From Betaproteobacteria bacterium (GTDB lineage: Bacteria; Pseudomonadota; Gammaproteobacteria; Burkholderiales; Rhodocyclaceae), in NCBI GenBank assembly GCA_009782565.1, contig WRIU01000003.1:62001-126000 (forward strand): a stretch of DNA of 64,000 nucleotides, written 5' to 3'. The notes beneath the pieces are model-generated. The model saw nothing but the letters and a program-made list of their open reading frames with translations. It was not told the DNA's origin and did not search any database. The position numbers and the translations under genes were made by a program. Positions 1 through 64,000 of the stretch are shown here, in pieces (positions within the stretch are counted from its first letter, which is position 1; each line of letters begins with the position of its first letter).

Positions 1-85
1 CCGCCTTCCCATCGCCTTCACCATTCACCCTTTCCGACGAAAGCGCGACAATAAAGCATTTCGCGTTTTCGGTCTCAATCCCATC

Positions 86-604
86 ATGCCAGCCACCTTA
101 CGCGCCATTTGCGCCGATATTACGACATTGAGCGTCGATGCCATCGTCAACGCCGCCAACAACACCCTCCTGGGCGGCGGCGGGGTCGACGGAGCCATCC
201 ACCGCGCTGCCGGGCCGGAGTTGTTGGCTTACTGCCACACCCTGAACGGCTGTGCTACGGGTGAAGCCAAAATCACTCCCGGCTTCCGGCTTCCCGCCCG
301 GCACGTCATCCACACCGTAGGTCCCGTCTGGCGCGACGGCAAACACGGCGAACCGGCGCTGCTCGCCGCCTGCTATCGCCATGCGCTGAAACTCGCCGCC
401 CAATCCGGGCTGGAAACCATCGCTTTTCCCTGCATCAGCACCGGAGTTTACGGCTATCCGCCCGATCTAGCCGCACCATGTGCGCTCCGTGCCGTGCGGG
501 AGGAACTGGCGCGCCTACCAAGTATCCGGGAAGTGATTTTCTGCTGCTTCTCGGAAGAGGAACGAACCAGATATGAAAGCCTCTGTGAAATTTTTCTTGC
601 GTAG
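86..604 (+). CDS. Macro-domain ADP-ribose hydrolase/deacetylase
   Basis: The 172-residue protein is a stand-alone macro domain, close in size to YmdB-type O-acetyl-ADP-ribose deacetylases. Visible family motifs, in order: DAIVNAANN near residues 18-26 (the catalytic asparagine region), a glycine-rich [14 protein letters not shown] loop, [17 protein letters not shown], and the phosphate-binding loop [12 protein letters not shown] near residue 114. Members bind ADP-ribose and remove acetyl or ADP-ribosyl groups in the cytoplasm. It is a single gene ending just before the phasin promoter, so it is probably not cotranscribed with the phasin. Family assignment is firm; the exact substrate is not visible from sequence. 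Confidence 0.93.
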
Positions 605-618
605 CACACAAAAAACTC

Positions 619-646
619 TTGACAACCAGATTACACAGCATACAAT
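619..646 (+). promoter_or_regulatory. Sigma-70 promoter of the phasin gene
   Basis: A perfect -35 hexamer TTGACA (619-624) is followed after 16 bp by TACAAT (641-646), one base from the -10 consensus. Transcription would start near 653, leaving a leader of about 120 nt before the phasin start at 774. The surrounding DNA (600-720) is AT-rich compared with the genes. This is one of the best-looking promoters in the window and fits an abundant granule protein. Confidence 0.75.
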
Positions 647-773
647 ACACAAAAAATGTTGCTATGCAGCAATACAAAAGACATATCGTCATCTCCCCCA
701 AACCCGGCAGTAGAGCAGTATCCTTGCAGTTTCTGCAGTTTCTTTTCCACACCGTTTACATCAGGAGAACCCG

Positions 774-1337
774 ATGACCACATTCAATCCCGATCAATTC
801 GCCGCCACCAACAAGGCCAACATTGAAACCCTGTTGAGCCTGACCAACAGCGCCTTTGCCAACGCCGAGCGCCTGGCCGCCCTCAACCTCAACACCGCCC
901 GTTCCGTGCTTGAAGACAGCGTCTCCAACACCAAGGCGCTGCTGGGCACCAAGGACGTGCAAGAGCTGGTTTCCCTGCAAGCCTCGCTGATCCAGCCCAT
1001 GCTGGAGAAGTCTGTCGCTTACGCCCGCAGCGTTTATGAAATCGCCTCGCAAGGCCAGGAAGAACTGGCGAAAGTGCTTGAAAACCAACTTGCTGAACTG
1101 AACAAGAACGTTTCCACCGTGCTTGACAGAGCCGCCAAATCCGCCCCGGCGGGTTCCGACGTTGCCGTCGCCGCCGTGAAGTCGGCCATTGCCGCCGCCA
1201 ACAGCGCCTACGACAACTTCTCCAAGGCCGTCAAGCAAGCGACCGAAATTGCCGAAGCCAACGTTGCTGCGGCCACCAACGCCACGGTCAAGGCCGTCAC
1301 CACCACCACCAAGGCCGGCTCGAAGAAGTCTGCCTGA
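774..1337 (+). CDS. phaP: Phasin family protein (polyhydroxyalkanoate granule coat)
   Basis: The 187-residue product is alpha-helical, rich in Ala, Asn, Thr and Lys, cysteine-free, and matches the small phasin family: an N-terminal F.P.Q...TNKANIETL segment, a middle region resembling AQELVSLQASLIQP, and a flexible Ala/Thr/Lys-rich tail ending in AGSKKSA. Phasins coat polyhydroxybutyrate granules and control their number and size. The ATG has a good ribosome site (AGGAGA at 763-768). It is monocistronic, with its own strong promoter and a terminator at 1437-1475. The presence of a thiolase gene 2.5 kb downstream is consistent with PHA metabolism, although no synthase is in the window. Confidence 0.92.
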   Translation: MTTFNPDQFAATNKANIETLLSLTNSAFANAERLAALNLNTARSVLEDSVSNTKALLGTKDVQELVSLQASLIQPMLEKSVAYARSVYEIASQGQEELAKVLENQLAELNKNVSTVLDRAAKSAPAGSDVAVAAVKSAIAAANSAYDNFSKAVKQATEIAEANVAAATNATVKAVTTTTKAGSKKSA

Positions 1338-1436
1338 GTAAGTTCCTCTCCCAGATTCCCCGCTCGGCCAACCGGACGGGGAAAGGGAGTTGGATGCCGC
1401 ATTTGGCCTGACAGCCAAAAACGGCAGCAAAGCCAC

Positions 1437-1475
1437 AAAGGGTCAAATTCCGTTGATACGGGATTTGACCCTTTT
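1437..1475 (+). terminator. Intrinsic terminator after the phasin gene
   Basis: A long stem pairs AAAGGGTCAAATTCC (1437-1451) with GGGATTTGACCCTTT (1460-1474) around an 8-nt loop; 14 of 15 positions pair and the stem runs into TTTT. The stem has A and T tracts on its two sides, so it may also stop transcription coming from the opposite strand, where the convergent chemoreceptor gene ends at 1584. Confidence 0.8.
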
Positions 1476-1478
1476 CAA

Positions 1479-1544
1479 TTCGCAATGACGGCAATTGGCT
1501 TTCCCGCTCCGTCATTACGAAGAGCGCAGCGACGAAACAATCCA
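1479..1544. repeat. REP-like dispersed repeat, copy 1
   Basis: GTCATTACGAAGAGCGCAGC and the next 14 bases (1511-1544) match, with a few changes, the pair of elements at 7841-7916 (consensus core GTCATTGCGAGGAGCGAAG, ending GAAGCAATCCA). A partial inverted copy, TTCGCAATGAC, lies at 1479-1489. Elements of this general sequence occur in extragenic DNA of many bacteria. It sits between the convergent ends of the phasin and chemoreceptor genes. Confidence 0.6.
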
Positions 1545-1583
1545 GCCCTAGATCAGAAACGCGAAACACTGGTAGAGCGTCAA

Positions 1584-3617
1584 TTAAACGACGAAACGCT
1601 CCGTCTCGCGGGCAAGCTTTTCCGCTTCTGTTTTCAGGTCAGTGGCGCTCTGCGACACGCCGTAAGTGACGCGCTTGGTTTCTTCGGCCGCTTGTGCCGA
1701 GGAACTCACCTGGCTTGTCATCGCCTGCGCTGCCGTAGATTGCTGCCGCGTAATATCGGCAATGGAAGTGATTGTATCGGCGATGCTGCGGGTGATGTTC
1801 TCAATTTTCTCCAAAGCACTATCCGCGCTATCTGAAAATTCCGTGCTTTTCCGAGTCTCAGAGACGGCTTCGCTGATCGAAGCTTGAACGGCGGCAACGC
1901 CTGACGCGACATGGCTGAGGGTTTCGTCGATTTCGTTGGCCGAACGCGCCGATTGTTCGGCGAGCTTACGAACTTCGTCCGCAACGACCGCAAAACCACG
2001 CCCGGCTTCACCAGCGCGCGCAGCTTCGATTGCAGCATTCAGTGCAAGAAGATTGGTTTGCTCGGCAATTGCGCTGATCGTGGCGACGACTTTCTCGATC
2101 TTATGCGAATGCGTTGTCAGCGCTTCGACTTCGGAAAGCGAGGACTGTACCCGCCCTTCGATCAAACGGATTGAATCGATCACATTGTGGACGACCTGTT
2201 TTCCATGCTCGACTCTGGTTACGGCATCCTCGACACGGTCATGCGTTTCACCCGCTGCCTCTGCAATGTGCTCAACCGAAATGGAAAGCTCTTCAATACT
2301 GCTGCTGATTTCGGATGAGGACGAGGAAAGGCCGTCAATGCCGGTGGAGAGTTGCTGCATCGACCCGGAAACATTGGAAGCCGAATCGGCGACCTTGTCC
2401 GCCGAAACCCGTATGGCACTGACCAGCGTTTTTATTGTGCTCCCGGTTTCATTGACACATCTTGCCAAAAGGTCGATTTCGTTACGCGAATCGAGGCAAG
2501 TTTCCACATGGCATGTCAAATCCCCCTGCCCCATTTGTGTCAACCCTTGCGCGACACGCTCAAGCGGGCGCAGTTGTGCACGAATGAGCAACGCCAAGCA
2601 CACGACGAGGAGCATGACCGTGATTGCAAGGCCAATCAAGAGCAAGCGGTGAATCTGATCGAATGGCGCGGTAAAATCTTCCTCCAAGGCGGAAGCGACG
2701 ATGATCCATTTGAGTGCCGGAACTTCGTCGAACGCAGCGATTCTTTGCTGCGGCGTTCCGTCATCGGCAACAGAATCATAAGAAAGGAATCCTTTTCTTT
2801 CGCTCAAGATCGCGTTTATAACCGCCTGAGACTTTTCGTCGACTGAACTGATCGGTTTGTCTTGCAGCGTTGGGTGCATGATGAAACGCGCTTCCTTGTT
2901 GTCTCCTGAAGCCTCTTCAACGATAAAGGGATAACCCGATTTGCCGAGGATGATCGAGCCCAATTTTTCCCGCACCAAATTGATATTGTTACCAATATCG
3001 ACTCGCATGGTAATCGCGCCAATGACCCGCCCTTGCGAATCTTTGAGCGGTTTGGCTGCGAGCGTATACACCTTGCCGGAACGTTGCAGGGTGCCGATAT
3101 AGGTTTTTCCATCCAGCAAGGTCTTTGTATATCCATCGGGAACCAGTTCACCATCACGGTACTGACCGCTACTGTCCTTGAGCAGCGTCGTGGCGCGATA
3201 TATTTTTCCTCCGTCCTGCAACAGAAAGGCAGCATCATTCAACGGGTTGGTTTTCTTGTAGGCGAGCAGGTAAGCCTGATTGCCGATTCCGCGAACATTG
3301 TCGCCAAACACCAGTTCCGGCCGCGCCGCGCCACCGATGCTTACAGTTGCCCCTGTCAAACGGGGCGGCGGCAATTCGCTCTCGAACCGTTCCAGCGCTG
3401 CCAGGGCGAGCTGTTTCATGCTTTCTTCAGCATATTCGAGGGTACGGATAATCAGATTGGTTTGTGTCTCCAATGTGCTCCGGCTTTCCTTGATCGCTAC
3501 CTGGCGCGTATAGGAGGATAGGGCAATGGAAAGCCCTACCGCAGCAAGTACGCAGATCAGAATGACTCCGAGCAGGGTCTGCCGTACCAAAGAGGATCGC
3601 CGTATCGTGGATAGCAT
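1584..3617 (-). CDS. Methyl-accepting chemotaxis protein with Cache sensor
   Basis: The 677-residue receptor has an N-terminal membrane helix (about residues 13-35), a large periplasmic double-Cache-type sensor (about 40-322), a second membrane helix (325-346), a HAMP domain (347-400) and a cytoplasmic signalling coiled coil. The hairpin tip reads [19 protein letters not shown], the CheA/CheW contact found in all such receptors. There is no C-terminal CheR/CheB pentapeptide; it ends RETERFVV. The ligand cannot be deduced, although Cache domains usually bind small organic acids, amino acids or amines. No che genes adjoin it, so it works with a distant chemotaxis cluster. Confidence 0.95.
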
Positions 3618-3740
3618 ATAACCTCCAGATGAACAATGGTTATTCTTTCGGCAGCGATGAGCGCAGTGTAGAGCAAGGATGCCTATAATGCGTTACAAAA
3701 AAGGCATTTCACCGTGATTTGTGAAGCATTTCTCAAAAGA

Positions 3741-3770
3741 AAAAACGGCATCCGAAAATGCCGTTTTTTT
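3741..3770 (-). terminator. Intrinsic terminator after the thiolase gene
   Basis: AAAACGGCAT (3742-3751) pairs with ATGCCGTTTT (3758-3767) around a 6-nt loop, with A and T runs on both sides. Read on the minus strand it follows the thiolase stop at 3791 by about 20 nt. The symmetry suggests it can act in both directions. Confidence 0.8.
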
Positions 3771-3790
3771 CCATCCAAACGCCCTAAAAA

Positions 3791-4975
3791 TCAGAGCCGT
3801 TCGTAAATCGTGGCAATCCCCTGACCGCCGCCGATACACATCGTCGCCAGGCCATAACGGGCATTGCGGCGCTGCATTTCGTGCAACAGTTTGGTGACAA
3901 TGACGCTACCAGTGGCACTCACCGGATGGCCGAGGCCAATCGCGCCGCCGTTCGGATTGGTCTTGGCCGGATCAAGTCCCAACACCTTCGTCACGGACAA
4001 CGCTTGCGCCGCAAAAGCTTCATTGGATTCGATCACGTCCATTTGATCCAGCGTCAGTCCGGCACGCTTGAGCGCAAGCTGCGTCGCCGGGATCGGGCCT
4101 TCGCCCATGACGTCGTTCGGAACCCCCGCAATCCCGTAGGAGACCAGCCGGGCCATCGGCTTATAACCGGCTGCGGCAGCTTTCGCGGCATCGGCCAGCA
4201 CCAGGAAAGCGGCAGCGTCGTTGATTCCCGAAGCATTCCCCGCCGTCACTGTGCCATCTTTCTTGAAGGCGGGCCTCATCTTCGCGAGGCCTTCCATCGT
4301 CGTATCCGGCTTCACATGCTCATCGGTGTCGAACACGACCTCGCCCTTGCGAGTCTTCAAGGTGATCGGCACGATCTGGCCTTTGAAATAACCGGCGGCC
4401 AACGCAGCAGCCGCGCGCTTATGCGATTCCAGCGCGAAAGCATCCTGCTGCTCACGGGTGATGCCGTGCTTGACCGCGAGATTTTCAGCGGTGATGCCCA
4501 TGTGGCCGACGCCGAACGGGTCGGTAATCACAGAGACCATCGAATCGAACGCCGATGTATCGCCCATGCGCGCGCCAAAACGCAAGGCCGGCATCATGTA
4601 GACGCCACGCGTCATCACATCCACCCCGCCCGCAAGCGCGTAGTCCGTATCCCCGAGCATGATCGCCTGGGCCGAAGAAACAACCGCCTGCATCGCCGAA
4701 CCGCACAAGCGATTGACCGCGAAAGCAACGGAATTCATCGGCATCCCGCCCTGGATGGTAGCCACGCGCGCCACATACGGATAACGGGAATCCGTCGGGA
4801 TGATGTTCCCCAGCGCAGCAAACAAAATTTCATTCGGGTCGACGCCGGAACGGGCAATGGTTTCCTTGATCACCAAACCACCCAGTTCGGCAGGCTCCAG
4901 GTCTTTCAGAGAACCGCCAAACCCCCCCACCGCAGAACGCGCGGCACTCAATACAACGACTTCACGATCAGCCAT
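3791..4975 (-). CDS. Acetyl-CoA C-acetyltransferase (thiolase II)
   Basis: The 394-residue product has the thiolase landmarks: active-site cysteine in NRLCGSAMQ near residue 91, the NEAFAAQ loop, GLGHPVSATG with the catalytic histidine, and the second catalytic cysteine in CIGGGQG near the C-terminus. It condenses two acetyl-CoA to acetoacetyl-CoA (first step of polyhydroxybutyrate synthesis) or does the reverse thiolysis. I chose ATG at 4975 rather than the upstream frame opening at 5005 because it has a GAGGAG ribosome site and gives the usual N-terminus MADREVVVLSAAR. It follows a CobD/CbiB-family gene by 22 nt and is probably cotranscribed with it. PhaA is possible but not proven. Confidence 0.93.
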   Translation of the reverse strand: MADREVVVLSAARSAVGGFGGSLKDLEPAELGGLVIKETIARSGVDPNEILFAALGNIIPTDSRYPYVARVATIQGGMPMNSVAFAVNRLCGSAMQAVVSSAQAIMLGDTDYALAGGVDVMTRGVYMMPALRFGARMGDTSAFDSMVSVITDPFGVGHMGITAENLAVKHGITREQQDAFALESHKRAAAALAAGYFKGQIVPITLKTRKGEVVFDTDEHVKPDTTMEGLAKMRPAFKKDGTVTAGNASGINDAAAFLVLADAAKAAAAGYKPMARLVSYGIAGVPNDVMGEGPIPATQLALKRAGLTLDQMDVIESNEAFAAQALSVTKVLGLDPAKTNPNGGAIGLGHPVSATGSVIVTKLLHEMQRRNARYGLATMCIGGGQGIATIYERL

Positions 4976-4997
4976 CGGATTTCTCCTCTCCTCAAAA

Positions 4998-5993
4998 TTA
5001 GCCACCTACCCAGACAGCAATCGCCGCCAGAGCCAGTAACATCAGATACACGATCAACGCCCGCCAGACGAGCCCAACCGTAGCTTGCAAATCGTCGACG
5101 CCCGCCTTCTCGCCGACACCGATTTCCGGACCCTCCGCTGCCTCGCCCTCATCGGAATCCGACTCTCCAAGTCGCACACCGAGTGCGCCGGCTCCGCTCG
5201 TCACCAGAATTGCGCTGGTACGATCCGGCCATAACACTGCCTGCGCGCGCCAGCAAAACACCGCATCCTCGAAATTTCCTCCGATAGCGAACAAAATCGC
5301 CGTCATCCTCGAAGGCAACCAGTCGAGAATCAAAAAAGCATGGCGCGCGAACTCACCGTACTGCCCGCCCGCCATGCTGCATGCCACATGTGTGGGAGCC
5401 GCCTCTACCCCAAGCCCAGGATCGGCATCGCCACTGTATGCCGGCTCCGCGTTCCGCCACTCATCATGAAGGAACCTTGCCAGCCGGTACATCACCGCCC
5501 CGCATGGGCCAAGGACCAGGAACCAGAACACCATTCCGAATACGTTGCGATGCGCCCCGACAAGCGCCTGCTCGATGGTGAGCCGCGCAATCCCGCCGGA
5601 GCCGACTCCGTCATACTGCCCTCCCCTCCACTCGGACAGCAAGGCGCGCGCGCGATCGATTTCCCCCGCGCGCAAGGCAAAATGAATGTCAGTAAAATAA
5701 TGGCTCTCGTGGCGGAAGCCCAAACAGAGATAAAGCACCACAATGGTGAAGAGCAAAGCGGGAACTGTCGGCAACGCATAGTTGATGAGCGCGCACAACG
5801 CCGTGCCTCCAAGCACCAGCAGCCCCCAAATCCACTGTTCATGACGCCTGTGCCCGGCATCGAGACGCTTCACCAGCCCTGCCGTGAGTCTGCGAAGGGG
5901 GTCGAGCACCACCCGCTTCACCGGCAAAGGGCGAAGCTGCTCCAGCGACAGCACCAGCACCAGGGAAAGAAAAGCCAGAAAAAGAGACATCAC
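4998..5993 (-). CDS. CobD/CbiB-family membrane protein
   Basis: This 331-residue membrane protein has several hydrophobic helices at the N-terminus, middle and extreme C-terminus. It includes the family-like segment [20 protein letters not shown] and a following conserved stretch [31 protein letters not shown], which I recognise from the AmpE/CobD/CbiB superfamily members of betaproteobacteria. True CobD makes adenosylcobinamide phosphate, but these stand-alone homologues lie outside cobalamin loci, and a role in cobalamin synthesis is not supported by the neighbours. The start overlaps the yggX stop by 4 bp (ATGA), indicating translational coupling. Confidence 0.75.
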
Positions 5994-6262
5994 TGCGCCG
6001 GGGGCACGAAGCCAGAAACCTGATCAGCCCCGCCCGAAAAGAAATGTTTCTCCATCTGTTCTCCCAGATACTTGCGCGCCCGAGGGTCCATCAGATTCAG
6101 ACGGTTCTCGTTGATCAGCATGGTCTGATACCTGACCCATTGCTGCCATGCCTCCCTGGAGACATTCTCAAAAATCCGCCTGCCCAATTCGCCCGGCACC
6201 GGCGGGCGTTCCAGCCCTTCGGCTTCACGCCCTAGCTTCACGCAACTGACCATGCGCGTCAT
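5990..6262 (-). CDS. yggX: Oxidative damage protection protein YggX
   Basis: The 90-residue protein matches the Fe(II)-trafficking/YggX family in length and sequence: the single conserved cysteine in [14 protein letters not shown], the PP.PGELG.RI block, the WQ.W...QTMLINE.RLN motif in the middle and the FF.G tail. In enterobacteria YggX protects iron-sulfur clusters from oxidative damage. It overlaps the next gene by 4 bp. The start ATG at 6262 leaves a short MTR extension before the usual MVSCVKLGR; the second ATG (6253) is also possible. Confidence 0.93.
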
Positions 6263-6312
6263 TGTCCTACCCTCTCTCCCATGTCGAAACCATGATCGTC
6301 TATTCTAGCCGC

Positions 6313-7722
6313 TTATAACGATTTGACGAACACTTTGGATCGACGCTGAAGGTTATAAAGCTCGCGTTTCTGGGCTGGCAGCGTCTCCGGGTCGATTTCC
6401 TTGAAACCGCGCTCCCGGAACCAGTGCGCCGTGCGCGTAGTGAGCACAAACAAACGCTCCAGCCCATCGCGCCGCGCCCGCTGTTCGATCCGGCGCATCA
6501 ACTGCTCTCCAAGCCCCGCACGGCGATATTCCGGCGTCACCGCCAGGCAAGCCAATTCTGCCGCGTTATCCCCGGAAAACTTGTAAAGCGCTGCACACCC
6601 CACCAACATCCCGTCATACTCCACCACCGAAAAGCGGTCTATCTCGTATTCGAGCAGTTCCCGCCCACGACGCACCAGCGTACCGTCGGCTTCCAACGGT
6701 GAAATCAACGCCACCAGAGGGCCGACATCATCCGCCGTCGCTTCGCGCAACTGGAACAATGGGTCGCGCGATACCACCGTGCCCACTCCCGCAGGCGTAA
6801 AAAACTCCAGCAACAGCGCCCCGTCCTTGTCGTGGTCGAGAAGATGGCAACGCGCCACCCCGTTACGCACCGCGCGAATCGCGCACGGCAAATAAAGCCC
6901 CAAATCCTCGGTAAGCCCCTTGCCTGCCTCGATATGCCGTTCGGCTTCATCGGCCGTCACCGAACCAATCAGCTTTCCATCATCGTCGAGAAGGCCGGGC
7001 GCGTCGCACAGATAAATCAATTTTTCCGCTTTTACCGCCACCGCCACCGCCTCGGCCACCTCTTCCATGCACATATTGAAGATTTCGCCTGCGGGCGACA
7101 TTCCAAGCGGCGTAATCAGCACCACGTTTTGCTGATCGAGGTCGGCATTGATCTCTTCGGCGATGATCTTACGCACAGACCCCGTGTACTGATAATCGAC
7201 CCCGTCGACCACCCCCACCGGGCGAGCGGTGATGAAATTGCCGCCCGTCACCCGCATATAACCGCCTGCCATCGGCGTATTGGGCAAGCCTTGCGAGAGC
7301 AGCGCCTCCACCTCGAAGCGCGTCACCGCCATCGCCATCTTTACGCACTCCATCGCCGCCAGGTCGGTCACGCGCAGCCCGTTGTGAATACGCGACTCCA
7401 GCCCCCGCCGTATCAGTTCCGCGTCGATCTGCGGGCGCGCCCCATGCACCAGCACCAGCCGGATACCGAGCGCCGCAAGCAGGTTGCAATCGTAGGCCAG
7501 GCTCTGCGCCAGCTTGCCCGCCGCCACCTCGCCCCCAAAGCCCACCACGAAAGTCTTGCCGCGAAAGGCGTGGATATAGGGCGCAGCCGCGCGCACCCAC
7601 GCAACGAACCGAGCCGTAGACTCGAAATGATGCTTGCCGCCATGCATGTCGGGAAATTCAAAGCCGGTTTCGTTTTCGGAAACGGGACCGGGTTGATGGT
7701 CGGATTGGGGGCCGGTATTCAC
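6313..7722 (-). CDS. argA: Amino-acid N-acetyltransferase (N-acetylglutamate synthase)
   Basis: The enzyme makes N-acetylglutamate, the first step of arginine synthesis. An amino-acid-kinase-like domain comes first (FVVGFGGEV, LVLVHGARPQID, GGNFITARP, VLITPLGMSPAGE, AEKLIYLCD), then a C-terminal GNAT domain (about the last 140 residues) with the acetyl-CoA loop YRRAGLGEQLM. This two-domain layout is the classical ArgA. The frame is open to 7791 without an ATG. I prefer GTG at 7722 because AGGTG lies just upstream, but ATG at 7647 would start just before the conserved ESTARFVAWVRAAAPYIHAF stretch, nearer the usual length. The start is therefore uncertain; the function is not. Confidence 0.92.
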   Translation of the reverse strand: MNTGPQSDHQPGPVSENETGFEFPDMHGGKHHFESTARFVAWVRAAAPYIHAFRGKTFVVGFGGEVAAGKLAQSLAYDCNLLAALGIRLVLVHGARPQIDAELIRRGLESRIHNGLRVTDLAAMECVKMAMAVTRFEVEALLSQGLPNTPMAGGYMRVTGGNFITARPVGVVDGVDYQYTGSVRKIIAEEINADLDQQNVVLITPLGMSPAGEIFNMCMEEVAEAVAVAVKAEKLIYLCDAPGLLDDDGKLIGSVTADEAERHIEAGKGLTEDLGLYLPCAIRAVRNGVARCHLLDHDKDGALLLEFFTPAGVGTVVSRDPLFQLREATADDVGPLVALISPLEADGTLVRRGRELLEYEIDRFSVVEYDGMLVGCAALYKFSGDNAAELACLAVTPEYRRAGLGEQLMRRIEQRARRDGLERLFVLTTRTAHWFRERGFKEIDPETLPAQKRELYNLQRRSKVFVKSL

Positions 7723-7840
7723 GGCTTCACCTGTCACTGTACTGACGAAACGCGCAATTCTAGCGCCATACGGCACAATCGGCACAGACAAAAAATCACT
7801 GGAAGATAAGAATTCCCATTAGAGAAACCCTGAACAAGCT

Positions 7841-7916
7841 TGGATTGTTTCGCTTCGCTCGCAATGACACCCATTTTTACCCGTCATTGCGAGGAGCGAA
7901 GTGACGAAGCAATCCA
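7841..7916. repeat. Inverted pair of REP-like elements
   Basis: TGGATTGTTTCGCTTCGCTC... (7841-7868) is followed 14 bp later by its near inverse ...GAGGAGCGAAGTGACGAAGC AATCCA (7883-7916), so the two halves could fold into one hairpin of about 28-34 bp per arm. It shares its core with the element at 1511-1544. It lies upstream of grpE, between the start of argA and the heat-shock promoter region. Confidence 0.65.
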
Positions 7917-7925
7917 TCAAAAGGG

Positions 7926-7945
7926 GTTGTGCAGAGGTTCCTTAG
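7926..7945 (+). repeat. 20-bp repeat GTTGTGCAGAGGTTCCTTAG, copy 1
   Basis: Nineteen of 20 bases are identical to 15680-15699, 7.7 kb away. Both copies are in intergenic DNA next to other repeat-like sequence. It may be the end of a lost mobile element, but I see no transposase or partner end near either copy. Confidence 0.45.
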
Positions 7946-7967
7946 ACAGGCGCGAAAAGGGCAAGGG

Positions 7968-7995
7968 GTTGAAATTTTCCGCATCGGCTCAATAT
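7968..7995 (+). promoter_or_regulatory. Candidate sigma-32 heat-shock promoter of grpE-dnaK-dnaJ
   Basis: GTTGAAA (7968-7974) then 13 bp then CTCAATAT (7988-7995) resembles the sigma-32 consensus CTTGAAA-N(11-16)-CCCCATnT. It lies about 95 bp upstream of grpE, in the expected place for the heat-shock operon. The match is imperfect and a sigma-70 reading of the same area is also possible. Confidence 0.45.
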
Positions 7996-8075
7996 ATTTG
8001 TCGACCCAATATATTATATATACGAAGCTTTTATCGTATATATACACATATACACGAAGTTTTGATCGCATCTTG
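7990..8075 (+). promoter_or_regulatory. AT-rich leader with two direct repeats upstream of grpE
   Basis: This stretch is strikingly AT-rich (runs of alternating TA) compared with neighbouring coding DNA. It holds two similar direct copies: TATACGAAGCTTTTATCG (8018 onward) and TATACACGAAGTTTTGATCG (8049 onward). It ends at the grpE ribosome site GAGGA (8074-8078). It could be a binding site, a bent or easily melted region, or a thermo-responsive leader; nothing in the sequence decides between these. Confidence 0.4.
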
Positions 8076-8089
8076 AGGACTGATTGCCC

Positions 8090-9049
8090 ATGCAACCCCA
8101 TCGACCCGCGCCCCCGAAACCGCACAAGCCCTCTGAGGCCGCTACGCCCGCTGAAACAGTCAAAACCGAACCGGCTCACTCCACTTCAGACATCAAAAAG
8201 TCCGACCTTGCCGCTGCGCTCAAAGAGGCGGACGCGCGCCTCGCTGAAGCTGAAAAACGAATCAGGCCACCCATCAAACCCTATACCGACCCTGCCGCCT
8301 GGAGCATAGAAACACAACCCGCCAAAGTCGAAACACAAACCAAACCCGAACTACCCGTCGAAGAACCACGCACCACCGATGTCGATGTCGATGCCAAAAG
8401 CATGGAAGCGCCTGCCAAGGCTGAAACACAGACTGAACCACCCACCGCTGAGCCACCCGCCGCCGAACTACCCGCCGCCGAACCACTCACCGACGCTCCC
8501 GCTACCAAGGACACGGAGACGAGTCCCGATAAAACCGAAACACAAACCGAATTGCCCGCCGAACCCTCCGCCGACCTTATCGCCATGCTCAAGGAAACGG
8601 AAGCGCGCCTCCTTGAGGCCGAAAAAAACGCTGCGGAACAGCACGATGCCTGTCTGCGGGCAAGGGCGGAGGCCGAAAACATCCGCCGCCGCGCACAGGA
8701 AGACATCGCCAAGGCGTCGAAATTCGCCGCCGAAAAATTCGCCGGGACGATGCTGCCCGTCAAGGACAGCCTGGAAGCGGCGCTGGCCACCGAAAGCCAG
8801 ACGCCGGAAAAACTGCGCGAAGGCGTGGAACTCACCCTCAAGCAACTCGCAGCCGCGTTCGAGGGCGCAAATCTGATCGAAGAAAACCCGCTCGGGCAAA
8901 AATTCGATCCCAACAAACACCAAGCCATCGGCACTCTCGAATCCGAAGCCGAGCCGAACACCGTCATCAACGTCCTGCAAAAAGGCTACCTGCTGCATGG
9001 CCGCATCATCCGCCCCGCAATGGTCATGGTCTCCAAAGCGAAGGGTTAA
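8090..9049 (+). CDS. grpE: Nucleotide exchange factor GrpE with large N-terminal expansion
   Basis: GrpE releases ADP from DnaK. The last 155 or so residues are a normal GrpE: coiled coil ([25 protein letters not shown]), a four-helix and beta domain ending [18 protein letters not shown]. Ahead lies about 160 residues of Pro/Thr/Glu/Ala-rich sequence with recurring ETQT and [10 protein letters not shown] units; usual GrpE is about 180-200 residues in total, this one about 319. A helix is duplicated: [18 protein letters not shown] near residue 39 and [18 protein letters not shown] near residue 162. ATG 8090 is taken as start; TTG at 8084 sits at a better distance from GAGGA. First gene of grpE-dnaK-dnaJ. 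Confidence 0.93.
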
Positions 9050-9154
9050 TGGCTGGGACTTGAAATCGCGCCACGCTGCCCCATATATCGACTCATTCCC
9101 GGCTCGAAAACACGACCCGCAACCGAATCTCTCAAAATATAGGAACTTGAAATC

Positions 9155-11095
9155 ATGAGCAAAATCATCGGCATCGACCTCGGAACCACCAATAGCTGCG
9201 TCTCGATCATGGAAGGCGGCAAGCCCAAGGTCATCGAGAACTCCGAGGGCGCGCGTACCACGCCATCCGTGGTGGCCTACGCCGACGACGGTGAAATCCT
9301 GGTCGGCGCACCCGCCAAGCGCCAGGCCGTCACCAACGCCAGGAACACTCTTTTCGCGGTCAAGCGCCTGATTGGCCGCCGTTTTGAAGAAAAGGAAGTG
9401 CAAAAGGACATCGACCTGATGCCCTTCGAGATCGTCAAGGCCGACAACGGCGACGCCTGGGTCAAGGCGCGCGACAAAAAAATCGCCCCACCGCAAGTCT
9501 CTGCCGAAGTGTTACGCAAGATGAAAAAAACCGCTGAAGACTACCTCGGCGAGGAAGTCACCGAAGCCGTCATCACCGTCCCCGCCTATTTCAACGACAG
9601 CCAGCGCCAAGCCACCAAGGACGCGGGCAAGATTGCCGGAATGGAAGTGCGCCGCATCATCAACGAACCCACGGCGGCGGCGCTCGCCTTCGGCATGGAC
9701 AAGAAGCCGGGCGACTCCAAGATTGCCGTCTATGACCTCGGCGGCGGAACCTTCGACATCTCCATCATCGAAATTGCCGACATCGAGGGTGAGCACCAGT
9801 TTGAAGTGCTCTCCACCAATGGCGATACCTTTCTGGGCGGCGAAGACTTCGACCAGCGCATCATCGACTATATCGTCACCGAGTTCAAAAAAGATCAGGG
9901 CGTCGACCTCAAGAACGACGTACTCGCCCTGCAACGCCTGAAAGAAGCCGCCGAAAAAGCCAAGATCGAGCTTTCTTCCGGCCAGCAGACTGAAATCAAC
10001 CTGCCCTACATCACAGCAGACACCACCGGCCCGAAACACCTGACGATGAAAATCACCCGCGCGAAATTCGAGGCGCTGGTCGAAGACCTCATCGAACGCA
10101 CCATCGAGCCGTGCCGCATCGCCATCAAGGACGCGGGCATCAAAGTCACCGACATCGACGACGTCATCCTCGTCGGCGGCCAGTCCCGCATGCCCAAGGT
10201 GCAAGAGAAAGTAAAAGAATTCTTCGGCAAGGAAGCCCGCAAGGACGTCAACCCTGACGAAGCCGTCGCCGTTGGCGCATCCATCCAGGGCGGCGTATTG
10301 CAAGGCGACGTAAAGGATGTGCTCCTGCTCGACGTCACCCCGCTCTCGCTCGGCATCGAGACCCTGGGCGGTGTCATGACCAAGCTCATCCAGAAGAACA
10401 CCACTATTCCCACCAAGGCGAGCCAGGTCTTCTCTACCGCTGACGACAATCAGTCCGCTGTCACCATTCATGTGCTGCAAGGCGAGCGCGACATGGTCGC
10501 CGGCAACAAGAGCCTGGGCCAATTCAACCTCACCGACATCCCGCCCGCCCCGCGCGGCATGCCGCAAATCGAAGTCACTTTCGACATCGACGCCAACGGC
10601 ATCCTGCACGTCTCGGCCAAGGACAAGGCAACCAGCAAGGAAAACAAGATCACCATCAAGGCCAACTCGGGCCTCTCGGACGAAGAAATTCAGCGTATGG
10701 TGCAGGATGCTGCCACTCACGCCGAAGAAGACAAGAGGGCGCACGACCTGGTCAATGCCCGCAATGAATGCGACAGCATGATCCACGCCACCCGCAAGGC
10801 GCTCAAGGAATACGGCGATAAGATCGGCGACGACGACAAGAGCAAGATCGAAGCCGCGATCAAGGAAGCCGAAGAAGCGATCAAGAGCGACGACAAAGCC
10901 CATATCGAAGCCAAGTCACAGGCACTCGCCTCCGCGAGCCAGAAACTGGGCGAAGCGATGTACGCGCAACATCAGCAGGCTGCGGACGCCCAACCCGGCG
11001 AACAACCGGACAATGGCGGCAATGGTAATGACGGCAAGGCAGCCGAAGCCGATGTGGTCGACGCCGAATTCACCGAAGTCAAGGATAAGAAATAA
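9155..11095 (+). CDS. dnaK: Chaperone DnaK (Hsp70)
   Basis: The 646-residue Hsp70 starts [16 protein letters not shown] and shows all nucleotide-binding signatures: the phosphate-1 loop [36 protein letters not shown] and [11 protein letters not shown], then the interdomain linker and hydrophobic [15 protein letters not shown], and a lid ending in the acidic tail region ...[13 protein letters not shown]. It folds and protects client proteins in an ATP cycle run by DnaJ and GrpE, whose genes flank it. Length and all motifs are standard. A spacer of 105 bp with the ribosome site TAGGAACTTGAA separates it from grpE. Confidence 0.99.
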
Positions 11096-11126
11096 GCGGA
11101 CAGCATTTTGACCGCACACCATTTTT

Positions 11127-11151
11127 AACGGGGATGCTCGTCATCCCCGTT
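11127..11151 (+). other. Perfect hairpin in the dnaK-dnaJ spacer
   Basis: AACGGGGATG (11127-11136) and CATCCCCGTT (11142-11151) form a perfect 10-bp stem with a 5-nt loop. No T run follows, so it is not a typical terminator. It may shield the dnaK message from decay, or partly attenuate transcription, giving less DnaJ than DnaK. Confidence 0.6.
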
Positions 11152-11186
11152 GCCGCGTCTGCGGCAAGCCGGAATATCAAAAAATC

Positions 11187-12320
11187 ATGCCCAATAAAAG
11201 AGATTACTACACCACTCTCGGAGTCAACCGCGACGCCAACGACGACACCATCAAGAAGGCATATCGCAAGCTGGCGATGAAATACCACCCGGATCGCAAC
11301 CCGGGCAACAAGGAAGCCGAGGAAAAATTCAAGGAAGCCAAGGAAGCCTACGAAATACTTTCCGACACCAAAAAGCGCGACGCCTATGACCGTTTCGGCC
11401 ATGCGGGCGTCGACCCTTCGGCGGGCGTCGGAGGCGGGTTCGGTGGTGGTTTCGAGGGTTTCGGCGACGCTTTTTCCGACATCTTCGGCGACCTTTTCGG
11501 AGGCGGCGGCGGCGGGCGCAGCCGCTCGAACGTCTATCGCGGCGCGGACTTACGCTACAACCTTGAAATCTCCCTCGAAGAAGCGGCGCGAGGCGCGGAA
11601 AAAATCATTCGCATCCCCACCGTCGAAGAGTGCGGAACCTGTGGCGGCACTGGCGCGAAACCTGGGACCCATCCCGTCACCTGCCCGAGTTGCGGCGGTG
11701 CAGGCCAAATACGCATCCAGCAAGGATTTTTCTCGCTCCAGCAGCCCTGCCCCCGGTGTCACGGCGCTGGCCGCATCATCCCCGACCCCTGCCGCGACTG
11801 CGGGAGTTCGGGCCGCGTGAAGCGGCAAAAAACCCTTGAGGTCAAAATTCCCGCGGGCATCGACGAAGGCATGCGCCTGCGCCACGCCAACCACGGCGAA
11901 CCGGGAGTCAACGGCGGCCCTTCCGGCGACCTTTACGTGGAAATCCACATCCGTCGGCATTCCATGTTCGAGCGTGAACATGACGACTTGCACTGTGAGA
12001 TGCCAATCAGCTTTACCACCGCCGCGCTTGGCGGTGAGATTGAAATCCCCACTCTGGATGGCATGGCGCGCCTGAAAATCCCGGCGGAAACGCAAAGCGG
12101 CAAAGTTTTCCGTCTTCGCGGCAAAGGCATCCAGAACGTACGTACACAGTCGCATGGCGACCTGCTCTGCCACGTCCTGGTGGAAACGCCGGTCAACCTC
12201 ACCGAACGCCAACGCGAACTGCTCAAAGAGTTCGACGAAATCTCCCGCAGCAACGCAGACCACCATAACCCGAAAGCGAAATCGTGGATGGACAAGGTCA
12301 AAACGTTTTTTGGAACGTGA
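11187..12320 (+). CDS. dnaJ: Chaperone DnaJ (Hsp40)
   Basis: The 377-residue co-chaperone has a J domain with the HPD tripeptide ([16 protein letters not shown]), a Gly/Phe-rich linker (about residues 75-112), a zinc-finger domain with four CxxCxGxG-type repeats ([32 protein letters not shown]; the last has Ser in place of Gly) and the C-terminal substrate-binding domains. It stimulates DnaK ATPase and delivers substrates. It follows dnaK by 91 bp. Full-length and intact. Confidence 0.98.
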
Positions 12321-12369
12321 GGGGTTTTGGCGCACTGCCCCAACTCTCCCCGTTCAACGAGGAATACTT

Positions 12370-13179
12370 ATGAAAACAGTATTCATAACAGGCGCCTCAA
12401 GCGGTATTGGAAAAGAAGCCGCGCTTTTATTTGCGAAAAGAGGTTGGAACGTCGCTGCAACGATGAGAAACGCAGAACATTTATCCATGTTTGCAAATCA
12501 GAAAAATATAAAAACCTACTCATTGGATGTAAAAGACAATGATTCTGTAAAAGCATCTATCAGGCAAGCCATACAAGATTTTGGAAAGATTGACGTCATT
12601 GTGAATAATGCGGGAATCTACACAACGAACACACTGGAACAAACTTCTGACGAAACGATTCACGACATCATTGAAACGAATATCAAAGGGGTCTTATCCA
12701 CGACCAAAGCGATACTAGAGCATTTCAGAGAAAACAGGTCGGGAACCATCATCAACGTTTCTTCTCTGGCAGGGCGCGTTACTTTGCCGTTCCACTCAAT
12801 ATATCACGCCTCAAAATGGGCTATCGAGGGATTCAGCGAAAGCCTGTGTTACGAACTAAAACCATTGAATATAAAAGTAAAAATCGTTGAGCCAGGCATG
12901 GTCAAAACCCCCCTCTACCGTTCTGCACTGAATTTTCCCTTTGAACAATACCCAGATGAATATCAAGCCAGTTTCAAAAAATGGCATCGTTTCCTGATGA
13001 AATACTATGAAAACGGATACGCCCCGGAGTTGGAAGCAAAAACAATCTACAAGGCGGCAAATAGCAACAATTCAAAACTAAGATACACGACCGATTTTAA
13101 TACCAAAGCAATTTTCTTCCTTCGCTCGCTTCTTCCACTATCTTTATTTCAACATATTGTTAGGGTGGTTTCTGGTTAG
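12370..13179 (+). CDS. Short-chain dehydrogenase/reductase, AT-rich and probably acquired
   Basis: The 269-residue protein is a classical SDR: TGASSGIG cofactor loop at residues 6-13, NNAG in the middle, and the Ser-Tyr-Lys catalytic set in NVSSLAG and YHASKWA. The PGMVKTPLY segment after it is typical. NAD(P)H-dependent; substrate unknown. The ATG has a good GAGGA site (12358-12362). Base and codon use are clearly more AT-rich than dnaJ upstream and most of the window, with many AAA, AAT and ATA codons, which suggests recent transfer. It marks the left end of the accessory island; the gap to dnaJ is 49 bp, so it may ride on heat-shock transcription. Confidence 0.9.
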   Translation: MKTVFITGASSGIGKEAALLFAKRGWNVAATMRNAEHLSMFANQKNIKTYSLDVKDNDSVKASIRQAIQDFGKIDVIVNNAGIYTTNTLEQTSDETIHDIIETNIKGVLSTTKAILEHFRENRSGTIINVSSLAGRVTLPFHSIYHASKWAIEGFSESLCYELKPLNIKVKIVEPGMVKTPLYRSALNFPFEQYPDEYQASFKKWHRFLMKYYENGYAPELEAKTIYKAANSNNSKLRYTTDFNTKAIFFLRSLLPLSLFQHIVRVVSG

Positions 13180-13219
13180 AGCGGCTACGTTTCGTGTTCG
13201 ATCAAATTGTAAGCTAGAA

Positions 13220-13588
13220 TTACGCCGCCAATTTCGTTACGTGCATATTCACATAGATGTCGACGTAAGGGCACGACAGCGCGCCATTCTCAGCCCGTTC
13301 GATAAGGCCAAGTTCAACCAGCGCGGCGGCATCCTCATGTACACGTTTCACGTCCCGCCCAAGGCGGCGGGCAAGCTCGCGCACCGCCACGACCCCGGAG
13401 CCTTGCAACTCGGTCAGCATTACCCAACGATTCGACGTGAGACGCGAGAAGAATGCGGCTGGCGTCTCGAAATTCAGGGTTTCGCCCATGTAGGTTCCAC
13501 GTTCGGCTCCGGTCTTGGCAACCGTCATAGCATCGCGCACCGCCGCCTTCCAGTCGGCGCGAATGGTGATGGTCAAAGTACGTTCCAT
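13220..13588 (-). CDS. tumA: TumA-type antitoxin / HVO_A0114-like winged-helix regulator
   Basis: The 122-residue protein has a C-terminal winged helix-turn-helix: the segment LQGSGVVAVRELARRLGRDVKRVHEDAAALVELGLIER matches the HVO_A0114 family of putative DNA-binding antitoxins. The N-terminal part (MERTLTITIRADWKAAVRDAM) is typical of the same partners. It lies 3 nt downstream of the TumE-like gene in the same direction, the order seen in tumE-tumA pairs. It would neutralise the toxin and repress the operon. Assignment rests on family memory; the pairing with the neighbour strengthens it. Confidence 0.72.
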   Translation of the reverse strand: MERTLTITIRADWKAAVRDAMTVAKTGAERGTYMGETLNFETPAAFFSRLTSNRWVMLTELQGSGVVAVRELARRLGRDVKRVHEDAAALVELGLIERAENGALSCPYVDIYVNMHVTKLAA

Positions 13589-13591
13589 GTC

Positions 13592-13870
13592 TTACTCCTT
13601 CCGTTTGGCAACTTCGGCGGCAAAATCCTCGCCAAGCTGTTCGAGGCTGACGAATGTATAGGGAGATTCCTCGCCGTCGAGATGGCAGTGATCGCCCTTC
13701 CCTCGCTCATTGTCGAACCCAACGACCCGTTTGCCATTTTTCACGTACACGAGACTGTACTTGTAGCGATGCACAGACGGCGGCACAGGTTCAGACACCT
13801 GCCAAACGGTGATCTGGATGATGCCGTCGTCGGTATCACTCCTGAACTGGGTGATGAGTTCAGCTTTCAT
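13592..13870 (-). CDS. tumE: TumE-family toxin (DUF6516)
   Basis: The 92-residue product matches the toxin-antitoxin TumE family. Its core YSLVYVKNGKRVVGFDNERGKGDHCHLDGEESPY carries the conserved FDNERGKGDHxH signature, whose charged and His residues suggest an active site. I chose ATG at 13870 (MKAELITQF); the longer open frame upstream of it is not conserved in character. The antitoxin gene begins 3 nt downstream. A copy of the 92-bp repeat lies about 120 bp upstream of this start. Confidence 0.75.
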   Translation of the reverse strand: MKAELITQFRSDTDDGIIQITVWQVSEPVPPSVHRYKYSLVYVKNGKRVVGFDNERGKGDHCHLDGEESPYTFVSLEQLGEDFAAEVAKRKE

Positions 13871-13988
13871 GCTACCGATTCTAGCAACTCTCTTCGAGTG
13901 TTGGCAATATTGACAACGTACAATCAGTGGCCTTTGCCTCGGCAAACAGCTACTCACGCCCGATTTTGGCATGGTGGATTTAAGAATC

Positions 13989-14080
13989 CGCCCACTTGTG
14001 CGTGACATCCTTCCGCTTGGCAGCACCGTTCAACGGGAAGAGGCAGCGTATCCCGGATGGATTGCGGAATGTAGAAGGCG
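13989..14080 (+). repeat. 92-bp repeat, copy A
   Basis: Eighty-six of 92 bases are identical to 16511-16602 (copy B). On the plus strand one frame reads RPLVRDILPLGSTVQREEAA and on through AYPGW without a stop, in phase with the small ATG frame at 14094; in copy B the same frame ends in TAG. It looks like the conserved 3' end of a lost gene followed by a small downstream gene. It is located upstream of the minus-strand tumE-tumA operon. Confidence 0.85.
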
Positions 14081-14093
14081 CGAAGAGGTATCC

Positions 14094-14150
14094 ATGTCGA
14101 ATGGACTGTTACGAATACTGGTGGCGCTTGGCGGCTTATCCGGCCTATGA
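14094..14150 (+). pseudogene. Remnant of an immunity-like reading frame
   Basis: After repeat copy A, an ATG opens an 18-codon frame starting MSN and running through LLRILVALGGLSGL before TGA. Aligned by position with copy B, it corresponds to the start of the Imm17-like protein (MPNKMFQILGGVFS). The match is short, so this is a suggestion that a second immunity gene once stood here and has decayed. Confidence 0.35.
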
Positions 14151-14174
14151 ATTGAGGCTACGTACTACGTCTAT

Positions 14175-14765
14175 TTACTGCAATTCATTAAGGTCTGTGA
14201 TGAGTTGCCTGAGAATCTCATCTAAAGCCTGTTTGGTCGATTGCTGAACGGCGTTCTTTACAGCGAGAATCCCGCCCCAAAGCATCTTGGTGCCTTGCGT
14301 TTCACCGGACTGTACATAGTTTTTTTCAAAAAAGACCGTTTCATCTTTCATAAGTTTTATGTTAAGTGAGATATGAGCACCAAAGTCTTTGAACTCATAG
14401 TTCTGCAAATCAAAAACCAATGTCGTACCAGAAACTGACGCCGAATCAACGGTTTTCAATGTTCCAAACGCTGCCTGTACATCTGTGGACTTCAACGTGT
14501 CATCCAACATTTTCCCGATTTCGACTACAAAAGTAGGAATACCTCCGGTCAGTGTTACGGCCATTCCTGTCCGGAAATAATATGTAAAAAATTCTGTTCG
14601 AGGCGGGAGGTAATATTGATTTACCTTATCCGTGGATGGTAATTGTGATTTCCCTGCATGATTCTCCAAATATTCTGGATAGCCTGTCCGCAGTACGGGA
14701 TCGACAGCACACGCGCCAAGAGAACATACCAACGCTAAAGATACGAGATGTAGAAGAATCTTCAT
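14175..14765 (-). CDS. Predicted lipoprotein of unknown function
   Basis: The 196-residue product has a lipoprotein signal peptide with lipobox LGAC (cleavage before Cys19). The mature part has a GxxTFVVEIGKMLDD segment, then beta-rich sequence (TTLVFDLQNYEFKDFGAHISLNIKLM) and a C-terminal amphipathic helix. I do not recognise a named family. It lies 28 nt downstream of the glycine-rich membrane protein gene and is likely cotranscribed with it under the XRE-type regulator. AT-rich like the rest of the island. An envelope role is suggested only by the signal peptide. Confidence 0.7.
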   Translation of the reverse strand: MKILLHLVSLALVCSLGACAVDPVLRTGYPEYLENHAGKSQLPSTDKVNQYYLPPRTEFFTYYFRTGMAVTLTGGIPTFVVEIGKMLDDTLKSTDVQAAFGTLKTVDSASVSGTTLVFDLQNYEFKDFGAHISLNIKLMKDETVFFEKNYVQSGETQGTKMLWGGILAVKNAVQQSTKQALDEILRQLITDLNELQ

Positions 14766-14793
14766 TGCACATACCCCTAATATGTCATTATAT

Positions 14794-15243
14794 TTAATCA
14801 GAACTGCGCTTGGATTTGATGTATTTGAAGAACTTGAGGACGCCGACCGTAACCCCGCTGCCTGCGAGGACTCCCCCGCCTATAGCGACCGGTACAGCCC
14901 AAGCAGGTGCTGTACCAATACCAAAGAGAGCCAGAGCTGGCCCAACCCACCCACCGATAGCTGCGCCTCCAACCGCGAAAGGAACCGTGGCAGCTATACC
15001 CATGCCACCCGTCGCTAAACCAACTCCAGTCCCCACAACGCCTCCCACTGTTCCGCCTACAGCAGCACCGACAGCACTAATCGCGGCCGTCGTAGAAGAA
15101 CCGGCTGCACTAAGGCCGATTGCCGTCGCAGCAAGACCACTCGGAACAGACGTTCCAACAAACAACGTACCAATACCGAGCTTTTTTAGCACACTCGTGC
15201 GTGGAGGAGCGATCACCAGATCGGTGGGATCAGATTCGTTCAT
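14794..15243 (-). CDS. Glycine/alanine-rich membrane protein
   Basis: The 149-residue protein is mostly small residues: long Gly/Ala/Val/Thr segments with GxxxG and GxxxGxxxG patterns (AVGGTVGGVVGTGVGLATGG, VGGAAIGGWVG, IGGGVLAGSG) forming about three or four hydrophobic helices, bounded by a short polar N-terminus and a basic tail KFFKYIKSKRSSD. Such glycine-zipper architecture occurs in pore-forming or helix-packing membrane proteins and in some bacteriocin-like peptides; no specific family is recognised. ATG 15243 is preferred to TTG 15258 because GGAGGT lies 7 nt before it. It is divergent from the XRE gene, with two palindromes between. Confidence 0.72.
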   Translation of the reverse strand: MNESDPTDLVIAPPRTSVLKKLGIGTLFVGTSVPSGLAATAIGLSAAGSSTTAAISAVGAAVGGTVGGVVGTGVGLATGGMGIAATVPFAVGGAAIGGWVGPALALFGIGTAPAWAVPVAIGGGVLAGSGVTVGVLKFFKYIKSKRSSD

Positions 15244-15283
15244 ACGTAGCACCTCCAAGGTTCCAATATATGGGTAGAAGAAT

Positions 15284-15300
15284 ACTAAGAAACTCTTAGT
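15284..15300. promoter_or_regulatory. Operator-like palindrome 1 (ACTAAGA-aac-TCTTAGT)
   Basis: A perfect 17-bp palindrome with a 3-bp centre. Its inner 15 bp share half-sites with the second palindrome at 15318-15332. The centres are 33 bp apart, about three helical turns, placing both sites on the same DNA face. They lie between the divergent XRE-family gene and the membrane protein gene, the natural place for autoregulation. Confidence 0.7.
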
Positions 15301-15317
15301 GTTAAGTCAACGTCTCC

Positions 15318-15332
15318 CTAAGATGATCTTAG
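15318..15332. promoter_or_regulatory. Operator-like palindrome 2 (CTAAGA-tga-TCTTAG)
   Basis: A perfect 15-bp palindrome with the same CTAAGA/TCTTAG half-sites as the one at 15284-15300. It lies 22 bp upstream of the XRE gene start, where a bound dimer would overlap the promoter of that gene. Confidence 0.7.
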
Positions 15333-15354
15333 CCTCTATACAGGGGGGCTACGA

Positions 15355-15651
15355 ATGTCCGTCTTCTCGAAGCGTCTCAAGGAAGCTAGGCGCGAGGCCG
15401 GATTGTCTCAGGAGCGACTTGGTGTGCTGGCGGGGATCGACGAAATGTCGGCAAGCGCGCGAATGAACCAGTACGAGAGAGGCAAGCACGAACCCGATTT
15501 TTCGATGGTGGAACGGATTGCCCGTGCGCTGAACGTCCCGGTTTCCTTCTTTTACGCGGAAGACGACGACGAAGCCAAGTTACTTCGGTGGTTCTGCCAA
15601 CATAGTGAAAAGGAAAGGGCGGAACTGATGCGGAAGGTATTTAGCAGCTGA
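15355..15651 (+). CDS. XRE-family transcriptional regulator
   Basis: The 98-residue protein has an N-terminal helix-turn-helix of the Cro/C1 type: FSKRLKEARREAGLSQERLGVLAGID (residues 4-29), the recognition helix region SARMNQYERGKHEPDF and ALNVPVSFFYAEDD, followed by a short acidic-basic tail. It most likely binds the two CTAAGA-n3-TCTTAG sites just upstream and controls itself and the divergent membrane protein and lipoprotein genes. A purine-rich GGGGGG site precedes the ATG. Not phage-associated as far as the window shows. Confidence 0.9.
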   Translation: MSVFSKRLKEARREAGLSQERLGVLAGIDEMSASARMNQYERGKHEPDFSMVERIARALNVPVSFFYAEDDDEAKLLRWFCQHSEKERAELMRKVFSS

Positions 15652-15679
15652 ATCGTCTGAACCAGGCCGGGGCAAGAAA

Positions 15680-15699
15680 GTTGTGCAGAGGTTCTTTAG
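15680..15699 (+). repeat. 20-bp repeat GTTGTGCAGAGGTTCTTTAG, copy 2
   Basis: One mismatch to 7926-7945. It stands 28 bp after the XRE stop, in a 189-bp intergenic stretch (15652-15840) in which I see no gene. Confidence 0.45.
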
Positions 15700-15840
15700 C
15701 TATACTCATAGCGGCGTAAGCGGCGCGGGAACGGGCAAGCAGAGCGTCAAATTCAACCTGCGCGGCAGCGTTTCAGCGCTTGCTCCAGAGATGGAGAAGA
15801 CGGGGACGGTCGGCAGTGAGGGTGGAGGAGAGATGTATTC

Positions 15841-16155
15841 TCACGCAGGAACAGCATCTTCAAAACGCTGGATACGCGGCAGGACATCCGCCAGCTTCAT
15901 GCGGGCGCATGCCGTATCGTAGTCTGCTTGCAAACCCATCCAGTATTCCGCGCTAGTACCAAAAAATTTCGCCAGACGCAGCGCGGTATCCGCCGTCACA
16001 GCGCGGCGTTCCCGCGCAATGTCGTTGATGCGCGGCGCGGGAACCTGCAAGCCCATCGCCAGCGCGTGAGCGGACAAGCCAAGCGGAATCAGAAATTCTT
16101 CGCGCAGAATTTCACCAGGGTGAATGGGGCGCATGCCGTTTTCAATGGGGGTCAT
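15841..16155 (-). CDS. higA: HigA-family antitoxin
   Basis: The 104-residue protein is a HigA-type helix-turn-helix: the N-terminal signature MRPIHPGEILREEFLIPLGLS, then the HTH with INDIARERRAVTADTALRLAKFFGTSAEYWMGLQADYD, which is nearly diagnostic. It binds the HigB toxin and the operon promoter. The start ATG 16155 gives MTPIENGMRPIHPG; a second ATG (16134, MRPIHPG) is also usual in the family. The gene follows higB by 11 nt, the toxin-first order typical of higBA. Confidence 0.92.
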   Translation of the reverse strand: MTPIENGMRPIHPGEILREEFLIPLGLSAHALAMGLQVPAPRINDIARERRAVTADTALRLAKFFGTSAEYWMGLQADYDTACARMKLADVLPRIQRFEDAVPA

Positions 16156-16166
16156 CGCAAAACTCC

Positions 16167-16445
16167 TCAGTGGTAATCCACGATCTCCACGTTCCACGCA
16201 TGGCCTTCGCGCCACACGAAGCACACGCGCCATTGGTCGTTGATGCGGATGCTGTATTGCCCCTTGCGGTCGCCCTTCAAGGCTTCCAGCCGGTTATTTG
16301 GCGGTACGCGCAAATCGCCCAGCGTGACGGCGCGATGGAGCATTTGCAGCTTACGCTCCGCGACGTGGCGGATATTTGCGAATCGCGGCACGTTCTGTCC
16401 GGTGAACAGGCTATGCGTGATCGAGCACTTGAACGATTGGATCAT
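16167..16445 (-). CDS. higB: HigB-family toxin (RelE-like mRNA interferase)
   Basis: The 92-residue product matches the short HigB/RelE family: MIQSFKCSITHSLFTG start, KLQMLHRAVTLGDLRVPPNNRLEALKGDRKGQYSIRINDQWRVCFVW, ending VEIVDYH with the C-terminal histidine. It cuts mRNA at the ribosome when free of HigA, whose gene is 11 nt downstream. It lies 65 bp from repeat copy B. Complete; no missing core residue was noticed. Confidence 0.92.
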   Translation of the reverse strand: MIQSFKCSITHSLFTGQNVPRFANIRHVAERKLQMLHRAVTLGDLRVPPNNRLEALKGDRKGQYSIRINDQWRVCFVWREGHAWNVEIVDYH

Positions 16446-16510
16446 GACACAAGTAAATATATAACGTTAAACGTTAAACGTCAAGCGACAAATCTGAATC
16501 AGCAAAAGCC

Positions 16511-16602
16511 CGCCCACTTGTTCGTGACATCCTTCCGCTTGGCAGCACCGATCATCGGGAAGAGGCAGCGTATCCCGGATAGACTGCGGAATGTAGATGG
16601 CG
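16511..16602 (+). repeat. 92-bp repeat, copy B
   Basis: Ninety-three percent identical to 13989-14080, in the same orientation 2.5 kb away. It sits between the higB start (minus strand) and the Imm17-like gene (plus strand), just as copy A sits between tumE and the immunity-like remnant. The plus-strand frame RPLVRDILPLGSTDHREEAA ends in TAG at 16579-16581. Confidence 0.85.
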
Positions 16603-16615
16603 GGATGAAGTGTTT

Positions 16616-16807
16616 ATGCCTAATAAAATGTTTCAAATACTTGGCGGCGTATTCAGCATCGTCTGCGCCGTTCGTGACTACGACTGGTTTATGAACCATC
16701 CCAAAGCGTGGCTGTTTGTGAAATTATTCGGGCGCAATGGCGCTCGGGTGTTTTATGTGGTTCTAGGAGTGTTAATCGTTGTTAGCGCTTTCTTTTTGTG
16801 CACGTAG
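16616..16807 (+). CDS. Imm17-like small membrane immunity protein
   Basis: The 63-residue protein has two hydrophobic helices (FQILGGVFSIVCAV and VFYVVLGVLIVVSAFFL) separated by the polar segment DYDWFMNHPKAWLFVKLFGRNGAR. The DYDWFMN and LFGRNGAR-FY pattern fits what I recall of immunity protein 17, found next to polymorphic toxins. No toxin gene adjoins it here, so it is an orphan or a leftover of a lost cassette. Start: ATG 16616; a GTG at 16610 in the same frame is possible. The gene is short enough that routine annotation may miss it. Confidence 0.62.
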   Translation: MPNKMFQILGGVFSIVCAVRDYDWFMNHPKAWLFVKLFGRNGARVFYVVLGVLIVVSAFFLCT

Positions 16808-16849
16808 TTAATCATTGATATAAGAACAGCATTGTCACACTTTTCCGAA

Positions 16850-18793
<1,944 letters not shown>

Positions 18794-18865
18794 GCTCGAC
18801 GTCGCAGAGTTTTTCAAAGGGCGTTATTCTACGCACATCTCAACCACGCGCTACACGGCTTCCTC

Positions 18866-19471
18866 ATGCCAGCCCGTTTTTCATTTCCCATCTTCCACTC
18901 GCTTTCCCGCCGCATCCTTGCCGTCGGCGCATGCCTTGCCATGACGGCTTTCCCGCTTGGAGCCGCAGCAGCCGATGAGCTTGTGCCCAATCCCGCTGAA
19001 CGCATCCGAGAATTGCAAGACGAGGCCGGGGGGCTGCGTAAACAGGCCGAAATTCATTACCAGGCAGCGGAAGCGGCGTGCTACAAGCGTTTTTTCGTCA
19101 ACAGTTGCATCGACGACGCCAAGGCCGAACGGCTGGCCGACATCCACCGCGCCCGAAAACTCGAAGCCGAGGCGTACCAGATCGATCTCGCCGAACGCCG
19201 GAGCAAAGCCGCAGAAACAGCGGGAAAAGCCAATGGCGCGCGCCCGACAGCGGCCGCTTCTCCAAGCGCCGATCAAGACGCGGCAAAACCGCGCCCTGAA
19301 ACGGCAAAACTTCCTCGCCGCGCCATCAAACCGAATACCGCCAGCAATAGCGCCAGTGAGCGCGCCAAAGCTGCCCGCAGGGCGGAAGCCGCCCGACGCG
19401 ACCGTGAACGCTACGACGCCCGAATCCGCGAACTCGAAGAAAAGAAGGCGCGCGATGAAGATGGGCGCTGA
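18866..19471 (+). CDS. Periplasmic coiled-coil protein of unknown function
   Basis: The 201-residue product has a signal peptide ending AAAA (about residue 31) and a mature part that is almost all charged helix. A conserved-looking block CYKRFFVNSCIDDAKAERLADIHRARKLEAEAYQ has two cysteines nine residues apart that could form a disulfide. The rest is Ala/Arg/Glu/Lys-rich low-complexity sequence with R-E-E heptads. Small secreted proteins of this kind are common in betaproteobacteria without assigned function. It is convergent with apbE, with 8 bp between the stops. Confidence 0.78.
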   Translation: MPARFSFPIFHSLSRRILAVGACLAMTAFPLGAAAADELVPNPAERIRELQDEAGGLRKQAEIHYQAAEAACYKRFFVNSCIDDAKAERLADIHRARKLEAEAYQIDLAERRSKAAETAGKANGARPTAAASPSADQDAAKPRPETAKLPRRAIKPNTASNSASERAKAARRAEAARRDRERYDARIRELEEKKARDEDGR

Positions 19472-19479
19472 TAGCGTAT

Positions 19480-20526
19480 TCAGTCGACCACGCGCGCTTT
19501 AACCGGCTCAGGAAATTCAAGCCGCGCCCGTAGCGCGCGGGTCACTTCCACTTGCCCATCGGCGGCCACCCGGAGCGCATGCTCAATCCCGAAACGGCGC
19601 GCCTGTTCGCGCCAGCCGTCTCCCGCCAGATAAGCGGGCTTGCTCGCCACGTCCGACAAGACTCCGACATGCGGGCGGGGCGTCACCAATACGGTCAAAG
19701 CCTGTGTGCCATGTGCCGGTTCAAAGGTGTGCGGGTCGAGGATGTGGGCGTAGCGCACACCGTCCAGTTCAAAGTAACGCTGATAGTCGCCCGAAGTGCC
19801 GATGGCCTCGCCGTCGTAGAGCGGCATCGTCGCCATGACCCCGGACTGGCGCGGGTGCTGGATGCCGACCCGCCAGGGCTGCCTGCCCTTGCTCCCCAAG
19901 GCCATGATGTTGCCGCCAACGTTGATGAGCGCGTTGCGGATACCCCGCTCAAGCAGGATGGCTGCGGCACGATCGAGCGCGTAGCCCTTGGCATAGCCTC
20001 CGAAGTCGATACGCACCGCCGGGTTGCGGCTGGAGACACGGAGCCCCTCGATCACAAGGTCGCCCATACTTGGCCGAACGGCCTTGAGCGCGGCAAGCGC
20101 CGCCGGGTCGGGCAGCGCCGGCTCGAAGGCGTCGGTGTGAAAGCCCCATAGCTCGACCAACGCGCCAATCGCGGGATCGAACAGACCGTCCCCGATTGCG
20201 GACAGGCGTTGTACATCGCGCAGCATCGCGGCCAGTTCGGGCGACACTTCACGGGACTGGCCATGCGCCAGCGCCTCGTTGAGCGCGGTAAGTTCCGACG
20301 GGTTCCAGGCATGATACGTGTTGTGCAGACGGTCGAATTCCCGCAACACGGCGGCCATCGCGGCATCGGCAACTTCGGGGTTGCCCGTGTAGACGGCAAC
20401 ATCCACCCGTGTGCCGAAAACGTAACCCTCTCGCTGAAAAACCCGTTCCCGACCGCACCCGGCAAGTTGGCACATGCAGCAGCAAATCAGGAGCGCAAAA
20501 ACGAACCCAGCAAACCTTGACGGCAT
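19480..20526 (-). CDS. apbE: FAD:protein FMN transferase (ApbE), lipoprotein
   Basis: The enzyme attaches FMN to threonines of target flavoproteins such as NqrB/C and RnfG/D. Seen here: lipobox LAGC after a 21-residue signal, GTRVDVAVY, the DPAIGALVELWGF segment, VRIDFGGYAKGYALD, ALINVGGNIMALG, GTSGDYQRYFELDG-RYAHILDP and the metal-binding SDVASKPAYL region. It is the last gene of a minus-strand run that contains gshA, gshB, a Gx protein and a NusG-II protein. ATG 20526 is chosen for its GGGAG site. No FMN-acceptor gene is in the window. Confidence 0.94.
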   Translation of the reverse strand: MPSRFAGFVFALLICCCMCQLAGCGRERVFQREGYVFGTRVDVAVYTGNPEVADAAMAAVLREFDRLHNTYHAWNPSELTALNEALAHGQSREVSPELAAMLRDVQRLSAIGDGLFDPAIGALVELWGFHTDAFEPALPDPAALAALKAVRPSMGDLVIEGLRVSSRNPAVRIDFGGYAKGYALDRAAAILLERGIRNALINVGGNIMALGSKGRQPWRVGIQHPRQSGVMATMPLYDGEAIGTSGDYQRYFELDGVRYAHILDPHTFEPAHGTQALTVLVTPRPHVGVLSDVASKPAYLAGDGWREQARRFGIEHALRVAADGQVEVTRALRARLEFPEPVKARVVD

Positions 20527-20546
20527 GACGCTCCCGCAACCTGCCC

Positions 20547-21500
20547 TTATCGCCCGCACAAACGCTCCAGTGTTTCGATCACGAGCCCCGCAACATCAAA
20601 CCCTTGCTGGGCGGCAATCTCGACCATGCAGGTCGGGCTGGTCACGTTGATTTCGGTCAGATGTCCGCCGATCACATCGAGTCCGACAACCAGCAGCCCA
20701 CGCGCCCACAGGATGGGTGCCAGGAAACGGGCGATTTCCCATTCCCGCGCGGAAAGCGGCATTGCCACGCCGCGCCCTCCAGCGGCAAGGTTGGCGCGGG
20801 TCTCTCCCTCGCGGGGAATGCGCGCCAGCGCGTAAGGCACGATTTCGCCGCCGATGATGAGCACGCGCTTGTCGCCATCGCGGACATCCGGCAGGTAACG
20901 TTGCGCCATGATCGTGCGCGTACCCTGCTGCGTGAGGGTTTCGACGATCACGCAACGATTGGGGTCATGGGAGGCGACACGGAAAACCTGGCTGCCGCCC
21001 ATGCCGTCGAGCGGTTTGAGCACAACGTCGCCGATCTCGTCGATGAAAGCGTGAAGGCGGCCCGGATCGCGCGCTGCCAGCGTAGCGGGAATGAATTGCG
21101 GAAATTCGGTAATCGCCAGCTTTTCGGAGTGGTCGCGCACGGCGCGCGGGTCGTTATACACGCGCGCGCCACCCGCAGCGGCGCGTTCAAGCAGCCAGGT
21201 TGCGGCAAGATATTCAAAATCGAACGGCGGGTCCTGACGCATCAGCACCGCATCAAATCCGGAAAGCGCACGGGTTTCCGGCTCGCCTTCCGTATACCAG
21301 CCGCCATCGTCGGCACTCAGGGCGAGCGGCACGGCTCGCGCCGAAACGACGCCCTCGCACCAGGCGATGTCCTCGCGCTGGATCGCCCAGGATTGATACC
21401 CGCGCGTAGCGGCGGCACGCATCATCGCCACGCTGGAATCCTTATACGCCTTGAGTCCGGGCAAGGGATCGACAATGAAAGCAAGACCGAGCGCCGTCAT
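20547..21500 (-). CDS. gshB: Glutathione synthetase
   Basis: The 317-residue ATP-grasp enzyme joins gamma-glutamylcysteine and glycine. Landmarks: N-terminal AFIVDPLPGLKAYKDSS, FDAVLMRQDPPFDFEYL, the ATP-grasp glycine loop VLKPLDGMGGSQVFRV, and the C-terminal VVGLDVIGGHLTEINVTSPT with metal ligands. Standard length for the proteobacterial family. It follows gshA by 12 nt and precedes apbE by 20 nt. Confidence 0.97.
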   Translation of the reverse strand: MTALGLAFIVDPLPGLKAYKDSSVAMMRAAATRGYQSWAIQREDIAWCEGVVSARAVPLALSADDGGWYTEGEPETRALSGFDAVLMRQDPPFDFEYLAATWLLERAAAGGARVYNDPRAVRDHSEKLAITEFPQFIPATLAARDPGRLHAFIDEIGDVVLKPLDGMGGSQVFRVASHDPNRCVIVETLTQQGTRTIMAQRYLPDVRDGDKRVLIIGGEIVPYALARIPREGETRANLAAGGRGVAMPLSAREWEIARFLAPILWARGLLVVGLDVIGGHLTEINVTSPTCMVEIAAQQGFDVAGLVIETLERLCGR

Positions 21501-21512
21501 GATGGGTATCGG

Positions 21513-22850
21513 TCAGGGTACGGCCACGTTTTCGGGCATATCGTCACGGATGCCCGTTTCATCCGCGTTACCGGATTTGGGCAACATTTCTTCGATTTCG
21601 ACCGAGGCCGCAAGCAGGGCCAGACGCGCAACCACGCCATAGGCGTAGAGCCTGTTGGGCATGGCGTCCGGCTCCTGATCACAATCGGGAATACTGCCTG
21701 GGGTATCGAAGGCCAGCGGCCTGAATTCCATACCCGGCGCATTGAGATTTTCATCGCTGCCGCGCGCCGTATGCACACGATAAAAACCGCCGACGACGTA
21801 GTGATCCATCATGTAGACGACCGGTTCGGCCACCGCGCCATCAACGGTCTCGAATGTGCGGACGCCTTCCTGGATGATGACCTCCCCGACGGGCAGCCCT
21901 TCCTTGACCACCGCCATCTTGTTGCGCTGGCGGCGGTTGAGCCCCACGACGTCGGAAGCATTCTTCACCATCATCACGCCCATGCCGTAAGTGCCCGCGT
22001 CGGCCTTGACTGCAACGAAAGGTTCGTCTTCGATGCCCAGCTTGCGGTATTTGCGGCGGATGTCGGTAAGCAACGCATCAATTTGATCGGTCAGGCATTC
22101 CTCGCCCGCGCGTTCATGGAAGTTGATACCCCTGCATACGCGGAACGCCGGACTGATACGCCAGGGGTCAATATCGATTTCCTTTGAGAATGCCTGAACG
22201 ACCCGCTCATACGCCGCCGCGTGGCGCGACTTGCGCCGCGCATGCCAGCCCGCATGCAACGGCGGAATCAGGCATTGCCCGTCCAGCCCCTGCAAAATGG
22301 CGGGTACGCCGCCGGAGAGGTCGTTGTTGAGCAGGATGGCACAGGGATCGAACCCGGCCAGGCCGAGGCGTTTCCCTTCCCTTACGAGCGGTTCCAGCAT
22401 CAGGCTGCTGCCATCCGGGAGCATCAGGGGAGTCGGCGCGGTGATCTCCGGCAGCAAACTGCCCAGCCTCACTTCCAACCCGGTCAGGCGCAGGATGCCC
22501 GCCAACCGCGCCACATTCATCAAATAGAATTGGTTGCGGGTGTGGCTCTCTGGAATCAACAACAGGCGGCAGGCGCTGGCGCACAGGCGTTCCACCGCCG
22601 CTTGCGCGGCCTGTACGCACAGGGGCAGGAACACGGGGTCGAGGTTATTGAATCCGCCGGGAAACAGGTTCATATCGACCGGCGCGAGTTTGAACCCGGC
22701 ATTACGCAGATCGACCGAACCGTAGAACGGCGGGGCATGTTCATGCCATTGTTCGCGGAACCATCGCTCGATTGCAGTACTGTGATCGAGGAATTGACGC
22801 TCCAGCTCAAGCAAGGGGCCGGAAATTGCGGGAGTCACACAGTAAGCCAT
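21513..22850 (-). CDS. gshA: Glutamate-cysteine ligase, Acidithiobacillus/betaproteobacterial type
   Basis: The 445-residue protein makes gamma-glutamylcysteine. It belongs to the GshA type first described from Acidithiobacillus ferrooxidans and common in betaproteobacteria, not to the E. coli family. Recognisable stretches are FGSVDLRNAGFKLAPVDMNLFPGGFNNL-type sequence (here YGSVDLRNAGFKLAPVDMNL), KADAGTYGMGVMMV, IIQEGVRTFE and YMMDHYVVGGFYRVH. gshB follows directly, so both steps of glutathione synthesis are encoded together. The 76-bp gap upstream, with a hairpin, suggests partial transcriptional separation from the Gx gene. Confidence 0.94.
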   Translation of the reverse strand: MAYCVTPAISGPLLELERQFLDHSTAIERWFREQWHEHAPPFYGSVDLRNAGFKLAPVDMNLFPGGFNNLDPVFLPLCVQAAQAAVERLCASACRLLLIPESHTRNQFYLMNVARLAGILRLTGLEVRLGSLLPEITAPTPLMLPDGSSLMLEPLVREGKRLGLAGFDPCAILLNNDLSGGVPAILQGLDGQCLIPPLHAGWHARRKSRHAAAYERVVQAFSKEIDIDPWRISPAFRVCRGINFHERAGEECLTDQIDALLTDIRRKYRKLGIEDEPFVAVKADAGTYGMGVMMVKNASDVVGLNRRQRNKMAVVKEGLPVGEVIIQEGVRTFETVDGAVAEPVVYMMDHYVVGGFYRVHTARGSDENLNAPGMEFRPLAFDTPGSIPDCDQEPDAMPNRLYAYGVVARLALLAASVEIEEMLPKSGNADETGIRDDMPENVAVP

Positions 22851-22883
22851 AAAAAATCATTCCTTCGGGCCGTATCTGAAAAG

Positions 22884-22909
22884 CGTCTGCCCGTTCCTAC
22901 AGGCAGACG
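22884..22909 (-). terminator. Weak terminator or attenuator between the Gx gene and gshA
   Basis: CGTCTGCC (22884-22891) pairs with GGCAGACG (22902-22909) around a 10-nt loop; read on the minus strand the stem is followed by CTTTTC. The stem is short and the T run weak, so read-through is likely. It would lower gshA-gshB-apbE transcription from upstream. Confidence 0.4.
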
Positions 22910-22926
22910 GATATTACTCTACAGTC

Positions 22927-23466
22927 TTATTTTGGGTAAGGAACTTCCTGCCTTGGCAAATCACGCAGCAAGACCGCCGCAACCAGGCCATTGACCAACC
23001 CGAACAGCACGGCAGCCGCGCCGAACAGGGGCGCGAGGTAAAACACGCCATCATGGGGAACCAGCCATAGGCGAGCCAGGATGAGCTGCGCGCCGATATG
23101 GGCAAAGGCGGCAAGAATGCTGGTACTGACCGGGCCGAACCATTTCTTCGGCAATCGCACCGTCCCAGCCAGCGCCAGCAAGCTTGCCAGCGCCCCGGCC
23201 AGACTTAAGAAAAATCCCGGCGCGAGAAATTGCCCCAGGAGCAGGCTGGCGGCAAACACCCTCAGCAACGACACCCACGCCGCTTCGCGCCAGCCCCAGC
23301 GTGCCAGTACCACCAGGGTAACGATATTGGCAAGCCCCGGCTTCACTCCCGGCAGCGGCAACGGAATCGCCGCCTCGGCCACGGTCAGCGCAATGGCCGC
23401 CGCCGCGTAGCGCGCCACCCGGTCATCCTCAGCGGTCGGCGTCAGTTCAATAATTGAGCGAGTCAT
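22927..23466 (-). CDS. Gx family membrane protein
   Basis: The 179-residue protein has about five or six hydrophobic helices and the family stretch LPGVKPGLANIVTLVVL near residue 40, which is characteristic of the Gx family (once named heptaprenyl diphosphate synthase component I), now seen as an ECF-type substrate-binding membrane component. Its substrate is not established. Its start overlaps the NusG-II gene end by 20 bp, indicating coupled translation. ApbE lies in the same run, consistent with flavin or electron-transfer-related function, but this is inference. Confidence 0.85.
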   Translation of the reverse strand: MTRSIIELTPTAEDDRVARYAAAAIALTVAEAAIPLPLPGVKPGLANIVTLVVLARWGWREAAWVSLLRVFAASLLLGQFLAPGFFLSLAGALASLLALAGTVRLPKKWFGPVSTSILAAFAHIGAQLILARLWLVPHDGVFYLAPLFGAAAVLFGLVNGLVAAVLLRDLPRQEVPYPK

Positions 23467-23851
23467 AATCCACTCCCCGCCCGGACAACGTCAGACTGAC
23501 TTCGTTGGGCGCGCAGATCGCTACCGCACCCGCGCGGGCAAGCCAGCCCTGGCGCACACAATACTGCCGTGGGCCGGGGTCGGAAGCGACACGGGCACGG
23601 CCCGGTTCGATCTCGATCACGGTCACGCCCAGCGGTCCCGGCACTTCGATGCGGTGCGGGCGAGACAAATCGGCCTTTGCGAAAACCTTTCCGGAGGCGC
23701 GCACGGTCACGCCATCGGGCGCACCCCCGCGCCAGAACCAGAACCCGGCAGCGGCACATGCCGCCAACCCGGCCAGTACGACCACCCAATCGCCGGGGCG
23801 CAAAAGTTCGCGCCACGCGCGCCATGTTTCCATTGAAATCGAATGCGGCAT
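23447..23851 (-). CDS. NusG domain II-containing membrane-anchored protein
   Basis: The 134-residue protein has one N-terminal membrane anchor (DWVVVLAGLAACAAAGFWFW) and a small beta-rich extracytoplasmic domain: FAKADLSRPHRIEVPGPLGVTVIEIEPGRARV, then PGPRQYCVRQGWLARAGAVAICAPNEVSLTL, with a pair of cysteines. This is the stand-alone NusG domain II type that repeatedly neighbours Gx proteins; it is not the transcription factor NusG. ATG 23833 (METWRAW) is an alternative start. Overlaps both flanking genes, so it is coupled to them. Confidence 0.82.
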   Translation of the reverse strand: MPHSISMETWRAWRELLRPGDWVVVLAGLAACAAAGFWFWRGGAPDGVTVRASGKVFAKADLSRPHRIEVPGPLGVTVIEIEPGRARVASDPGPRQYCVRQGWLARAGAVAICAPNEVSLTLSGRGVDYDSLNY

Positions 23852-24720
23852 CAGCCTTGAGCCACGCGATTATTTTCCTGCCGCGTCACCATGCGATGAC
23901 GAAGAAGGACATGGGCTTCCGTGCGGAACGCTTCGCCCAGGCGTTCCGCAATGTAGACCGAGCGATGTTGCCCGCCCGTGCATCCGATGGACACCGTCAG
24001 GTAACTGCGATTGTCGCGGACGAAACCCGGCAGCCAGGCGGCAACGAACGCGCGGATGTCTTCCACCATGCGGGCAACTTCAGGCTGCGTCTCGAAGTAG
24101 GCGATCACTTCCGGGTCGAACCCGGTGAGCGGGCGCAGGCGCGGATCATAGTGAGGATTGGGCAGGCAACGCACATCGAACACCATATCAGCATCGAGCG
24201 GGACGCCATACTTGAAGCCAAAGGACTGGAACATCAGGATCAAGCCCTCGCCCGCCTTGGCCTCGATAAAATCCCTGACCATGGCGCGCAGGGTGTTGGG
24301 GTGCATGTCGCTGGTGTCGATACGATGACCGAGGACGGAAATGTCTTCGAGCACATCGCGCTCGCGGGCAATCGCCTCTTCGAGCGAGACCCCCTCCCCG
24401 GCCAGCGGATGGCGGCGGCGAGTCTCGGAAAAACGGGCAATCAACGTATCGTCGCGCGAATCGAGAAAAATGAAGCGCAAATCCTCGATGAGTTCGCGCA
24501 GGAGTTTCATCTGCTCAGGCAGCGCCGCGATACTTTCCCCGGAGCGCACATCGACCGCCACCGCGCAGCGCGTGTAACCGGCGTTGCACAATACGCCCGC
24601 CAGTTGCGGCAACAACATGGCCGGAAGGTTATCGACAACATAATACCCAGCATCTTCCAGCGCCTTGAGCGCGATACTCTTACCCGAACCGGAAAGGCCG
24701 CTGATAAGGACGAGTTGCAT
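23851..24720 (-). CDS. rapZ: RNase adapter protein RapZ
   Basis: The 289-residue protein has the Walker A loop GLSGSGKS at residues 8-15, YYVVDNLP, FLDSRDD and the C-terminal IGCTGGQHRSVYIAE motif. RapZ senses glucosamine-6-phosphate and guides RNase E to the sRNA GlmZ in enterobacteria; in other proteobacteria its target is less certain. ATG 24720 gives MQLVLISGLSGSGKS; the open frame starts five codons earlier. Its last base is shared with the ORF limit of the NusG-II gene, so it is the likely first gene of the glutathione/ApbE run. Confidence 0.95.
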   Translation of the reverse strand: MQLVLISGLSGSGKSIALKALEDAGYYVVDNLPAMLLPQLAGVLCNAGYTRCAVAVDVRSGESIAALPEQMKLLRELIEDLRFIFLDSRDDTLIARFSETRRRHPLAGEGVSLEEAIARERDVLEDISVLGHRIDTSDMHPNTLRAMVRDFIEAKAGEGLILMFQSFGFKYGVPLDADMVFDVRCLPNPHYDPRLRPLTGFDPEVIAYFETQPEVARMVEDIRAFVAAWLPGFVRDNRSYLTVSIGCTGGQHRSVYIAERLGEAFRTEAHVLLRHRMVTRQENNRVAQG

Positions 24721-24842
24721 GGAGGCGGATACCAAAATGCTGTCGGCAGCAATATATCAAGTATCTCACGCCAGCACGATTCCCGCCCGACCTCATCACC
24801 AACTCATGCCGGAAAACACGCTCTTCGACCGAATTCACCGCG

Positions 24843-25736
24843 TCACTGCGATGAACCTCCCCCCGCGCGAAGGGCATCCAGCAACACCTCGTTGACCTCG
24901 ATCTGACGATGCTGCCAGCGTATCAGTTCATCAGGGTCAATGTCGGACTGGCCGTCCAGTGCGCTGAGCCAGCGTTTCCAACGGGCGCGATAGCGGTGAA
25001 TGGACACTTCCCCGGTAATGTCGCTCCCTATGACGCGCTTGGCTCCAACGTCGATGATGGAGAGCAGGTCATCCAGCATCAAACGCCCCTGATCCCAATT
25101 GGTGCGCGCCACGCTCTCGCACAGGACATCCTTGTCGATGGAGAGGTACAGGGGCACATGTGTACTGGAAAGTTCGCGCCGCAACGCATGGACGAGGCTT
25201 GCGGCATCGTCGAAATTGCGCGCGGCATCACGTAGGCCCAGGGCGCGCATCCAGCCAAGTTTCGCGCCTATCGTCCAATACCGGACTCGTCCGCGAAACA
25301 GCGGCCCCAGATGATTTTCCCAGGCATGAGCACAGCCTACGTCCGGGGAGCAGATACCGACGACATCGACGCGCGCGACGTGCGGCATGCACGCGACGTG
25401 CGCGACCCACGACCCGCAATGGATGCCGAAGGGAAAGCGCATGTTGTCCGGGTGGTTGTCGCAGACGAGAACGTGCAGGCCCATATGCCGACGCTGCCGC
25501 GCAATCAGAAAGGCACTCACATGATGAAAGTCCCCGCTGCCCATCAGCACAGGGCCATGAACATCGGGAAACAGGGCTTCGAGATACGACGAAAACGCGC
25601 GCCAGTCACGTCCCGCGCATCCAAAGCGGACGCGCTCCTGCCAGTCGGTGAGATCGATTCGCGCAAGGCCAGGGTAATCCATCGCGCGGTGCGAACCGTC
25701 CAGATCAAGCACGAGTGGGGGAAGATTCTCGTTCAT
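24843..25736 (-). CDS. Arginase-fold (ureohydrolase-like) protein
   Basis: The roughly 297-residue protein keeps the binuclear metal motifs of the arginase/agmatinase fold in divergent form: SGDFHH (for GGDHS) near residue 80, CDNHPDN (DxHxD) near 107 and LSIDKDVL (SxDxD) near 200. Overall sequence is far from arginase, agmatinase and formimidoylglutamase, so the substrate is unknown; hydrolysis of an amidine, guanidine or amide is the family expectation. Its ATG overlaps the stop of the acyltransferase fusion gene (ATGA), making it the last gene of a five-gene coupled operon. Confidence 0.72.
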   Translation of the reverse strand: MNENLPPLVLDLDGSHRAMDYPGLARIDLTDWQERVRFGCAGRDWRAFSSYLEALFPDVHGPVLMGSGDFHHVSAFLIARQRRHMGLHVLVCDNHPDNMRFPFGIHCGSWVAHVACMPHVARVDVVGICSPDVGCAHAWENHLGPLFRGRVRYWTIGAKLGWMRALGLRDAARNFDDAASLVHALRRELSSTHVPLYLSIDKDVLCESVARTNWDQGRLMLDDLLSIIDVGAKRVIGSDITGEVSIHRYRARWKRWLSALDGQSDIDPDELIRWQHRQIEVNEVLLDALRAGGGSSQ

Positions 25737-27340
25737 CTGTTCGACGGCGTTGAGGCATTTGAACCGCCAAACCACTGCCTGTCTGGTTCAAAACGCCCAG
25801 CAATGCGCCGAAGGAACGGTCGCAGCAGGGGATTACGCACGTACACAGCGTGGCGCGTCGGGGTAAAACGTGCACCGAGCGCAGCCTTGATGGCGGGGTC
25901 TGTCCAACCAGCGATGTAGGTGTTCAGCCCTTCGCGCCGGGCAAAGGCAAGGTTCTCCATCCAACTCACGAAGTACAGGTTATTCTCGCGCGCCACTGGG
26001 TAACGAAAACCGATGGTTTTGTCGACGAGCATATCGTCATGAATGAAACACAAGTTATGCCCGATAAGTTTATCGTCATGGTAGTACAGGAAGACGCGCC
26101 CATTGAGGGAGGCGTCGTTCAGCACTGCCCTGAAAAAATCCGGAGGCAACAGATCAAAATGAACTACGCTCTGCTCATAAACCTCCAGGTACTGCATATA
26201 GAGCTCTGACGCGAAGGCCGGTCGCGCGAAACACGGGTCACCCGTGGCGACGATCTCGACGCGCACATCCTCGCGGCTACGCAACTTGCGGCGAATATCG
26301 CGGCGGCGGCTGGCGGAGAACCGCGCCAGATAAGCATCCTCATCGGCAAAGTCGATGGGAACCCAGGCCAGCGCCTGCCCTTCAACCATGAAAAATCCAT
26401 TGGCCTTGCAGACATCGGCGAATTGGTCGGCCAGGCGGTTGGCACGTTCGGAGAGAAAAGGCGCGTTGCAGGGAATGTCCTTGACGATCAGCAAGGGGGT
26501 TTTCCAATCCCAAACTCGAAACATGCCCTGTACGAGCGAGGTGGCCTCCACGCGCGGCAGCGGGCAATATTCGCTGACAACGCTGCCCATGAAACATGCG
26601 CGCCATTGCAGCCAACGGCGTAAGTGCCGGTTGCCGGGTATCTTTCCGATCATGGACAGCGTCCGCTCGTCCGCCGTGGTGAGCAGATCGAACGTCGTCC
26701 AGAAACCGGGCATGCCGGTCACGCATGTGAACGGTTTGAACCCCCCTGCTGGATGGCGCGTAAAGTGATCGACCAGCGCATCGGGTTCCGCACTGGTCAG
26801 CCAACGCGGCGCATGGGATAAAGATGGATCAAACAAAGCGTCGGAATTACATGAAGCGGATGGCGAGCCAGGCTCAAATTCTCTCGTCGTATCTTGCTTA
26901 CGCCGCCACAAGGCGATTACGGCATACAGCAACAGCACGATAACCAACGCCCACGCAACTGCGCTGTGAAGGTTGCGGAGCGTGTAGGCAAGCCCAGGGG
27001 CAACTCCTCGCTCCCGCGCATAAATCAGCCCCCACCCCAACAGAGGCAGGGTAAACAACGATACATACAGGACGATAGAAGCGCCTTTAGCCAGCCAGTC
27101 GACCCACCCCCTGTCCGGCGCATCAGCACCTGCGGCAACCGCTTGGTACTTCAGGGCAAAGAACACCAGCAGCATGGCGAATGCCAGCCACCCGGCAAGG
27201 TAGTGCAAATCATCGTGGATCGGATTTTCGTTCCCCATGAGTTGCGCGGCAGCGATGGACACCACTACTGCACAGGCAATGGCTCCGCGCAGCACAAACA
27301 GAACCCGAAAATTCCATCCGCGAGGTTCCTTTCCGCTCAT
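25733..27340 (-). CDS. Membrane protein: b561-like four-helix domain fused to GNAT/FemAB-like acyltransferase
   Basis: About 535 residues. The first 145 hold four membrane helices: near 11-34, 43-65, 80-104 and 121-142. The layout and histidines in helix 2 (LHYLAGW) and helix 4 (LHSAVAW) recall cytochrome b561, but only one histidine lies in each, so heme binding is doubtful. After a linker, residues about 160-535 form a double-GNAT acyltransferase of the FemAB/DUF2156/Acetyltransf_6 kind, with KSSR-like basic stretch RRRDIRRKL, FLYYHDDKLIGHNLCF and YIAGWTDPAIKAALG. Such enzymes acylate lipids, amines or cell-wall precursors. Start overlaps the upstream stop by 4 bp. Confidence 0.7.
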   Translation of the reverse strand: MSGKEPRGWNFRVLFVLRGAIACAVVVSIAAAQLMGNENPIHDDLHYLAGWLAFAMLLVFFALKYQAVAAGADAPDRGWVDWLAKGASIVLYVSLFTLPLLGWGLIYARERGVAPGLAYTLRNLHSAVAWALVIVLLLYAVIALWRRKQDTTREFEPGSPSASCNSDALFDPSLSHAPRWLTSAEPDALVDHFTRHPAGGFKPFTCVTGMPGFWTTFDLLTTADERTLSMIGKIPGNRHLRRWLQWRACFMGSVVSEYCPLPRVEATSLVQGMFRVWDWKTPLLIVKDIPCNAPFLSERANRLADQFADVCKANGFFMVEGQALAWVPIDFADEDAYLARFSASRRRDIRRKLRSREDVRVEIVATGDPCFARPAFASELYMQYLEVYEQSVVHFDLLPPDFFRAVLNDASLNGRVFLYYHDDKLIGHNLCFIHDDMLVDKTIGFRYPVARENNLYFVSWMENLAFARREGLNTYIAGWTDPAIKAALGARFTPTRHAVYVRNPLLRPFLRRIAGRFEPDRQWFGGSNASTPSNR

Positions 27341-28527
27341 GCCACCTGTTCCAGCGCATCTGTAACCCGCGCAAAACCCGTGTCGTCCAGCCACAGGCTG
27401 TTGGTGATGGTCAGCGAGCGCGCCGCGAGATCGCGGGCATTGGGACAGGCATCCTGCGGAACACAGGAACGCAAATAGCCATAATCAGGCAAAGCATGGA
27501 TGAACATGCGCGTCACTCCCAATCCTGCGCCCCATAATACGCCGAGCGTACGATTCCGCCTGTCCTGATCCGGCAAACACAGCATGAGACAGGGCCATGT
27601 ACCCTCTTCGTCCTCCATGTCGCGGAAAACCAGCACCCCCGGCAAACGGTCGAGCACAGCAAGGCGGCGCATTGCCTGATCCGCTGTCTGTTGATGGAAC
27701 GCCTGGAGCCTGGAAAGCGCCCGCCGCCCGGCTCCCTGCCGCCATCCGCCAACATGATGCAGCAGAATCTCAGGAGAAAAAATATCCCCCACAGCGCTTG
27801 GCAGATTGCCCTTTTTCAACGCGCGGCGTAACGGCATGCCGTACACCCAGGGCAAGAAGGCGGGGCGATAAAACAACGCGTAAGCGGCCAGTTCAAGGCA
27901 GCGCCGGAATTCCCGCCAGGCATCCCGCTTGATAATGTCATCCTGCGCCCGCTCGATGGCTGCCGCCAAGGCCGGGTCGCGCGTCACCCACAAACCGCCT
28001 TCATATAGGCTCAATCCTTTCCCGGCGGCAAAACTGAAGAAACCGGCGTCCCCCTCTAGTCCAACGCTTTGCCCGCCCCGGCGCGCGCCGAAGGACTGCG
28101 CGGCATCTTCGATGACGAACACGCCGCGTTCGCGCGCAAGCCGCAGCACGGGAGCTACACGGGCCACGCGCCCGGCAAGATGCGTAGGCATAATTGCCAG
28201 CGTATCTTCATCACACATGGCGGCGAGCGCCTTCATGTCGAAATCGAGGCTATCGGCAGCCAGGTCGCACAGGCGTAGCCTCAGCCCGCAATGCGCGACG
28301 GCCAGTGCCACCAGCGGGCAGGTATAAGCCGGAACGATCACTGTCCGGCATCCGGACAACCGGCGCAACGCAGTAAGGATGAGCACGAGACTAGCCGTAC
28401 CCGAGCAGGCCAGCCCAGCGTAGGGCGCGCCCACATAATCCTGCGCGGCGCGCGAAAAGCCTCCCCTTGCGCCAAAGAGTTCCGGCAATGGGAGCGGCAA
28501 ACCCGCTGTAGGAGGCAACTCTCGCAT
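27337..28527 (-). CDS. DegT/DnrJ/EryC1/StrS-type PLP aminotransferase
   Basis: The roughly 396-residue enzyme has the DegT-family layout: ACSGTASLVLILTAL near the N-terminus, VIVPAYTCPLVALAV, VFVIEDAAQSFGARRGG, and the PLP-lysine segment FFSFAAGKGLSLYEGG. DegT enzymes transaminate sugar nucleotides (perosamine, Ara4N) or other carbonyls. It is 396 residues with an unusual insertion-rich C-terminal half, so a sugar substrate is not certain. ATG 28527 shares one base with the stop of the upstream EamA gene (TGATG), and its own stop overlaps the next start. Confidence 0.86.
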   Translation of the reverse strand: MRELPPTAGLPLPLPELFGARGGFSRAAQDYVGAPYAGLACSGTASLVLILTALRRLSGCRTVIVPAYTCPLVALAVAHCGLRLRLCDLAADSLDFDMKALAAMCDEDTLAIMPTHLAGRVARVAPVLRLARERGVFVIEDAAQSFGARRGGQSVGLEGDAGFFSFAAGKGLSLYEGGLWVTRDPALAAAIERAQDDIIKRDAWREFRRCLELAAYALFYRPAFLPWVYGMPLRRALKKGNLPSAVGDIFSPEILLHHVGGWRQGAGRRALSRLQAFHQQTADQAMRRLAVLDRLPGVLVFRDMEDEEGTWPCLMLCLPDQDRRNRTLGVLWGAGLGVTRMFIHALPDYGYLRSCVPQDACPNARDLAARSLTITNSLWLDDTGFARVTDALEQVA

Positions 28528-28934
28528 CAATGCCCCTCCACAGCCATCCCCCCCGGATTGCGATTTGACTCGCCATAGGCCAAGCAAAACACACCGGCCA
28601 GGATCAGCACCGCACCAAGGTATTGAAGCGCGGACAGGACTTCACCAAAAAGAGGCACCGAAACCACCAGCACCCCGACCACTTCCAAATGTGCGGCAGC
28701 AAACGCCGGGCCAACAGGAATGCGGCGCAGCATCGTCATGTAGGTTGCAAAGGCACAGAGGTATCCCAATATCGAGCAATACACCCACGGCGTACTCAAG
28801 GCGCGCAGCAACCAAGGCAGATCGAAAGTCAGCGGCGCAGCATGAAGAGCCGTGAACTTAAAACACACCTGTGCAAACGTGTCGAAAACCAGCAGCGCCA
28901 ACAGGCCAATAATGAAAAAGACACGCGAACTCAT
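28527..28934 (-). CDS. Small EamA/SMR-type membrane protein 1
   Basis: The 135-residue protein has four hydrophobic helices (FFIIGLLALLVFDTF, YCSILGYLCAFATYM, AAHLEVVGVLVVSVPLF and LQYLGAVLILAGVFCLAYG), half an EamA transporter. The RIPVGPAFAAAHLE segment and final LGAVLILAG are typical of ArnE/ArnF and SMR-like flippases. It is paired with a second half-size protein whose stop overlaps this start by 4 bp, so a heterodimeric transporter is likely. The cargo is unknown; ArnE/ArnF move undecaprenyl-phosphate-linked aminoarabinose. Confidence 0.8.
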   Translation of the reverse strand: MSSRVFFIIGLLALLVFDTFAQVCFKFTALHAAPLTFDLPWLLRALSTPWVYCSILGYLCAFATYMTMLRRIPVGPAFAAAHLEVVGVLVVSVPLFGEVLSALQYLGAVLILAGVFCLAYGESNRNPGGMAVEGH

Positions 28935-29299
28935 GCGCCTCCTCCCAGACCAACCAGCGCCACGCCCGCCAGGATCAGGCTGATGCCGATGATACGCGGG
29001 CGCGTAAGGCGTTCCTTGAACCACAATCGCCCTCCCACCATCACCGTAACGATACCGGCCATACCCAACAACACGCCTTCAGCCAAGGTCACCATTGAGA
29101 GAAATGCCAGCCAGGCGACGAATTCAAAGATATATGCTACTGCGCCGATATAAATCCATGGACGGCCTAGCATATGCCGCCAGTGTGCCCACCCCTCCGC
29201 TTCCCTGTTCTCGATGGCAGCCGCCTTGAACGCCAGCTGTCCGCCCGTATCAGTCACCAGATTGATGAGCCACAGCAGGACAATCGTGACCGTATTCAT
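28931..29299 (-). CDS. Small EamA/SMR-type membrane protein 2
   Basis: The 122-residue protein has four helices (TIVLLWLINLVTDT, WIYIGAVAYIFEFVAWLAFL, LLGMAGIVTVMVGG and IIGISLILAGVALVGLG), with VTLAEGVLLGMAGI and LWFKERLTRPRIIGI as the usual EamA-type loop. First gene of the five-gene minus-strand operon. Together with the next gene it gives the eight helices of a heterodimeric SMR-like pair. The 147-bp region upstream (29300-29446) is divergent with the alpha/beta hydrolase and must hold both promoters. Confidence 0.8.
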   Translation of the reverse strand: MNTVTIVLLWLINLVTDTGGQLAFKAAAIENREAEGWAHWRHMLGRPWIYIGAVAYIFEFVAWLAFLSMVTLAEGVLLGMAGIVTVMVGGRLWFKERLTRPRIIGISLILAGVALVGLGGGA

Positions 29300-29446
29300 G
29301 TCTTCGAACCCGTCAAACCCACACGACAGGATTGTGAAAGCCTACCGATGGCAAAATGGTAATCATCCTCAAGTCTCTGTACATTCCGAAAAACCCGGCA
29401 TCCCATAGGAGGCGGATAAATCAAGCTAGCCTCCGGATAAAAAACC

Positions 29447-30286
29447 ATGACAACCCCACACAAAGTCCCTCCCGGCAGCGCCGGGGTTTTATTGATCCAC
29501 GGCCTCACGGGAACCCCGAACGAACTGCGCTTCGTGGCGCGCGGCCTTAAAGCGGCTGGCTTCGAGGTCGAATGCGTGCGTCTGGCTGGACATTGCGGAA
29601 CCGAGGCGGATCTGCTCGCTACAGGTTGGAAGGACTGGTTCGCCAGTGTCGAACAAGCCGCTGAAGCCTTGCGTAAAAGAGTTAAACATCTGTTCGTGGC
29701 AGGGCTTTCGATGGGAGCCGTGCTGGCGATGAAATACGCTATCGAACATCCCGGCAAAGTCGACGGGCTGGGCCTGTACGGCACGACTTTCTTCTATGAT
29801 GGCTGGAGCATCCCCTTTGAGGGCAGGCATCTGGCCTTTTTGCTTCCAATCGTCATGGCCGTGGGATACGGACGAAAAAAACGTTTCATGGAAGCCCATC
29901 CTTACGGGATCAAGAACGAACGGCTGCGGCAGGCGATTACCAGCAAGATGCACGCGGGAGACTCGGAGGCCGCCGGACTGCCCGGCAACCCCTGGCCCTC
30001 GCTGGAACAGTTCTACCGCCTGTCTTCCAATGTGCGAAAAAACCTGCATCGTATCCACGTACCCGCCCTCGCCGTCCACGCGCGCGAGGACGACGTCGCA
30101 ACACTGGCTAGCGTACATATCATCGAACGCCGTTTCAGCGGACCGGTCGAAACGGTCGTGCTTGCCAACAGCTACCACATGGTAACGGTCGATCAGGAAA
30201 AGGCTACGCTGGTCGAACGCTCGGTGGATTTCTTCAGCCGCATCGTCGCACGCGCGGCCATGAAGGAAAAACACGAAGAGTCCTGA
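29447..30286 (+). CDS. Alpha/beta hydrolase (esterase/lipase-like)
   Basis: The 279-residue protein has the oxyanion HG motif LLIHGLTGTPNE, the nucleophile elbow GLSMG (about residue 90), an aspartate in HAREDDVAT and a catalytic histidine in SYHMVTVD. The closest known type is the monoglyceride lipase/carboxylesterase (Est30-like) group. No signal peptide, so cytoplasmic. It is divergent from the EamA-DegT operon and convergent with the class III aminotransferase; functional linkage to them is inferred from position only. Confidence 0.88.
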   Translation: MTTPHKVPPGSAGVLLIHGLTGTPNELRFVARGLKAAGFEVECVRLAGHCGTEADLLATGWKDWFASVEQAAEALRKRVKHLFVAGLSMGAVLAMKYAIEHPGKVDGLGLYGTTFFYDGWSIPFEGRHLAFLLPIVMAVGYGRKKRFMEAHPYGIKNERLRQAITSKMHAGDSEAAGLPGNPWPSLEQFYRLSSNVRKNLHRIHVPALAVHAREDDVATLASVHIIERRFSGPVETVVLANSYHMVTVDQEKATLVERSVDFFSRIVARAAMKEKHEES

Positions 30287-30306
30287 GCTTTCCTCCATTC
30301 CCACGA

Positions 30307-31674
30307 TCATCCTTTCTTGGCAAGCGTGATGAGTTGATCGAGCAGCGCAATTGCCAGTTCGATTTCCTCTCCGTCGATGTGCAGCGAAGGCGCAAGAGTG
30401 ATGACGTTCTTGTAATAGCCGCCCACGTCCAGCACGAGCCCCATTCGCTTGCCCTTGTGTTTCAGCCCGCCTGCCAGGCCGATGTCCGCCATCCTGTCGA
30501 GCAGGCGCTTATTGGGCGTAAAACCATCTGCTTCGCAAATCTCGGCGCGTAGCGCAAGCCCCAAACCATCCACATCGCCGATTTCGGGATGGCGTTTTTG
30601 CAGGTCACGCAGGCCCGCGAGAAAAAGCTCGCCCCGTTTCATGACGATCGGCTCGTAATCCGTCTCGGCCAGCATCCGCATCGTCTCAAGGCCCACCGCC
30701 GTGCCCAGAGGGTTGGAAGCAAACGTCGAATGTGTCGATCCGGGCGGGAAAACCTGCGGGTTGATGAGTTCCTCGCGCGCCCACAAACCGGCCAGCGGAT
30801 TCAGCCCGTTGGTCAGCGCCTTTCCGAAAACCAGCACATCCGGCGTCACGCCAAAATGCTCGATCGACCAGAGCTTGCCGGTACGATAAAAACCCATCTG
30901 AATTTCATCGACCACGAGCAGGATGCCGTATTTATCCAGAACCCGCTTGAGTCCTTTGAAGAAATTGGGTGGCGGGATGACATACCCCCCTGTGCCCTGA
31001 ATCGGCTCAACATAAAAGGCAGCGTACTCCGACTGTTCCGCCCTCGGATCCCACACGCCGTTGTATTCCGATTCGAACAGGCGCTCGAATTGCTGCACGC
31101 AATACTCGCCGTATTCTTCCTTGCTCATCCCCTTCGGGCCACGGAAGTGGTAGGGGAACGGGATGAAATACGCGCGATCCCCGAAATGCCCATAGCGGCG
31201 GCGGTAACGGTAACTCGACGTAATGGCCGACGCGCCCAGTGTGCGGCCATGGTATCCCCCCTCGAACGCGAACATCAGGCTCTTGCCCTCTTTGGCGTTT
31301 CGAACAATCTTCAATGAATCGTCGATGGATTGCGAACCGCCGACATTGAAATGAATACGCCCATCGAGCCCCCATTTCTTTTTCGCGTCCTGTGCGATCA
31401 TCTTCGCCAATTCGATCTTCGTGGGATGCAGATACTGGCTCGCCACCTGCGGCAAGGTGTCGATCTGCCGTTTGAGCACGGCATCCAGACGCGGATTGGC
31501 ATATCCGAAATTGACCGCCGAATACCACATCTGAAGATCGAGGAAAGGCGTGCCCTCGCCGTCGTACAGATAGCTGCCTTTACAGCGGGTAAAAATCTTG
31601 GGGTCGGAATAGTGAACAGTGTCACCAAACGAACAATACCGAGCCTCGTCAGCCAGCAGGGCGGCTTCACTCAT
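30307..31674 (-). CDS. Class III PLP-dependent aminotransferase
   Basis: The 455-residue enzyme has the class III pattern: FLDLQMWYSAVNFGYANPRL, the glycine loop NVGGSQSIDDSLKIVR (SG of the usual NSGSEA is SQS here), AFEGGYHGRTLGA, YVEPIQGTGGYV, the aspartate segment LLVVDEIQMGFYRTG and the PLP lysine in FGKALTNGLNP. Members include ornithine, 4-aminobutyrate and diaminobutyrate aminotransferases; I cannot choose among these. It follows the HAD phosphatase gene by 24 nt and is probably cotranscribed with it. Confidence 0.9.
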   Translation of the reverse strand: MSEAALLADEARYCSFGDTVHYSDPKIFTRCKGSYLYDGEGTPFLDLQMWYSAVNFGYANPRLDAVLKRQIDTLPQVASQYLHPTKIELAKMIAQDAKKKWGLDGRIHFNVGGSQSIDDSLKIVRNAKEGKSLMFAFEGGYHGRTLGASAITSSYRYRRRYGHFGDRAYFIPFPYHFRGPKGMSKEEYGEYCVQQFERLFESEYNGVWDPRAEQSEYAAFYVEPIQGTGGYVIPPPNFFKGLKRVLDKYGILLVVDEIQMGFYRTGKLWSIEHFGVTPDVLVFGKALTNGLNPLAGLWAREELINPQVFPPGSTHSTFASNPLGTAVGLETMRMLAETDYEPIVMKRGELFLAGLRDLQKRHPEIGDVDGLGLALRAEICEADGFTPNKRLLDRMADIGLAGGLKHKGKRMGLVLDVGGYYKNVITLAPSLHIDGEEIELAIALLDQLITLAKKG

Positions 31675-31698
31675 GTTGCTTCGTACTCCAGGAAAAAA

Positions 31699-32370
31699 TC
31701 AAATGGACAGGACGAGTTCAGACTCGGCCAGCGTGGAAATCATGAGGATGGCGTCATCGAATCCGGAAATGGGAACATGGTGCAGACATTTGTCGAAGCA
31801 ATGCGTAATGAGGCTGCCCTTGGCAAACACCATATCCGCACGGGCCGCAACACAGAAATCGGAACGGCCATCGCCAATCATCAACACCTTCTTGCCTACC
31901 GCCCGCGCGCGGTGCGCGAAAGCGCACTTGCACATGCCGGAAGCCGAGCAACACGCCGTATCCGCGTGAGGAGAATCGAGCCTCCAGGACCGTGCGCCGA
32001 CCTGCGTAAGACGATTGGCGTAAAACGGCAACGCAGGCAAACGATGGCGTCGCAGGATGCGCTCGATGGCGTAATCAAGGCCATCGCTGACGATGGACAA
32101 ATCCCACCCGCGCGCGCAAACGGCATCGACGAACGCCGCGAAGGCCCCATCCACGTCAATGGCGTCGATGGCCTCATCGAGTTCTTCCTTTGAAACATCG
32201 AGACAAGCAATCTGCTGCCGCATGCAGACGCGGGAACCGATGCGCCCCGCACGCCATTCGGCCTCAATCTCCCGCCAGCCCGGTTTTCCGAACGTTTCCA
32301 GCAACGTATCGGTTACGTCACTCGTCGAGATGGTTCCATCAAAATCGCACAGCACAGACCAGGCAGCCAA
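31699..32370 (-). CDS. MtnX-like HAD-IB family phosphatase
   Basis: The 223-residue protein has HAD motif I CDFDGTISTSD at residue 8, motif II in LSIVSDGLDY (Ser), a lysine in GKKVLMIGDGRSDFCVA which also holds motif IV (GDGRSD). The layout matches the SerB/MtnX subgroup, whose members dephosphorylate phosphoserine, methylthioribulose-type or other small phosphates. It has a cysteine-rich stretch (TACCSASGMCKC) not typical of the group. It begins the two-gene unit with the class III aminotransferase, suggesting it makes or uses the substrate of that enzyme. Confidence 0.85.
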   Translation of the reverse strand: MAAWSVLCDFDGTISTSDVTDTLLETFGKPGWREIEAEWRAGRIGSRVCMRQQIACLDVSKEELDEAIDAIDVDGAFAAFVDAVCARGWDLSIVSDGLDYAIERILRRHRLPALPFYANRLTQVGARSWRLDSPHADTACCSASGMCKCAFAHRARAVGKKVLMIGDGRSDFCVAARADMVFAKGSLITHCFDKCLHHVPISGFDDAILMISTLAESELVLSI

Positions 32371-32513
32371 ACTGCTTTCTCCTTCAGAATACCGAAATAT
32401 TATTGGACGCTTTTAAGTTTAATCAGCCCTTGCTGTCAAAAACCTGTCTGCGTATCCGCTGCCCTCCCCTATACTCGCAAAAACGTATCAGATACCACAC
32501 AAGTACGAATCTC

Positions 32514-33332
32514 ATGACAGGAACCGCCATCAAGATATTTATCGTCAGCCTGGCCTGTGTAGTCCAAATATCCACCGCCCATGCACAGACTGGCTCCACG
32601 CAGGAGAACGACGCCGAACAAAGCGGGCAAAACAGCTTCACCTGGGCCATCGGCGCGGGCGGCATGCGCTCACCCGCCTGGCTGGGATCATCGCACACGC
32701 GCGACGACTTTCTGCCCTATTTCGCGTTCAACTGGCGCGATATCGTCGAGTTGAGCGTCACCGACGGCCTGAGTATCGACCTGTTGCGCGGCAGCGCCTG
32801 GCACGGCGGGCTGATCGGCACATGGCGGCGCGGCCGCTCATCGCGCGACCTGGGCGCGCTCGCCGAGGCGGGCATCGCCACCCTGTCCCACACTTGGCAG
32901 GCAGGAGTCTATCTGGAACACCGCCCCATCAAGAATTTGGCGCTGGGCGTCAGCCTCAGCCACGACATCCAATCGACAGGGAGCGCCTACGGCAACGCCT
33001 ATATCGAGTGGGACATCCCGGTACTGAAACCGGTTGAGCACTCAATTAAACTCAACCGCGAGTTTATGAACCGTTCAGCCATGCGGCGATACTTCAGCGT
33101 CCCCCTCGAGGCAGCAGCAGCGCTCGGCGTACAGGCTTACCGCCCTGGAGCGGGCGCAAGCGGAACCAGGCTAAGTTACGAAGCCTTCCTCCCCACAAGC
33201 CGCTCGACCGGTTTCGCCCTCGGTTTTCACTGGACACGGCTGGCATCAAAACCATCTGCCAGCCCGCTGGTGCGCGACTACGGCAACAAAACACAGCGCA
33301 CGGCCCTTGCGGCATTTCTCGTGCATTTCTGA
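32514..33332 (+). CDS. MipA/OmpV family outer membrane protein
   Basis: The 272-residue protein has a signal peptide (cleaved after TAHA, about residue 24) and beta-barrel sequence with alternating hydrophobic strands ending in a C-terminal aromatic residue (LAAFLVHF). WAIGAGGMRSPAWLGSSH resembles the conserved start of MipA/OmpV, and FLPYFAFNWRDIVEL and the GGLIGTWRRGRSS segment fit too. MipA was named as a scaffolding protein for murein enzymes; OmpV-type members are barrels of unclear function. Monocistronic as far as the spacing shows. Confidence 0.82.
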   Translation: MTGTAIKIFIVSLACVVQISTAHAQTGSTQENDAEQSGQNSFTWAIGAGGMRSPAWLGSSHTRDDFLPYFAFNWRDIVELSVTDGLSIDLLRGSAWHGGLIGTWRRGRSSRDLGALAEAGIATLSHTWQAGVYLEHRPIKNLALGVSLSHDIQSTGSAYGNAYIEWDIPVLKPVEHSIKLNREFMNRSAMRRYFSVPLEAAAALGVQAYRPGAGASGTRLSYEAFLPTSRSTGFALGFHWTRLASKPSASPLVRDYGNKTQRTALAAFLVHF

Positions 33333-33427
33333 TGTTGCGATTTTGTCACAGACTGCTTCGGCATATTGTTTTGCACTTTGTGCATATGTAAATTCAGCCT
33401 CCCATTATTATCTGTTAAGGAGCCATC

Positions 33428-33745
33428 ATGCTTCGCTTCTTTCGTTTCCTGATTCTGGCGCTGGCGTTGTGCCCGATGGCCGCGACGACTGCCGTGGCCG
33501 CGAAACTCGTCAATATCAACACTGCCAGCGTGGCAACCTTACGGCATGTCAAGGGAATCAACCTGGCCAGAGCCAGGGCCATTGTCGAATACCGCGATAC
33601 CCACGGGCGTTTTACTTCCGTCGAGCATCTGATCAGAGTGCGGGGCATCACCAGAAGCGCGCTGAACCAGATCAGGCCGCAAGTCACTGTCGGCAGGGTA
33701 TACAAAAACAGACCTCATCACAGAAGACCGCACCACTATTACTGA
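33428..33745 (+). CDS. Secreted ComEA-like helix-hairpin-helix protein
   Basis: The 105-residue protein has a signal peptide (cleavage after AVAA, about residue 25) and then a single helix-hairpin-helix pair: VNINTASVATLRHVKGINLARARAIVEYR and FTSVEHLIRVRGITRSALNQIRPQVTV, the ComEA domain that binds double-stranded DNA in the periplasm during natural transformation. It ends in a basic, His-rich tail (NRPHHRRPHHYY) that may help bind DNA or metal. Whether the organism is competent cannot be told from this window. A strong ribosome site (AAGGAG) precedes the ATG. Confidence 0.88.
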   Translation: MLRFFRFLILALALCPMAATTAVAAKLVNINTASVATLRHVKGINLARARAIVEYRDTHGRFTSVEHLIRVRGITRSALNQIRPQVTVGRVYKNRPHHRRPHHYY

Positions 33746-33795
33746 GCGCAATCCACGTCATTCATTAGGGGTGGTTTCTCCCAAAATCACAGATA

Positions 33796-33843
33796 AACTG
33801 CCCCCAAAAAGCCGAACACCAATCCGGCTTTTTGGGGGCAGTT
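33796..33843. terminator. Bidirectional terminator, 19-bp perfect stem
   Basis: AACTGCCCCCAAAAAGCCG (33796-33814) pairs perfectly with CGGCTTTTTGGGGGCAGTT (33825-33843) around a 10-nt loop. The inner part (AAAAAGCCG...CGGCTTTTT) is a classical two-way terminator with A and T tracts. It separates the convergent ComEA-like and diiron-protein genes. The outer GGGGGCAGTT arms extend it beyond what a terminator needs. Confidence 0.85.
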
Positions 33844-33874
33844 ACACAAAGGCTGGGAAATTTCCCGATACAGG

Positions 33875-34645
33875 TCAGGGAATACGGTAATGATCCTGCG
33901 TCATGAGATCGACGCCACACTGAAGCCCCTCGATCCAGTCGATGAAGCGGTTGACCATCGCCCTGCCCACGAAACGCGCCCCATGCTGCGGCACGATCTG
34001 CTCGATGTCGAGTTGCCGCGCCATCTGCGCCCAATAGCGGCAAATCCTGTTGGAAATCATGTAGCGGCGGTGGAAACCGGCCATGAAATCAATGTGGGCA
34101 TCGAAATCGGCCACAGGTTTGGCCGCGTCGGAATGATCGAGCAACGAAACGCCGAGGTCGCCCGAAAACAATATCTTGGAGACCGGGTCGTAAATCTGGA
34201 AATTGCCTTCCGAATGCAGAAAGTGAGCTGGAATAGCCTTCAGTTTGCAATTTCCGAGCGGGACTGCCATCCCCTCATCGGGAATGCCGATGATACGGTC
34301 GGTGTAATTGCGCCCGGTGGTGAAGTGCGGCAAAAAGCGCGCCCACAGCTTGGAAATCAACACCCGGCAATTGGTCGTCACCATCCACTTGTTGGCCGAA
34401 GCGATGATGTCCGGGTCTTGGTGCGAGGCGAAGATATAATCGAGGTCACGCGAATAGAAATAACGCGCCATGCTCATCAACAGACCGTTGTAGGTCATGT
34501 TGCCACCCGGTTCGAGCAGTGCGCCATGTTCCCCGTCGACGATCAGGAACTGGTTACACTGTACCGCGTGATCCGACGCCTCATCGACGAGGTCATAGAA
34601 AGCCAAGCAAACATGCCTGCCGTCATTGAAAAGCTCAACTGCCAT
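33875..34645 (-). CDS. ODP-type oxygen-binding diiron protein (MBL fold)
   Basis: The roughly 256-residue protein has the MBL-fold diiron pattern of the oxygen-binding ODP group: FASHQDPDIIAS in the place of HxHxD, AHFLHSEGNFQIYDP, LFSGDLGVSLLD and the C-terminal IVPQHGARF. ODP from Treponema binds oxygen reversibly and takes part in aerotaxis and signalling. It lacks the flavodoxin domain of A-type flavoproteins. ATG 34645 (MAVELFNDG) is taken as start because that is how relatives begin; the frame opens 33 bp earlier. Monocistronic, ending at the shared terminator. Confidence 0.83.
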   Translation of the reverse strand: MAVELFNDGRHVCLAFYDLVDEASDHAVQCNQFLIVDGEHGALLEPGGNMTYNGLLMSMARYFYSRDLDYIFASHQDPDIIASANKWMVTTNCRVLISKLWARFLPHFTTGRNYTDRIIGIPDEGMAVPLGNCKLKAIPAHFLHSEGNFQIYDPVSKILFSGDLGVSLLDHSDAAKPVADFDAHIDFMAGFHRRYMISNRICRYWAQMARQLDIEQIVPQHGARFVGRAMVNRFIDWIEGLQCGVDLMTQDHYRIP

Positions 34646-34780
34646 GGTATTCAGTTGTCCAAAAAAGATTCCGCACATGCGTCCACAGGCGCGTACTCTA
34701 CCGCAGAAGAGCTACATGCGTCACCCTAGTAGCTCCTAATTTCATGGAATCCAACACTTTTCACGCTTTACGCCGCCCTC

Positions 34781-36238
34781 ATGTCACCCACCGACCCCAA
34801 CCCGACACATCCTTTGGCGGATTCCCCGGCACATTCCGCCCCTCCTGACAGGAAAAATACCCGCCAGCTACGTGCGCGCATGAGCCGCATACGCCACATG
34901 TTACCCCTGTTCTCGCCGCGCACTTGGCGAAAACACCTGCTGCTCATGGGCGCGGCGCTGATTGCGGCAACGCTTTCCATTCTGTTTGCCATTGGCGCGG
35001 ACAACGCCATTGAGTTCCACCGGGAACTGATCCGTGATCATGCCTGGATTGCGCTTTTCATCGCGCCCGCCGGTTTCGCCGCCATGGCTTGGCTATCGTG
35101 GCGCCTTTTCCCTGGCACAGAGGGCAGCGGCATTCCGCAGGCCATTGCCGCTTCGCTGTCCGACTCGTCCGAAATTCGTCGACAGTTTCTGTCGATCCGC
35201 ATTGCCGTCTCCAAGATTTTCCTCACCCTCGGCGGATTGCTCGTCGGCGCATCCATCGGCCGCGAAGGCCCTTCCGTGCAAATCGGCGCTTCCGTGATGC
35301 ACACGCTCACCAAGTTCCGCCGTTTCGGCCATATCGGATCGAGCCGTGACTTGATCGCCGCAGGTGCGGGTGCGGGCATCGCCGCTGCATTCAACACCCC
35401 ACTCGGTGGAATCATGTTCGCCATTGAAGAAATGTGCCGCTACCGCACGTTCCGCGCCAACGGCGCGACCCTGGTCTCGGTCATTCTCGCCGGTCTGGCC
35501 TCATTGGCCATTCTCGGCAACTACAACTATTTTGGCCGCACTACGGCGACTCTCACCCTCGGCTGGCCGGGCGGCATATGGCCTGCGCTAGTGGCAGGGG
35601 TGCTCGGCGGATTCCTGGGCGGCGTATTCGCCCGCCTGCTGATTGCCTCCGCAAACGGCCTGCCCGGTGACACCGGCAAGCTCGCCAGGCAGCGCCCGAT
35701 CGTCTTCGCCGCCCTTTGCGGCCTGGGAACCGCCATTCTGGGGCTGATGACCGGCGGCACTATCTACGGCACGGGCTATGCCGAAACACGCGCCGCCCTC
35801 GAAGGCAACGCACAACTGCCCCTCTATTTCATGCTCGCCAAAATGGCGGCGATCTGGCTGGCCTTCGCCGCGCGCATCCCCGGCGGCATCTTTGCCCCAG
35901 CACTCGCCATCGGAGCAGGTATGGGCGCGATCATCACCGCGTTCCTGCCGGAAATCCCCGTTGGAGATCAGACCGCCATCCTCGTGCTCGGCATGGTCGG
36001 CTTCCTGGCCGCGATGACACAGTCGCCGATCACATCCTTCGTCATCGTGATGGAAATGACCGCCAACCACGAGATGCTGCTGCCGCTCATGGCCACTGCC
36101 GTAATCGCCCACGGCATTTCAAGATCGGTCTGCCATGTGCCGCTCTACCACGCTTTAGCCGCGCCAGCCCTCTACCGCGCAGAACGCAAACGGCAGATGC
36201 AGGAAAACGCACCGGGGGGCGACGCTCATTCGATGTGA
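34781..36238 (+). CDS. ClC family chloride channel or transporter
   Basis: The 485-residue membrane protein has the three ClC anion-site motifs: GSGIPQA near residue 112, the GREGPSVQ loop near 166, and GGIFAPALAIG near 367, plus about a dozen helices. ClC proteins move chloride or fluoride or exchange Cl- for H+. The external glutamate of GREGP is present, which in known members indicates an exchanger, not a channel. The N-terminus has an extra Pro-rich cytoplasmic stretch of about 45 residues. No CBS domain. Confidence 0.93.
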   Translation: MSPTDPNPTHPLADSPAHSAPPDRKNTRQLRARMSRIRHMLPLFSPRTWRKHLLLMGAALIAATLSILFAIGADNAIEFHRELIRDHAWIALFIAPAGFAAMAWLSWRLFPGTEGSGIPQAIAASLSDSSEIRRQFLSIRIAVSKIFLTLGGLLVGASIGREGPSVQIGASVMHTLTKFRRFGHIGSSRDLIAAGAGAGIAAAFNTPLGGIMFAIEEMCRYRTFRANGATLVSVILAGLASLAILGNYNYFGRTTATLTLGWPGGIWPALVAGVLGGFLGGVFARLLIASANGLPGDTGKLARQRPIVFAALCGLGTAILGLMTGGTIYGTGYAETRAALEGNAQLPLYFMLAKMAAIWLAFAARIPGGIFAPALAIGAGMGAIITAFLPEIPVGDQTAILVLGMVGFLAAMTQSPITSFVIVMEMTANHEMLLPLMATAVIAHGISRSVCHVPLYHALAAPALYRAERKRQMQENAPGGDAHSM

Positions 36239-37071
36239 CTATCCAGCTCAAACCCCGCGCCATCATCCGCGCCAAGTGCCCCGACGAGCCACGGTAGCGT
36301 CGTCCGTAGGCGTTCCGGCAACACCCACGGCGGATTGACGACATACAGGCCGCAGCCAAACATCCCGAACCCTTCCCGTGGGGCATGGCTAACCTGAAAG
36401 CGCACATCCAGCCAGCTTCCCGCCCCGATTTTTTTCAACTGTTCCGGCAATCTCCGGGATTCGACGCGCGTGAGCAACGGATACCAAAGCACGAAACACC
36501 CGGTTGCAAACCGGCGCAACGCCCCGGCGAGCGTTGTCACCACACGCGAATAATCGGTCTTGACCTCATAGGACGGGTCGATCAGCACCACGGCCCGGCG
36601 TGACGGCGGCGGCAGCAGGGCATCGAGCCCGTCCAGCCCATCGCTGCCGCGCACATGGACGCGGCGCGGCTCGGTACTGAATGTTTGCCGCAATATCCGT
36701 AAATCTTCGGGGTGCAACTCGAATAATTGCAAGTTGTCCCGTTCCCGCGCGAAAGTCATTGCCACGGCAGGGGAACCGGGATAGAACAGCAGCCGCCCGC
36801 CGGGATTGAACTGGCGCACGATCTCCACATAAGCCGCAAGCGGTTCCGGCAAATCATCGCGCGACCACAACCGTTCGATACCACCGGCGAACTCACCCGC
36901 CTTGCCCGCGACCCCGCCATTCAGCGCATAACAGCCCGCCCCCGCATGCGTGTCGATATACGTCCAGGGCTTATCCTTCTTCCGGTAATAGGCAAGCAAC
37001 TCGGCCAACACGAAATGCTTGACGACATCGGCGTGATTCCCGGCATGAAACGCATGGCGGTAACTCAGCAT
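36226..37071 (-). CDS. rlmJ: 23S rRNA (adenine-2030-N6)-methyltransferase RlmJ
   Basis: The 281-residue protein begins MLSYRHAFHAGNHADVVKHFVL, the RlmJ signature, then YIDTHAGAGCYAL (SAM-binding), LFELHPEDLRIL and VLIDPSYEVKTDYSRV, which holds the DPPY-type catalytic motif as DPSY. It methylates A2030 of 23S rRNA. I chose ATG 37071 over the open frame start at 37173 because the upstream residues do not belong to the family. It overlaps the convergent ClC gene end by 13 bp. It is divergent from the superoxide dismutase gene. Confidence 0.93.
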   Translation of the reverse strand: MLSYRHAFHAGNHADVVKHFVLAELLAYYRKKDKPWTYIDTHAGAGCYALNGGVAGKAGEFAGGIERLWSRDDLPEPLAAYVEIVRQFNPGGRLLFYPGSPAVAMTFARERDNLQLFELHPEDLRILRQTFSTEPRRVHVRGSDGLDGLDALLPPPSRRAVVLIDPSYEVKTDYSRVVTTLAGALRRFATGCFVLWYPLLTRVESRRLPEQLKKIGAGSWLDVRFQVSHAPREGFGMFGCGLYVVNPPWVLPERLRTTLPWLVGALGADDGAGFELDSHIE

Positions 37072-37230
37072 ATACAGAAAAAACAACACTAGGGGGACGA
37101 ATGCTATCACTGTATGACACAAAAACCGGCCAGCTTTTGACGGCAAGGAAAGAAACATGACACCATGCAGCATTCCCGTTTTCGGGAATTTCTCGACGTA
37201 GCGCGGTTCTCATTCACAAGGAGGTTTCAA

Positions 37231-37779
37231 ATGAAAAAACTACTCGCTCCCGTCACCCTGTCTATTCTCGCTGGCCTGCTCTCCGCCTGTGCCGGCGGAG
37301 GCAACGCCCCGGTACGGACTGCTGGCGAACCCGCGCCCCCACCGCAGGCTTCCGCCTTGCTCGCGCCTACGCAGGGCAATACCGTCCAGGGAAACGTCAT
37401 CTTCAGGCAGGAGGGAAATGGCGGCATCCAAGTCATTGCTGAAGTCAGCGGACTCACGCCCGGCTCGCACGGTTTCCACATCCATGAAAAAGGCGATTGC
37501 AGCGCGCCGGACGCCTCCAGCGCCGGAGGGCATTTCAATCCCCATCAGACCGCGCACGGCAAGGCTGGCGAAGGCCATGCGGGCGACCTGCCTTCACTGG
37601 AAGCCGACGCTGCGGGCAATGCCAAGCTGAATGTCGTGTTGAACAGCATCACGCTCACCGGCGATCACAGCATCGTAGGCCGTGGCATGATCGTCCATGC
37701 TGCCCCGGATGATTACACCACCCAACCCACCGGCAACGCCGGTGCGCGCGTCGCCTGCGCCGTCATCCAGATGGACTGA
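37231..37779 (+). CDS. sodC: Cu/Zn superoxide dismutase, predicted lipoprotein
   Basis: The 182-residue enzyme has a lipoprotein signal (LLSAC, cleavage before Cys20) and the metal-binding sequence GSHGFHIHEKGDCS with histidines at about 93 and 95, GGHFNPHQTAHG with further ligands, HAGDLPSL, and GRGMIVHAAPDDY with the copper-binding histidine. Two cysteines (GDCSAP and VACAVIQ) form the usual disulfide. It removes superoxide in the periplasm, anchored by lipid. A strong ribosome site AAGGAGG precedes the ATG, and a terminator follows. Confidence 0.94.
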   Translation: MKKLLAPVTLSILAGLLSACAGGGNAPVRTAGEPAPPPQASALLAPTQGNTVQGNVIFRQEGNGGIQVIAEVSGLTPGSHGFHIHEKGDCSAPDASSAGGHFNPHQTAHGKAGEGHAGDLPSLEADAAGNAKLNVVLNSITLTGDHSIVGRGMIVHAAPDDYTTQPTGNAGARVACAVIQMD

Positions 37780-37804
37780 GCACACACAAAATCACCCCTC
37801 TCAC

Positions 37805-37839
37805 CCACCCCTTTCCCGCTTGCGGGAAAGGGGTGGTTT
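37805..37839 (+). terminator. Intrinsic terminator after sodC
   Basis: CCACCCCTTTCCCGC (37805-37819) pairs perfectly over 15 bp with GCGGGAAAGGGGTGG (37822-37836), followed by TTTA. The loop is only two bases, so the stem is somewhat shorter in practice. The hairpin is close in base content to the CCCTCTCCC palindromes at 54.9 kb and could be a relative. Confidence 0.7.
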
Positions 37840-37905
37840 ATGTACGGTAATCCCCTCTAAGCCCACTCAGGAGTAGTTGGCGGAAGCGATCCGTGGAAGT
37901 ACTGG

Positions 37906-38847
37906 TCATTTCCACGCTCCCCGGATTGCCGCAATGCCGTGTGCGCCGGATAGGCGCGCGGTTTCCATATCGCTATCCTCCAGCCCGCCGAGCGCAAATA
38001 CCGGCAGAGGGAGCCCCAAGGCAAGCGCCGCAAGGCCTTCCCAACCCAAGACTTCGCCGCCAGGATGGGTGGCCGTGCGCTTTACCGCGCCGAGAAGCAC
38101 GTAGTCGAGCTTGAGCGCGCTGGCGTGTTCGAGTTCGGCGCGGGTGTGGCAGGAGGCTCCCGCCCATGCAAAATCTGGGCGCGAGTGGCTTGCCATCAAT
38201 CGCGCCGCCGTGAGGTGAAGGCCATCGGCTCCGGCTTTGCGCGCCAGTTCCGGTTCGCCGTTGACCAAGGCCAGCGCACCCGCCGCGTGTGCGCGGCGAA
38301 CAGTTTCCTTCGTGAATGCCCGCCGCGCAGGCATGGGTAAAGCGTTTTCCCGTATCAGGACAAAGCGCAGCCCCGATTGCAGGGCATGATCGAGGGCGGC
38401 AAGCTGGGGTTCGACGCCAATCGAAGCGGCATGGGTAATCCCTATCCGGCGCGGCAGGGCAAGCGCCCTGAGGATAGGCCCATTGGCGGGCAGCATCGGC
38501 GCAGGCGCGTCCGGGCTGCCGGGCATGACCCAGTCCAGCGCGTCATGGACGCAAGCGCGGATTTCGCCCTGCCATTGCGCGACTTCAAAGAAGTGCAGCC
38601 GGACGCGGGCGTGTTCATAAGTATGTGTGCGCGTAAGCCACGGATAAAGGCGCTCGGCCCGCAGCCCCAATTCTTCGCTGAGTTCGCGGCATAGCGCCTC
38701 TGCGGGCGATTCCCCCGGCTCGACCTTGCCGCCGGGGAATTCCCAGTAACCCGGATAAAAGCTCCCCGGCGCACGCCGTCCGAGAAGAAAACGGCCATCG
38801 TTGCGGGTAATGATTCCGGCGGCGACATCGACGGTTTCTGGGTTCAA
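37906..38847 (-). CDS. Nudix (MutT-type) hydrolase fused to ThiE/TenI-like domain
   Basis: The 313-residue protein has two domains. Residues 1-130 are a MutT-type Nudix hydrolase with box GGKVEPGESPAEALCRELSEE (here at about 38-58), the enzyme that removes 8-oxo-dGTP from the nucleotide pool. Residues about 140-313 form a TIM-barrel of the thiamine phosphate synthase/TenI type (GADGLHLTAARL, ASCHTRAELEHA, YVLLGAVKRTATHPGG, PVFALGGL). This fusion is frequent in betaproteobacteria. The ThiE-like half may be catalytically inactive or have another role; the sequence does not settle it. Confidence 0.92.
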   Translation of the reverse strand: MNPETVDVAAGIITRNDGRFLLGRRAPGSFYPGYWEFPGGKVEPGESPAEALCRELSEELGLRAERLYPWLTRTHTYEHARVRLHFFEVAQWQGEIRACVHDALDWVMPGSPDAPAPMLPANGPILRALALPRRIGITHAASIGVEPQLAALDHALQSGLRFVLIRENALPMPARRAFTKETVRRAHAAGALALVNGEPELARKAGADGLHLTAARLMASHSRPDFAWAGASCHTRAELEHASALKLDYVLLGAVKRTATHPGGEVLGWEGLAALALGLPLPVFALGGLEDSDMETARLSGAHGIAAIRGAWK

Positions 38848-38978
38848 GTGGCCTTTTCATCTCCGGTGTATGGCCTGCATACCCCAATTGACGCATGTAC
38901 TCCTATCTGTTCGGCAAGCCCGTTCCGATTGAAGAATGCGAGCACGACTGCCGGATTCGGCAATAAAATCAATACTAC

Positions 38979-40292
<1,314 letters not shown>

Positions 40293-41450
40293 TTACTCTC
40301 CATGAAACGCGGCCACCACCCAGCGGCCATCACGCTTCACCAGTTGCCGGTCACAGCCGAGTTCTTCCCATGTGCCTTCGTGGCCGGGCAGCGCGTCGAT
40401 GACGGTTTCGCCCGCCGCCCGCAATTTCGTGATCTCAATCTGCAATGCCTGATCTCTTTCCAGCGGAGCGAGAATGGCTCCGGGCAGCGCGGCCACGGGC
40501 AAGCAGCGCGCGAGTTCCCGCAGGTCGAGGCTGAAACCGGTTGCCGCGCGGGCACGGCCAAAGTTTTCGGCCACACAGTCGTAACGCCCGCCCATTGCCA
40601 GCGCCGAAGGCGCGCCACCGCCGTAGGCGGCGAACACCAAGCCACTGTGATAGTGGTAGCCGCGCATGTCTGCCAGATCGAAACTGAGAGGCAAATCGGC
40701 CAGTTCGAGGGCGATCTGGCACAGTTCATCGAGGGCGGCACTCACCTGTGGCATCTGGGGCAAGCGCGCTCTGGCGGCATCGAGCATTTCCGCACCGCCG
40801 TAAAGTTCTGGTAAGGCAAGAATAGCCTTTCGCGCGACGCAGTCCTTTACGTCGGCAAGCAGTGCACGCAACCCAGGAATGTCTTTGGCTTGCAACAGGC
40901 TGAAGGCGTCGAACCGGGCGACATCATCCAGCCCGGCGCTATCGGCCAGGGCATGAAAAAGCCCGACATGGCTAATGTCGAGGCGCATCAGGGGAACATC
41001 CGCCAGCCGTAGCGCCTCGGCAAGCAGCCGGAGCACTTCGACATCGGCTTCCAACCCGGCATGGCCGTAGAGTTCGGCGCCGAGTTGCAGGGGTTCGCGC
41101 GTCGCGGTCAGGGAGGAAGGCCGTGTTCGCAGAACGCTACCGCAGTAGCAGAGCCTGGAGACGCCTGCGCGGTTGAGCAGGTGCGAGTCGATGCGCGTTA
41201 CCTGGGGCGTCATGTCGGCGCGCACACCCATCGCGCGCCCGGAGAGTTGATCGACCAGTTGATAAGTGCACAGCTTCAAGTCCTGCCCCGCGCCGGTCGT
41301 CAGGGCGTCGAGGTATTCGATAAGCGGCGGGATCACCAGTTGGTAGCCGCGCGCACGGAAAGCATCAAGCAGGCGGCGGCGCAATTCTTCGAGCCGGGCG
41401 GCTTCGTCCGGCAGGGCATCCTGGATGAAATCGGGCAAACCCCAGCGCAT
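40293..41450 (-). CDS. hisZ: ATP phosphoribosyltransferase regulatory subunit HisZ
   Basis: The 385-residue protein is a paralogue of histidyl-tRNA synthetase that activates short-form HisG in histidine synthesis. [17 protein letters not shown] and [23 protein letters not shown], then FRADMT-type motif [13 protein letters not shown] and [12 protein letters not shown] are visible; it lacks the C-terminal anticodon domain. ATG 41450 is chosen over the long upstream open frame. It has 3 nt to purA. hisG itself is not in the window. A true hisS lies 7 kb away in the same series. Confidence 0.95.
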
Positions 41451-41464
41451 CGGTCGTATCTTTC

Positions 41465-41653
41465 CTAAAGTGACAGCAATATCAGCAGGGCAATCCCCCC
41501 CAACGTGACGGACAGCCCGATAGTGCGTATCTGCCCGTCCCGCATGGCGGTGAGATGGCGGAAAACTTCCCGCCACAGGGCGGGGGCGAACAAGGGTACG
41601 CACCCTTCGAGAATCAGCATCAGGGCAATGGCGGTGAGCAGCGTATTGCCCAT
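41465..41653 (-). CDS. DUF2065 small membrane protein
   Basis: The 62-residue protein has two hydrophobic helices ([18 protein letters not shown] and [19 protein letters not shown]) separated by a short charged loop [18 protein letters not shown]. This is the DUF2065 family, found between hflC and hisZ in betaproteobacteria and near hflKC in others. Function unknown; its fixed place suggests a link to the HflKC complex. It is 14 nt upstream of hisZ and 12 nt after hflC. Confidence 0.9.
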
Positions 41654-41665
41654 CGGAGGCAGCCT

Positions 41666-42544
41666 TCAGCGTTTGCCCTGGGGAGATTTCAGGTACTTGA
41701 AGAAATCCGAGTCCGGCGCAACGACGATGAAGTCATCCTTGCCCGCAAAGGAAGCGCGATAGGCCTCCAGGCTGCGATAGAACGAGTAGAACTCCGGGTC
41801 GGCATTGTATGCCTCGGCATAAATCGCGGCGGCCTTGGCATCGCCCTCGCCCTTGATCTGCAAGGCATCGCTTCGCGCCTGGGCAACGATGATGTCGCGC
41901 TGACGATCGGCATCGGCGCGTATCCTCTCGGAATCCGCCTCGCCACGGGAACGCCGCTCGTTGGCGACCCGCTTTCTCTCGGCCTCCATCCTCGAATAAA
42001 CGTTGCCGGAGACCTCCGACGGGTATTCGACGCGCTTGAGCCGCACATCGACGATTTCGACTCCGATAGAGCGCGCGTCTTTGTTGGCGCGTTCGCCCAT
42101 TTGCCGCATGATGACCTCGCGTTCGCCGGAGATGACGTCATGTACGGTGCGTCTTCCGAATTCTTCGCGCAAACCGGCATTAACTGCCTGATTGAGTCGG
42201 ATTTTGGCGCGCGACTCATCGCCCGAGACGGCCTGGTAGTAGAGCTTGGGATCGACAATCCGCCATTTGACGAAGTAATCGACGATGACGTTTTGTTTCT
42301 CGGAGGTCAGGAAACGCTCCGAATCGGACATGTCCATCGTCAGGATGCGGCGGTCGAAATAACGCACGTTCTGGATGAGCGGCAGTTTGAACTTCAAGCC
42401 CGGTTCCTTGATGACGTCCTTGACTTCACCAAGCTGGAAGGTAATCGCGTACTCGCGCTGGTCGACGATGAATATCGACATGTAGCAAAAAGCCAGCACC
42501 AGGAACAATACGCTGGCAATAAGGACTGTTTTGTCGCGCATCAA
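41666..42544 (-). CDS. hflC: HflC, regulator of FtsH protease
   Basis: The 292-residue SPFH/prohibitin-domain protein has one N-terminal membrane anchor ([21 protein letters not shown]) and periplasmic domain with the conserved [33 protein letters not shown] and [27 protein letters not shown] coiled region. Together with HflK it forms a large cage around FtsH in the inner membrane. Start ATG 42544 overlaps the hflK stop by 4 bp. Complete. Confidence 0.97.
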
Positions 42545-43836
42545 AGGTCTCCCCGGTTACGGTCACGCATGAAATCCCGATCACGCAGGCCGCTTTGCGG
42601 AGAAGCGGGCGGAGTGGATGACGGCGGCGAAGACGGTTGCGCGGGTTCGGACGCTGCATTGCCCGCAGCAGACGCGCGCCCGCTCGATGGTTGCTGGACG
42701 AGTTTGTCGAGCGGCAGGTACAGGAGGTTGCTGCTGCCCTTGTTGTCGATCATGACCTTGCTGGTGCTGGAGAGAACGTCCTGCACGGCATCGAGGTACA
42801 TGCGCTCGCGCGTCACCTGTGGGGCGCGTTTGAACTCGGAGAAGACCTGCTTGAACCGGGCGGTTTCGCCCTCGGCCTTGGCAATCACGCTGGCGCGGTA
42901 GGCCTCGGATTCTGCGCGCAACCGGGAAGCCGTCCCCTGGGCGGCGGGAATGACATTGTTGGCGTAAGCCTCGCCTTCGTTTTTCTTTCGTTCCTGATCT
43001 TGCGTGGCTCTGGTGGCATCGTCGAAGGCTGCCTGCACCTGTTCGGGCGGCTGCACTTCTTCCATCGTCACGCGGCTGACCTGGATGCCGGATTTGTAGC
43101 GATCCAGGATGTCCTGAATCAGCTTTTGCGTCGATGCAGCGATCTGCTCCCGACCCTCGTAGAGCACGAAGTCCATCTTGCTTTTACCGACGATTTCGCG
43201 CATCGCGGTTTCCGCGATCTGGCGCACGAATTCCTCGTTGGGATCACGGTTTTCAAAGATGAAATCCCTGGGACCGCGCTCGTTGTTGAATTCGTCGCGT
43301 TCCGTCTTGAGCACGTATTGGACGGCAAACTGAACGGCAACGATGTTCTGGTCGTCCGTAAGCATCAGGGCGCGCGCATTGCCCTGGCTGCCGACGGAGA
43401 CGGTGCGTAGTCCCGTGAGGTCGACGATTTCGTGCGTCTCGAAAGGCCGGGGCAAACGCCAGTTCAGGCCAGGATCGGTGACGGTACGGTATTTTCCCAA
43501 ACGCAATACGACGCCGCGCTCGTTGGTATCGACGGTGTAGAAGCCACTGCCGAGCCAGATCACAAGCACGATCAGCACCAACATGCCCAGCCCGCCGCCA
43601 AACTGTTTGAAAGACGGCAAGGTGGGACGCCCCCCTCCCCCTCCGGGACCGATTGGGCCACCTTCGCGGCGGCGTCCGAAGATACCGGACAGGCGCTTAT
43701 TAAAGTCCTGCCAGATTTCTTCTAAATCGGGCGGACCCTGTTCATCGCCGCGTCTGCCGCCGCGTCCGCCGTTACCGTTATTGTCGCGGTTGCCCCAATG
43801 CGGATCATTGGGCGACATGAGAATGCCTGTATTCAT
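42541..43836 (-). CDS. hflK: HflK, regulator of FtsH protease
   Basis: The 431-residue protein has an N-terminal Gly/Asn-rich cytoplasmic segment (NRDNNGNGGRGGRRGDEQ), a membrane helix (LGMLVLIVLVIWLGSGF) and an SPFH domain with YTVDTNERGVVLRLGKY and QYVLKTERDEFNNERGPRDF. A Pro/Ser-rich C-terminal tail ends in the [14 protein letters not shown] sequence. HflK and HflC control FtsH. ATG 43836 overlaps the hflX stop (ATGA); ATG 43818 (MSPNDPHWG) is the usual family start and is also possible. Confidence 0.96.
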   Translation of the reverse strand: MNTGILMSPNDPHWGNRDNNGNGGRGGRRGDEQGPPDLEEIWQDFNKRLSGIFGRRREGGPIGPGGGGGRPTLPSFKQFGGGLGMLVLIVLVIWLGSGFYTVDTNERGVVLRLGKYRTVTDPGLNWRLPRPFETHEIVDLTGLRTVSVGSQGNARALMLTDDQNIVAVQFAVQYVLKTERDEFNNERGPRDFIFENRDPNEEFVRQIAETAMREIVGKSKMDFVLYEGREQIAASTQKLIQDILDRYKSGIQVSRVTMEEVQPPEQVQAAFDDATRATQDQERKKNEGEAYANNVIPAAQGTASRLRAESEAYRASVIAKAEGETARFKQVFSEFKRAPQVTRERMYLDAVQDVLSSTSKVMIDNKGSSNLLYLPLDKLVQQPSSGRASAAGNAASEPAQPSSPPSSTPPASPQSGLRDRDFMRDRNRGDL

Positions 43837-45011
43837 TTATCACAAGGAAGCGAAACGCCTTCAAATTGATGTGGATTGAAACGAGTCGCGTCGAGATCGG
43901 ACGAATGGGAACCGCTATCAGGTTCGGCTGCGAAAGCCTCGGCGGCATCGCCAAGCACGGCGCGCAAAAACTGGAGCCCTTCGCCCGTGCGGGCGCTCAA
44001 AAAAACGCGTTCGATTCTATCACAATCGCCCCGGAGAACCGCAGGTGCAGCATGGGTCAGGTCGATCTTGTTCCAGACTTCGATCCTCGGCACGTCGGCT
44101 GCACCGATTTCATCGAGCACCACATTGACCGCGCCAATCTGAGCCTCGCGGTCTTCGCTCGATGCGTCGACGACGTGCAGCAGCAGGTCGGCGCTCGCAG
44201 TCTCTTCGAGCGTGGCATGGAAGGCGGCCACCAGCGCATGGGGCAAATCGCGGATGAACCCGACCGTGTCCGAGAGCACGATGTTCTCCGCCCCGGCAAA
44301 CATCCGCCGCGAGGTCGTATCCAAGGTGGCAAAGAGTTGATCTGCCGCATAGGCTCCTGCCCTGGTGAGCGCATTGAACAGGGTCGATTTGCCCGCGTTG
44401 GTGTAGCCGACCAGCGACACCGTAAACACGTCGCGGCGTTCGCGGGCGCGCCGCCGGGTGTGGCGTTGCTTTTCGAGCTTGGCCAGCCTGGATTTGAGCA
44501 GCCTGACACGGTCGCCGAGCAGCCGCCGGTCGGTTTCAAGCTGCTTTTCGCCAGGGCCGCGCAGGCCGATACCGCCCTTTTGCCGTTCGAGGTGAGTCCA
44601 TCCCCGTACCAGCCGGGTCGCCAGATGGCTCAACTGCGCCAGTTCAACCTGCAATTTGCCTTCGTGGCTTTTCGCACGCAGGGCGAAAATATCCAGGATC
44701 AACGCGGTGCGGTCGATAACCCGGCGCTGGAGGGCTCGTTCGAGATTGCGCTGTTGGGCAGGCGACAAAGCATGGTTGAAGATCACCAGGTCGGCATCGT
44801 GCGCGCACAAGGCTTCGGTAATTTCCTCAACCTTGCCCCGTCCGGCAAACAGCGCCGGGTCGGGCGCGTTACGACGCCCGGAGACCACCGCTTCAACTGT
44901 GGCCCCCGCGCTGGAGGCCAGCAGTTTCAGTTCACCCAGGCGCTCATCGAGCCCCCCTTGACCAAGATCGAGCTGAACCACAATGGCCCGCTCGCCGGGG
45001 CGTTCAAACAT
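43833..45011 (-). CDS. hflX: GTPase HflX
   Basis: The 392-residue ribosome-splitting GTPase has an N-terminal domain (VSGRRNAPDPALFAGRGKVEEI, HALSPAQQRNLERAL), a coiled region (GIGLRGPGEKQLETDRRLL) and a G domain with GYTNAGKSTLFN, DTVGFI and NKIDL. It rescues stalled ribosomes. The gene lies between hfq and hflK as usual. The C-terminal domain is short, ending SLPCDK. ATG 45011 is 27 nt from the hfq stop. Confidence 0.96.
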   Translation of the reverse strand: MFERPGERAIVVQLDLGQGGLDERLGELKLLASSAGATVEAVVSGRRNAPDPALFAGRGKVEEITEALCAHDADLVIFNHALSPAQQRNLERALQRRVIDRTALILDIFALRAKSHEGKLQVELAQLSHLATRLVRGWTHLERQKGGIGLRGPGEKQLETDRRLLGDRVRLLKSRLAKLEKQRHTRRRARERRDVFTVSLVGYTNAGKSTLFNALTRAGAYAADQLFATLDTTSRRMFAGAENIVLSDTVGFIRDLPHALVAAFHATLEETASADLLLHVVDASSEDREAQIGAVNVVLDEIGAADVPRIEVWNKIDLTHAAPAVLRGDCDRIERVFLSARTGEGLQFLRAVLGDAAEAFAAEPDSGSHSSDLDATRFNPHQFEGVSLPCDK

Positions 45012-45038
45012 ACTTGTGCCGGTGAAGGCGGATGGCGT

Positions 45039-45287
45039 TCAGTTACCGCCCCCGTCGTCGTCCTGTTGCTGGATCGTGACCGGACGGCTTGGCACGATGG
45101 TCGAAATGGCGTGTTTGTAGACCATCTGTGTCACGGTATTCTTGAGCAGCACGACGTACTGATCGAAAGATTCGATCTGCCCTTGCAGCTTGATGCCGTT
45201 GACAAGGTAGATGGAAACCGGAACATGCTCCCGCCGCAGCGTGTTCAGGAACGGGTCTTGTAGAAGCTGGCCCTTGTTGTTGCTCAT
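45039..45287 (-). CDS. hfq: RNA chaperone Hfq
   Basis: The 82-residue protein has the Sm1 region ([41 protein letters not shown]) and Sm2 ([14 protein letters not shown]), and a short C-terminal tail rich in Asp and Gly (QQDDDGGGN). It pairs small RNAs with mRNAs. ATG 45287 gives [15 protein letters not shown]; the longer open frame does not belong. The 108-bp region upstream of it, after der, is the one longer gap in this part of the series and likely holds a promoter. Confidence 0.97.
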
Positions 45288-45395
45288 CGCGGAACCCCAA
45301 TTTTTGTGGTTATGACAATTTCGCGGCGGCATTTTGCCGCAATACGCAAGTGTGCATTAAAAACTGCCCTGTGTGCACAGTAAAAATATCAAAAA

Positions 45396-46724
45396 TCATG
45401 ATTTATCAACATAAGGATTATGCGTAGTGCGGAATTGGATACGCAATGGCGTACCTTGTAACTTAAAGGTCTCCATGAACGCGCGTTCCAGGTAGCGCAC
45501 ATAAGTGTCCGGCACGCTTTCCAGCGAAGTTCCGTGAATCACGATGATCGGAGGGTTCATGCCGCCCTGGTGCGCGTAACGCAGTTTCGGGCGCACGGTT
45601 CCGGCGCGCGGCGGCGCTTGCCGAGCTAGGGCAGTTTGCAGGGCACGGGTGAGCCGGGGCGTGGAAAGTTTGGACATCGCCGCCCCGTAGGCGGCATTCA
45701 CCGATTTCAGGAGCGCACCTAGCCCATTGGCCTTGAGCGCGGAAATGAAGTGAAACCGCGCGAACGATAAAAAGCCAAGTTTGCGCGCCATGTCTTCCTT
45801 GAGGCGTTCGCGGCGGTAATTGTCGACTGCGTCCCACTTGTTGACGGCCACGACCAGCGCCCGCCCGGTTTCGAGCACGAACCCGGCAACGCGCGCGTCC
45901 TGATCCGAAATGTCCTGCGCGGCATCGAGCACGAGCACGGCGACATTAGCGCTTTCGATGGCTTGCAGGGTCTTGATGACGGAAAATTTTTCGACCGTCT
46001 CGAAAACCTTTCCCCGACGGCGCAGTCCGGCGGTGTCGATCAGCGTGTATTGGCGTCCGTCGCGCTCGAACGGAATCGCGATGGCGTCGCGGGTCGTACC
46101 GGGAGCATCGAAAGCAATCACCCGGTCTTCACCGAGCAAGGCATTGACCAAGGTCGATTTGCCGACGTTGGGACGCCCGACAATCGCCACCTTCGGGCCA
46201 CCCTCTTCGGTTTCTTCCTCTTCCTCGTCCTGATCGAAAGGCGCCAGCACGATGTCGATGAGTTGGCGCACGCCATCGCCATGCGCCGCCGAAACCGGCA
46301 GAGGTTCGCCCAGCCCCAAGGCGTGAAAATCGACGCCCGCCACCGTCCGATCCAGCCCTTCCGCCTTGTTGACGACAAGATGGACAGGACGGTTGGCACG
46401 ACGCAGGTAGCTGGCGATCTGTTCGTCGTGAGGCGTACACCCGGCACGGCCATCGACGAGGAAGAGCAGCGCGTCCGCCTCGGCGATGGCCTGTTCGGCC
46501 TGCCGCGCCATCTCGAACATGACGCCATCTTTCGCCACGGGATCGAACCCGGCGGTGTCTACGACCAGATAATCGCGCTCGCCCATCCGGCCGACGCCGT
46601 AGTGGCGGTCGCGCGTCAGGCCCGGCAGGTCGGCCACGAGGGCGTCGCGGCTGCGGGTCAGGCGATTGAACAGGGTCGATTTGCCGACATTGGGTCGGCC
46701 AACCAGCACGATGGTGGGTTTCAC
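45396..46724 (-). CDS. der: Ribosome-assembly GTPase Der (EngA)
   Basis: The 442-residue protein has two consecutive G domains, each with [24 protein letters not shown] (near residues 8 and 180), then DTAGF and DTAGL, and NKAE and NKWD motifs, followed by the KH-like C-terminal domain ([19 protein letters not shown]). It is needed for 50S subunit assembly. An acidic [10 protein letters not shown] linker joins the two G domains. Intact and standard. Confidence 0.98.
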
Positions 46725-46745
46725 AGGAGAGAGGTCAACACGTTT

Positions 46746-47873
46746 TTAGCGCCGCAGTTCATACGCTACGACATCCCCGCCAACCGACTGCACGACGAAC
46801 CCATTGCCCAAGGGTTGCGGGTCGGCAAGGATTGCGCTCCGGTCGGCGCGGGCGCGGGCGGCAAAAACGCCATCTTCGCGCATGAGCATATGCACATAGC
46901 CTTCGCCATCGCCAAGCACCACATAATCGCCGACGATCCGGGGGCGTGTCAGCCTGCGCCGGGGCATCGCGTCCTGCCGCCATACCGTAATGCCGCTATA
47001 AACATCGAGCGCCTGAACGGAATCGCGCTCGTCGACGAGTACCGCAAAACGGGTATCCCGATCCATGCCGACGTAGGACGAAAAATCACGCGTCCACAGG
47101 GTGTTGCCATTCGTAGCATCAAAACAGGCTGCCCGGCCCTGATAGGTCACGGCACAGACTTCGCTGCGGCCGATCACCGGGACACCGGCTACATCGGACA
47201 CCCGTTCGAGTTCGTTTGCGCCGCGCGGCCTGGATACGCTGAGTTCCCAAAGATTGCCGCCATGCTCCAGGCTCACTGCAACCAACTTACCGCCAGGAAA
47301 ACCAACGAGCGCGACCTGATTATCCACGATGAGCGCGCCGGTATGGCTTCGCAGAGCCAGCGGGGGCATATTGCGCTGGTAGAGCCAACGTTGCTGTCCA
47401 TTCTTGGCTTCAAGCCCAAGCAAGCGATGGTCGGAAGCCCGCAGCACCACGACTCCGCCGCCCACGGCAGGGGGAGCCAGGACTTCCACGCCAACATTTA
47501 CACGCCAGCGTTCACTACCGGTTTCGCTATCGAGGGCAATCACCTCACCCTTTTCACTGACCACCACGACCACGCTGCCGTCGCTGCCGACGCCAGCGGT
47601 AAGCCTGGACTTTGTATCGGTTGCCCATTTTTTCCTGCCACCGTCGATGCGGACGACCTCGCCCCTGTTTCCTGCGGCATAAACGCTTTCATCCACTACT
47701 GCGGGCTGAAATACGTAGTGTTTCGCACTACCGACCGAAACGCTCCAAAGTTCGCGCATTTCAGCGGACGGATTGAATTTGGTCAGTTCAGCCGGGCCGG
47801 GAGTGGAAGAACATCCGGACAACAACGCCAGGATGAGGGTCGGGAAAAAACCATGCAGCGGGATACGTCTCAT
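46746..47873 (-). CDS. bamB: Outer membrane assembly lipoprotein BamB
   Basis: The 375-residue lipoprotein (LLSGC, cleavage before Cys21) folds as a beta-propeller: repeated PQQ-like blades such as VVVVVSEKGEVIALDSETGSERW, VVVLRASDHRLLGLEAKNGQQRW and CFDATNGNTLWTRDF. It supports BamA in inserting outer-membrane proteins. It follows the YfgM-like gene by 3 nt and precedes der by 21 nt, as in many betaproteobacteria. Confidence 0.96.
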   Translation of the reverse strand: MRRIPLHGFFPTLILALLSGCSSTPGPAELTKFNPSAEMRELWSVSVGSAKHYVFQPAVVDESVYAAGNRGEVVRIDGGRKKWATDTKSRLTAGVGSDGSVVVVVSEKGEVIALDSETGSERWRVNVGVEVLAPPAVGGGVVVLRASDHRLLGLEAKNGQQRWLYQRNMPPLALRSHTGALIVDNQVALVGFPGGKLVAVSLEHGGNLWELSVSRPRGANELERVSDVAGVPVIGRSEVCAVTYQGRAACFDATNGNTLWTRDFSSYVGMDRDTRFAVLVDERDSVQALDVYSGITVWRQDAMPRRRLTRPRIVGDYVVLGDGEGYVHMLMREDGVFAARARADRSAILADPQPLGNGFVVQSVGGDVVAYELRR

Positions 47874-47876
47874 CGT

Positions 47877-48518
47877 TCAGCCTTCCAGCGATTCGAGTTT
47901 GATGCGGATCGCGTTACGCAGATTAGCGTCAATGACCGCATTGCCGGACGCCCCGGCAGCAGCCTTCCAGGCGGTACGCGCTTCGGCAACCTTGCCCTGT
48001 GAAGCAAACACGTCACCGCGTAAATCTTCAAAACGGGCGCGCAAGGAACCTTCCGGCACAGGCTGCAAGCGGGCAAGCGCCTCGTTGGCCTCCCCCTGTT
48101 GCAACAGCACTGCCGCCAGCCTCAGGCGTGCGAGGTCGCGCAGGACGGCATCCTTGCCTTTATCTGCCGCCCATTCGAGATGGGGGCGCGCGTTATCGAG
48201 GTCGTTTTTCTGAAATTGAATGCCCGCCGACAACAGCGCACCCAGTTGGGCCTGAACCGTACCGCCATGTTTACTGATCATCTCTCCAGCAATCTTGCGA
48301 ACCTGTACCGCGTCGTCGGCGACTGCGGCCTGTTGCAGATCGAAAAACAGCGCGCTCGCCTCGGTAGCGCCTGTGTTCCTGTACCAATTCCACCCCTGCC
48401 AACCGGCGAAACCAAGCACCAGCACCAGAAGTACCGTCACAATCATATTGCCGTACTGCGCCCACCACGCCTTGAGTTGGGCAATTTGTTCCTGTTCTTC
48501 GAGGTCATACACCGCCAT
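47877..48518 (-). CDS. YfgM-like periplasmic TPR protein
   Basis: The 213-residue protein has an N-terminal cytoplasmic stretch [24 protein letters not shown], a membrane helix ([19 protein letters not shown]) and a periplasmic tetratricopeptide region ([45 protein letters not shown]). YfgM (AncA) works with PpiD as a SecYEG-linked chaperone. Start overlaps the hisS end by 14 bp, so translation is coupled. The open frame extends further upstream inside hisS but only ATG 48518 gives the family start. Confidence 0.9.
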
Positions 48519-49854
48519 TTTCAGCTCCTTGTCCGTTCCCTCCCTGGGGCTCGTCATCCTGTTGCGCTTCAATTCCGTAAATCGCCCCTGCAACCGCCTC
48601 CGGCAACGCCTGGAACGAAACCCGATGCTGCTCGCCACCGTCGCGTAACGGCTTGATCCCGATTTCGTCTGCGGCGACCTCATCCTCGCCAACGACCAGC
48701 GCCAGCAAAGCGCCGCTGGCATCGGCCTTTTTCATCTGAGATTTGAAACTTCCGCCGCCACAATGCAGCAGCACGTCGAACCCGACGTCACGCAAGGCTT
48801 CAGCCGCGCGGAAGGCTAAACGTTGCGCGCCCTCGCCCTGGTGCACCATGTAGGCATCTGGAATCGGCCGCTCAACCGCATATTCGGCCTCGCCGCTTTC
48901 CCGCCAGAGCGCGATCAGCCGTTCAAGCCCCATGGCAAAACCCGCCGCAGGCATCGGCTTACCGCCCAGTTGACCCACCAAAGCGTCGTAACGCCCTCCG
49001 GCGCATACCGTGCCTTGCGCGCCGAGTTGGTCGCTCACCCATTCAAACACGGTACGGTTGTAGTAATCGAGGCCGCGCACAAGACGATGGTTGATCCGGA
49101 AGGCAATCCCTGCGTCGGTCAACAAAGCTTGCACCGTCTCAAAATGCGCCCGCGATTCCTCGCCGAGATGATCAAACAGTTTCGGCGCAGCCTCAACGAT
49201 TTCCTGCATGGCCGGATTCTTGGTGTCGAGAATACGCAGCGGATTGGAATGCAGGCGGCGCTGGGCATCTTCGTCCAGTTTGTCCCGCCTCGATTCAAGA
49301 TAAGCGATGAGCGCCGTGCGGTGATCGGCGCGTTCCTCCACTGAGCCCAGTGAATTGAGTTCGAGGCTGAGATCGGTGAGACCGAGTTGCCCCCACAGGC
49401 GGGCGCACATGATGATGAGTTCGGCGTCGATGTCCGGCCCGGCAAAACCGAGCGCCTCTACGCCGATCTGGTGAAACTGCCGGTAACGCCCTTTCTGTGG
49501 GCGCTCGTGGCGAAACATCGGCCCCTGATAGTAAAGGCGCTGCGGCCCACCGGAAGCCACGAGGCTGTGCTGAATCGCCGCGCGTACGCAACCTGCCGTC
49601 CCTTCCGGGCGCAGGGCCAGCCTTTCGCCGTTCAACGCATCCTCAAATGCGTACATTTCTTTTTCGACGATGTCGGTCACTTCGCCAATCGCGCGGTGAA
49701 AAAGCGCCTCCGGCTCCACGATGGGCATACGGATCGGGCGATAGCCATAGCCCTTGAGCCAATCACGGACGATGTCTTCGAAGTTCTCCCAGATTTCGGC
49801 TTCGTCGGGAAGAATATCGCTCATACCGCGCACGGCCTGTAAGGTTTGAATCAT
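48505..49854 (-). CDS. hisS: Histidyl-tRNA synthetase
   Basis: The 449-residue class II enzyme has motif 1 ([22 protein letters not shown]), motif 2 ([12 protein letters not shown] and [23 protein letters not shown]), the histidine-specific loop [16 protein letters not shown], and [15 protein letters not shown]. The C-terminal anticodon domain is present. Its tail ([17 protein letters not shown]) is longer than usual and runs into the start of the next gene. It stands between ispG and the YfgM gene. Confidence 0.98.
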
Positions 49855-49878
49855 TTGCCTATTCTGTTGATGTTGGGT

Positions 49879-51123
49879 TCAGACGGATTTACGGACGTAA
49901 TGACTAGACACGTAATCGTCAATAAGGGTTATGAACTCAGCAGCGATATTACCACCGCGCAGAGTAATCATTTTTTGTCCATCTACAAACACCGGCGCTG
50001 CGGGCGCTTCGCCCGAACCGGGTAATGATATACCGACATTGGCGTGGCGGCTCTCTCCAGGGCCGTTGACCACACAACCCATCACCGCCAGGGTCATATT
50101 CTCCACACCGTCATACTGGGCATGCCAATGCGGCATTTTATCGCGCACATGGCGCTGGACGCGGGCCGCCAATTCCTGGAAAAAAGTGCTGGCGGTACGC
50201 CCGCAACCGGGGCAAGCCGTCACCATCGGCACGAAGGCGCGCAAACCCATCGTCTGCAAAATTTCCTGCGCCACCACGACTTCCTGCGCGCGGCTGCCGC
50301 CCGGTTCAGGGGTCAGGGAAACACGGATGGTATCGCCAATGCCTTCCTGAAGCAGCACCGCCAGCGCCGCAGTCGAAGCGACAATGCCCTTGCTGCCCAT
50401 GCCGGCCTCGGTCAGCCCCAGGTGCAACGGATATTCGCAACGCCGGGCAAGCTCGCGGTAGGCCGCGATCAAATCCTGCACGTTCGATACCTTGGCAGAA
50501 AGAATGATGCGATCCCCGGCAAGCCCCAGGCTCTCGGCCTGAGCCGCCGATTCCAGCGCCGAGGCCACCAGCGCCTCGCGCATCACCGCCCCGGCGGGCA
50601 ACGACGTAGCGCAAGCAGCATTTTCATCCATGACCCTGGCCAATACCGCCTGGTCGAGACTGCCCCAATTCACCCCGATACGCACCGGTTTGTTGTGCTT
50701 ACAGGCTAATTCGATGAGTTCGGCAAACTGGCTGTCGCGCCGCGCCCCTGCACCGACATTACCCGGATTGATACGAAATTTATCCAGCGCCTCCGCGCAT
50801 TCCGGAACCTTGGCAAGCAGGGCATGCCCGTTGTAATGGAAATCTCCCACCAGCGGCACATCGATGCCCTGCGCGGCGAGGCGTTCCCGGATACGCGGCA
50901 CGGCTCTGGCCGAGGCTTCATTGTTGACCGTGACCCGAACCAGTTCGGAACCCGCATGCGCCAGTTCCGCGACCTGCGCGACGGTCGCGTCGAGGTCGGC
51001 GGTGTCGGTATTGGTCATCGACTGCACCACGATGGGCGCACTTGAACCTATCGCCACGCGACCGACACGCACAAGGCGGGTACGGCGGCGCGCCGCCGTG
51101 CGGACAGAAGGGCAAATCGTCAT
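49879..51123 (-). CDS. ispG: IspG, HMBPP synthase (4Fe-4S)
   Basis: The 414-residue enzyme, also called GcpE, makes HMBPP in the isoprenoid MEP pathway. Seen: [52 protein letters not shown], and the cluster cysteines in [10 protein letters not shown] and [10 protein letters not shown]. It overlaps the rodZ stop by 4 bp. Length (414) fits the bacterial form with a middle insertion. The rodZ-ispG coupling is common in proteobacteria. Confidence 0.98.
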
Positions 51124-52262
51124 TGCAGGGTCAGGCGGGCGATCCCTTCCCTGTTGATATGCCCCTTCAGATCGACCGCCTGGCCATTGAACTCCAGTTT
51201 CACATTGCCCGGATGTTTGACCATGACCTTGAAAGGCGGTTTGCCGATGACTTTGTTGGAGCCGCCCTTGGTGCCGATGCGGGTGAAAATGAGTTTTCCG
51301 CTACCGTCACGCACCTCAGCCAAAGTGCTGGCGCTGAACGACAACCGCAATGTCACCTCGTGGGGCACGGCAGGCGCAGGTGGGCCTGCCGCCTCGTCCG
51401 CCTCACCGCCTATCAGGGGAGGAGGTCTTGACGACTCTGGCGCAATGTTGACGGGGACAGGCGAGGCGAGCTTGATGACCACAGGCTCAAACCGGACTTT
51501 CGTTTCAGGCGCCGGAGGCGTTTCAGGCACCGGAGATATTTCAGGTGCCGGAGGCGTTTCAGATACCGGGGGCGTTTCAGAAACCAGCGCCGTTTCAGAC
51601 ACCGGAACCATTTCAGATACCGAAGCCGTTCTACTCATCAAAGCCGTTTCATGTGCCGGAGCCGCTGCGGGCGCTTCGAGCCGACTGAACCGAATCCGAA
51701 CCCGGTCGAACCAGTGAAAGTGAATCCCGGCCGCAACCAGTCCCGCCAATATCAGCCCCACCAGTACGATCAGCGCCACCGGAAGCAGGCTGCCGCGAGG
51801 GCGCGGGCTGGCTGCGGGCTGTACGTTGCCATCGAGCTTGAGCATCGAAGCCAGATCGGCGGCAGTGGGAGTCCGGGCACTGATCCCCTCAAGCAACGGC
51901 TCTGGATCAATGTCCAGATACCGTGCGTAATTTCGCAGAAACCCCCGCACGAAAGTCGGCCCCGGCAAAACATCGTATCTCCCGTTTTCAAGGGCTTCGA
52001 GTTGATGCGCCGATATTTTGAGAGTATGGGCAACATCGTTCAGGGACTCTCCCCGCGCCTCGCGCGAATTCCTGAGAATTTCTCCGGGCGACGGAGCAAA
52101 CGACACGGGCTGCATCGGTTCAAACTCAAGCCCAAGATCAAGTTCAGACGCGAACTCAGCCGCGGACGGCGTCAGTTCGGGCACGGGATCAGGCGCGGCC
52201 TCAAGGCCGGAGCTATTTTCCACGACAGGATCAGAATCAGATTGAGATTGCATGGTATTCAC
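51120..52262 (-). CDS. rodZ: Cytoskeletal adaptor RodZ
   Basis: The 380-residue protein has an N-terminal helix-turn-helix ([25 protein letters not shown]...), a single membrane helix ([22 protein letters not shown]), then a long Pro/Glu-rich spacer, and the C-terminal DUF4115 domain ([22 protein letters not shown]...). RodZ links MreB to the membrane in rod shape; mreB lies 8 kb away. The spacer is a tandem hexapeptide array (see 51505-51640). GTG 52262 overlaps the pilW stop (GTGA) and has a good AGGAAGG site; ATG 52253 is the alternative. Confidence 0.95.
51505..51640 (-). repeat. 18-bp tandem repeats in rodZ (hexapeptide spacer)
   Basis: Seven to eight consecutive 18-bp units of the form gTTTCAgayaCCGgaggC (plus strand) encode hexapeptides such as [18 protein letters not shown] and VSEMVP. 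They link the membrane helix to the periplasmic domain. Imperfect conservation indicates old repeats; length may vary between strains. Confidence 0.8.
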
Positions 52263-53089
52263 TCGTACCTTCCTTGCGTCATCAATGCGTTTTCACCGGA
52301 ACCGGCAAAACGGCTACGCAACTGCTCCGCATAACTCGCTTCTGCATGGCGTTCGCCAAGCCGCCGCGCCGCGCGCAAACCAAGCCACACCGAGCGCGCG
52401 CTCGGATCGAAACGCCGATGGTACTGGATGAGAAGATCGTAGGCGCCTCGATAATTACCACGACGATAACCGACTTCTGCCAACCGGTACAGTGCCTCGC
52501 TATTTGAAGGGTCGGCCTCCAGTGCCTTGGAAAACTGAACCCCGGCTCGCTCAAGCTCGTTATTTTCCAGCAAACACAAGCCGGCGTTGGTATGAGGCTG
52601 GGTTTTGTAGAGGTAATACGGATTGGCCGCCGATGTTGCAAACCGGGACATCGCTTCGGAAACGCGCTTCTGGGTACACAGGAACCAACCATAGCTGTTG
52701 TTGAAATCCGGGTCTCCGGGCGCGGCACTGAGCGCCCGACGGAAAGCATCGTCAGCCTGGGCGTTTTGCTTGAGTTCCATGTAGACCCAACCCATCAGAT
52801 GATAGGCCGGAGGATAGCCCGGCTTTACTTCCAGGGCAGTCCTGGCCGCATCCAGGGCAAGGTCCGGCCGCCTCAAACCGAAAAAGTACTCCTTCCCGCG
52901 TTCGATATGGATACGCGCCCTTTCTTCTTCCTTGCTCGCGGGCTGCACATCGGACAGGGGGCGGGGGTAAGTTCCGCTGTAGCTGGGCGCAGCATCGAAC
53001 GAAGAATCGGCATGATCTGCCGGCGTCGCGCAAGCGCCTAAGAAAAGAACAGGAACAATCCAGTACAGGAATAACGTTTTACGTGTCAT
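52259..53089 (-). CDS. pilW: Type IV pilus biogenesis lipoprotein PilW/PilF
   Basis: The 276-residue lipoprotein (LFLGAC) has tandem tetratricopeptide repeats: [95 protein letters not shown]. In Pseudomonas PilF and Neisseria PilW help the PilQ secretin assemble. The place between rlmN and rodZ is conserved. ATG 53089 overlaps the rlmN stop (ATGA). Confidence 0.94.
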
Positions 53090-54228
53090 GAAAAGACCTC
53101 CTCCACTGTCTGTAGCGAACATGCGCTGGCACGCCGGGCCTTGTCCCGCACCCGCCCGGCAAGCTGCCCGCAGGCTGCGGCCACGTCGTCGCCTCGTGTT
53201 TTACGTGTTGTGACAATGATACCGGCTTCGAGCAGAAGCCCCGCAAAATGCCGGACACGTCCGGCAGGCGAACGAGCAAACCCGGAACGCGGGAAAGGAT
53301 TGAATGGGATCAGGTTGAATTTGCACGGTACATCGCGTGACAACGCAATCAGCGCGCGCGCGTGGGCATCGCTGTCGTTGACGCCGTCGAGCATCACATA
53401 TTCAAACGTCACGAAATCGCGCGGCGCGCGTTCGAGATACCGCCGACAAGCCGCCATCAAATCGCGCAATGGATACTTGCGGTTGATCGGCATCAAGCGG
53501 TCACGCAACGCATCGTCCGGCGCGTGCAGCGACACCGCCAGCGCCACCGGGCATTCTTCGCGCAAGCGGTCGATCGCGGGCACGATGCCCGACGTCGACA
53601 CGGTCACCCGCCGCCTCGACAACCCATAAGCGTGGTCGTCGAGCATCACCCGCAAGGCGGCAACGACATTGTCGAAATTGGCCAGCGGCTCGCCCATGCC
53701 CATCAGCACAACGTTGCTGATGACGCGCCCATTGTCCCGGTCTTCCCTGTCGCCGCCGACCTTGGCCGCGCCAAGCAAGCTGTTCGCCAACCAAAGCTGG
53801 CCGACGATCTCGCCCGTACTCAGGTTCCGGTTGAACCCCTCTTTGCCGGTCGCGCAGAAAGCGCAATCGAGCGCGCAGCCCGCCTGCGACGACACACACA
53901 GCGTCCCGCGCCCTGCTTCGGGGATGAAAACCGTTTCCACGGCATTGCCATCCCCGACATCGAACAGCCATTTGCGCGTACCGTCGCCGGACAGGGAGTC
54001 CCGCAACAACATGGGCGCACGAATTTCCGCCTGTTCCTTTAGCTTTGCCCGCAACGCCTTGGCGACATCGGTCATCGCGTCGAAATCATCGCAGCCCTCG
54101 CGGTGTATCCAGCGCATCACCTGACGGGCGCGAAAAGGTTTCTCTCCCTGCTCAGAAAACCAGGCAAGAAGCGCGGCAAGGTCGTAATCGAGCAGGTTGA
54201 GCACGGCGGGCAACGGAAGCGAGTTCAT
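53086..54228 (-). CDS. rlmN: 23S rRNA/tRNA adenine-C2 methyltransferase RlmN
   Basis: The 380-residue radical-SAM enzyme has the cluster motif [15 protein letters not shown] (CxxxCxxC) near residue 117, [41 protein letters not shown] and [11 protein letters not shown]. It methylates A2503 of 23S rRNA and A37 of some tRNAs. The catalytic cysteine is in the C-terminal region AAACGQL. It follows ndk by 14 nt. Confidence 0.98.
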
Positions 54229-54242
54229 CCCGAACGGATACG

Positions 54243-54668
54243 TCAGCGGGTATGAATATTGATACCTGGGAAAAAGAACGCCACTTCCACCGCCGCCGTT
54301 TCCGGGGCATCGGAACCGTGCACGGCGTTAGCGTCGATAGACTCGGCAAAATCGGCGCGGATGGTTCCGGGCGCGGCTTTCTTCGGGTCGGTCGCGCCCA
54401 TCAGTTCACGGTTTTTGGCAATCGCGTTCTCGCCTTCGAGGGCCTGCACCATGACCGGGCCGGAAGTCATGAACTTGACCAAATCCTTGAAAAACGGGCG
54501 CTCGCGGTGCACGGCGTAAAACTCGCCCGCTTCCCGCTCGGACAAATGCGCCATACGGGCGGCGATCACCTTGAGCCCGGCATCCTCGAAGCGTTGGTAG
54601 ATTTTACCGATGACGTTCTTTGCGACGGCATCGGGCTTGATGATGGAAAGGGTACGTTCAATAGCCAT
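54243..54668 (-). CDS. ndk: Nucleoside diphosphate kinase
   Basis: The 141-residue enzyme has [15 protein letters not shown] at its start, [41 protein letters not shown] and the active histidine in [12 protein letters not shown]. It balances nucleoside triphosphates. ATG 54668 is the family start. First gene of the long minus-strand series down to purA; the region 54669-54760 should contain its promoter. Confidence 0.98.
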
Positions 54669-54878
54669 GAAATCTCTCCTGTGTTTTGCTTGAAACTGAA
54701 GCACTGAAAGCGAAAGGGGACGAATTCTAGCAGGTTACCCGGAACCGGAACCGGAACAGAGCCACGCAATTCAGAACGAAACAAAAGCAATGCAAAAGCA
54801 ATCACGGATTTTCCGTGCTGGAACGCGGGCACGAACGGGCTTCGATTTAGAGCGTTTTCTATCAAGTGTGTACAAAAA

Positions 54879-55011
54879 CCCCCTCTCCCCTCGTGGGAGA
54901 GGGGTTGGGGGAGAGGGGGGAGGACGTTTTTGGCAGGTCGAGACTTGCCCTCTCCCTGGCATCCCCCTCTCCCGCCCCTTCGGGGCACCCTCTCCCACAA
55001 GGGGAGAGGGA
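54879..55011. repeat. MITE-like palindromic element with CCCTCTCCC arms
   Basis: The left part (54879-54926) and right part (54963-55011) are approximate inverted repeats built from CCCTCTCC/GGAGAGGG units; each side folds into its own hairpin (CCCTCTCCCCTCGTGGGAGA on the left, CCCTCTCCCACAAGGGGAGA on the right). About 36 bp of unrelated sequence lies between. No coding. The whole intergenic region 54669-55068 has no gene that I can see. Confidence 0.7.
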
Positions 55012-55068
55012 AAATCAGCGTCTCCTTAGCCGCGCCGGACAATGAAAGGCTGAATACCCATCCGCTCT

Positions 55069-55638
55069 TCAATCCGTCCCGCCGCCGGGCAGTATCTGTT
55101 CGATTTCGACCTTCGCGCTGCCCTTTTTGAGGTAGCCGAGCTTCCCGGCCGCAGCGTAGGAAAGGTCAATAACCCGTCCGTGCAGGAAGGGGCCACGGTC
55201 ATTGATCCGCACCACGACTGAACGGCCGTTTTCAAGCGAAGTCACCCGTGCGTAGCTTGGAATCGGCAACGTGGGATGCGCGGCGGTCATCGCATACATG
55301 TTGTATTTTTCGCCGCTGGCTGTGGGGCGTCCGTGAAAACGGCGGCCATACCAGCTTGCCACGCCACGCTGACGAAAAGGTTCTACGCGGGTTTGGGGAG
55401 TGTATGTCTTGCCAAGCGCGCGATAGGGCTGGTTGTTACGGGGGCGAACAGGTTCCACACGCGGCGTGGCGTCAGGAATTTTCGATAAATCCTTGGATGA
55501 AACGCTGCCGGGACCATCGTCCTTGTAATAGCCTCCGCTACCCTTTTTCCCCGCCGTGCCGCAAGCCGCCGCCAGTACCGAAACCGCGACGATCACCCCA
55601 ATAGCGCAAAGCACCCGGCTCCCGGCACGCATCGCCAT
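55069..55638 (-). CDS. rlpA: RlpA-family septal ring lytic transglycosylase-like lipoprotein
   Basis: The 189-residue lipoprotein (VLAAAC) has a disordered, charged N-terminal half (VSSKDLSKIPDATPRVEPVRPRN) and a double-psi beta-barrel: RGVASWYGRRFHGRPTASGEKYNMYAMTAAHPTLPI, SYARVTSLENGRSVVVRINDRGPFLHGRVIDLSYAAAGKLG. RlpA cuts stem-peptide-free glycan at the septum in Pseudomonas. It has no C-terminal SPOR domain, so septal targeting by SPOR is absent. It lies 6 nt after rodA. Confidence 0.93.
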   Translation of the reverse strand: MAMRAGSRVLCAIGVIVAVSVLAAACGTAGKKGSGGYYKDDGPGSVSSKDLSKIPDATPRVEPVRPRNNQPYRALGKTYTPQTRVEPFRQRGVASWYGRRFHGRPTASGEKYNMYAMTAAHPTLPIPSYARVTSLENGRSVVVRINDRGPFLHGRVIDLSYAAAGKLGYLKKGSAKVEIEQILPGGGTD

Positions 55639-55644
55639 GCCTCC

Positions 55645-56784
55645 CTACCGTTCCTGCTTGTTACGGCAGACCCCCATCAGGATGCCGATACCCAGGCAGA
55701 GCGTTACGATGGCCGTCCCGCCATAACTGATAAACGGCAGGGGAACGCCCACGACCGGCAGGATGCCGCTGACCATGCCGATGTTTACGAACAGGTAAGT
55801 AAAAAAGGCCATCGTCGTCGAACCGGCCAATAACTTCGCCCCCAGAGTCATCGCGCTGGCGGTGATGATGAAACCGCGTGCCAGTAACGCCATGTACAGC
55901 CCCAATAGAACCAGCACCCCGATGAGGCCGAATTCCTCGGCGAGTACGGCAAACACGAAATCGGTATGCCGTTCCGGCAGGAAGGCCAGGTGCGTCTGCG
56001 TTCCCTGCTTCCAGCCTTTTCCGACGAAGCCGCCAGAGCCAATGGCAATGGTTGACTGGATGGTGTGAAAACCTTTGCCGAGAGGGTCGCGCGATGGATC
56101 GAGCAGCGTACAGATACGGTCTTTCTGATAAGGCTTCAAACCAGGCCACTTTTCTCGCTGGCACAACTCCTCACCGGCAACGCCAATAGCAACGATGACG
56201 GCCACGCCGAGCAGGACGACCGGCATGATCAGCCTCCACGGCAGACCGGCAAAGAAAATCACGAAGAATCCGGAGGAACATACCAGGATGGCGGTACCCA
56301 GGTCAGGCTGTTTGGCAATCAGATATACCGGCCCGAACAACAATACTGCCGAGACCAGGAATTCCCCCCAGGAAATGGAGTGCTCGCGTTTCTGGAAAAA
56401 CCATGCCAGGGCCAAGGGCATGGCGATTTTCATGATTTCGGAAGGTTGGATGCGAAGAACCGGGCCAATATCCAACCAGCGTTGCGCGCCCTTGGAGGAG
56501 GTTCCAAACAGGTTGACCGCAACCAGCAAGGCGATCCCAATGATGTAGAACATTGGTGCCAGGGACAGCAGACGGCGGGTCGGGATGACGGCGATGGCCC
56601 ACATTCCGAACAGTGCCAGAGAAATGCTCCCGAGATGATTCACGAGCAGTTTCGGCGCGGCGCTTTCAATAATGATGACGCTATAAACCAGCAGGGCGGA
56701 AAGGATCAGCAGCAACGGCGGATCGAGCGGGCGGATCAATGCCGAGAACAGTTTCTGGACATGAAAACGGCGGCGGTAAGTCAC
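55645..56784 (-). CDS. rodA: Rod-shape SEDS glycosyltransferase RodA
   Basis: The 379-residue membrane protein has about ten helices and SEDS features: RWLDIGPVLRIQPSEIMKIAMPLALAWFF, YLIAKQPDLGTAILV with the catalytic Asp, IGSGGFVGKGWKQGTQTHLAFLPERHTDFVFAVLAEEFGLIG and LPFISYGGTAIV. It polymerises glycan from lipid II with PBP2, encoded next. ATG 56784 overlaps the mrdA stop (ATGA). Confidence 0.97.
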   Translation of the reverse strand: MTYRRRFHVQKLFSALIRPLDPPLLLILSALLVYSVIIIESAAPKLLVNHLGSISLALFGMWAIAVIPTRRLLSLAPMFYIIGIALLVAVNLFGTSSKGAQRWLDIGPVLRIQPSEIMKIAMPLALAWFFQKREHSISWGEFLVSAVLLFGPVYLIAKQPDLGTAILVCSSGFFVIFFAGLPWRLIMPVVLLGVAVIVAIGVAGEELCQREKWPGLKPYQKDRICTLLDPSRDPLGKGFHTIQSTIAIGSGGFVGKGWKQGTQTHLAFLPERHTDFVFAVLAEEFGLIGVLVLLGLYMALLARGFIITASAMTLGAKLLAGSTTMAFFTYLFVNIGMVSGILPVVGVPLPFISYGGTAIVTLCLGIGILMGVCRNKQER

Positions 56785-58745
56785 CCGGCATTCTCCCCTT
56801 GCCTGGCATGCGCCCCATTGCCCGGATGATCGTCGCCCCCTTCTTCTTCGGTTTCGGCTCCGGCATCTTCCGGCGCGGGTTTGTCGGCGCGCTTCTCAAG
56901 AAGGAAGGCGTCGATCACCTGGCGCGCGATCGGCGCGGCGGAAACCGCGCCAAAACCGCCGTTTTCCACCATGACCGCAAGCGCGATTCTCGGCTGCTCG
57001 ACCGGCGCGTAGGCGATGAACCATGAATGGTCGCGTTTGCGCTCGTCGCTCTTGTCGTATGCCTGACCTTTGAGCGAATACACTTGAGCCGTACCGGTTT
57101 TGCCAGCGGCACGGTATGGCGCGCCCGCAAAGGCCCGCGTCGCGGTTCCGAAACGGGTGACATCCCCTAACGCCCGCTGCACCGCAGCCATGAATTCCGG
57201 GTCGACGGAAATTTCCTTGACCAGTTCGGAAGGGTACTCTTCCCGTTTCCCATGGCTGTCGATGGTTGCCCGAGCCACACGAGGGCGCATCCGCTTGCCA
57301 TCGTTGGCAATCGTCGCGATGGCCGAAGCCATCTGGACGGGGGTATAGGCGTTGTAACCCTGGCCGATGCCCACTGAAATCGTCTCGCCTCCATACCATT
57401 TCTGGTGTTCCCGCCCATGCTTGGCGAAACGCTTGCGCTTCCAGGCCGTCGAGGGCAGCACCCCCTCCTTTTCGTCGGGAATGTCGATGCCGGAGAGCGC
57501 CCCCAGCCCGAACTGGCCGATGAAATTGGCGATGGTATCAATGCCCAGGTCGTTGGCTAAAACGTAATAAAAAGTGTTGCACGAGACGACAATGGATTTG
57601 TATATATCGACCGAGCCGTGGCCGCCTTTCTTGTCGTCCTTGAAGTAATGGCCGCCATAGGAAAAACCGCCCGGATCGTTCATCTTATAGGTGAGCGTGC
57701 GTTTGCCAGAGTTCAGCCCCGCCAGAGCCATGAAGGGCTTGAAAGTCGAACCCGGCGGATAGGCGCTGGCAACGGCGCGGTTGAGCAGCGGTTTATTGAG
57801 CTTTTCCTTCGGGACGCCGACTTCGTTCAGGACGTTCCAGTCCTGGCTGGAAATGCCGTCGACGAACAGATTGGGGTCGAACGTCGGCATCGACACCAGC
57901 GCAAGCACTTCGCCGGTTGATGGATCGATGGCGACCAGACCGCCGCGCCGCTCGCCAAAAGCGGTTTCGGCAACTTTCTGTAATTCGATGTCGATGGACA
58001 GTTCAATGTCGCTCCCCGGCGTAGCCTCTTCTCTCTTCAGGCTTCGCACCACTTTGCCGCCGGCAGTGTTTTCGACGTGCTCGCGCCCGGTCATCCCGTG
58101 AAGATCGGCCTCATGGGTCGCCTCCACGCCGCTCTTGCCGATGTACATGCTGCCGAGGTAGTTATCGGCATCCTCGCGCCCTTCGATTTCCTCGACATCA
58201 CGGTCGCTGATGCGGCTGATGTAACCGATCAAGTGTGAACCCAGAGTACCGTTCGGATAATCTCGGAATAGCCGCGCCTGTACATCGACGCCGGGGAATC
58301 GGTAACGCTGTCCCATGAAGCGCGCAACTTCCTCGTCGCTCAAGCGGGTGCGGATCGGCGCACTATCCAGGCGGCGATTGTCCCGGAAAAATTTTTTGAA
58401 ACGCTGCCGATCCTTTTGTTCAATGGCGATGAACTCAGAAAGCCCATCTATCGTTTTGTCCACGTTAACAACGAATGAAGGCGTGATTTCCAGAGTGTAG
58501 GCAACGAAATTGCGTGCCAGCGTCACGCCGTTGCGGTCAACGATGTTTCCGCGCTGGGGCACGATCGGCAGGATGGAAATGCGGTTGCCTTCCGCGAGCG
58601 TTTGATAACGGTCGTAGTTTTTTATTTGTAAGGAATAAAGCGTATATGCCAGCAAAATCCATCCGACGAACACGAACAGGACAGCCGCAAGCAAACGGAT
58701 GTAGAAACGCCCCGCATATTCGGCCGGATCGTTAAAGGTTTTCAT
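56781..58745 (-). CDS. mrdA: Penicillin-binding protein 2 (elongation transpeptidase)
   Basis: The 654-residue protein has an N-terminal membrane anchor (LLAAVLFVFVGWILLAYTLYSL), a dimerisation domain (GNRISILPIVPQRGNIVDRNG) and a transpeptidase domain with the SxxK motif in PPGSTFKPF, SxN in VVSCNTFYYVL and KTG in AAGKTGTAQV. It crosslinks side-wall peptidoglycan. The C-terminal tail is charged and acidic (PAPEDAGAETEEEGGDDHPG). It is coupled to rodA by a 4-bp overlap. Confidence 0.97.
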   Translation of the reverse strand: MKTFNDPAEYAGRFYIRLLAAVLFVFVGWILLAYTLYSLQIKNYDRYQTLAEGNRISILPIVPQRGNIVDRNGVTLARNFVAYTLEITPSFVVNVDKTIDGLSEFIAIEQKDRQRFKKFFRDNRRLDSAPIRTRLSDEEVARFMGQRYRFPGVDVQARLFRDYPNGTLGSHLIGYISRISDRDVEEIEGREDADNYLGSMYIGKSGVEATHEADLHGMTGREHVENTAGGKVVRSLKREEATPGSDIELSIDIELQKVAETAFGERRGGLVAIDPSTGEVLALVSMPTFDPNLFVDGISSQDWNVLNEVGVPKEKLNKPLLNRAVASAYPPGSTFKPFMALAGLNSGKRTLTYKMNDPGGFSYGGHYFKDDKKGGHGSVDIYKSIVVSCNTFYYVLANDLGIDTIANFIGQFGLGALSGIDIPDEKEGVLPSTAWKRKRFAKHGREHQKWYGGETISVGIGQGYNAYTPVQMASAIATIANDGKRMRPRVARATIDSHGKREEYPSELVKEISVDPEFMAAVQRALGDVTRFGTATRAFAGAPYRAAGKTGTAQVYSLKGQAYDKSDERKRDHSWFIAYAPVEQPRIALAVMVENGGFGAVSAAPIARQVIDAFLLEKRADKPAPEDAGAETEEEGGDDHPGNGAHARQGENAG

Positions 58746-58759
58746 CCTGATTCCGGCGT

Positions 58760-59281
58760 TCAGATTGGCCTGTTTTCATCCCGATCGACCGGCTGAAACT
58801 GTGGCAGCAGCAGCAGATAAGTGAGCGGCAGCCATAGCGCCGCGCCAACGATGCTGGACAAGAAATAATTCCATTCAGGAAATTCCTCCCCGGCAAACAC
58901 GCGCACACCGGCCATCAGCGCCTGCGCTACCAGAAGCATGGGCAACACATGCAGCGCCTGCAACAGCGACGGGAACCACATGACCCGCCGCGCCAGGCCA
59001 TTGGCAATGTAAGCCAGTACTACATAAGCCAAAGCGTACTGGCCCATTGGCGTGCCATGGCCGATATCGACCAATATGCCGAGGAAAAAACCTATGCCCA
59101 TGCCGATATACTGGGGCTCGCGAATGCACCAGAAAACCAGCACCAGCGCGGTCCAGTCCGGGATGCCGGGGTGACGGCCGAATGGGACATAGTTCAACAG
59201 GAGCCCGATGAAAAGGCTCATGTATACGAACCACGGTTTGGGCGGCCGCAGAAGGCGGTTGGAGCGATTGCTCAATTGCAT
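58760..59281 (-). CDS. mreD: Rod shape-determining protein MreD
   Basis: The 173-residue inner membrane protein has five or six helices (FVYMSLFIGLLLNYVPFG, WTALVLVFWCIRE, YIGMGIGFFLGILVDIGHGTPMGQYALAYVVLAYIANGLARR, VLPMLLVAQALMAG and SSIVGAALWLPLTYLLLLP). The IGFFLGILVDIGHG block is the conserved MreD region. It is 14 nt upstream of mrdA and 2 nt after mreC. Confidence 0.95.
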   Translation of the reverse strand: MQLSNRSNRLLRPPKPWFVYMSLFIGLLLNYVPFGRHPGIPDWTALVLVFWCIREPQYIGMGIGFFLGILVDIGHGTPMGQYALAYVVLAYIANGLARRVMWFPSLLQALHVLPMLLVAQALMAGVRVFAGEEFPEWNYFLSSIVGAALWLPLTYLLLLPQFQPVDRDENRPI

Positions 59282-59283
59282 GG

Positions 59284-60273
59284 TCAGTCCCTTCCTTCAG
59301 CCTGCCGCGCCCTTGGCAAAACCGGGGGAGGCGGTGGGTCGCCGGTCTCCGGCCTGGGGGGAGGAGGAGGCAATTCCGAGCGACCCAGTACCAGCACCCT
59401 CAGGCTCTTTTCGACCCCCCCCAGGGGGCGGCAGGTGACATGGGCGAAAGCGCCGGCCTCACGGTCGACATTTTCGACTGTAGCCACAGGCAACCCCGGC
59501 AGGAATACACCGTCGAGCCCTGAAGTCACCAGAATGTCATCGGGTTTGATATCTGCATTGGCAAGTACGAAACGCAATTCGAGCGACCCCGGCCCGATAT
59601 CCGACTGGACAGCTTGCTGCCAGCGTTTGGAGACATCGCTCAATGTATGCAGCCCTTGCCCGGTTCCAAACATCACCCCGCGCAAACCGTTTCGCATGAC
59701 CTGCACCGGGACGGCCTGGTTACGGTCCGTGATGAGGGTAACTTCGGACTGAGATGGATAAACCCGCGTCACCTGCCCAAGCAAGCCATCGGCATCGACG
59801 ACCGCGAGGCCGTGAGTGATACCTGCCTTTTTGCCCTGATCGAGAATGACCTTGCGGGAGGACGAATCGGGCACGTTATAGAGCACTTCGACCGCGATGC
59901 TCTTGGCTGGCGTTTTCTTCCGCATGCCGAGAAGCTCGCGCAACTTGGCATTCTCCTGCACAAGCTCATCGAAGCGCAGCAGCCGTTCAGTGCCTTCGAG
60001 CTTGTGCTGGCGCAACCTGACGTTTTCCTCTTGCAAATCTGTCAGGCTGGAGAAATGTTCCGTGGCATTGCCTAGCAACTTGGCCGATTCGGACGCAACC
60101 GTTCGCACGGGCAAAGCAGCCGTAAACAGGTATCCGCGCACGGACTCCATGTAATTGAAACGCAGGTCGGCCACCAGCATCACCACGCAAACCGTGATGT
60201 AGATCAGCAAGCGGACTTTCGGTGACACTCCGCGCCTGAAAACAGGGTGCGTTTGAAAATTGGAGACAGGCAT
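59284..60273 (-). CDS. mreC: Rod shape-determining protein MreC
   Basis: The 329-residue protein has a short cytoplasmic N-terminus, one membrane helix ([19 protein letters not shown]), a coiled coil ([23 protein letters not shown]...LRELLGMR) and a beta-rich periplasmic domain ([23 protein letters not shown]... [21 protein letters not shown]). The C-terminal 30 residues are Pro-rich ([16 protein letters not shown]). It organises PBP2-RodA complexes in the cell envelope. It lies 61 bp from mreB. Confidence 0.95.
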
Positions 60274-60334
60274 CCAAAAGTTTCCGGGCGACAGCGGTTA
60301 TTCGAGGTTAATCCGTCCAGCTATCGACATTGCC

Positions 60335-61456
<1,122 letters not shown>

Positions 61457-61492
61457 CTACAATTATTCATAAATTCAGCAGGTATTTCTCAC

Positions 61493-61780
61493 ATGCCACT
61501 CTCCAACGAACAAGTCATGCGCCTGGCTCGCCTTGCCCGCCTGTCAATACCCGACGACGAGGTGGATACTACACGCAAACAGCTTGATAGCATATTTGTA
61601 TTAATCGCACAAATGCAAGCCGTCAATACAATGGGTATTGAACCAATGAGCCACCCGCAAGAATCGTCTGCCCGTTTGCGTGAGGATGTTGTCACCGAAA
61701 CCGATCGCCGCGCGGTATTTCAAGCCATCGCCCCGCATACCGAGGCCGGACTCTACCTTGTTCCCAAGGTTATAGAATAG
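61493..61780 (+). CDS. gatC: Asp-tRNA(Asn)/Glu-tRNA(Gln) amidotransferase subunit C
   Basis: The 95-residue subunit has [16 protein letters not shown], the loop [23 protein letters not shown] and the tail [16 protein letters not shown], all typical. It stabilises the GatAB amidotransferase that makes Gln-tRNA(Gln) or Asn-tRNA(Asn). The order gatC-gatA-gatB and divergence from mreB is common in betaproteobacteria. It is 51 bp upstream of gatA. Confidence 0.96.
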
Positions 61781-61831
61781 TCAAATAAAGCACTAACGCT
61801 GAATTTTGTTTCTTTTTTTCCCTGACGCACC

Positions 61832-63322
61832 ATGACTTCTGCACCAATTTTTGACGCCTCCGTTTCCGTCCTGCGCCGCGCGCTGGATGAAAAGGAAATC
61901 TCCAGCGTTGAACTCGCCAGTCTTTTTCTCGATCGTATCGAGGCTTTCGACTCTGGATTGAACGCCTTTATCACCGTCGACCGCGACCGGGCGCTTGCCG
62001 AAGCGCGCTCGGCGGACGCACGCATCGCCCGCAACGAGGCCGGGCCACTCACCGGCATCCCGCTCGCCCACAAGGATGTGTTCTGTACCGAAGGCATATT
62101 GACCACCTGCGCGTCCAGGATGCTGTCCAATTTCGTCAGTCCCTATGACGCCCATGTGGTGAGCCTGCTGAAACAGGCAGGTGCAGTGAGTCTGGGCAAG
62201 ACCAACCTGGACGAGTTTGCGATGGGTTCATCGTGCGAGACTTCGTATTACGGGCCGGTCATCAACCCCTGGAAACCCGGCACTGTGGCCGGCGGATCTT
62301 CGGGCGGTTCGGCGGCGGCGGTCGCTGCACGGCTCGTGCCCATTGCCACAGGAACCGACACCGGCGGTTCGGTGCGCCAGCCTGCGGCGTTCTGCGGCAT
62401 TACCGGAATCAAGCCGACTTACGGGCTCGTCAGCCGCTACGGCACTATCGCTTGCGCCTCCTCGCTCGACCAGGGGGGCGCTTTCGGCGCTTCCGCCGAA
62501 GACTGCGCGCTATTGCTCTCGTCCATGACCGGGTTCGATACGCGCGATTCGACCAGCCTCGACCGCCCGGTGGAAGATTACGCCGCCATCGTCGGAGCAA
62601 GCGCGCCCGATGCCGCCCGCCCGCTCGGCGGACTCACCATCGGCGTGCCACGAGATTTCTTCTCCACGGGGTTGAACGATGAAATACGGACTACCGTCGA
62701 AAACGCGCTGGCACAGTACCGCGCCCTGGGCGCGACGCTGCGCGACATCGACCTGCCCAATGTCCGTTTAGCGGTTCCAGCCTATTACGTTATCGCAATG
62801 GCCGAGGCGTCGAGCAACCTTACTCGGTTCGACGGCGTGCGCTACGGGCATCGCGCCGCCGAATATACCGATCTCGTCGACATGTATTGCAAGAGCCGCA
62901 GCGAGGGGTTCGGCGCAGAGGTGCAACGGCGCATCCTGACCGGGACTTTTGTGCTGTCGCACGGCTATTACGACGCCTATTACCTCCAGGCGCAGAAATT
63001 GCGGCGGCTGATTACCAGTGATTTCGAGCGCGCCTTTGCAGAATGCGACCTGATTGCCAGCCCAACTTCGCCCGCAACGGCCTGGGCTTTGGGCGCAATG
63101 AGCGATGACCCGGTGCAGATGTATCTGGGCGACATTTACACTTCGCCCGTCAACCTCGCCGGATTGCCGGGGCTTTCCCACCCTTGCGGGTTCAATGCCG
63201 CCGGGCTGCCGATCGGGCTGCAACTGATCGGCAACTATTTTTCCGAAGCGCGCCTATTGACCGCCGCCCACCGCTTCCAGCAGATCACCGACTGGCACCT
63301 GCGCCGCCCCCCGGTTGCCTGA
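61832..63322 (+). CDS. gatA: Asp-tRNA(Asn)/Glu-tRNA(Gln) amidotransferase subunit A
   Basis: The 496-residue amidase has the Ser-cisSer-Lys triad of the amidase signature: the lysine in [14 protein letters not shown] (about residue 80), the segment [24 protein letters not shown] and [25 protein letters not shown] with the nucleophile serine. It releases ammonia from glutamine for the GatB reaction. Complete. It is 38 bp before gatB. Confidence 0.98.
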
Positions 63323-63360
63323 AGCACGCGCATCCCCGACACAACGGATAATGAATTGAA

Positions 63361-64000
63361 ATGAGCAGATCGGATTGGGAAGTCGTCATCGGGCTGGAAA
63401 TTCACGCCCAACTCAACACCGCCTCCAAGATTTTCTCAGGAGCCAGCACCGCGTTCGGCGCGCAACCCAACGCGCAGGCTTGCGCCGTGGATATCGGCCT
63501 TCCCGGCATGTTGCCGGTTTTGAACCGGGGCGCGGTCGAGCGCGCCATTCGTTTCGGCCTGGCCTTGGGGTCGCGCGTCGCGCCGAAAAGCATCTTCGCG
63601 CGCAAGAGCTATTTTTATCCCGACCTGCCCAACGGCTACCAGATCAGCCAATTTGAACTGCCGGTGGTACAGGGAGGCACCATCACAATCCGGGTCGGCG
63701 ACGGGGAAGACGCTTACGAAAAAGCCGTCCGCCTCACGCGCGCCCATCTCGAAGAAGACGCGGGCAAATCGCTGCACGAAGATTTTCACGGCATGAGCGG
63801 CATCGACCTCAACCGCGCGGGTACGCCGCTCCTGGAGATCGTCTCCGAACCCGACATGCGCTCTTCTGCCGAAGCAGTAGCCTACGCGCGCGCCATGCAC
63901 GCGCTGGTGCGCTGGATCGACATCTGCGACGGCAACATGCAGGAAGGCTCCTTCCGGTGCGATGCCAACGTCTCAGTGCGAAAAAAGGGCGCGGAGGCAC
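63361..64000 (+). CDS. gatB: Asp-tRNA(Asn)/Glu-tRNA(Gln) amidotransferase subunit B, 5' part
   Basis: The frame is open from ATG 63361 to the window end (213 codons) and shows GatB features: [13 protein letters not shown] at the start, [61 protein letters not shown] and [18 protein letters not shown]. GatB phosphorylates and amidates the mischarged tRNA. The rest of the gene (usually about 480 residues in all) lies outside the window. Confidence 0.97.

Follow-up and report, generated by a model that had tools for sequence, protein, structure and literature searches.

The window, i.e. the whole 64,000-nucleotide stretch of DNA that was analysed, carries five minus-strand genes in which all four junctions overlap by 1 or 4 bp (Table 1), at the coordinates given in a preliminary description of this DNA. 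The SMR2/SMR1 (28934-28931), DegT/b561-GNAT (27340-27337) and b561-GNAT/ARG (25736-25733) junctions consist of ATGA, and SMR1 and DegT share a single base (28527) within TGATG. Pfam agrees with the labels first given to four of the products (EamA, EamA, DegT_DnrJ_EryC1, and Ni_hydr_CYTB plus FemAB_like/Acetyltransf_6). No consensus promoter was found in the 29300-29446 interval, sigma-70 and terminator scans gave no more matches than in shuffles, and an Rfam search of positions 23000-34500 gave no match.

Table 1. Features of the cassette and its surroundings, with positions in the window
Feature	Position	Strand	Basis or remark
ARG, divergent ureohydrolase-fold enzyme, 297 aa	24843..25736	-	predicted fold, six dimetal ligands all kept
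b561-GNAT fusion, 535 aa	25733..27340	-	Pfam, fold
DegT/DnrJ/EryC1-family PLP aminotransferase, 396 aa	27337..28527	-	Pfam DegT_DnrJ_EryC1
SMR1, half-size EamA/SMR protein, 135 aa	28527..28934	-	Pfam EamA
SMR2, half-size EamA/SMR protein, 122 aa	28931..29299	-	Pfam EamA
Intergenic region SMR2-ABH	29300..29446		likely promoter site of the five-gene run
ABH, Hydrolase_4-family alpha/beta hydrolase, divergent from the five-gene run	29447..30286	+	family match
AT3, class III PLP enzyme	30307..31674	-	family match
HAD-IB phosphatase, MtnX-like	31699..32370	-	ORF limits
MipA/OmpV outer-membrane family protein	32649..33332	+	domain 32649-33317, then to stop codon; ORF begins at 32190

The five genes had been viewed as a complete unit ending at 29299. 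This limit has to be abandoned, since HAD, AT3, ABH and MipA co-occur with the run across loci. The window cassette includes eight genes (HAD, AT3, ABH, SMR1, SMR2, DegT, GNAT and ARG) and lies beside a MipA/OmpV gene. A minus-strand ORF at 29489-30310 was rejected as a gene because neither Pfam nor NCBIfam gave a match for it at E 0.01 and the ORF on the plus strand is the hydrolase. Among the matches listed, none of the eight window proteins reaches an equivalog-level NCBIfam cut-off, and none of the eight matches a glycosyltransferase or a classical lipid synthase. The impression that this set corresponds to no described pathway holds so far: the literature searched, which included few subscription papers and no preprints, yielded no relevant paper on the cassette.

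The distribution of the cassette was studied in 65 loci that were found through ARG, which is hence present in all of them by construction. This set includes several loci from related species and possibly some genomes twice; genes were delimited by the longest ORF, and some loci lack genes because contigs end. Duplicates, shorter copies or second copies per genome (L001-L013, L020-L025, L039 and L072-L087) were left out of the count, which also removed G011 (fused copies without DegT) and G015 (locus cut), and a match was obtained in 15 further genomes, of which 13 were included (all except G343 and G400). GNAT is found in 61 of the 65 loci, AT3 in 54 and DegT in 39. DegT, not found in the other 26 (some of which are cut by contig ends), is hence the most dispensable part. 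All eight families occur together in 32/65 loci, in about ten arrangements, and the five families of the window run in 37/65. The genes stay together across distant Proteobacteria, but their order is reshuffled: since only 8 of these 37 loci keep the collinear order of the window, the fixed stoichiometry that had been deduced from the gene overlaps is not retained. Furthermore, the GNAT gene adjoins ARG in 41 of 44 named loci retrieved with ARG, the exceptions being L025, L027 and L045 (the last one cut by a contig end), an association far beyond chance. AT3 is present in 8 of 60 genomes of relatives, and ARG in all 8. The cassette is found in Alpha-, Beta- and Gammaproteobacteria and in Desulfovibrio-type bacteria, its carriers including Acinetobacter, rhizobia, Agrobacterium, termite-gut bacteria and, in a reduced form, Bartonella. 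Since the set stays together over several classes of Proteobacteria, it must make something worth keeping.

ARG scores only 16.4 bits with Pfam Arginase (cut-off 22), and its profile retrieved by sequence a single arginase among PDB chains (E 0.06). Its predicted structure nevertheless has the ureohydrolase fold, which bears out the arginase-fold label proposed earlier. H71/H72, D93, H95, D97, D201 and D203 are invariant in 49 sequences and agree with what we take to be the six dimetal ligands of ureohydrolases (one His, then D-x-H-x-D, then D-x-D). ARG differs from ureohydrolases such as agmatinase, guanidinopropionase and proclavaminate amidinohydrolase by its low identity (13-16% in the eight top fold matches) and by its own motifs (GSGDxHH, DNHPD, DKD and TNWDQG). 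It is a divergent enzyme of this predicted fold and might hydrolyse a guanidino compound.

AT3 harbors the PLP lysine (K285) and Asp (D256) in 40/40 sequences. In class III enzymes, the arginine of an N-x-[IV]-R stretch near the C-terminus binds the substrate carboxylate. This arginine is present in both PDB relatives compared with AT3, whereas AT3 has NVIT instead of NVIR (Thr in 39/40 sequences, Ser in 1/40). Identity to the window protein is 67-93% in 20 other aligned sequences and 62-99% in a separate comparison; this subfamily has so far been seen almost only alongside the cassette, and AT3 is thus a ready marker for finding it. As for the other components, K170 of DegT, which we take from its motif to be the PLP lysine, is invariant in 27 sequences, E59 of SMR2 is invariant in 41 sequences, and the best NCBIfam match of SMR1, weakly, is ArnF (31 bits, cut-off 99).

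These enzymes could be viewed as acting on a guanidino compound or a polyamine, in a catabolic or osmoprotectant route where ARG would free urea, AT3 and DegT would transaminate, HAD would dephosphorylate and the SMR proteins would move the amine. The six metal ligands of ARG, its nearest folds (agmatinase and other amidinohydrolases) and a LysR-type ORF family, assigned by eye, near the cassette in five loci are in line with such a route. We consider it improbable, however, given the loss of the class III arginine in AT3, the lack of any amidinotransferase or decarboxylase adjoining the cassette in eight annotated plasmid loci, and the presence of MipA and histidine kinase genes as neighbours.

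The GNAT protein of the window is a fusion of an N-terminal degenerate b561 membrane domain (residues ~1-165) with a C-terminal double-GNAT transferase (~180-520). Besides the window, only G011 showed this fusion, the copy in G015 being truncated at the end of its contig. The b561 part matches Pfam Ni_hydr_CYTB (40.8 bits, cut-off 30.1). Unfused b561 proteins from L030 (Uliginosibacterium gangwonense DSM 18521) and L068 have four His columns in common, two of which carry other residues in the window and L022, and the first-helix His of L030 and L068 (three columns apart) have no counterpart, the first membrane helix of the window protein having no His. We presume that the conserved histidines are haem ligands; since several of them are lost, a functional cytochrome b561 is unlikely.

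The transferase part matches Pfam Acetyltransf_6 and FemAB_like (PF04339) above cut-off, and its predicted structure is a double-GNAT fold, as in MprF/LPG synthase. In the fold ranking, aminoacyl-tRNA-dependent enzymes exceed acyl-CoA-dependent GNAT and myristoyltransferase entries by roughly 2 to 4 Z units, the closest folds being Sba18/Sbb17, solved with streptothrisamine. Since its fold is closest to these transferases, the enzyme may move an amino acid rather than a fatty acid, and may use aminoacyl-tRNA. The initial label of acyltransferase needs correcting in this sense, although sequence profiles give no support for such a relationship. The hhalign probability of the GNAT profile was 0.4% with MprF and 0.2% with FemAB, i.e. 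the level of unrelated controls (0.1-0.7%), whereas MprF and FemAB profiles gave 70% with each other; a relationship of the GNAT family with MprF or FemAB at the profile level was hence rejected. Each profile was built from 8 of 10 loci (L109, L110, L111 and L115 were left out), and the window row was dropped from the GNAT alignment to keep the fused domain from distorting the profile. The transferase has no Pfam FemAB (PF02388) or LPG_synthase_C (PF09924) match at E 0.01, and the genome of the window has no PF09924 match. Three beta-2-microglobulin rows (E 0.08-0.1) obtained with the GNAT profile against PDB chains were taken as chance. A shared double-GNAT fold by itself shows no function, and the enzyme could also be a fatty-acyl (or other acyl) transferase producing an N-acylated amine, e.g. 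an ornithine-lipid-like aminolipid. The Pfam matches, the lack of a profile link to MprF or FemAB, the genes for a ketosynthase and an acyl carrier protein next to that of the transferase in a Xanthomonas sacchari locus and the fatty-acid desaturase and cyclopropane synthase genes inside rhizobial runs argue for this activity; we regard it as unlikely, since the fold ranking favours the aminoacyl-tRNA-dependent enzymes.

The neighbours of the cassette point mostly to the envelope. A MipA gene lies within 300 bp of it in 22/65 loci and a histidine kinase gene within 1 kb in 16/65, and the rhizobial cassettes add the lipid-modifying genes mentioned above. PmrA-type boxes gave no clear signal (12 strand-wise matches at 6 sites, 5.1 being expected from base shuffles), all matches being in A+T-rich Acinetobacter. 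In Xanthomonas and Agrobacterium loci, the annotation places ABC, HlyD or TolC genes close to the cassette, and ORF families common to these exporter-bearing loci, not each identified, recur in 8 to 13 loci. Together with the patchy distribution and plasmid location of the cassette and the likeness of the transferase to Sba18/Sbb17, this is consistent with a small, secreted, basic, amino-acid-decorated metabolite that would leave the envelope through the SMR pair, with or without the ABC/HlyD/TolC exporter. Several antibiotic pathways include aminoacyl-tRNA transferases of the GNAT fold (PMC12945691). Such a product is possible but rather unlikely: the rhizobial desaturase and cyclopropane synthase and the adjoining MipA point to the envelope, and one gene set over several classes, with AT3 proteins that are 67-93% identical, would be unusual for a lineage-specific antibiotic.

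We thus favour, with a probability of roughly 40%, an envelope-modification pathway in which the cassette would make an amine-bearing envelope lipid in a regulated manner and flip or export it. The five genes go together, and the amino-containing envelope compound suggested at the outset remains the best guess. The HAD phosphatase, AT3, ARG and, in some lineages, DegT would provide a head group or a small molecule bearing an amine, to which the double-GNAT protein would join an amino acid, most likely from aminoacyl-tRNA, like FemX and MprF. The alpha/beta hydrolase would edit or release an ester or thioester, the SMR1/SMR2 pair would flip or export the product, by likeness to ArnE/ArnF, and, in the clade of the window, the degenerate b561 domain would anchor the transferase at the membrane. 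With the two-component system and MipA, the product may alter the charge of the cell surface or its lipid composition when the envelope is stressed. In this scheme, all reactions, the use of tRNA, the lipid character of the product and its purpose are deductions, whereas the gene set, the co-occurrence, the predicted folds, the conserved catalytic residues and the neighbours are results of the analysis. Apart from the lack of a profile link of the transferase to MprF or FemAB, of a clear PmrA-box signal and of glycosyltransferase or classical lipid synthase matches, further data count against it: none of the two-component gene families of the neighbour survey lies near the cassette of the window itself, the Bartonella plasmid locus (L065) has AT3, GNAT and ARG only, and the G016 genome carries a second AT3 copy on another contig for a single ARG match genome-wide. 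A more doubtful extension is that the cassette is an undescribed envelope defence of Proteobacteria against cationic peptides of insect and plant hosts, in which an amine-rich lipid would be decorated with amino acids in a tRNA-dependent manner, under two-component control, with AT3 and ARG, whose families have been seen almost only in the cassette, being required and an SMR heterodimer flipping it in an ArnEF-like way.

Various known systems resemble parts of the cassette. Compared with FemABX and the streptothricin-type Sbb17/Sba18, the transferase is only 12-16% identical over the aligned parts and lacks the PF02388 match of FemABX, and its neighbours are unlike those of peptidoglycan bridge synthesis. 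In Pseudomonas aeruginosa, a MipA-family gene is linked to a two-component system (mipBA-ParRS; PMC10936184); the cassette shares this association, and the connection to polymyxin is by analogy only. Aminoacyl-phosphatidylglycerol synthases (MprF/LpiA) act with an AcvB/AtvA-type alpha/beta hydrolase, but the cassette has neither LPG_synthase_C nor profile similarity to them, its membrane part is b561-like and not an MprF flippase, and its other genes have no counterpart there. In gene content, the cassette resembles ArnBCADTEF, devoted to the modification of lipid A with L-Ara4N, in that both include a DegT-family aminotransferase and two half-size SMR-type proteins, ArnE and ArnF flipping an undecaprenyl-linked amino sugar. 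However, the Arn pathway also contains glycosyltransferase, formyltransferase/dehydrogenase, deacetylase and lipid A transferase genes, whereas the eight window proteins, the only ones searched, include no such enzyme and no ArnA, ArnD or ArnT match among the matches listed. Conversely, ARG, AT3, GNAT, HAD and ABH have, to our knowledge, no counterpart in the Arn pathway, and DegT itself was not found in 26/65 loci. If the product is a metabolite, the cassette would be a widespread cryptic pathway and, if it is a new aminolipid or surface decoration, the cassette would add to Arn, EptA and MprF a further route to the control of envelope charge.

The five minus-strand genes of the window lie at 24843-29299, as the preliminary description had placed them, and the overlaps that it reported are present at all four junctions (ATGA at three, TGATG at one). 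They encode two half-size EamA/SMR proteins (SMR1, SMR2), a DegT-family PLP aminotransferase (DegT), a double-GNAT transferase fused here to a degenerate b561 domain (GNAT) and a divergent ureohydrolase-fold protein (ARG). With the ABH, AT3 and HAD genes of the table, they form an eight-gene cassette beside a MipA/OmpV gene.

Genes flanking the five-gene run
Feature	Position	Strand	Remark
rapZ	23851-24735		downstream of the five-gene run; housekeeping gene
Alpha/beta hydrolase (ABH) ORF	29447-30286	+	upstream, divergent from the operon
AT3, class III PLP enzyme	beyond ABH	minus	
HAD-IB phosphatase (HAD), MtnX-like	beyond ABH	minus	
MipA/OmpV gene	beyond ABH	plus	

Gene counts and layouts were taken over 65 loci gathered via ARG. 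GNAT is found in 61 of them, SMR1 in 55, SMR2, AT3 and ABH in 54 each, HAD in 51 and DegT in 39. All eight genes are present in 32 loci, as 11 layout strings, two of which are distinct solely by overlapping convergent gene ends; 30 strings, many shortened where contigs end, occur over the 65 loci. The five families first described as one operon are kept as a set but shuffled in order, the collinear order of the window being found in 8 of the 37 loci that have all five. In common alternative layouts, GNAT-ARG, sometimes preceded by AT3, faces an oppositely read run DegT-SMR1-SMR2-ABH-HAD. Retention of the gene set despite this shuffling argues for a joint function. GNAT and ARG are on the same strand in all 61 loci having both and, by ORF ends, at most 400 bases apart in 51; the other ten comprise long overlapping ORFs (L089, L097) and loci with ARG upstream of GNAT and further cassette genes between them (L066-L071, L098, L100).

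ARG is encoded by 9 of 60 relatives' genomes and 16 of 398 genomes sampled across the phylum (the window's own counted in both). Eight of the 60 have an AT3 orthologue (E up to 1e-180), and each of these is among the nine with ARG; the ninth, G019, lacks one in its whole genome (E 1e-180), and G016 has a second AT3 copy on a further contig. Two orphan ARG genes have no other cassette gene in their locus: L025:4316-5206 (G019; 77% identity to the window ARG) and L027:6670-7596 (73%). On plasmids, 34 records match AT3 at >60% identity (Rhizobium 16, Agrobacterium 10, Bartonella 5, Xanthomonas, Sinorhizobium and Phyllobacterium 1 each), and 34 of the 49 ARG records show the same tallies, an agreement per organism and not record by record; the remaining 15 include 11 from Roseomonas (~33% identity).

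The scan of named genomes yielded 44 loci, from Betaproteobacteria of the Zoogloeaceae/Azoarcus type, Uliginosibacterium, Rudaea, Acinetobacter, Pluralibacter, Erwinia, Enterobacillus and MAGs labelled Desulfovibrio, Desulfobulbus and Adiutrix. Further carriers, known from plasmid records, are Xanthomonas sacchari, Bartonella, Rhizobium, Agrobacterium, Sinorhizobium, Phyllobacterium and Roseomonas. Judging by its nearest named relative, MAG Nt197P4bin15 (95% in ARG), the window derives from an insect-gut betaproteobacterium; isolate codes of this type presumably denote termite samples. One Acinetobacter rathckeae contig (NZ_VTDO01000003.1) carries two 19 kb stretches in opposite orientation (L038, L039), with identical ORF layout and the cassette in both.

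Several cassettes are variants. Two contigs of G011 (C153, L021; C66, L022) carry the cassette with the b561-GNAT fusion and no DegT; percent identities to the window proteins are equal for the two contigs. In a Bartonella sp. HY406 plasmid (L065), the cassette is reduced to AT3 (80% identical to the window's), GNAT and ARG; next to these, on the opposite strand, come a hypothetical gene and one for an MBOAT O-acyltransferase. In a Roseomonas mucosa plasmid (L067), a distantly related class III enzyme (24% identity), annotated as glutamate-1-semialdehyde aminomutase, takes the place of AT3, and an undecaprenyl-diphosphate phosphatase gene adjoins DegT. The alphaproteobacterial ABH of L066, L068 and L069 has Cys instead of the Ser nucleophile (GICVG versus GLSMG); such a change would fit an enzyme that acts on thioesters or resembles an amidase.

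In the alignment, four histidine columns are common to two unfused b561 proteins encoded near the cassette (L030, L068); the fusions of the window and G011 (L022) retain two of these columns and have lost two. Both unfused proteins also have a first-helix histidine, three columns apart, without counterpart in the fusions. The fused domain may have turned into an anchor. GNAT proteins of most other relatives lack the b561 domain and match the window protein only from residue ~150-195 onward. LPG_synthase_C (MprF) has no match in the whole window genome.

Several gene families recur near the cassette. In 22 loci (18 + 4 by family), a MipA-family gene is no more than 300 bp away (Pfam-tested members from L032, L034, L017 and the window). 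Within 6 kb, response-regulator families occur in 23 of 65 loci and histidine-kinase families in 21 (Pfam-tested members being the L030 pair), with a histidine kinase within 1 kb in 16. Around the Xanthomonas and Agrobacterium cassettes, the annotation includes ABC, HlyD and TolC genes; ORF families shared with these loci recur in 8 to 13 loci, their identity not being assigned one by one. Furthermore, the run in L069-L071 (Rhizobium, Phyllobacterium) includes genes for fatty-acid desaturase and cyclopropane synthase, and in Xanthomonas sacchari AT3 and GNAT are separated by ketosynthase and acyl carrier protein genes.

Folds and neighbouring genes make an envelope lipid or surface decoration that bears an amine our preferred candidate for the cassette product. 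Its making would include a tRNA-dependent step, the SMR pair would flip it, and the pathway may be under envelope-stress control. The strongest points against this reading are that the GNAT family has profile similarity to MprF or FemAB no better than that of unrelated controls, that a PmrA-box search gave no clear signal, and that ARG, AT3 and HAD have no known substrate. Fatty-acyl transfer by GNAT, as assumed in the preliminary description, is a serious rival, as is a secreted metabolite.

Searching the literature for the cassette genes in combination by name turned up no publication on the set. On its single parts, published work gives the following: MipA is a polymyxin co-sensor with ParRS (PMC10936184), the BesRS regulon includes MipA/OmpV (PMC9426598), aminoacyl-tRNA enzymes of GNAT fold are described (PMC12945691), and AcvB is a lysyl-phosphatidylglycerol hydrolase (PMC13197417).
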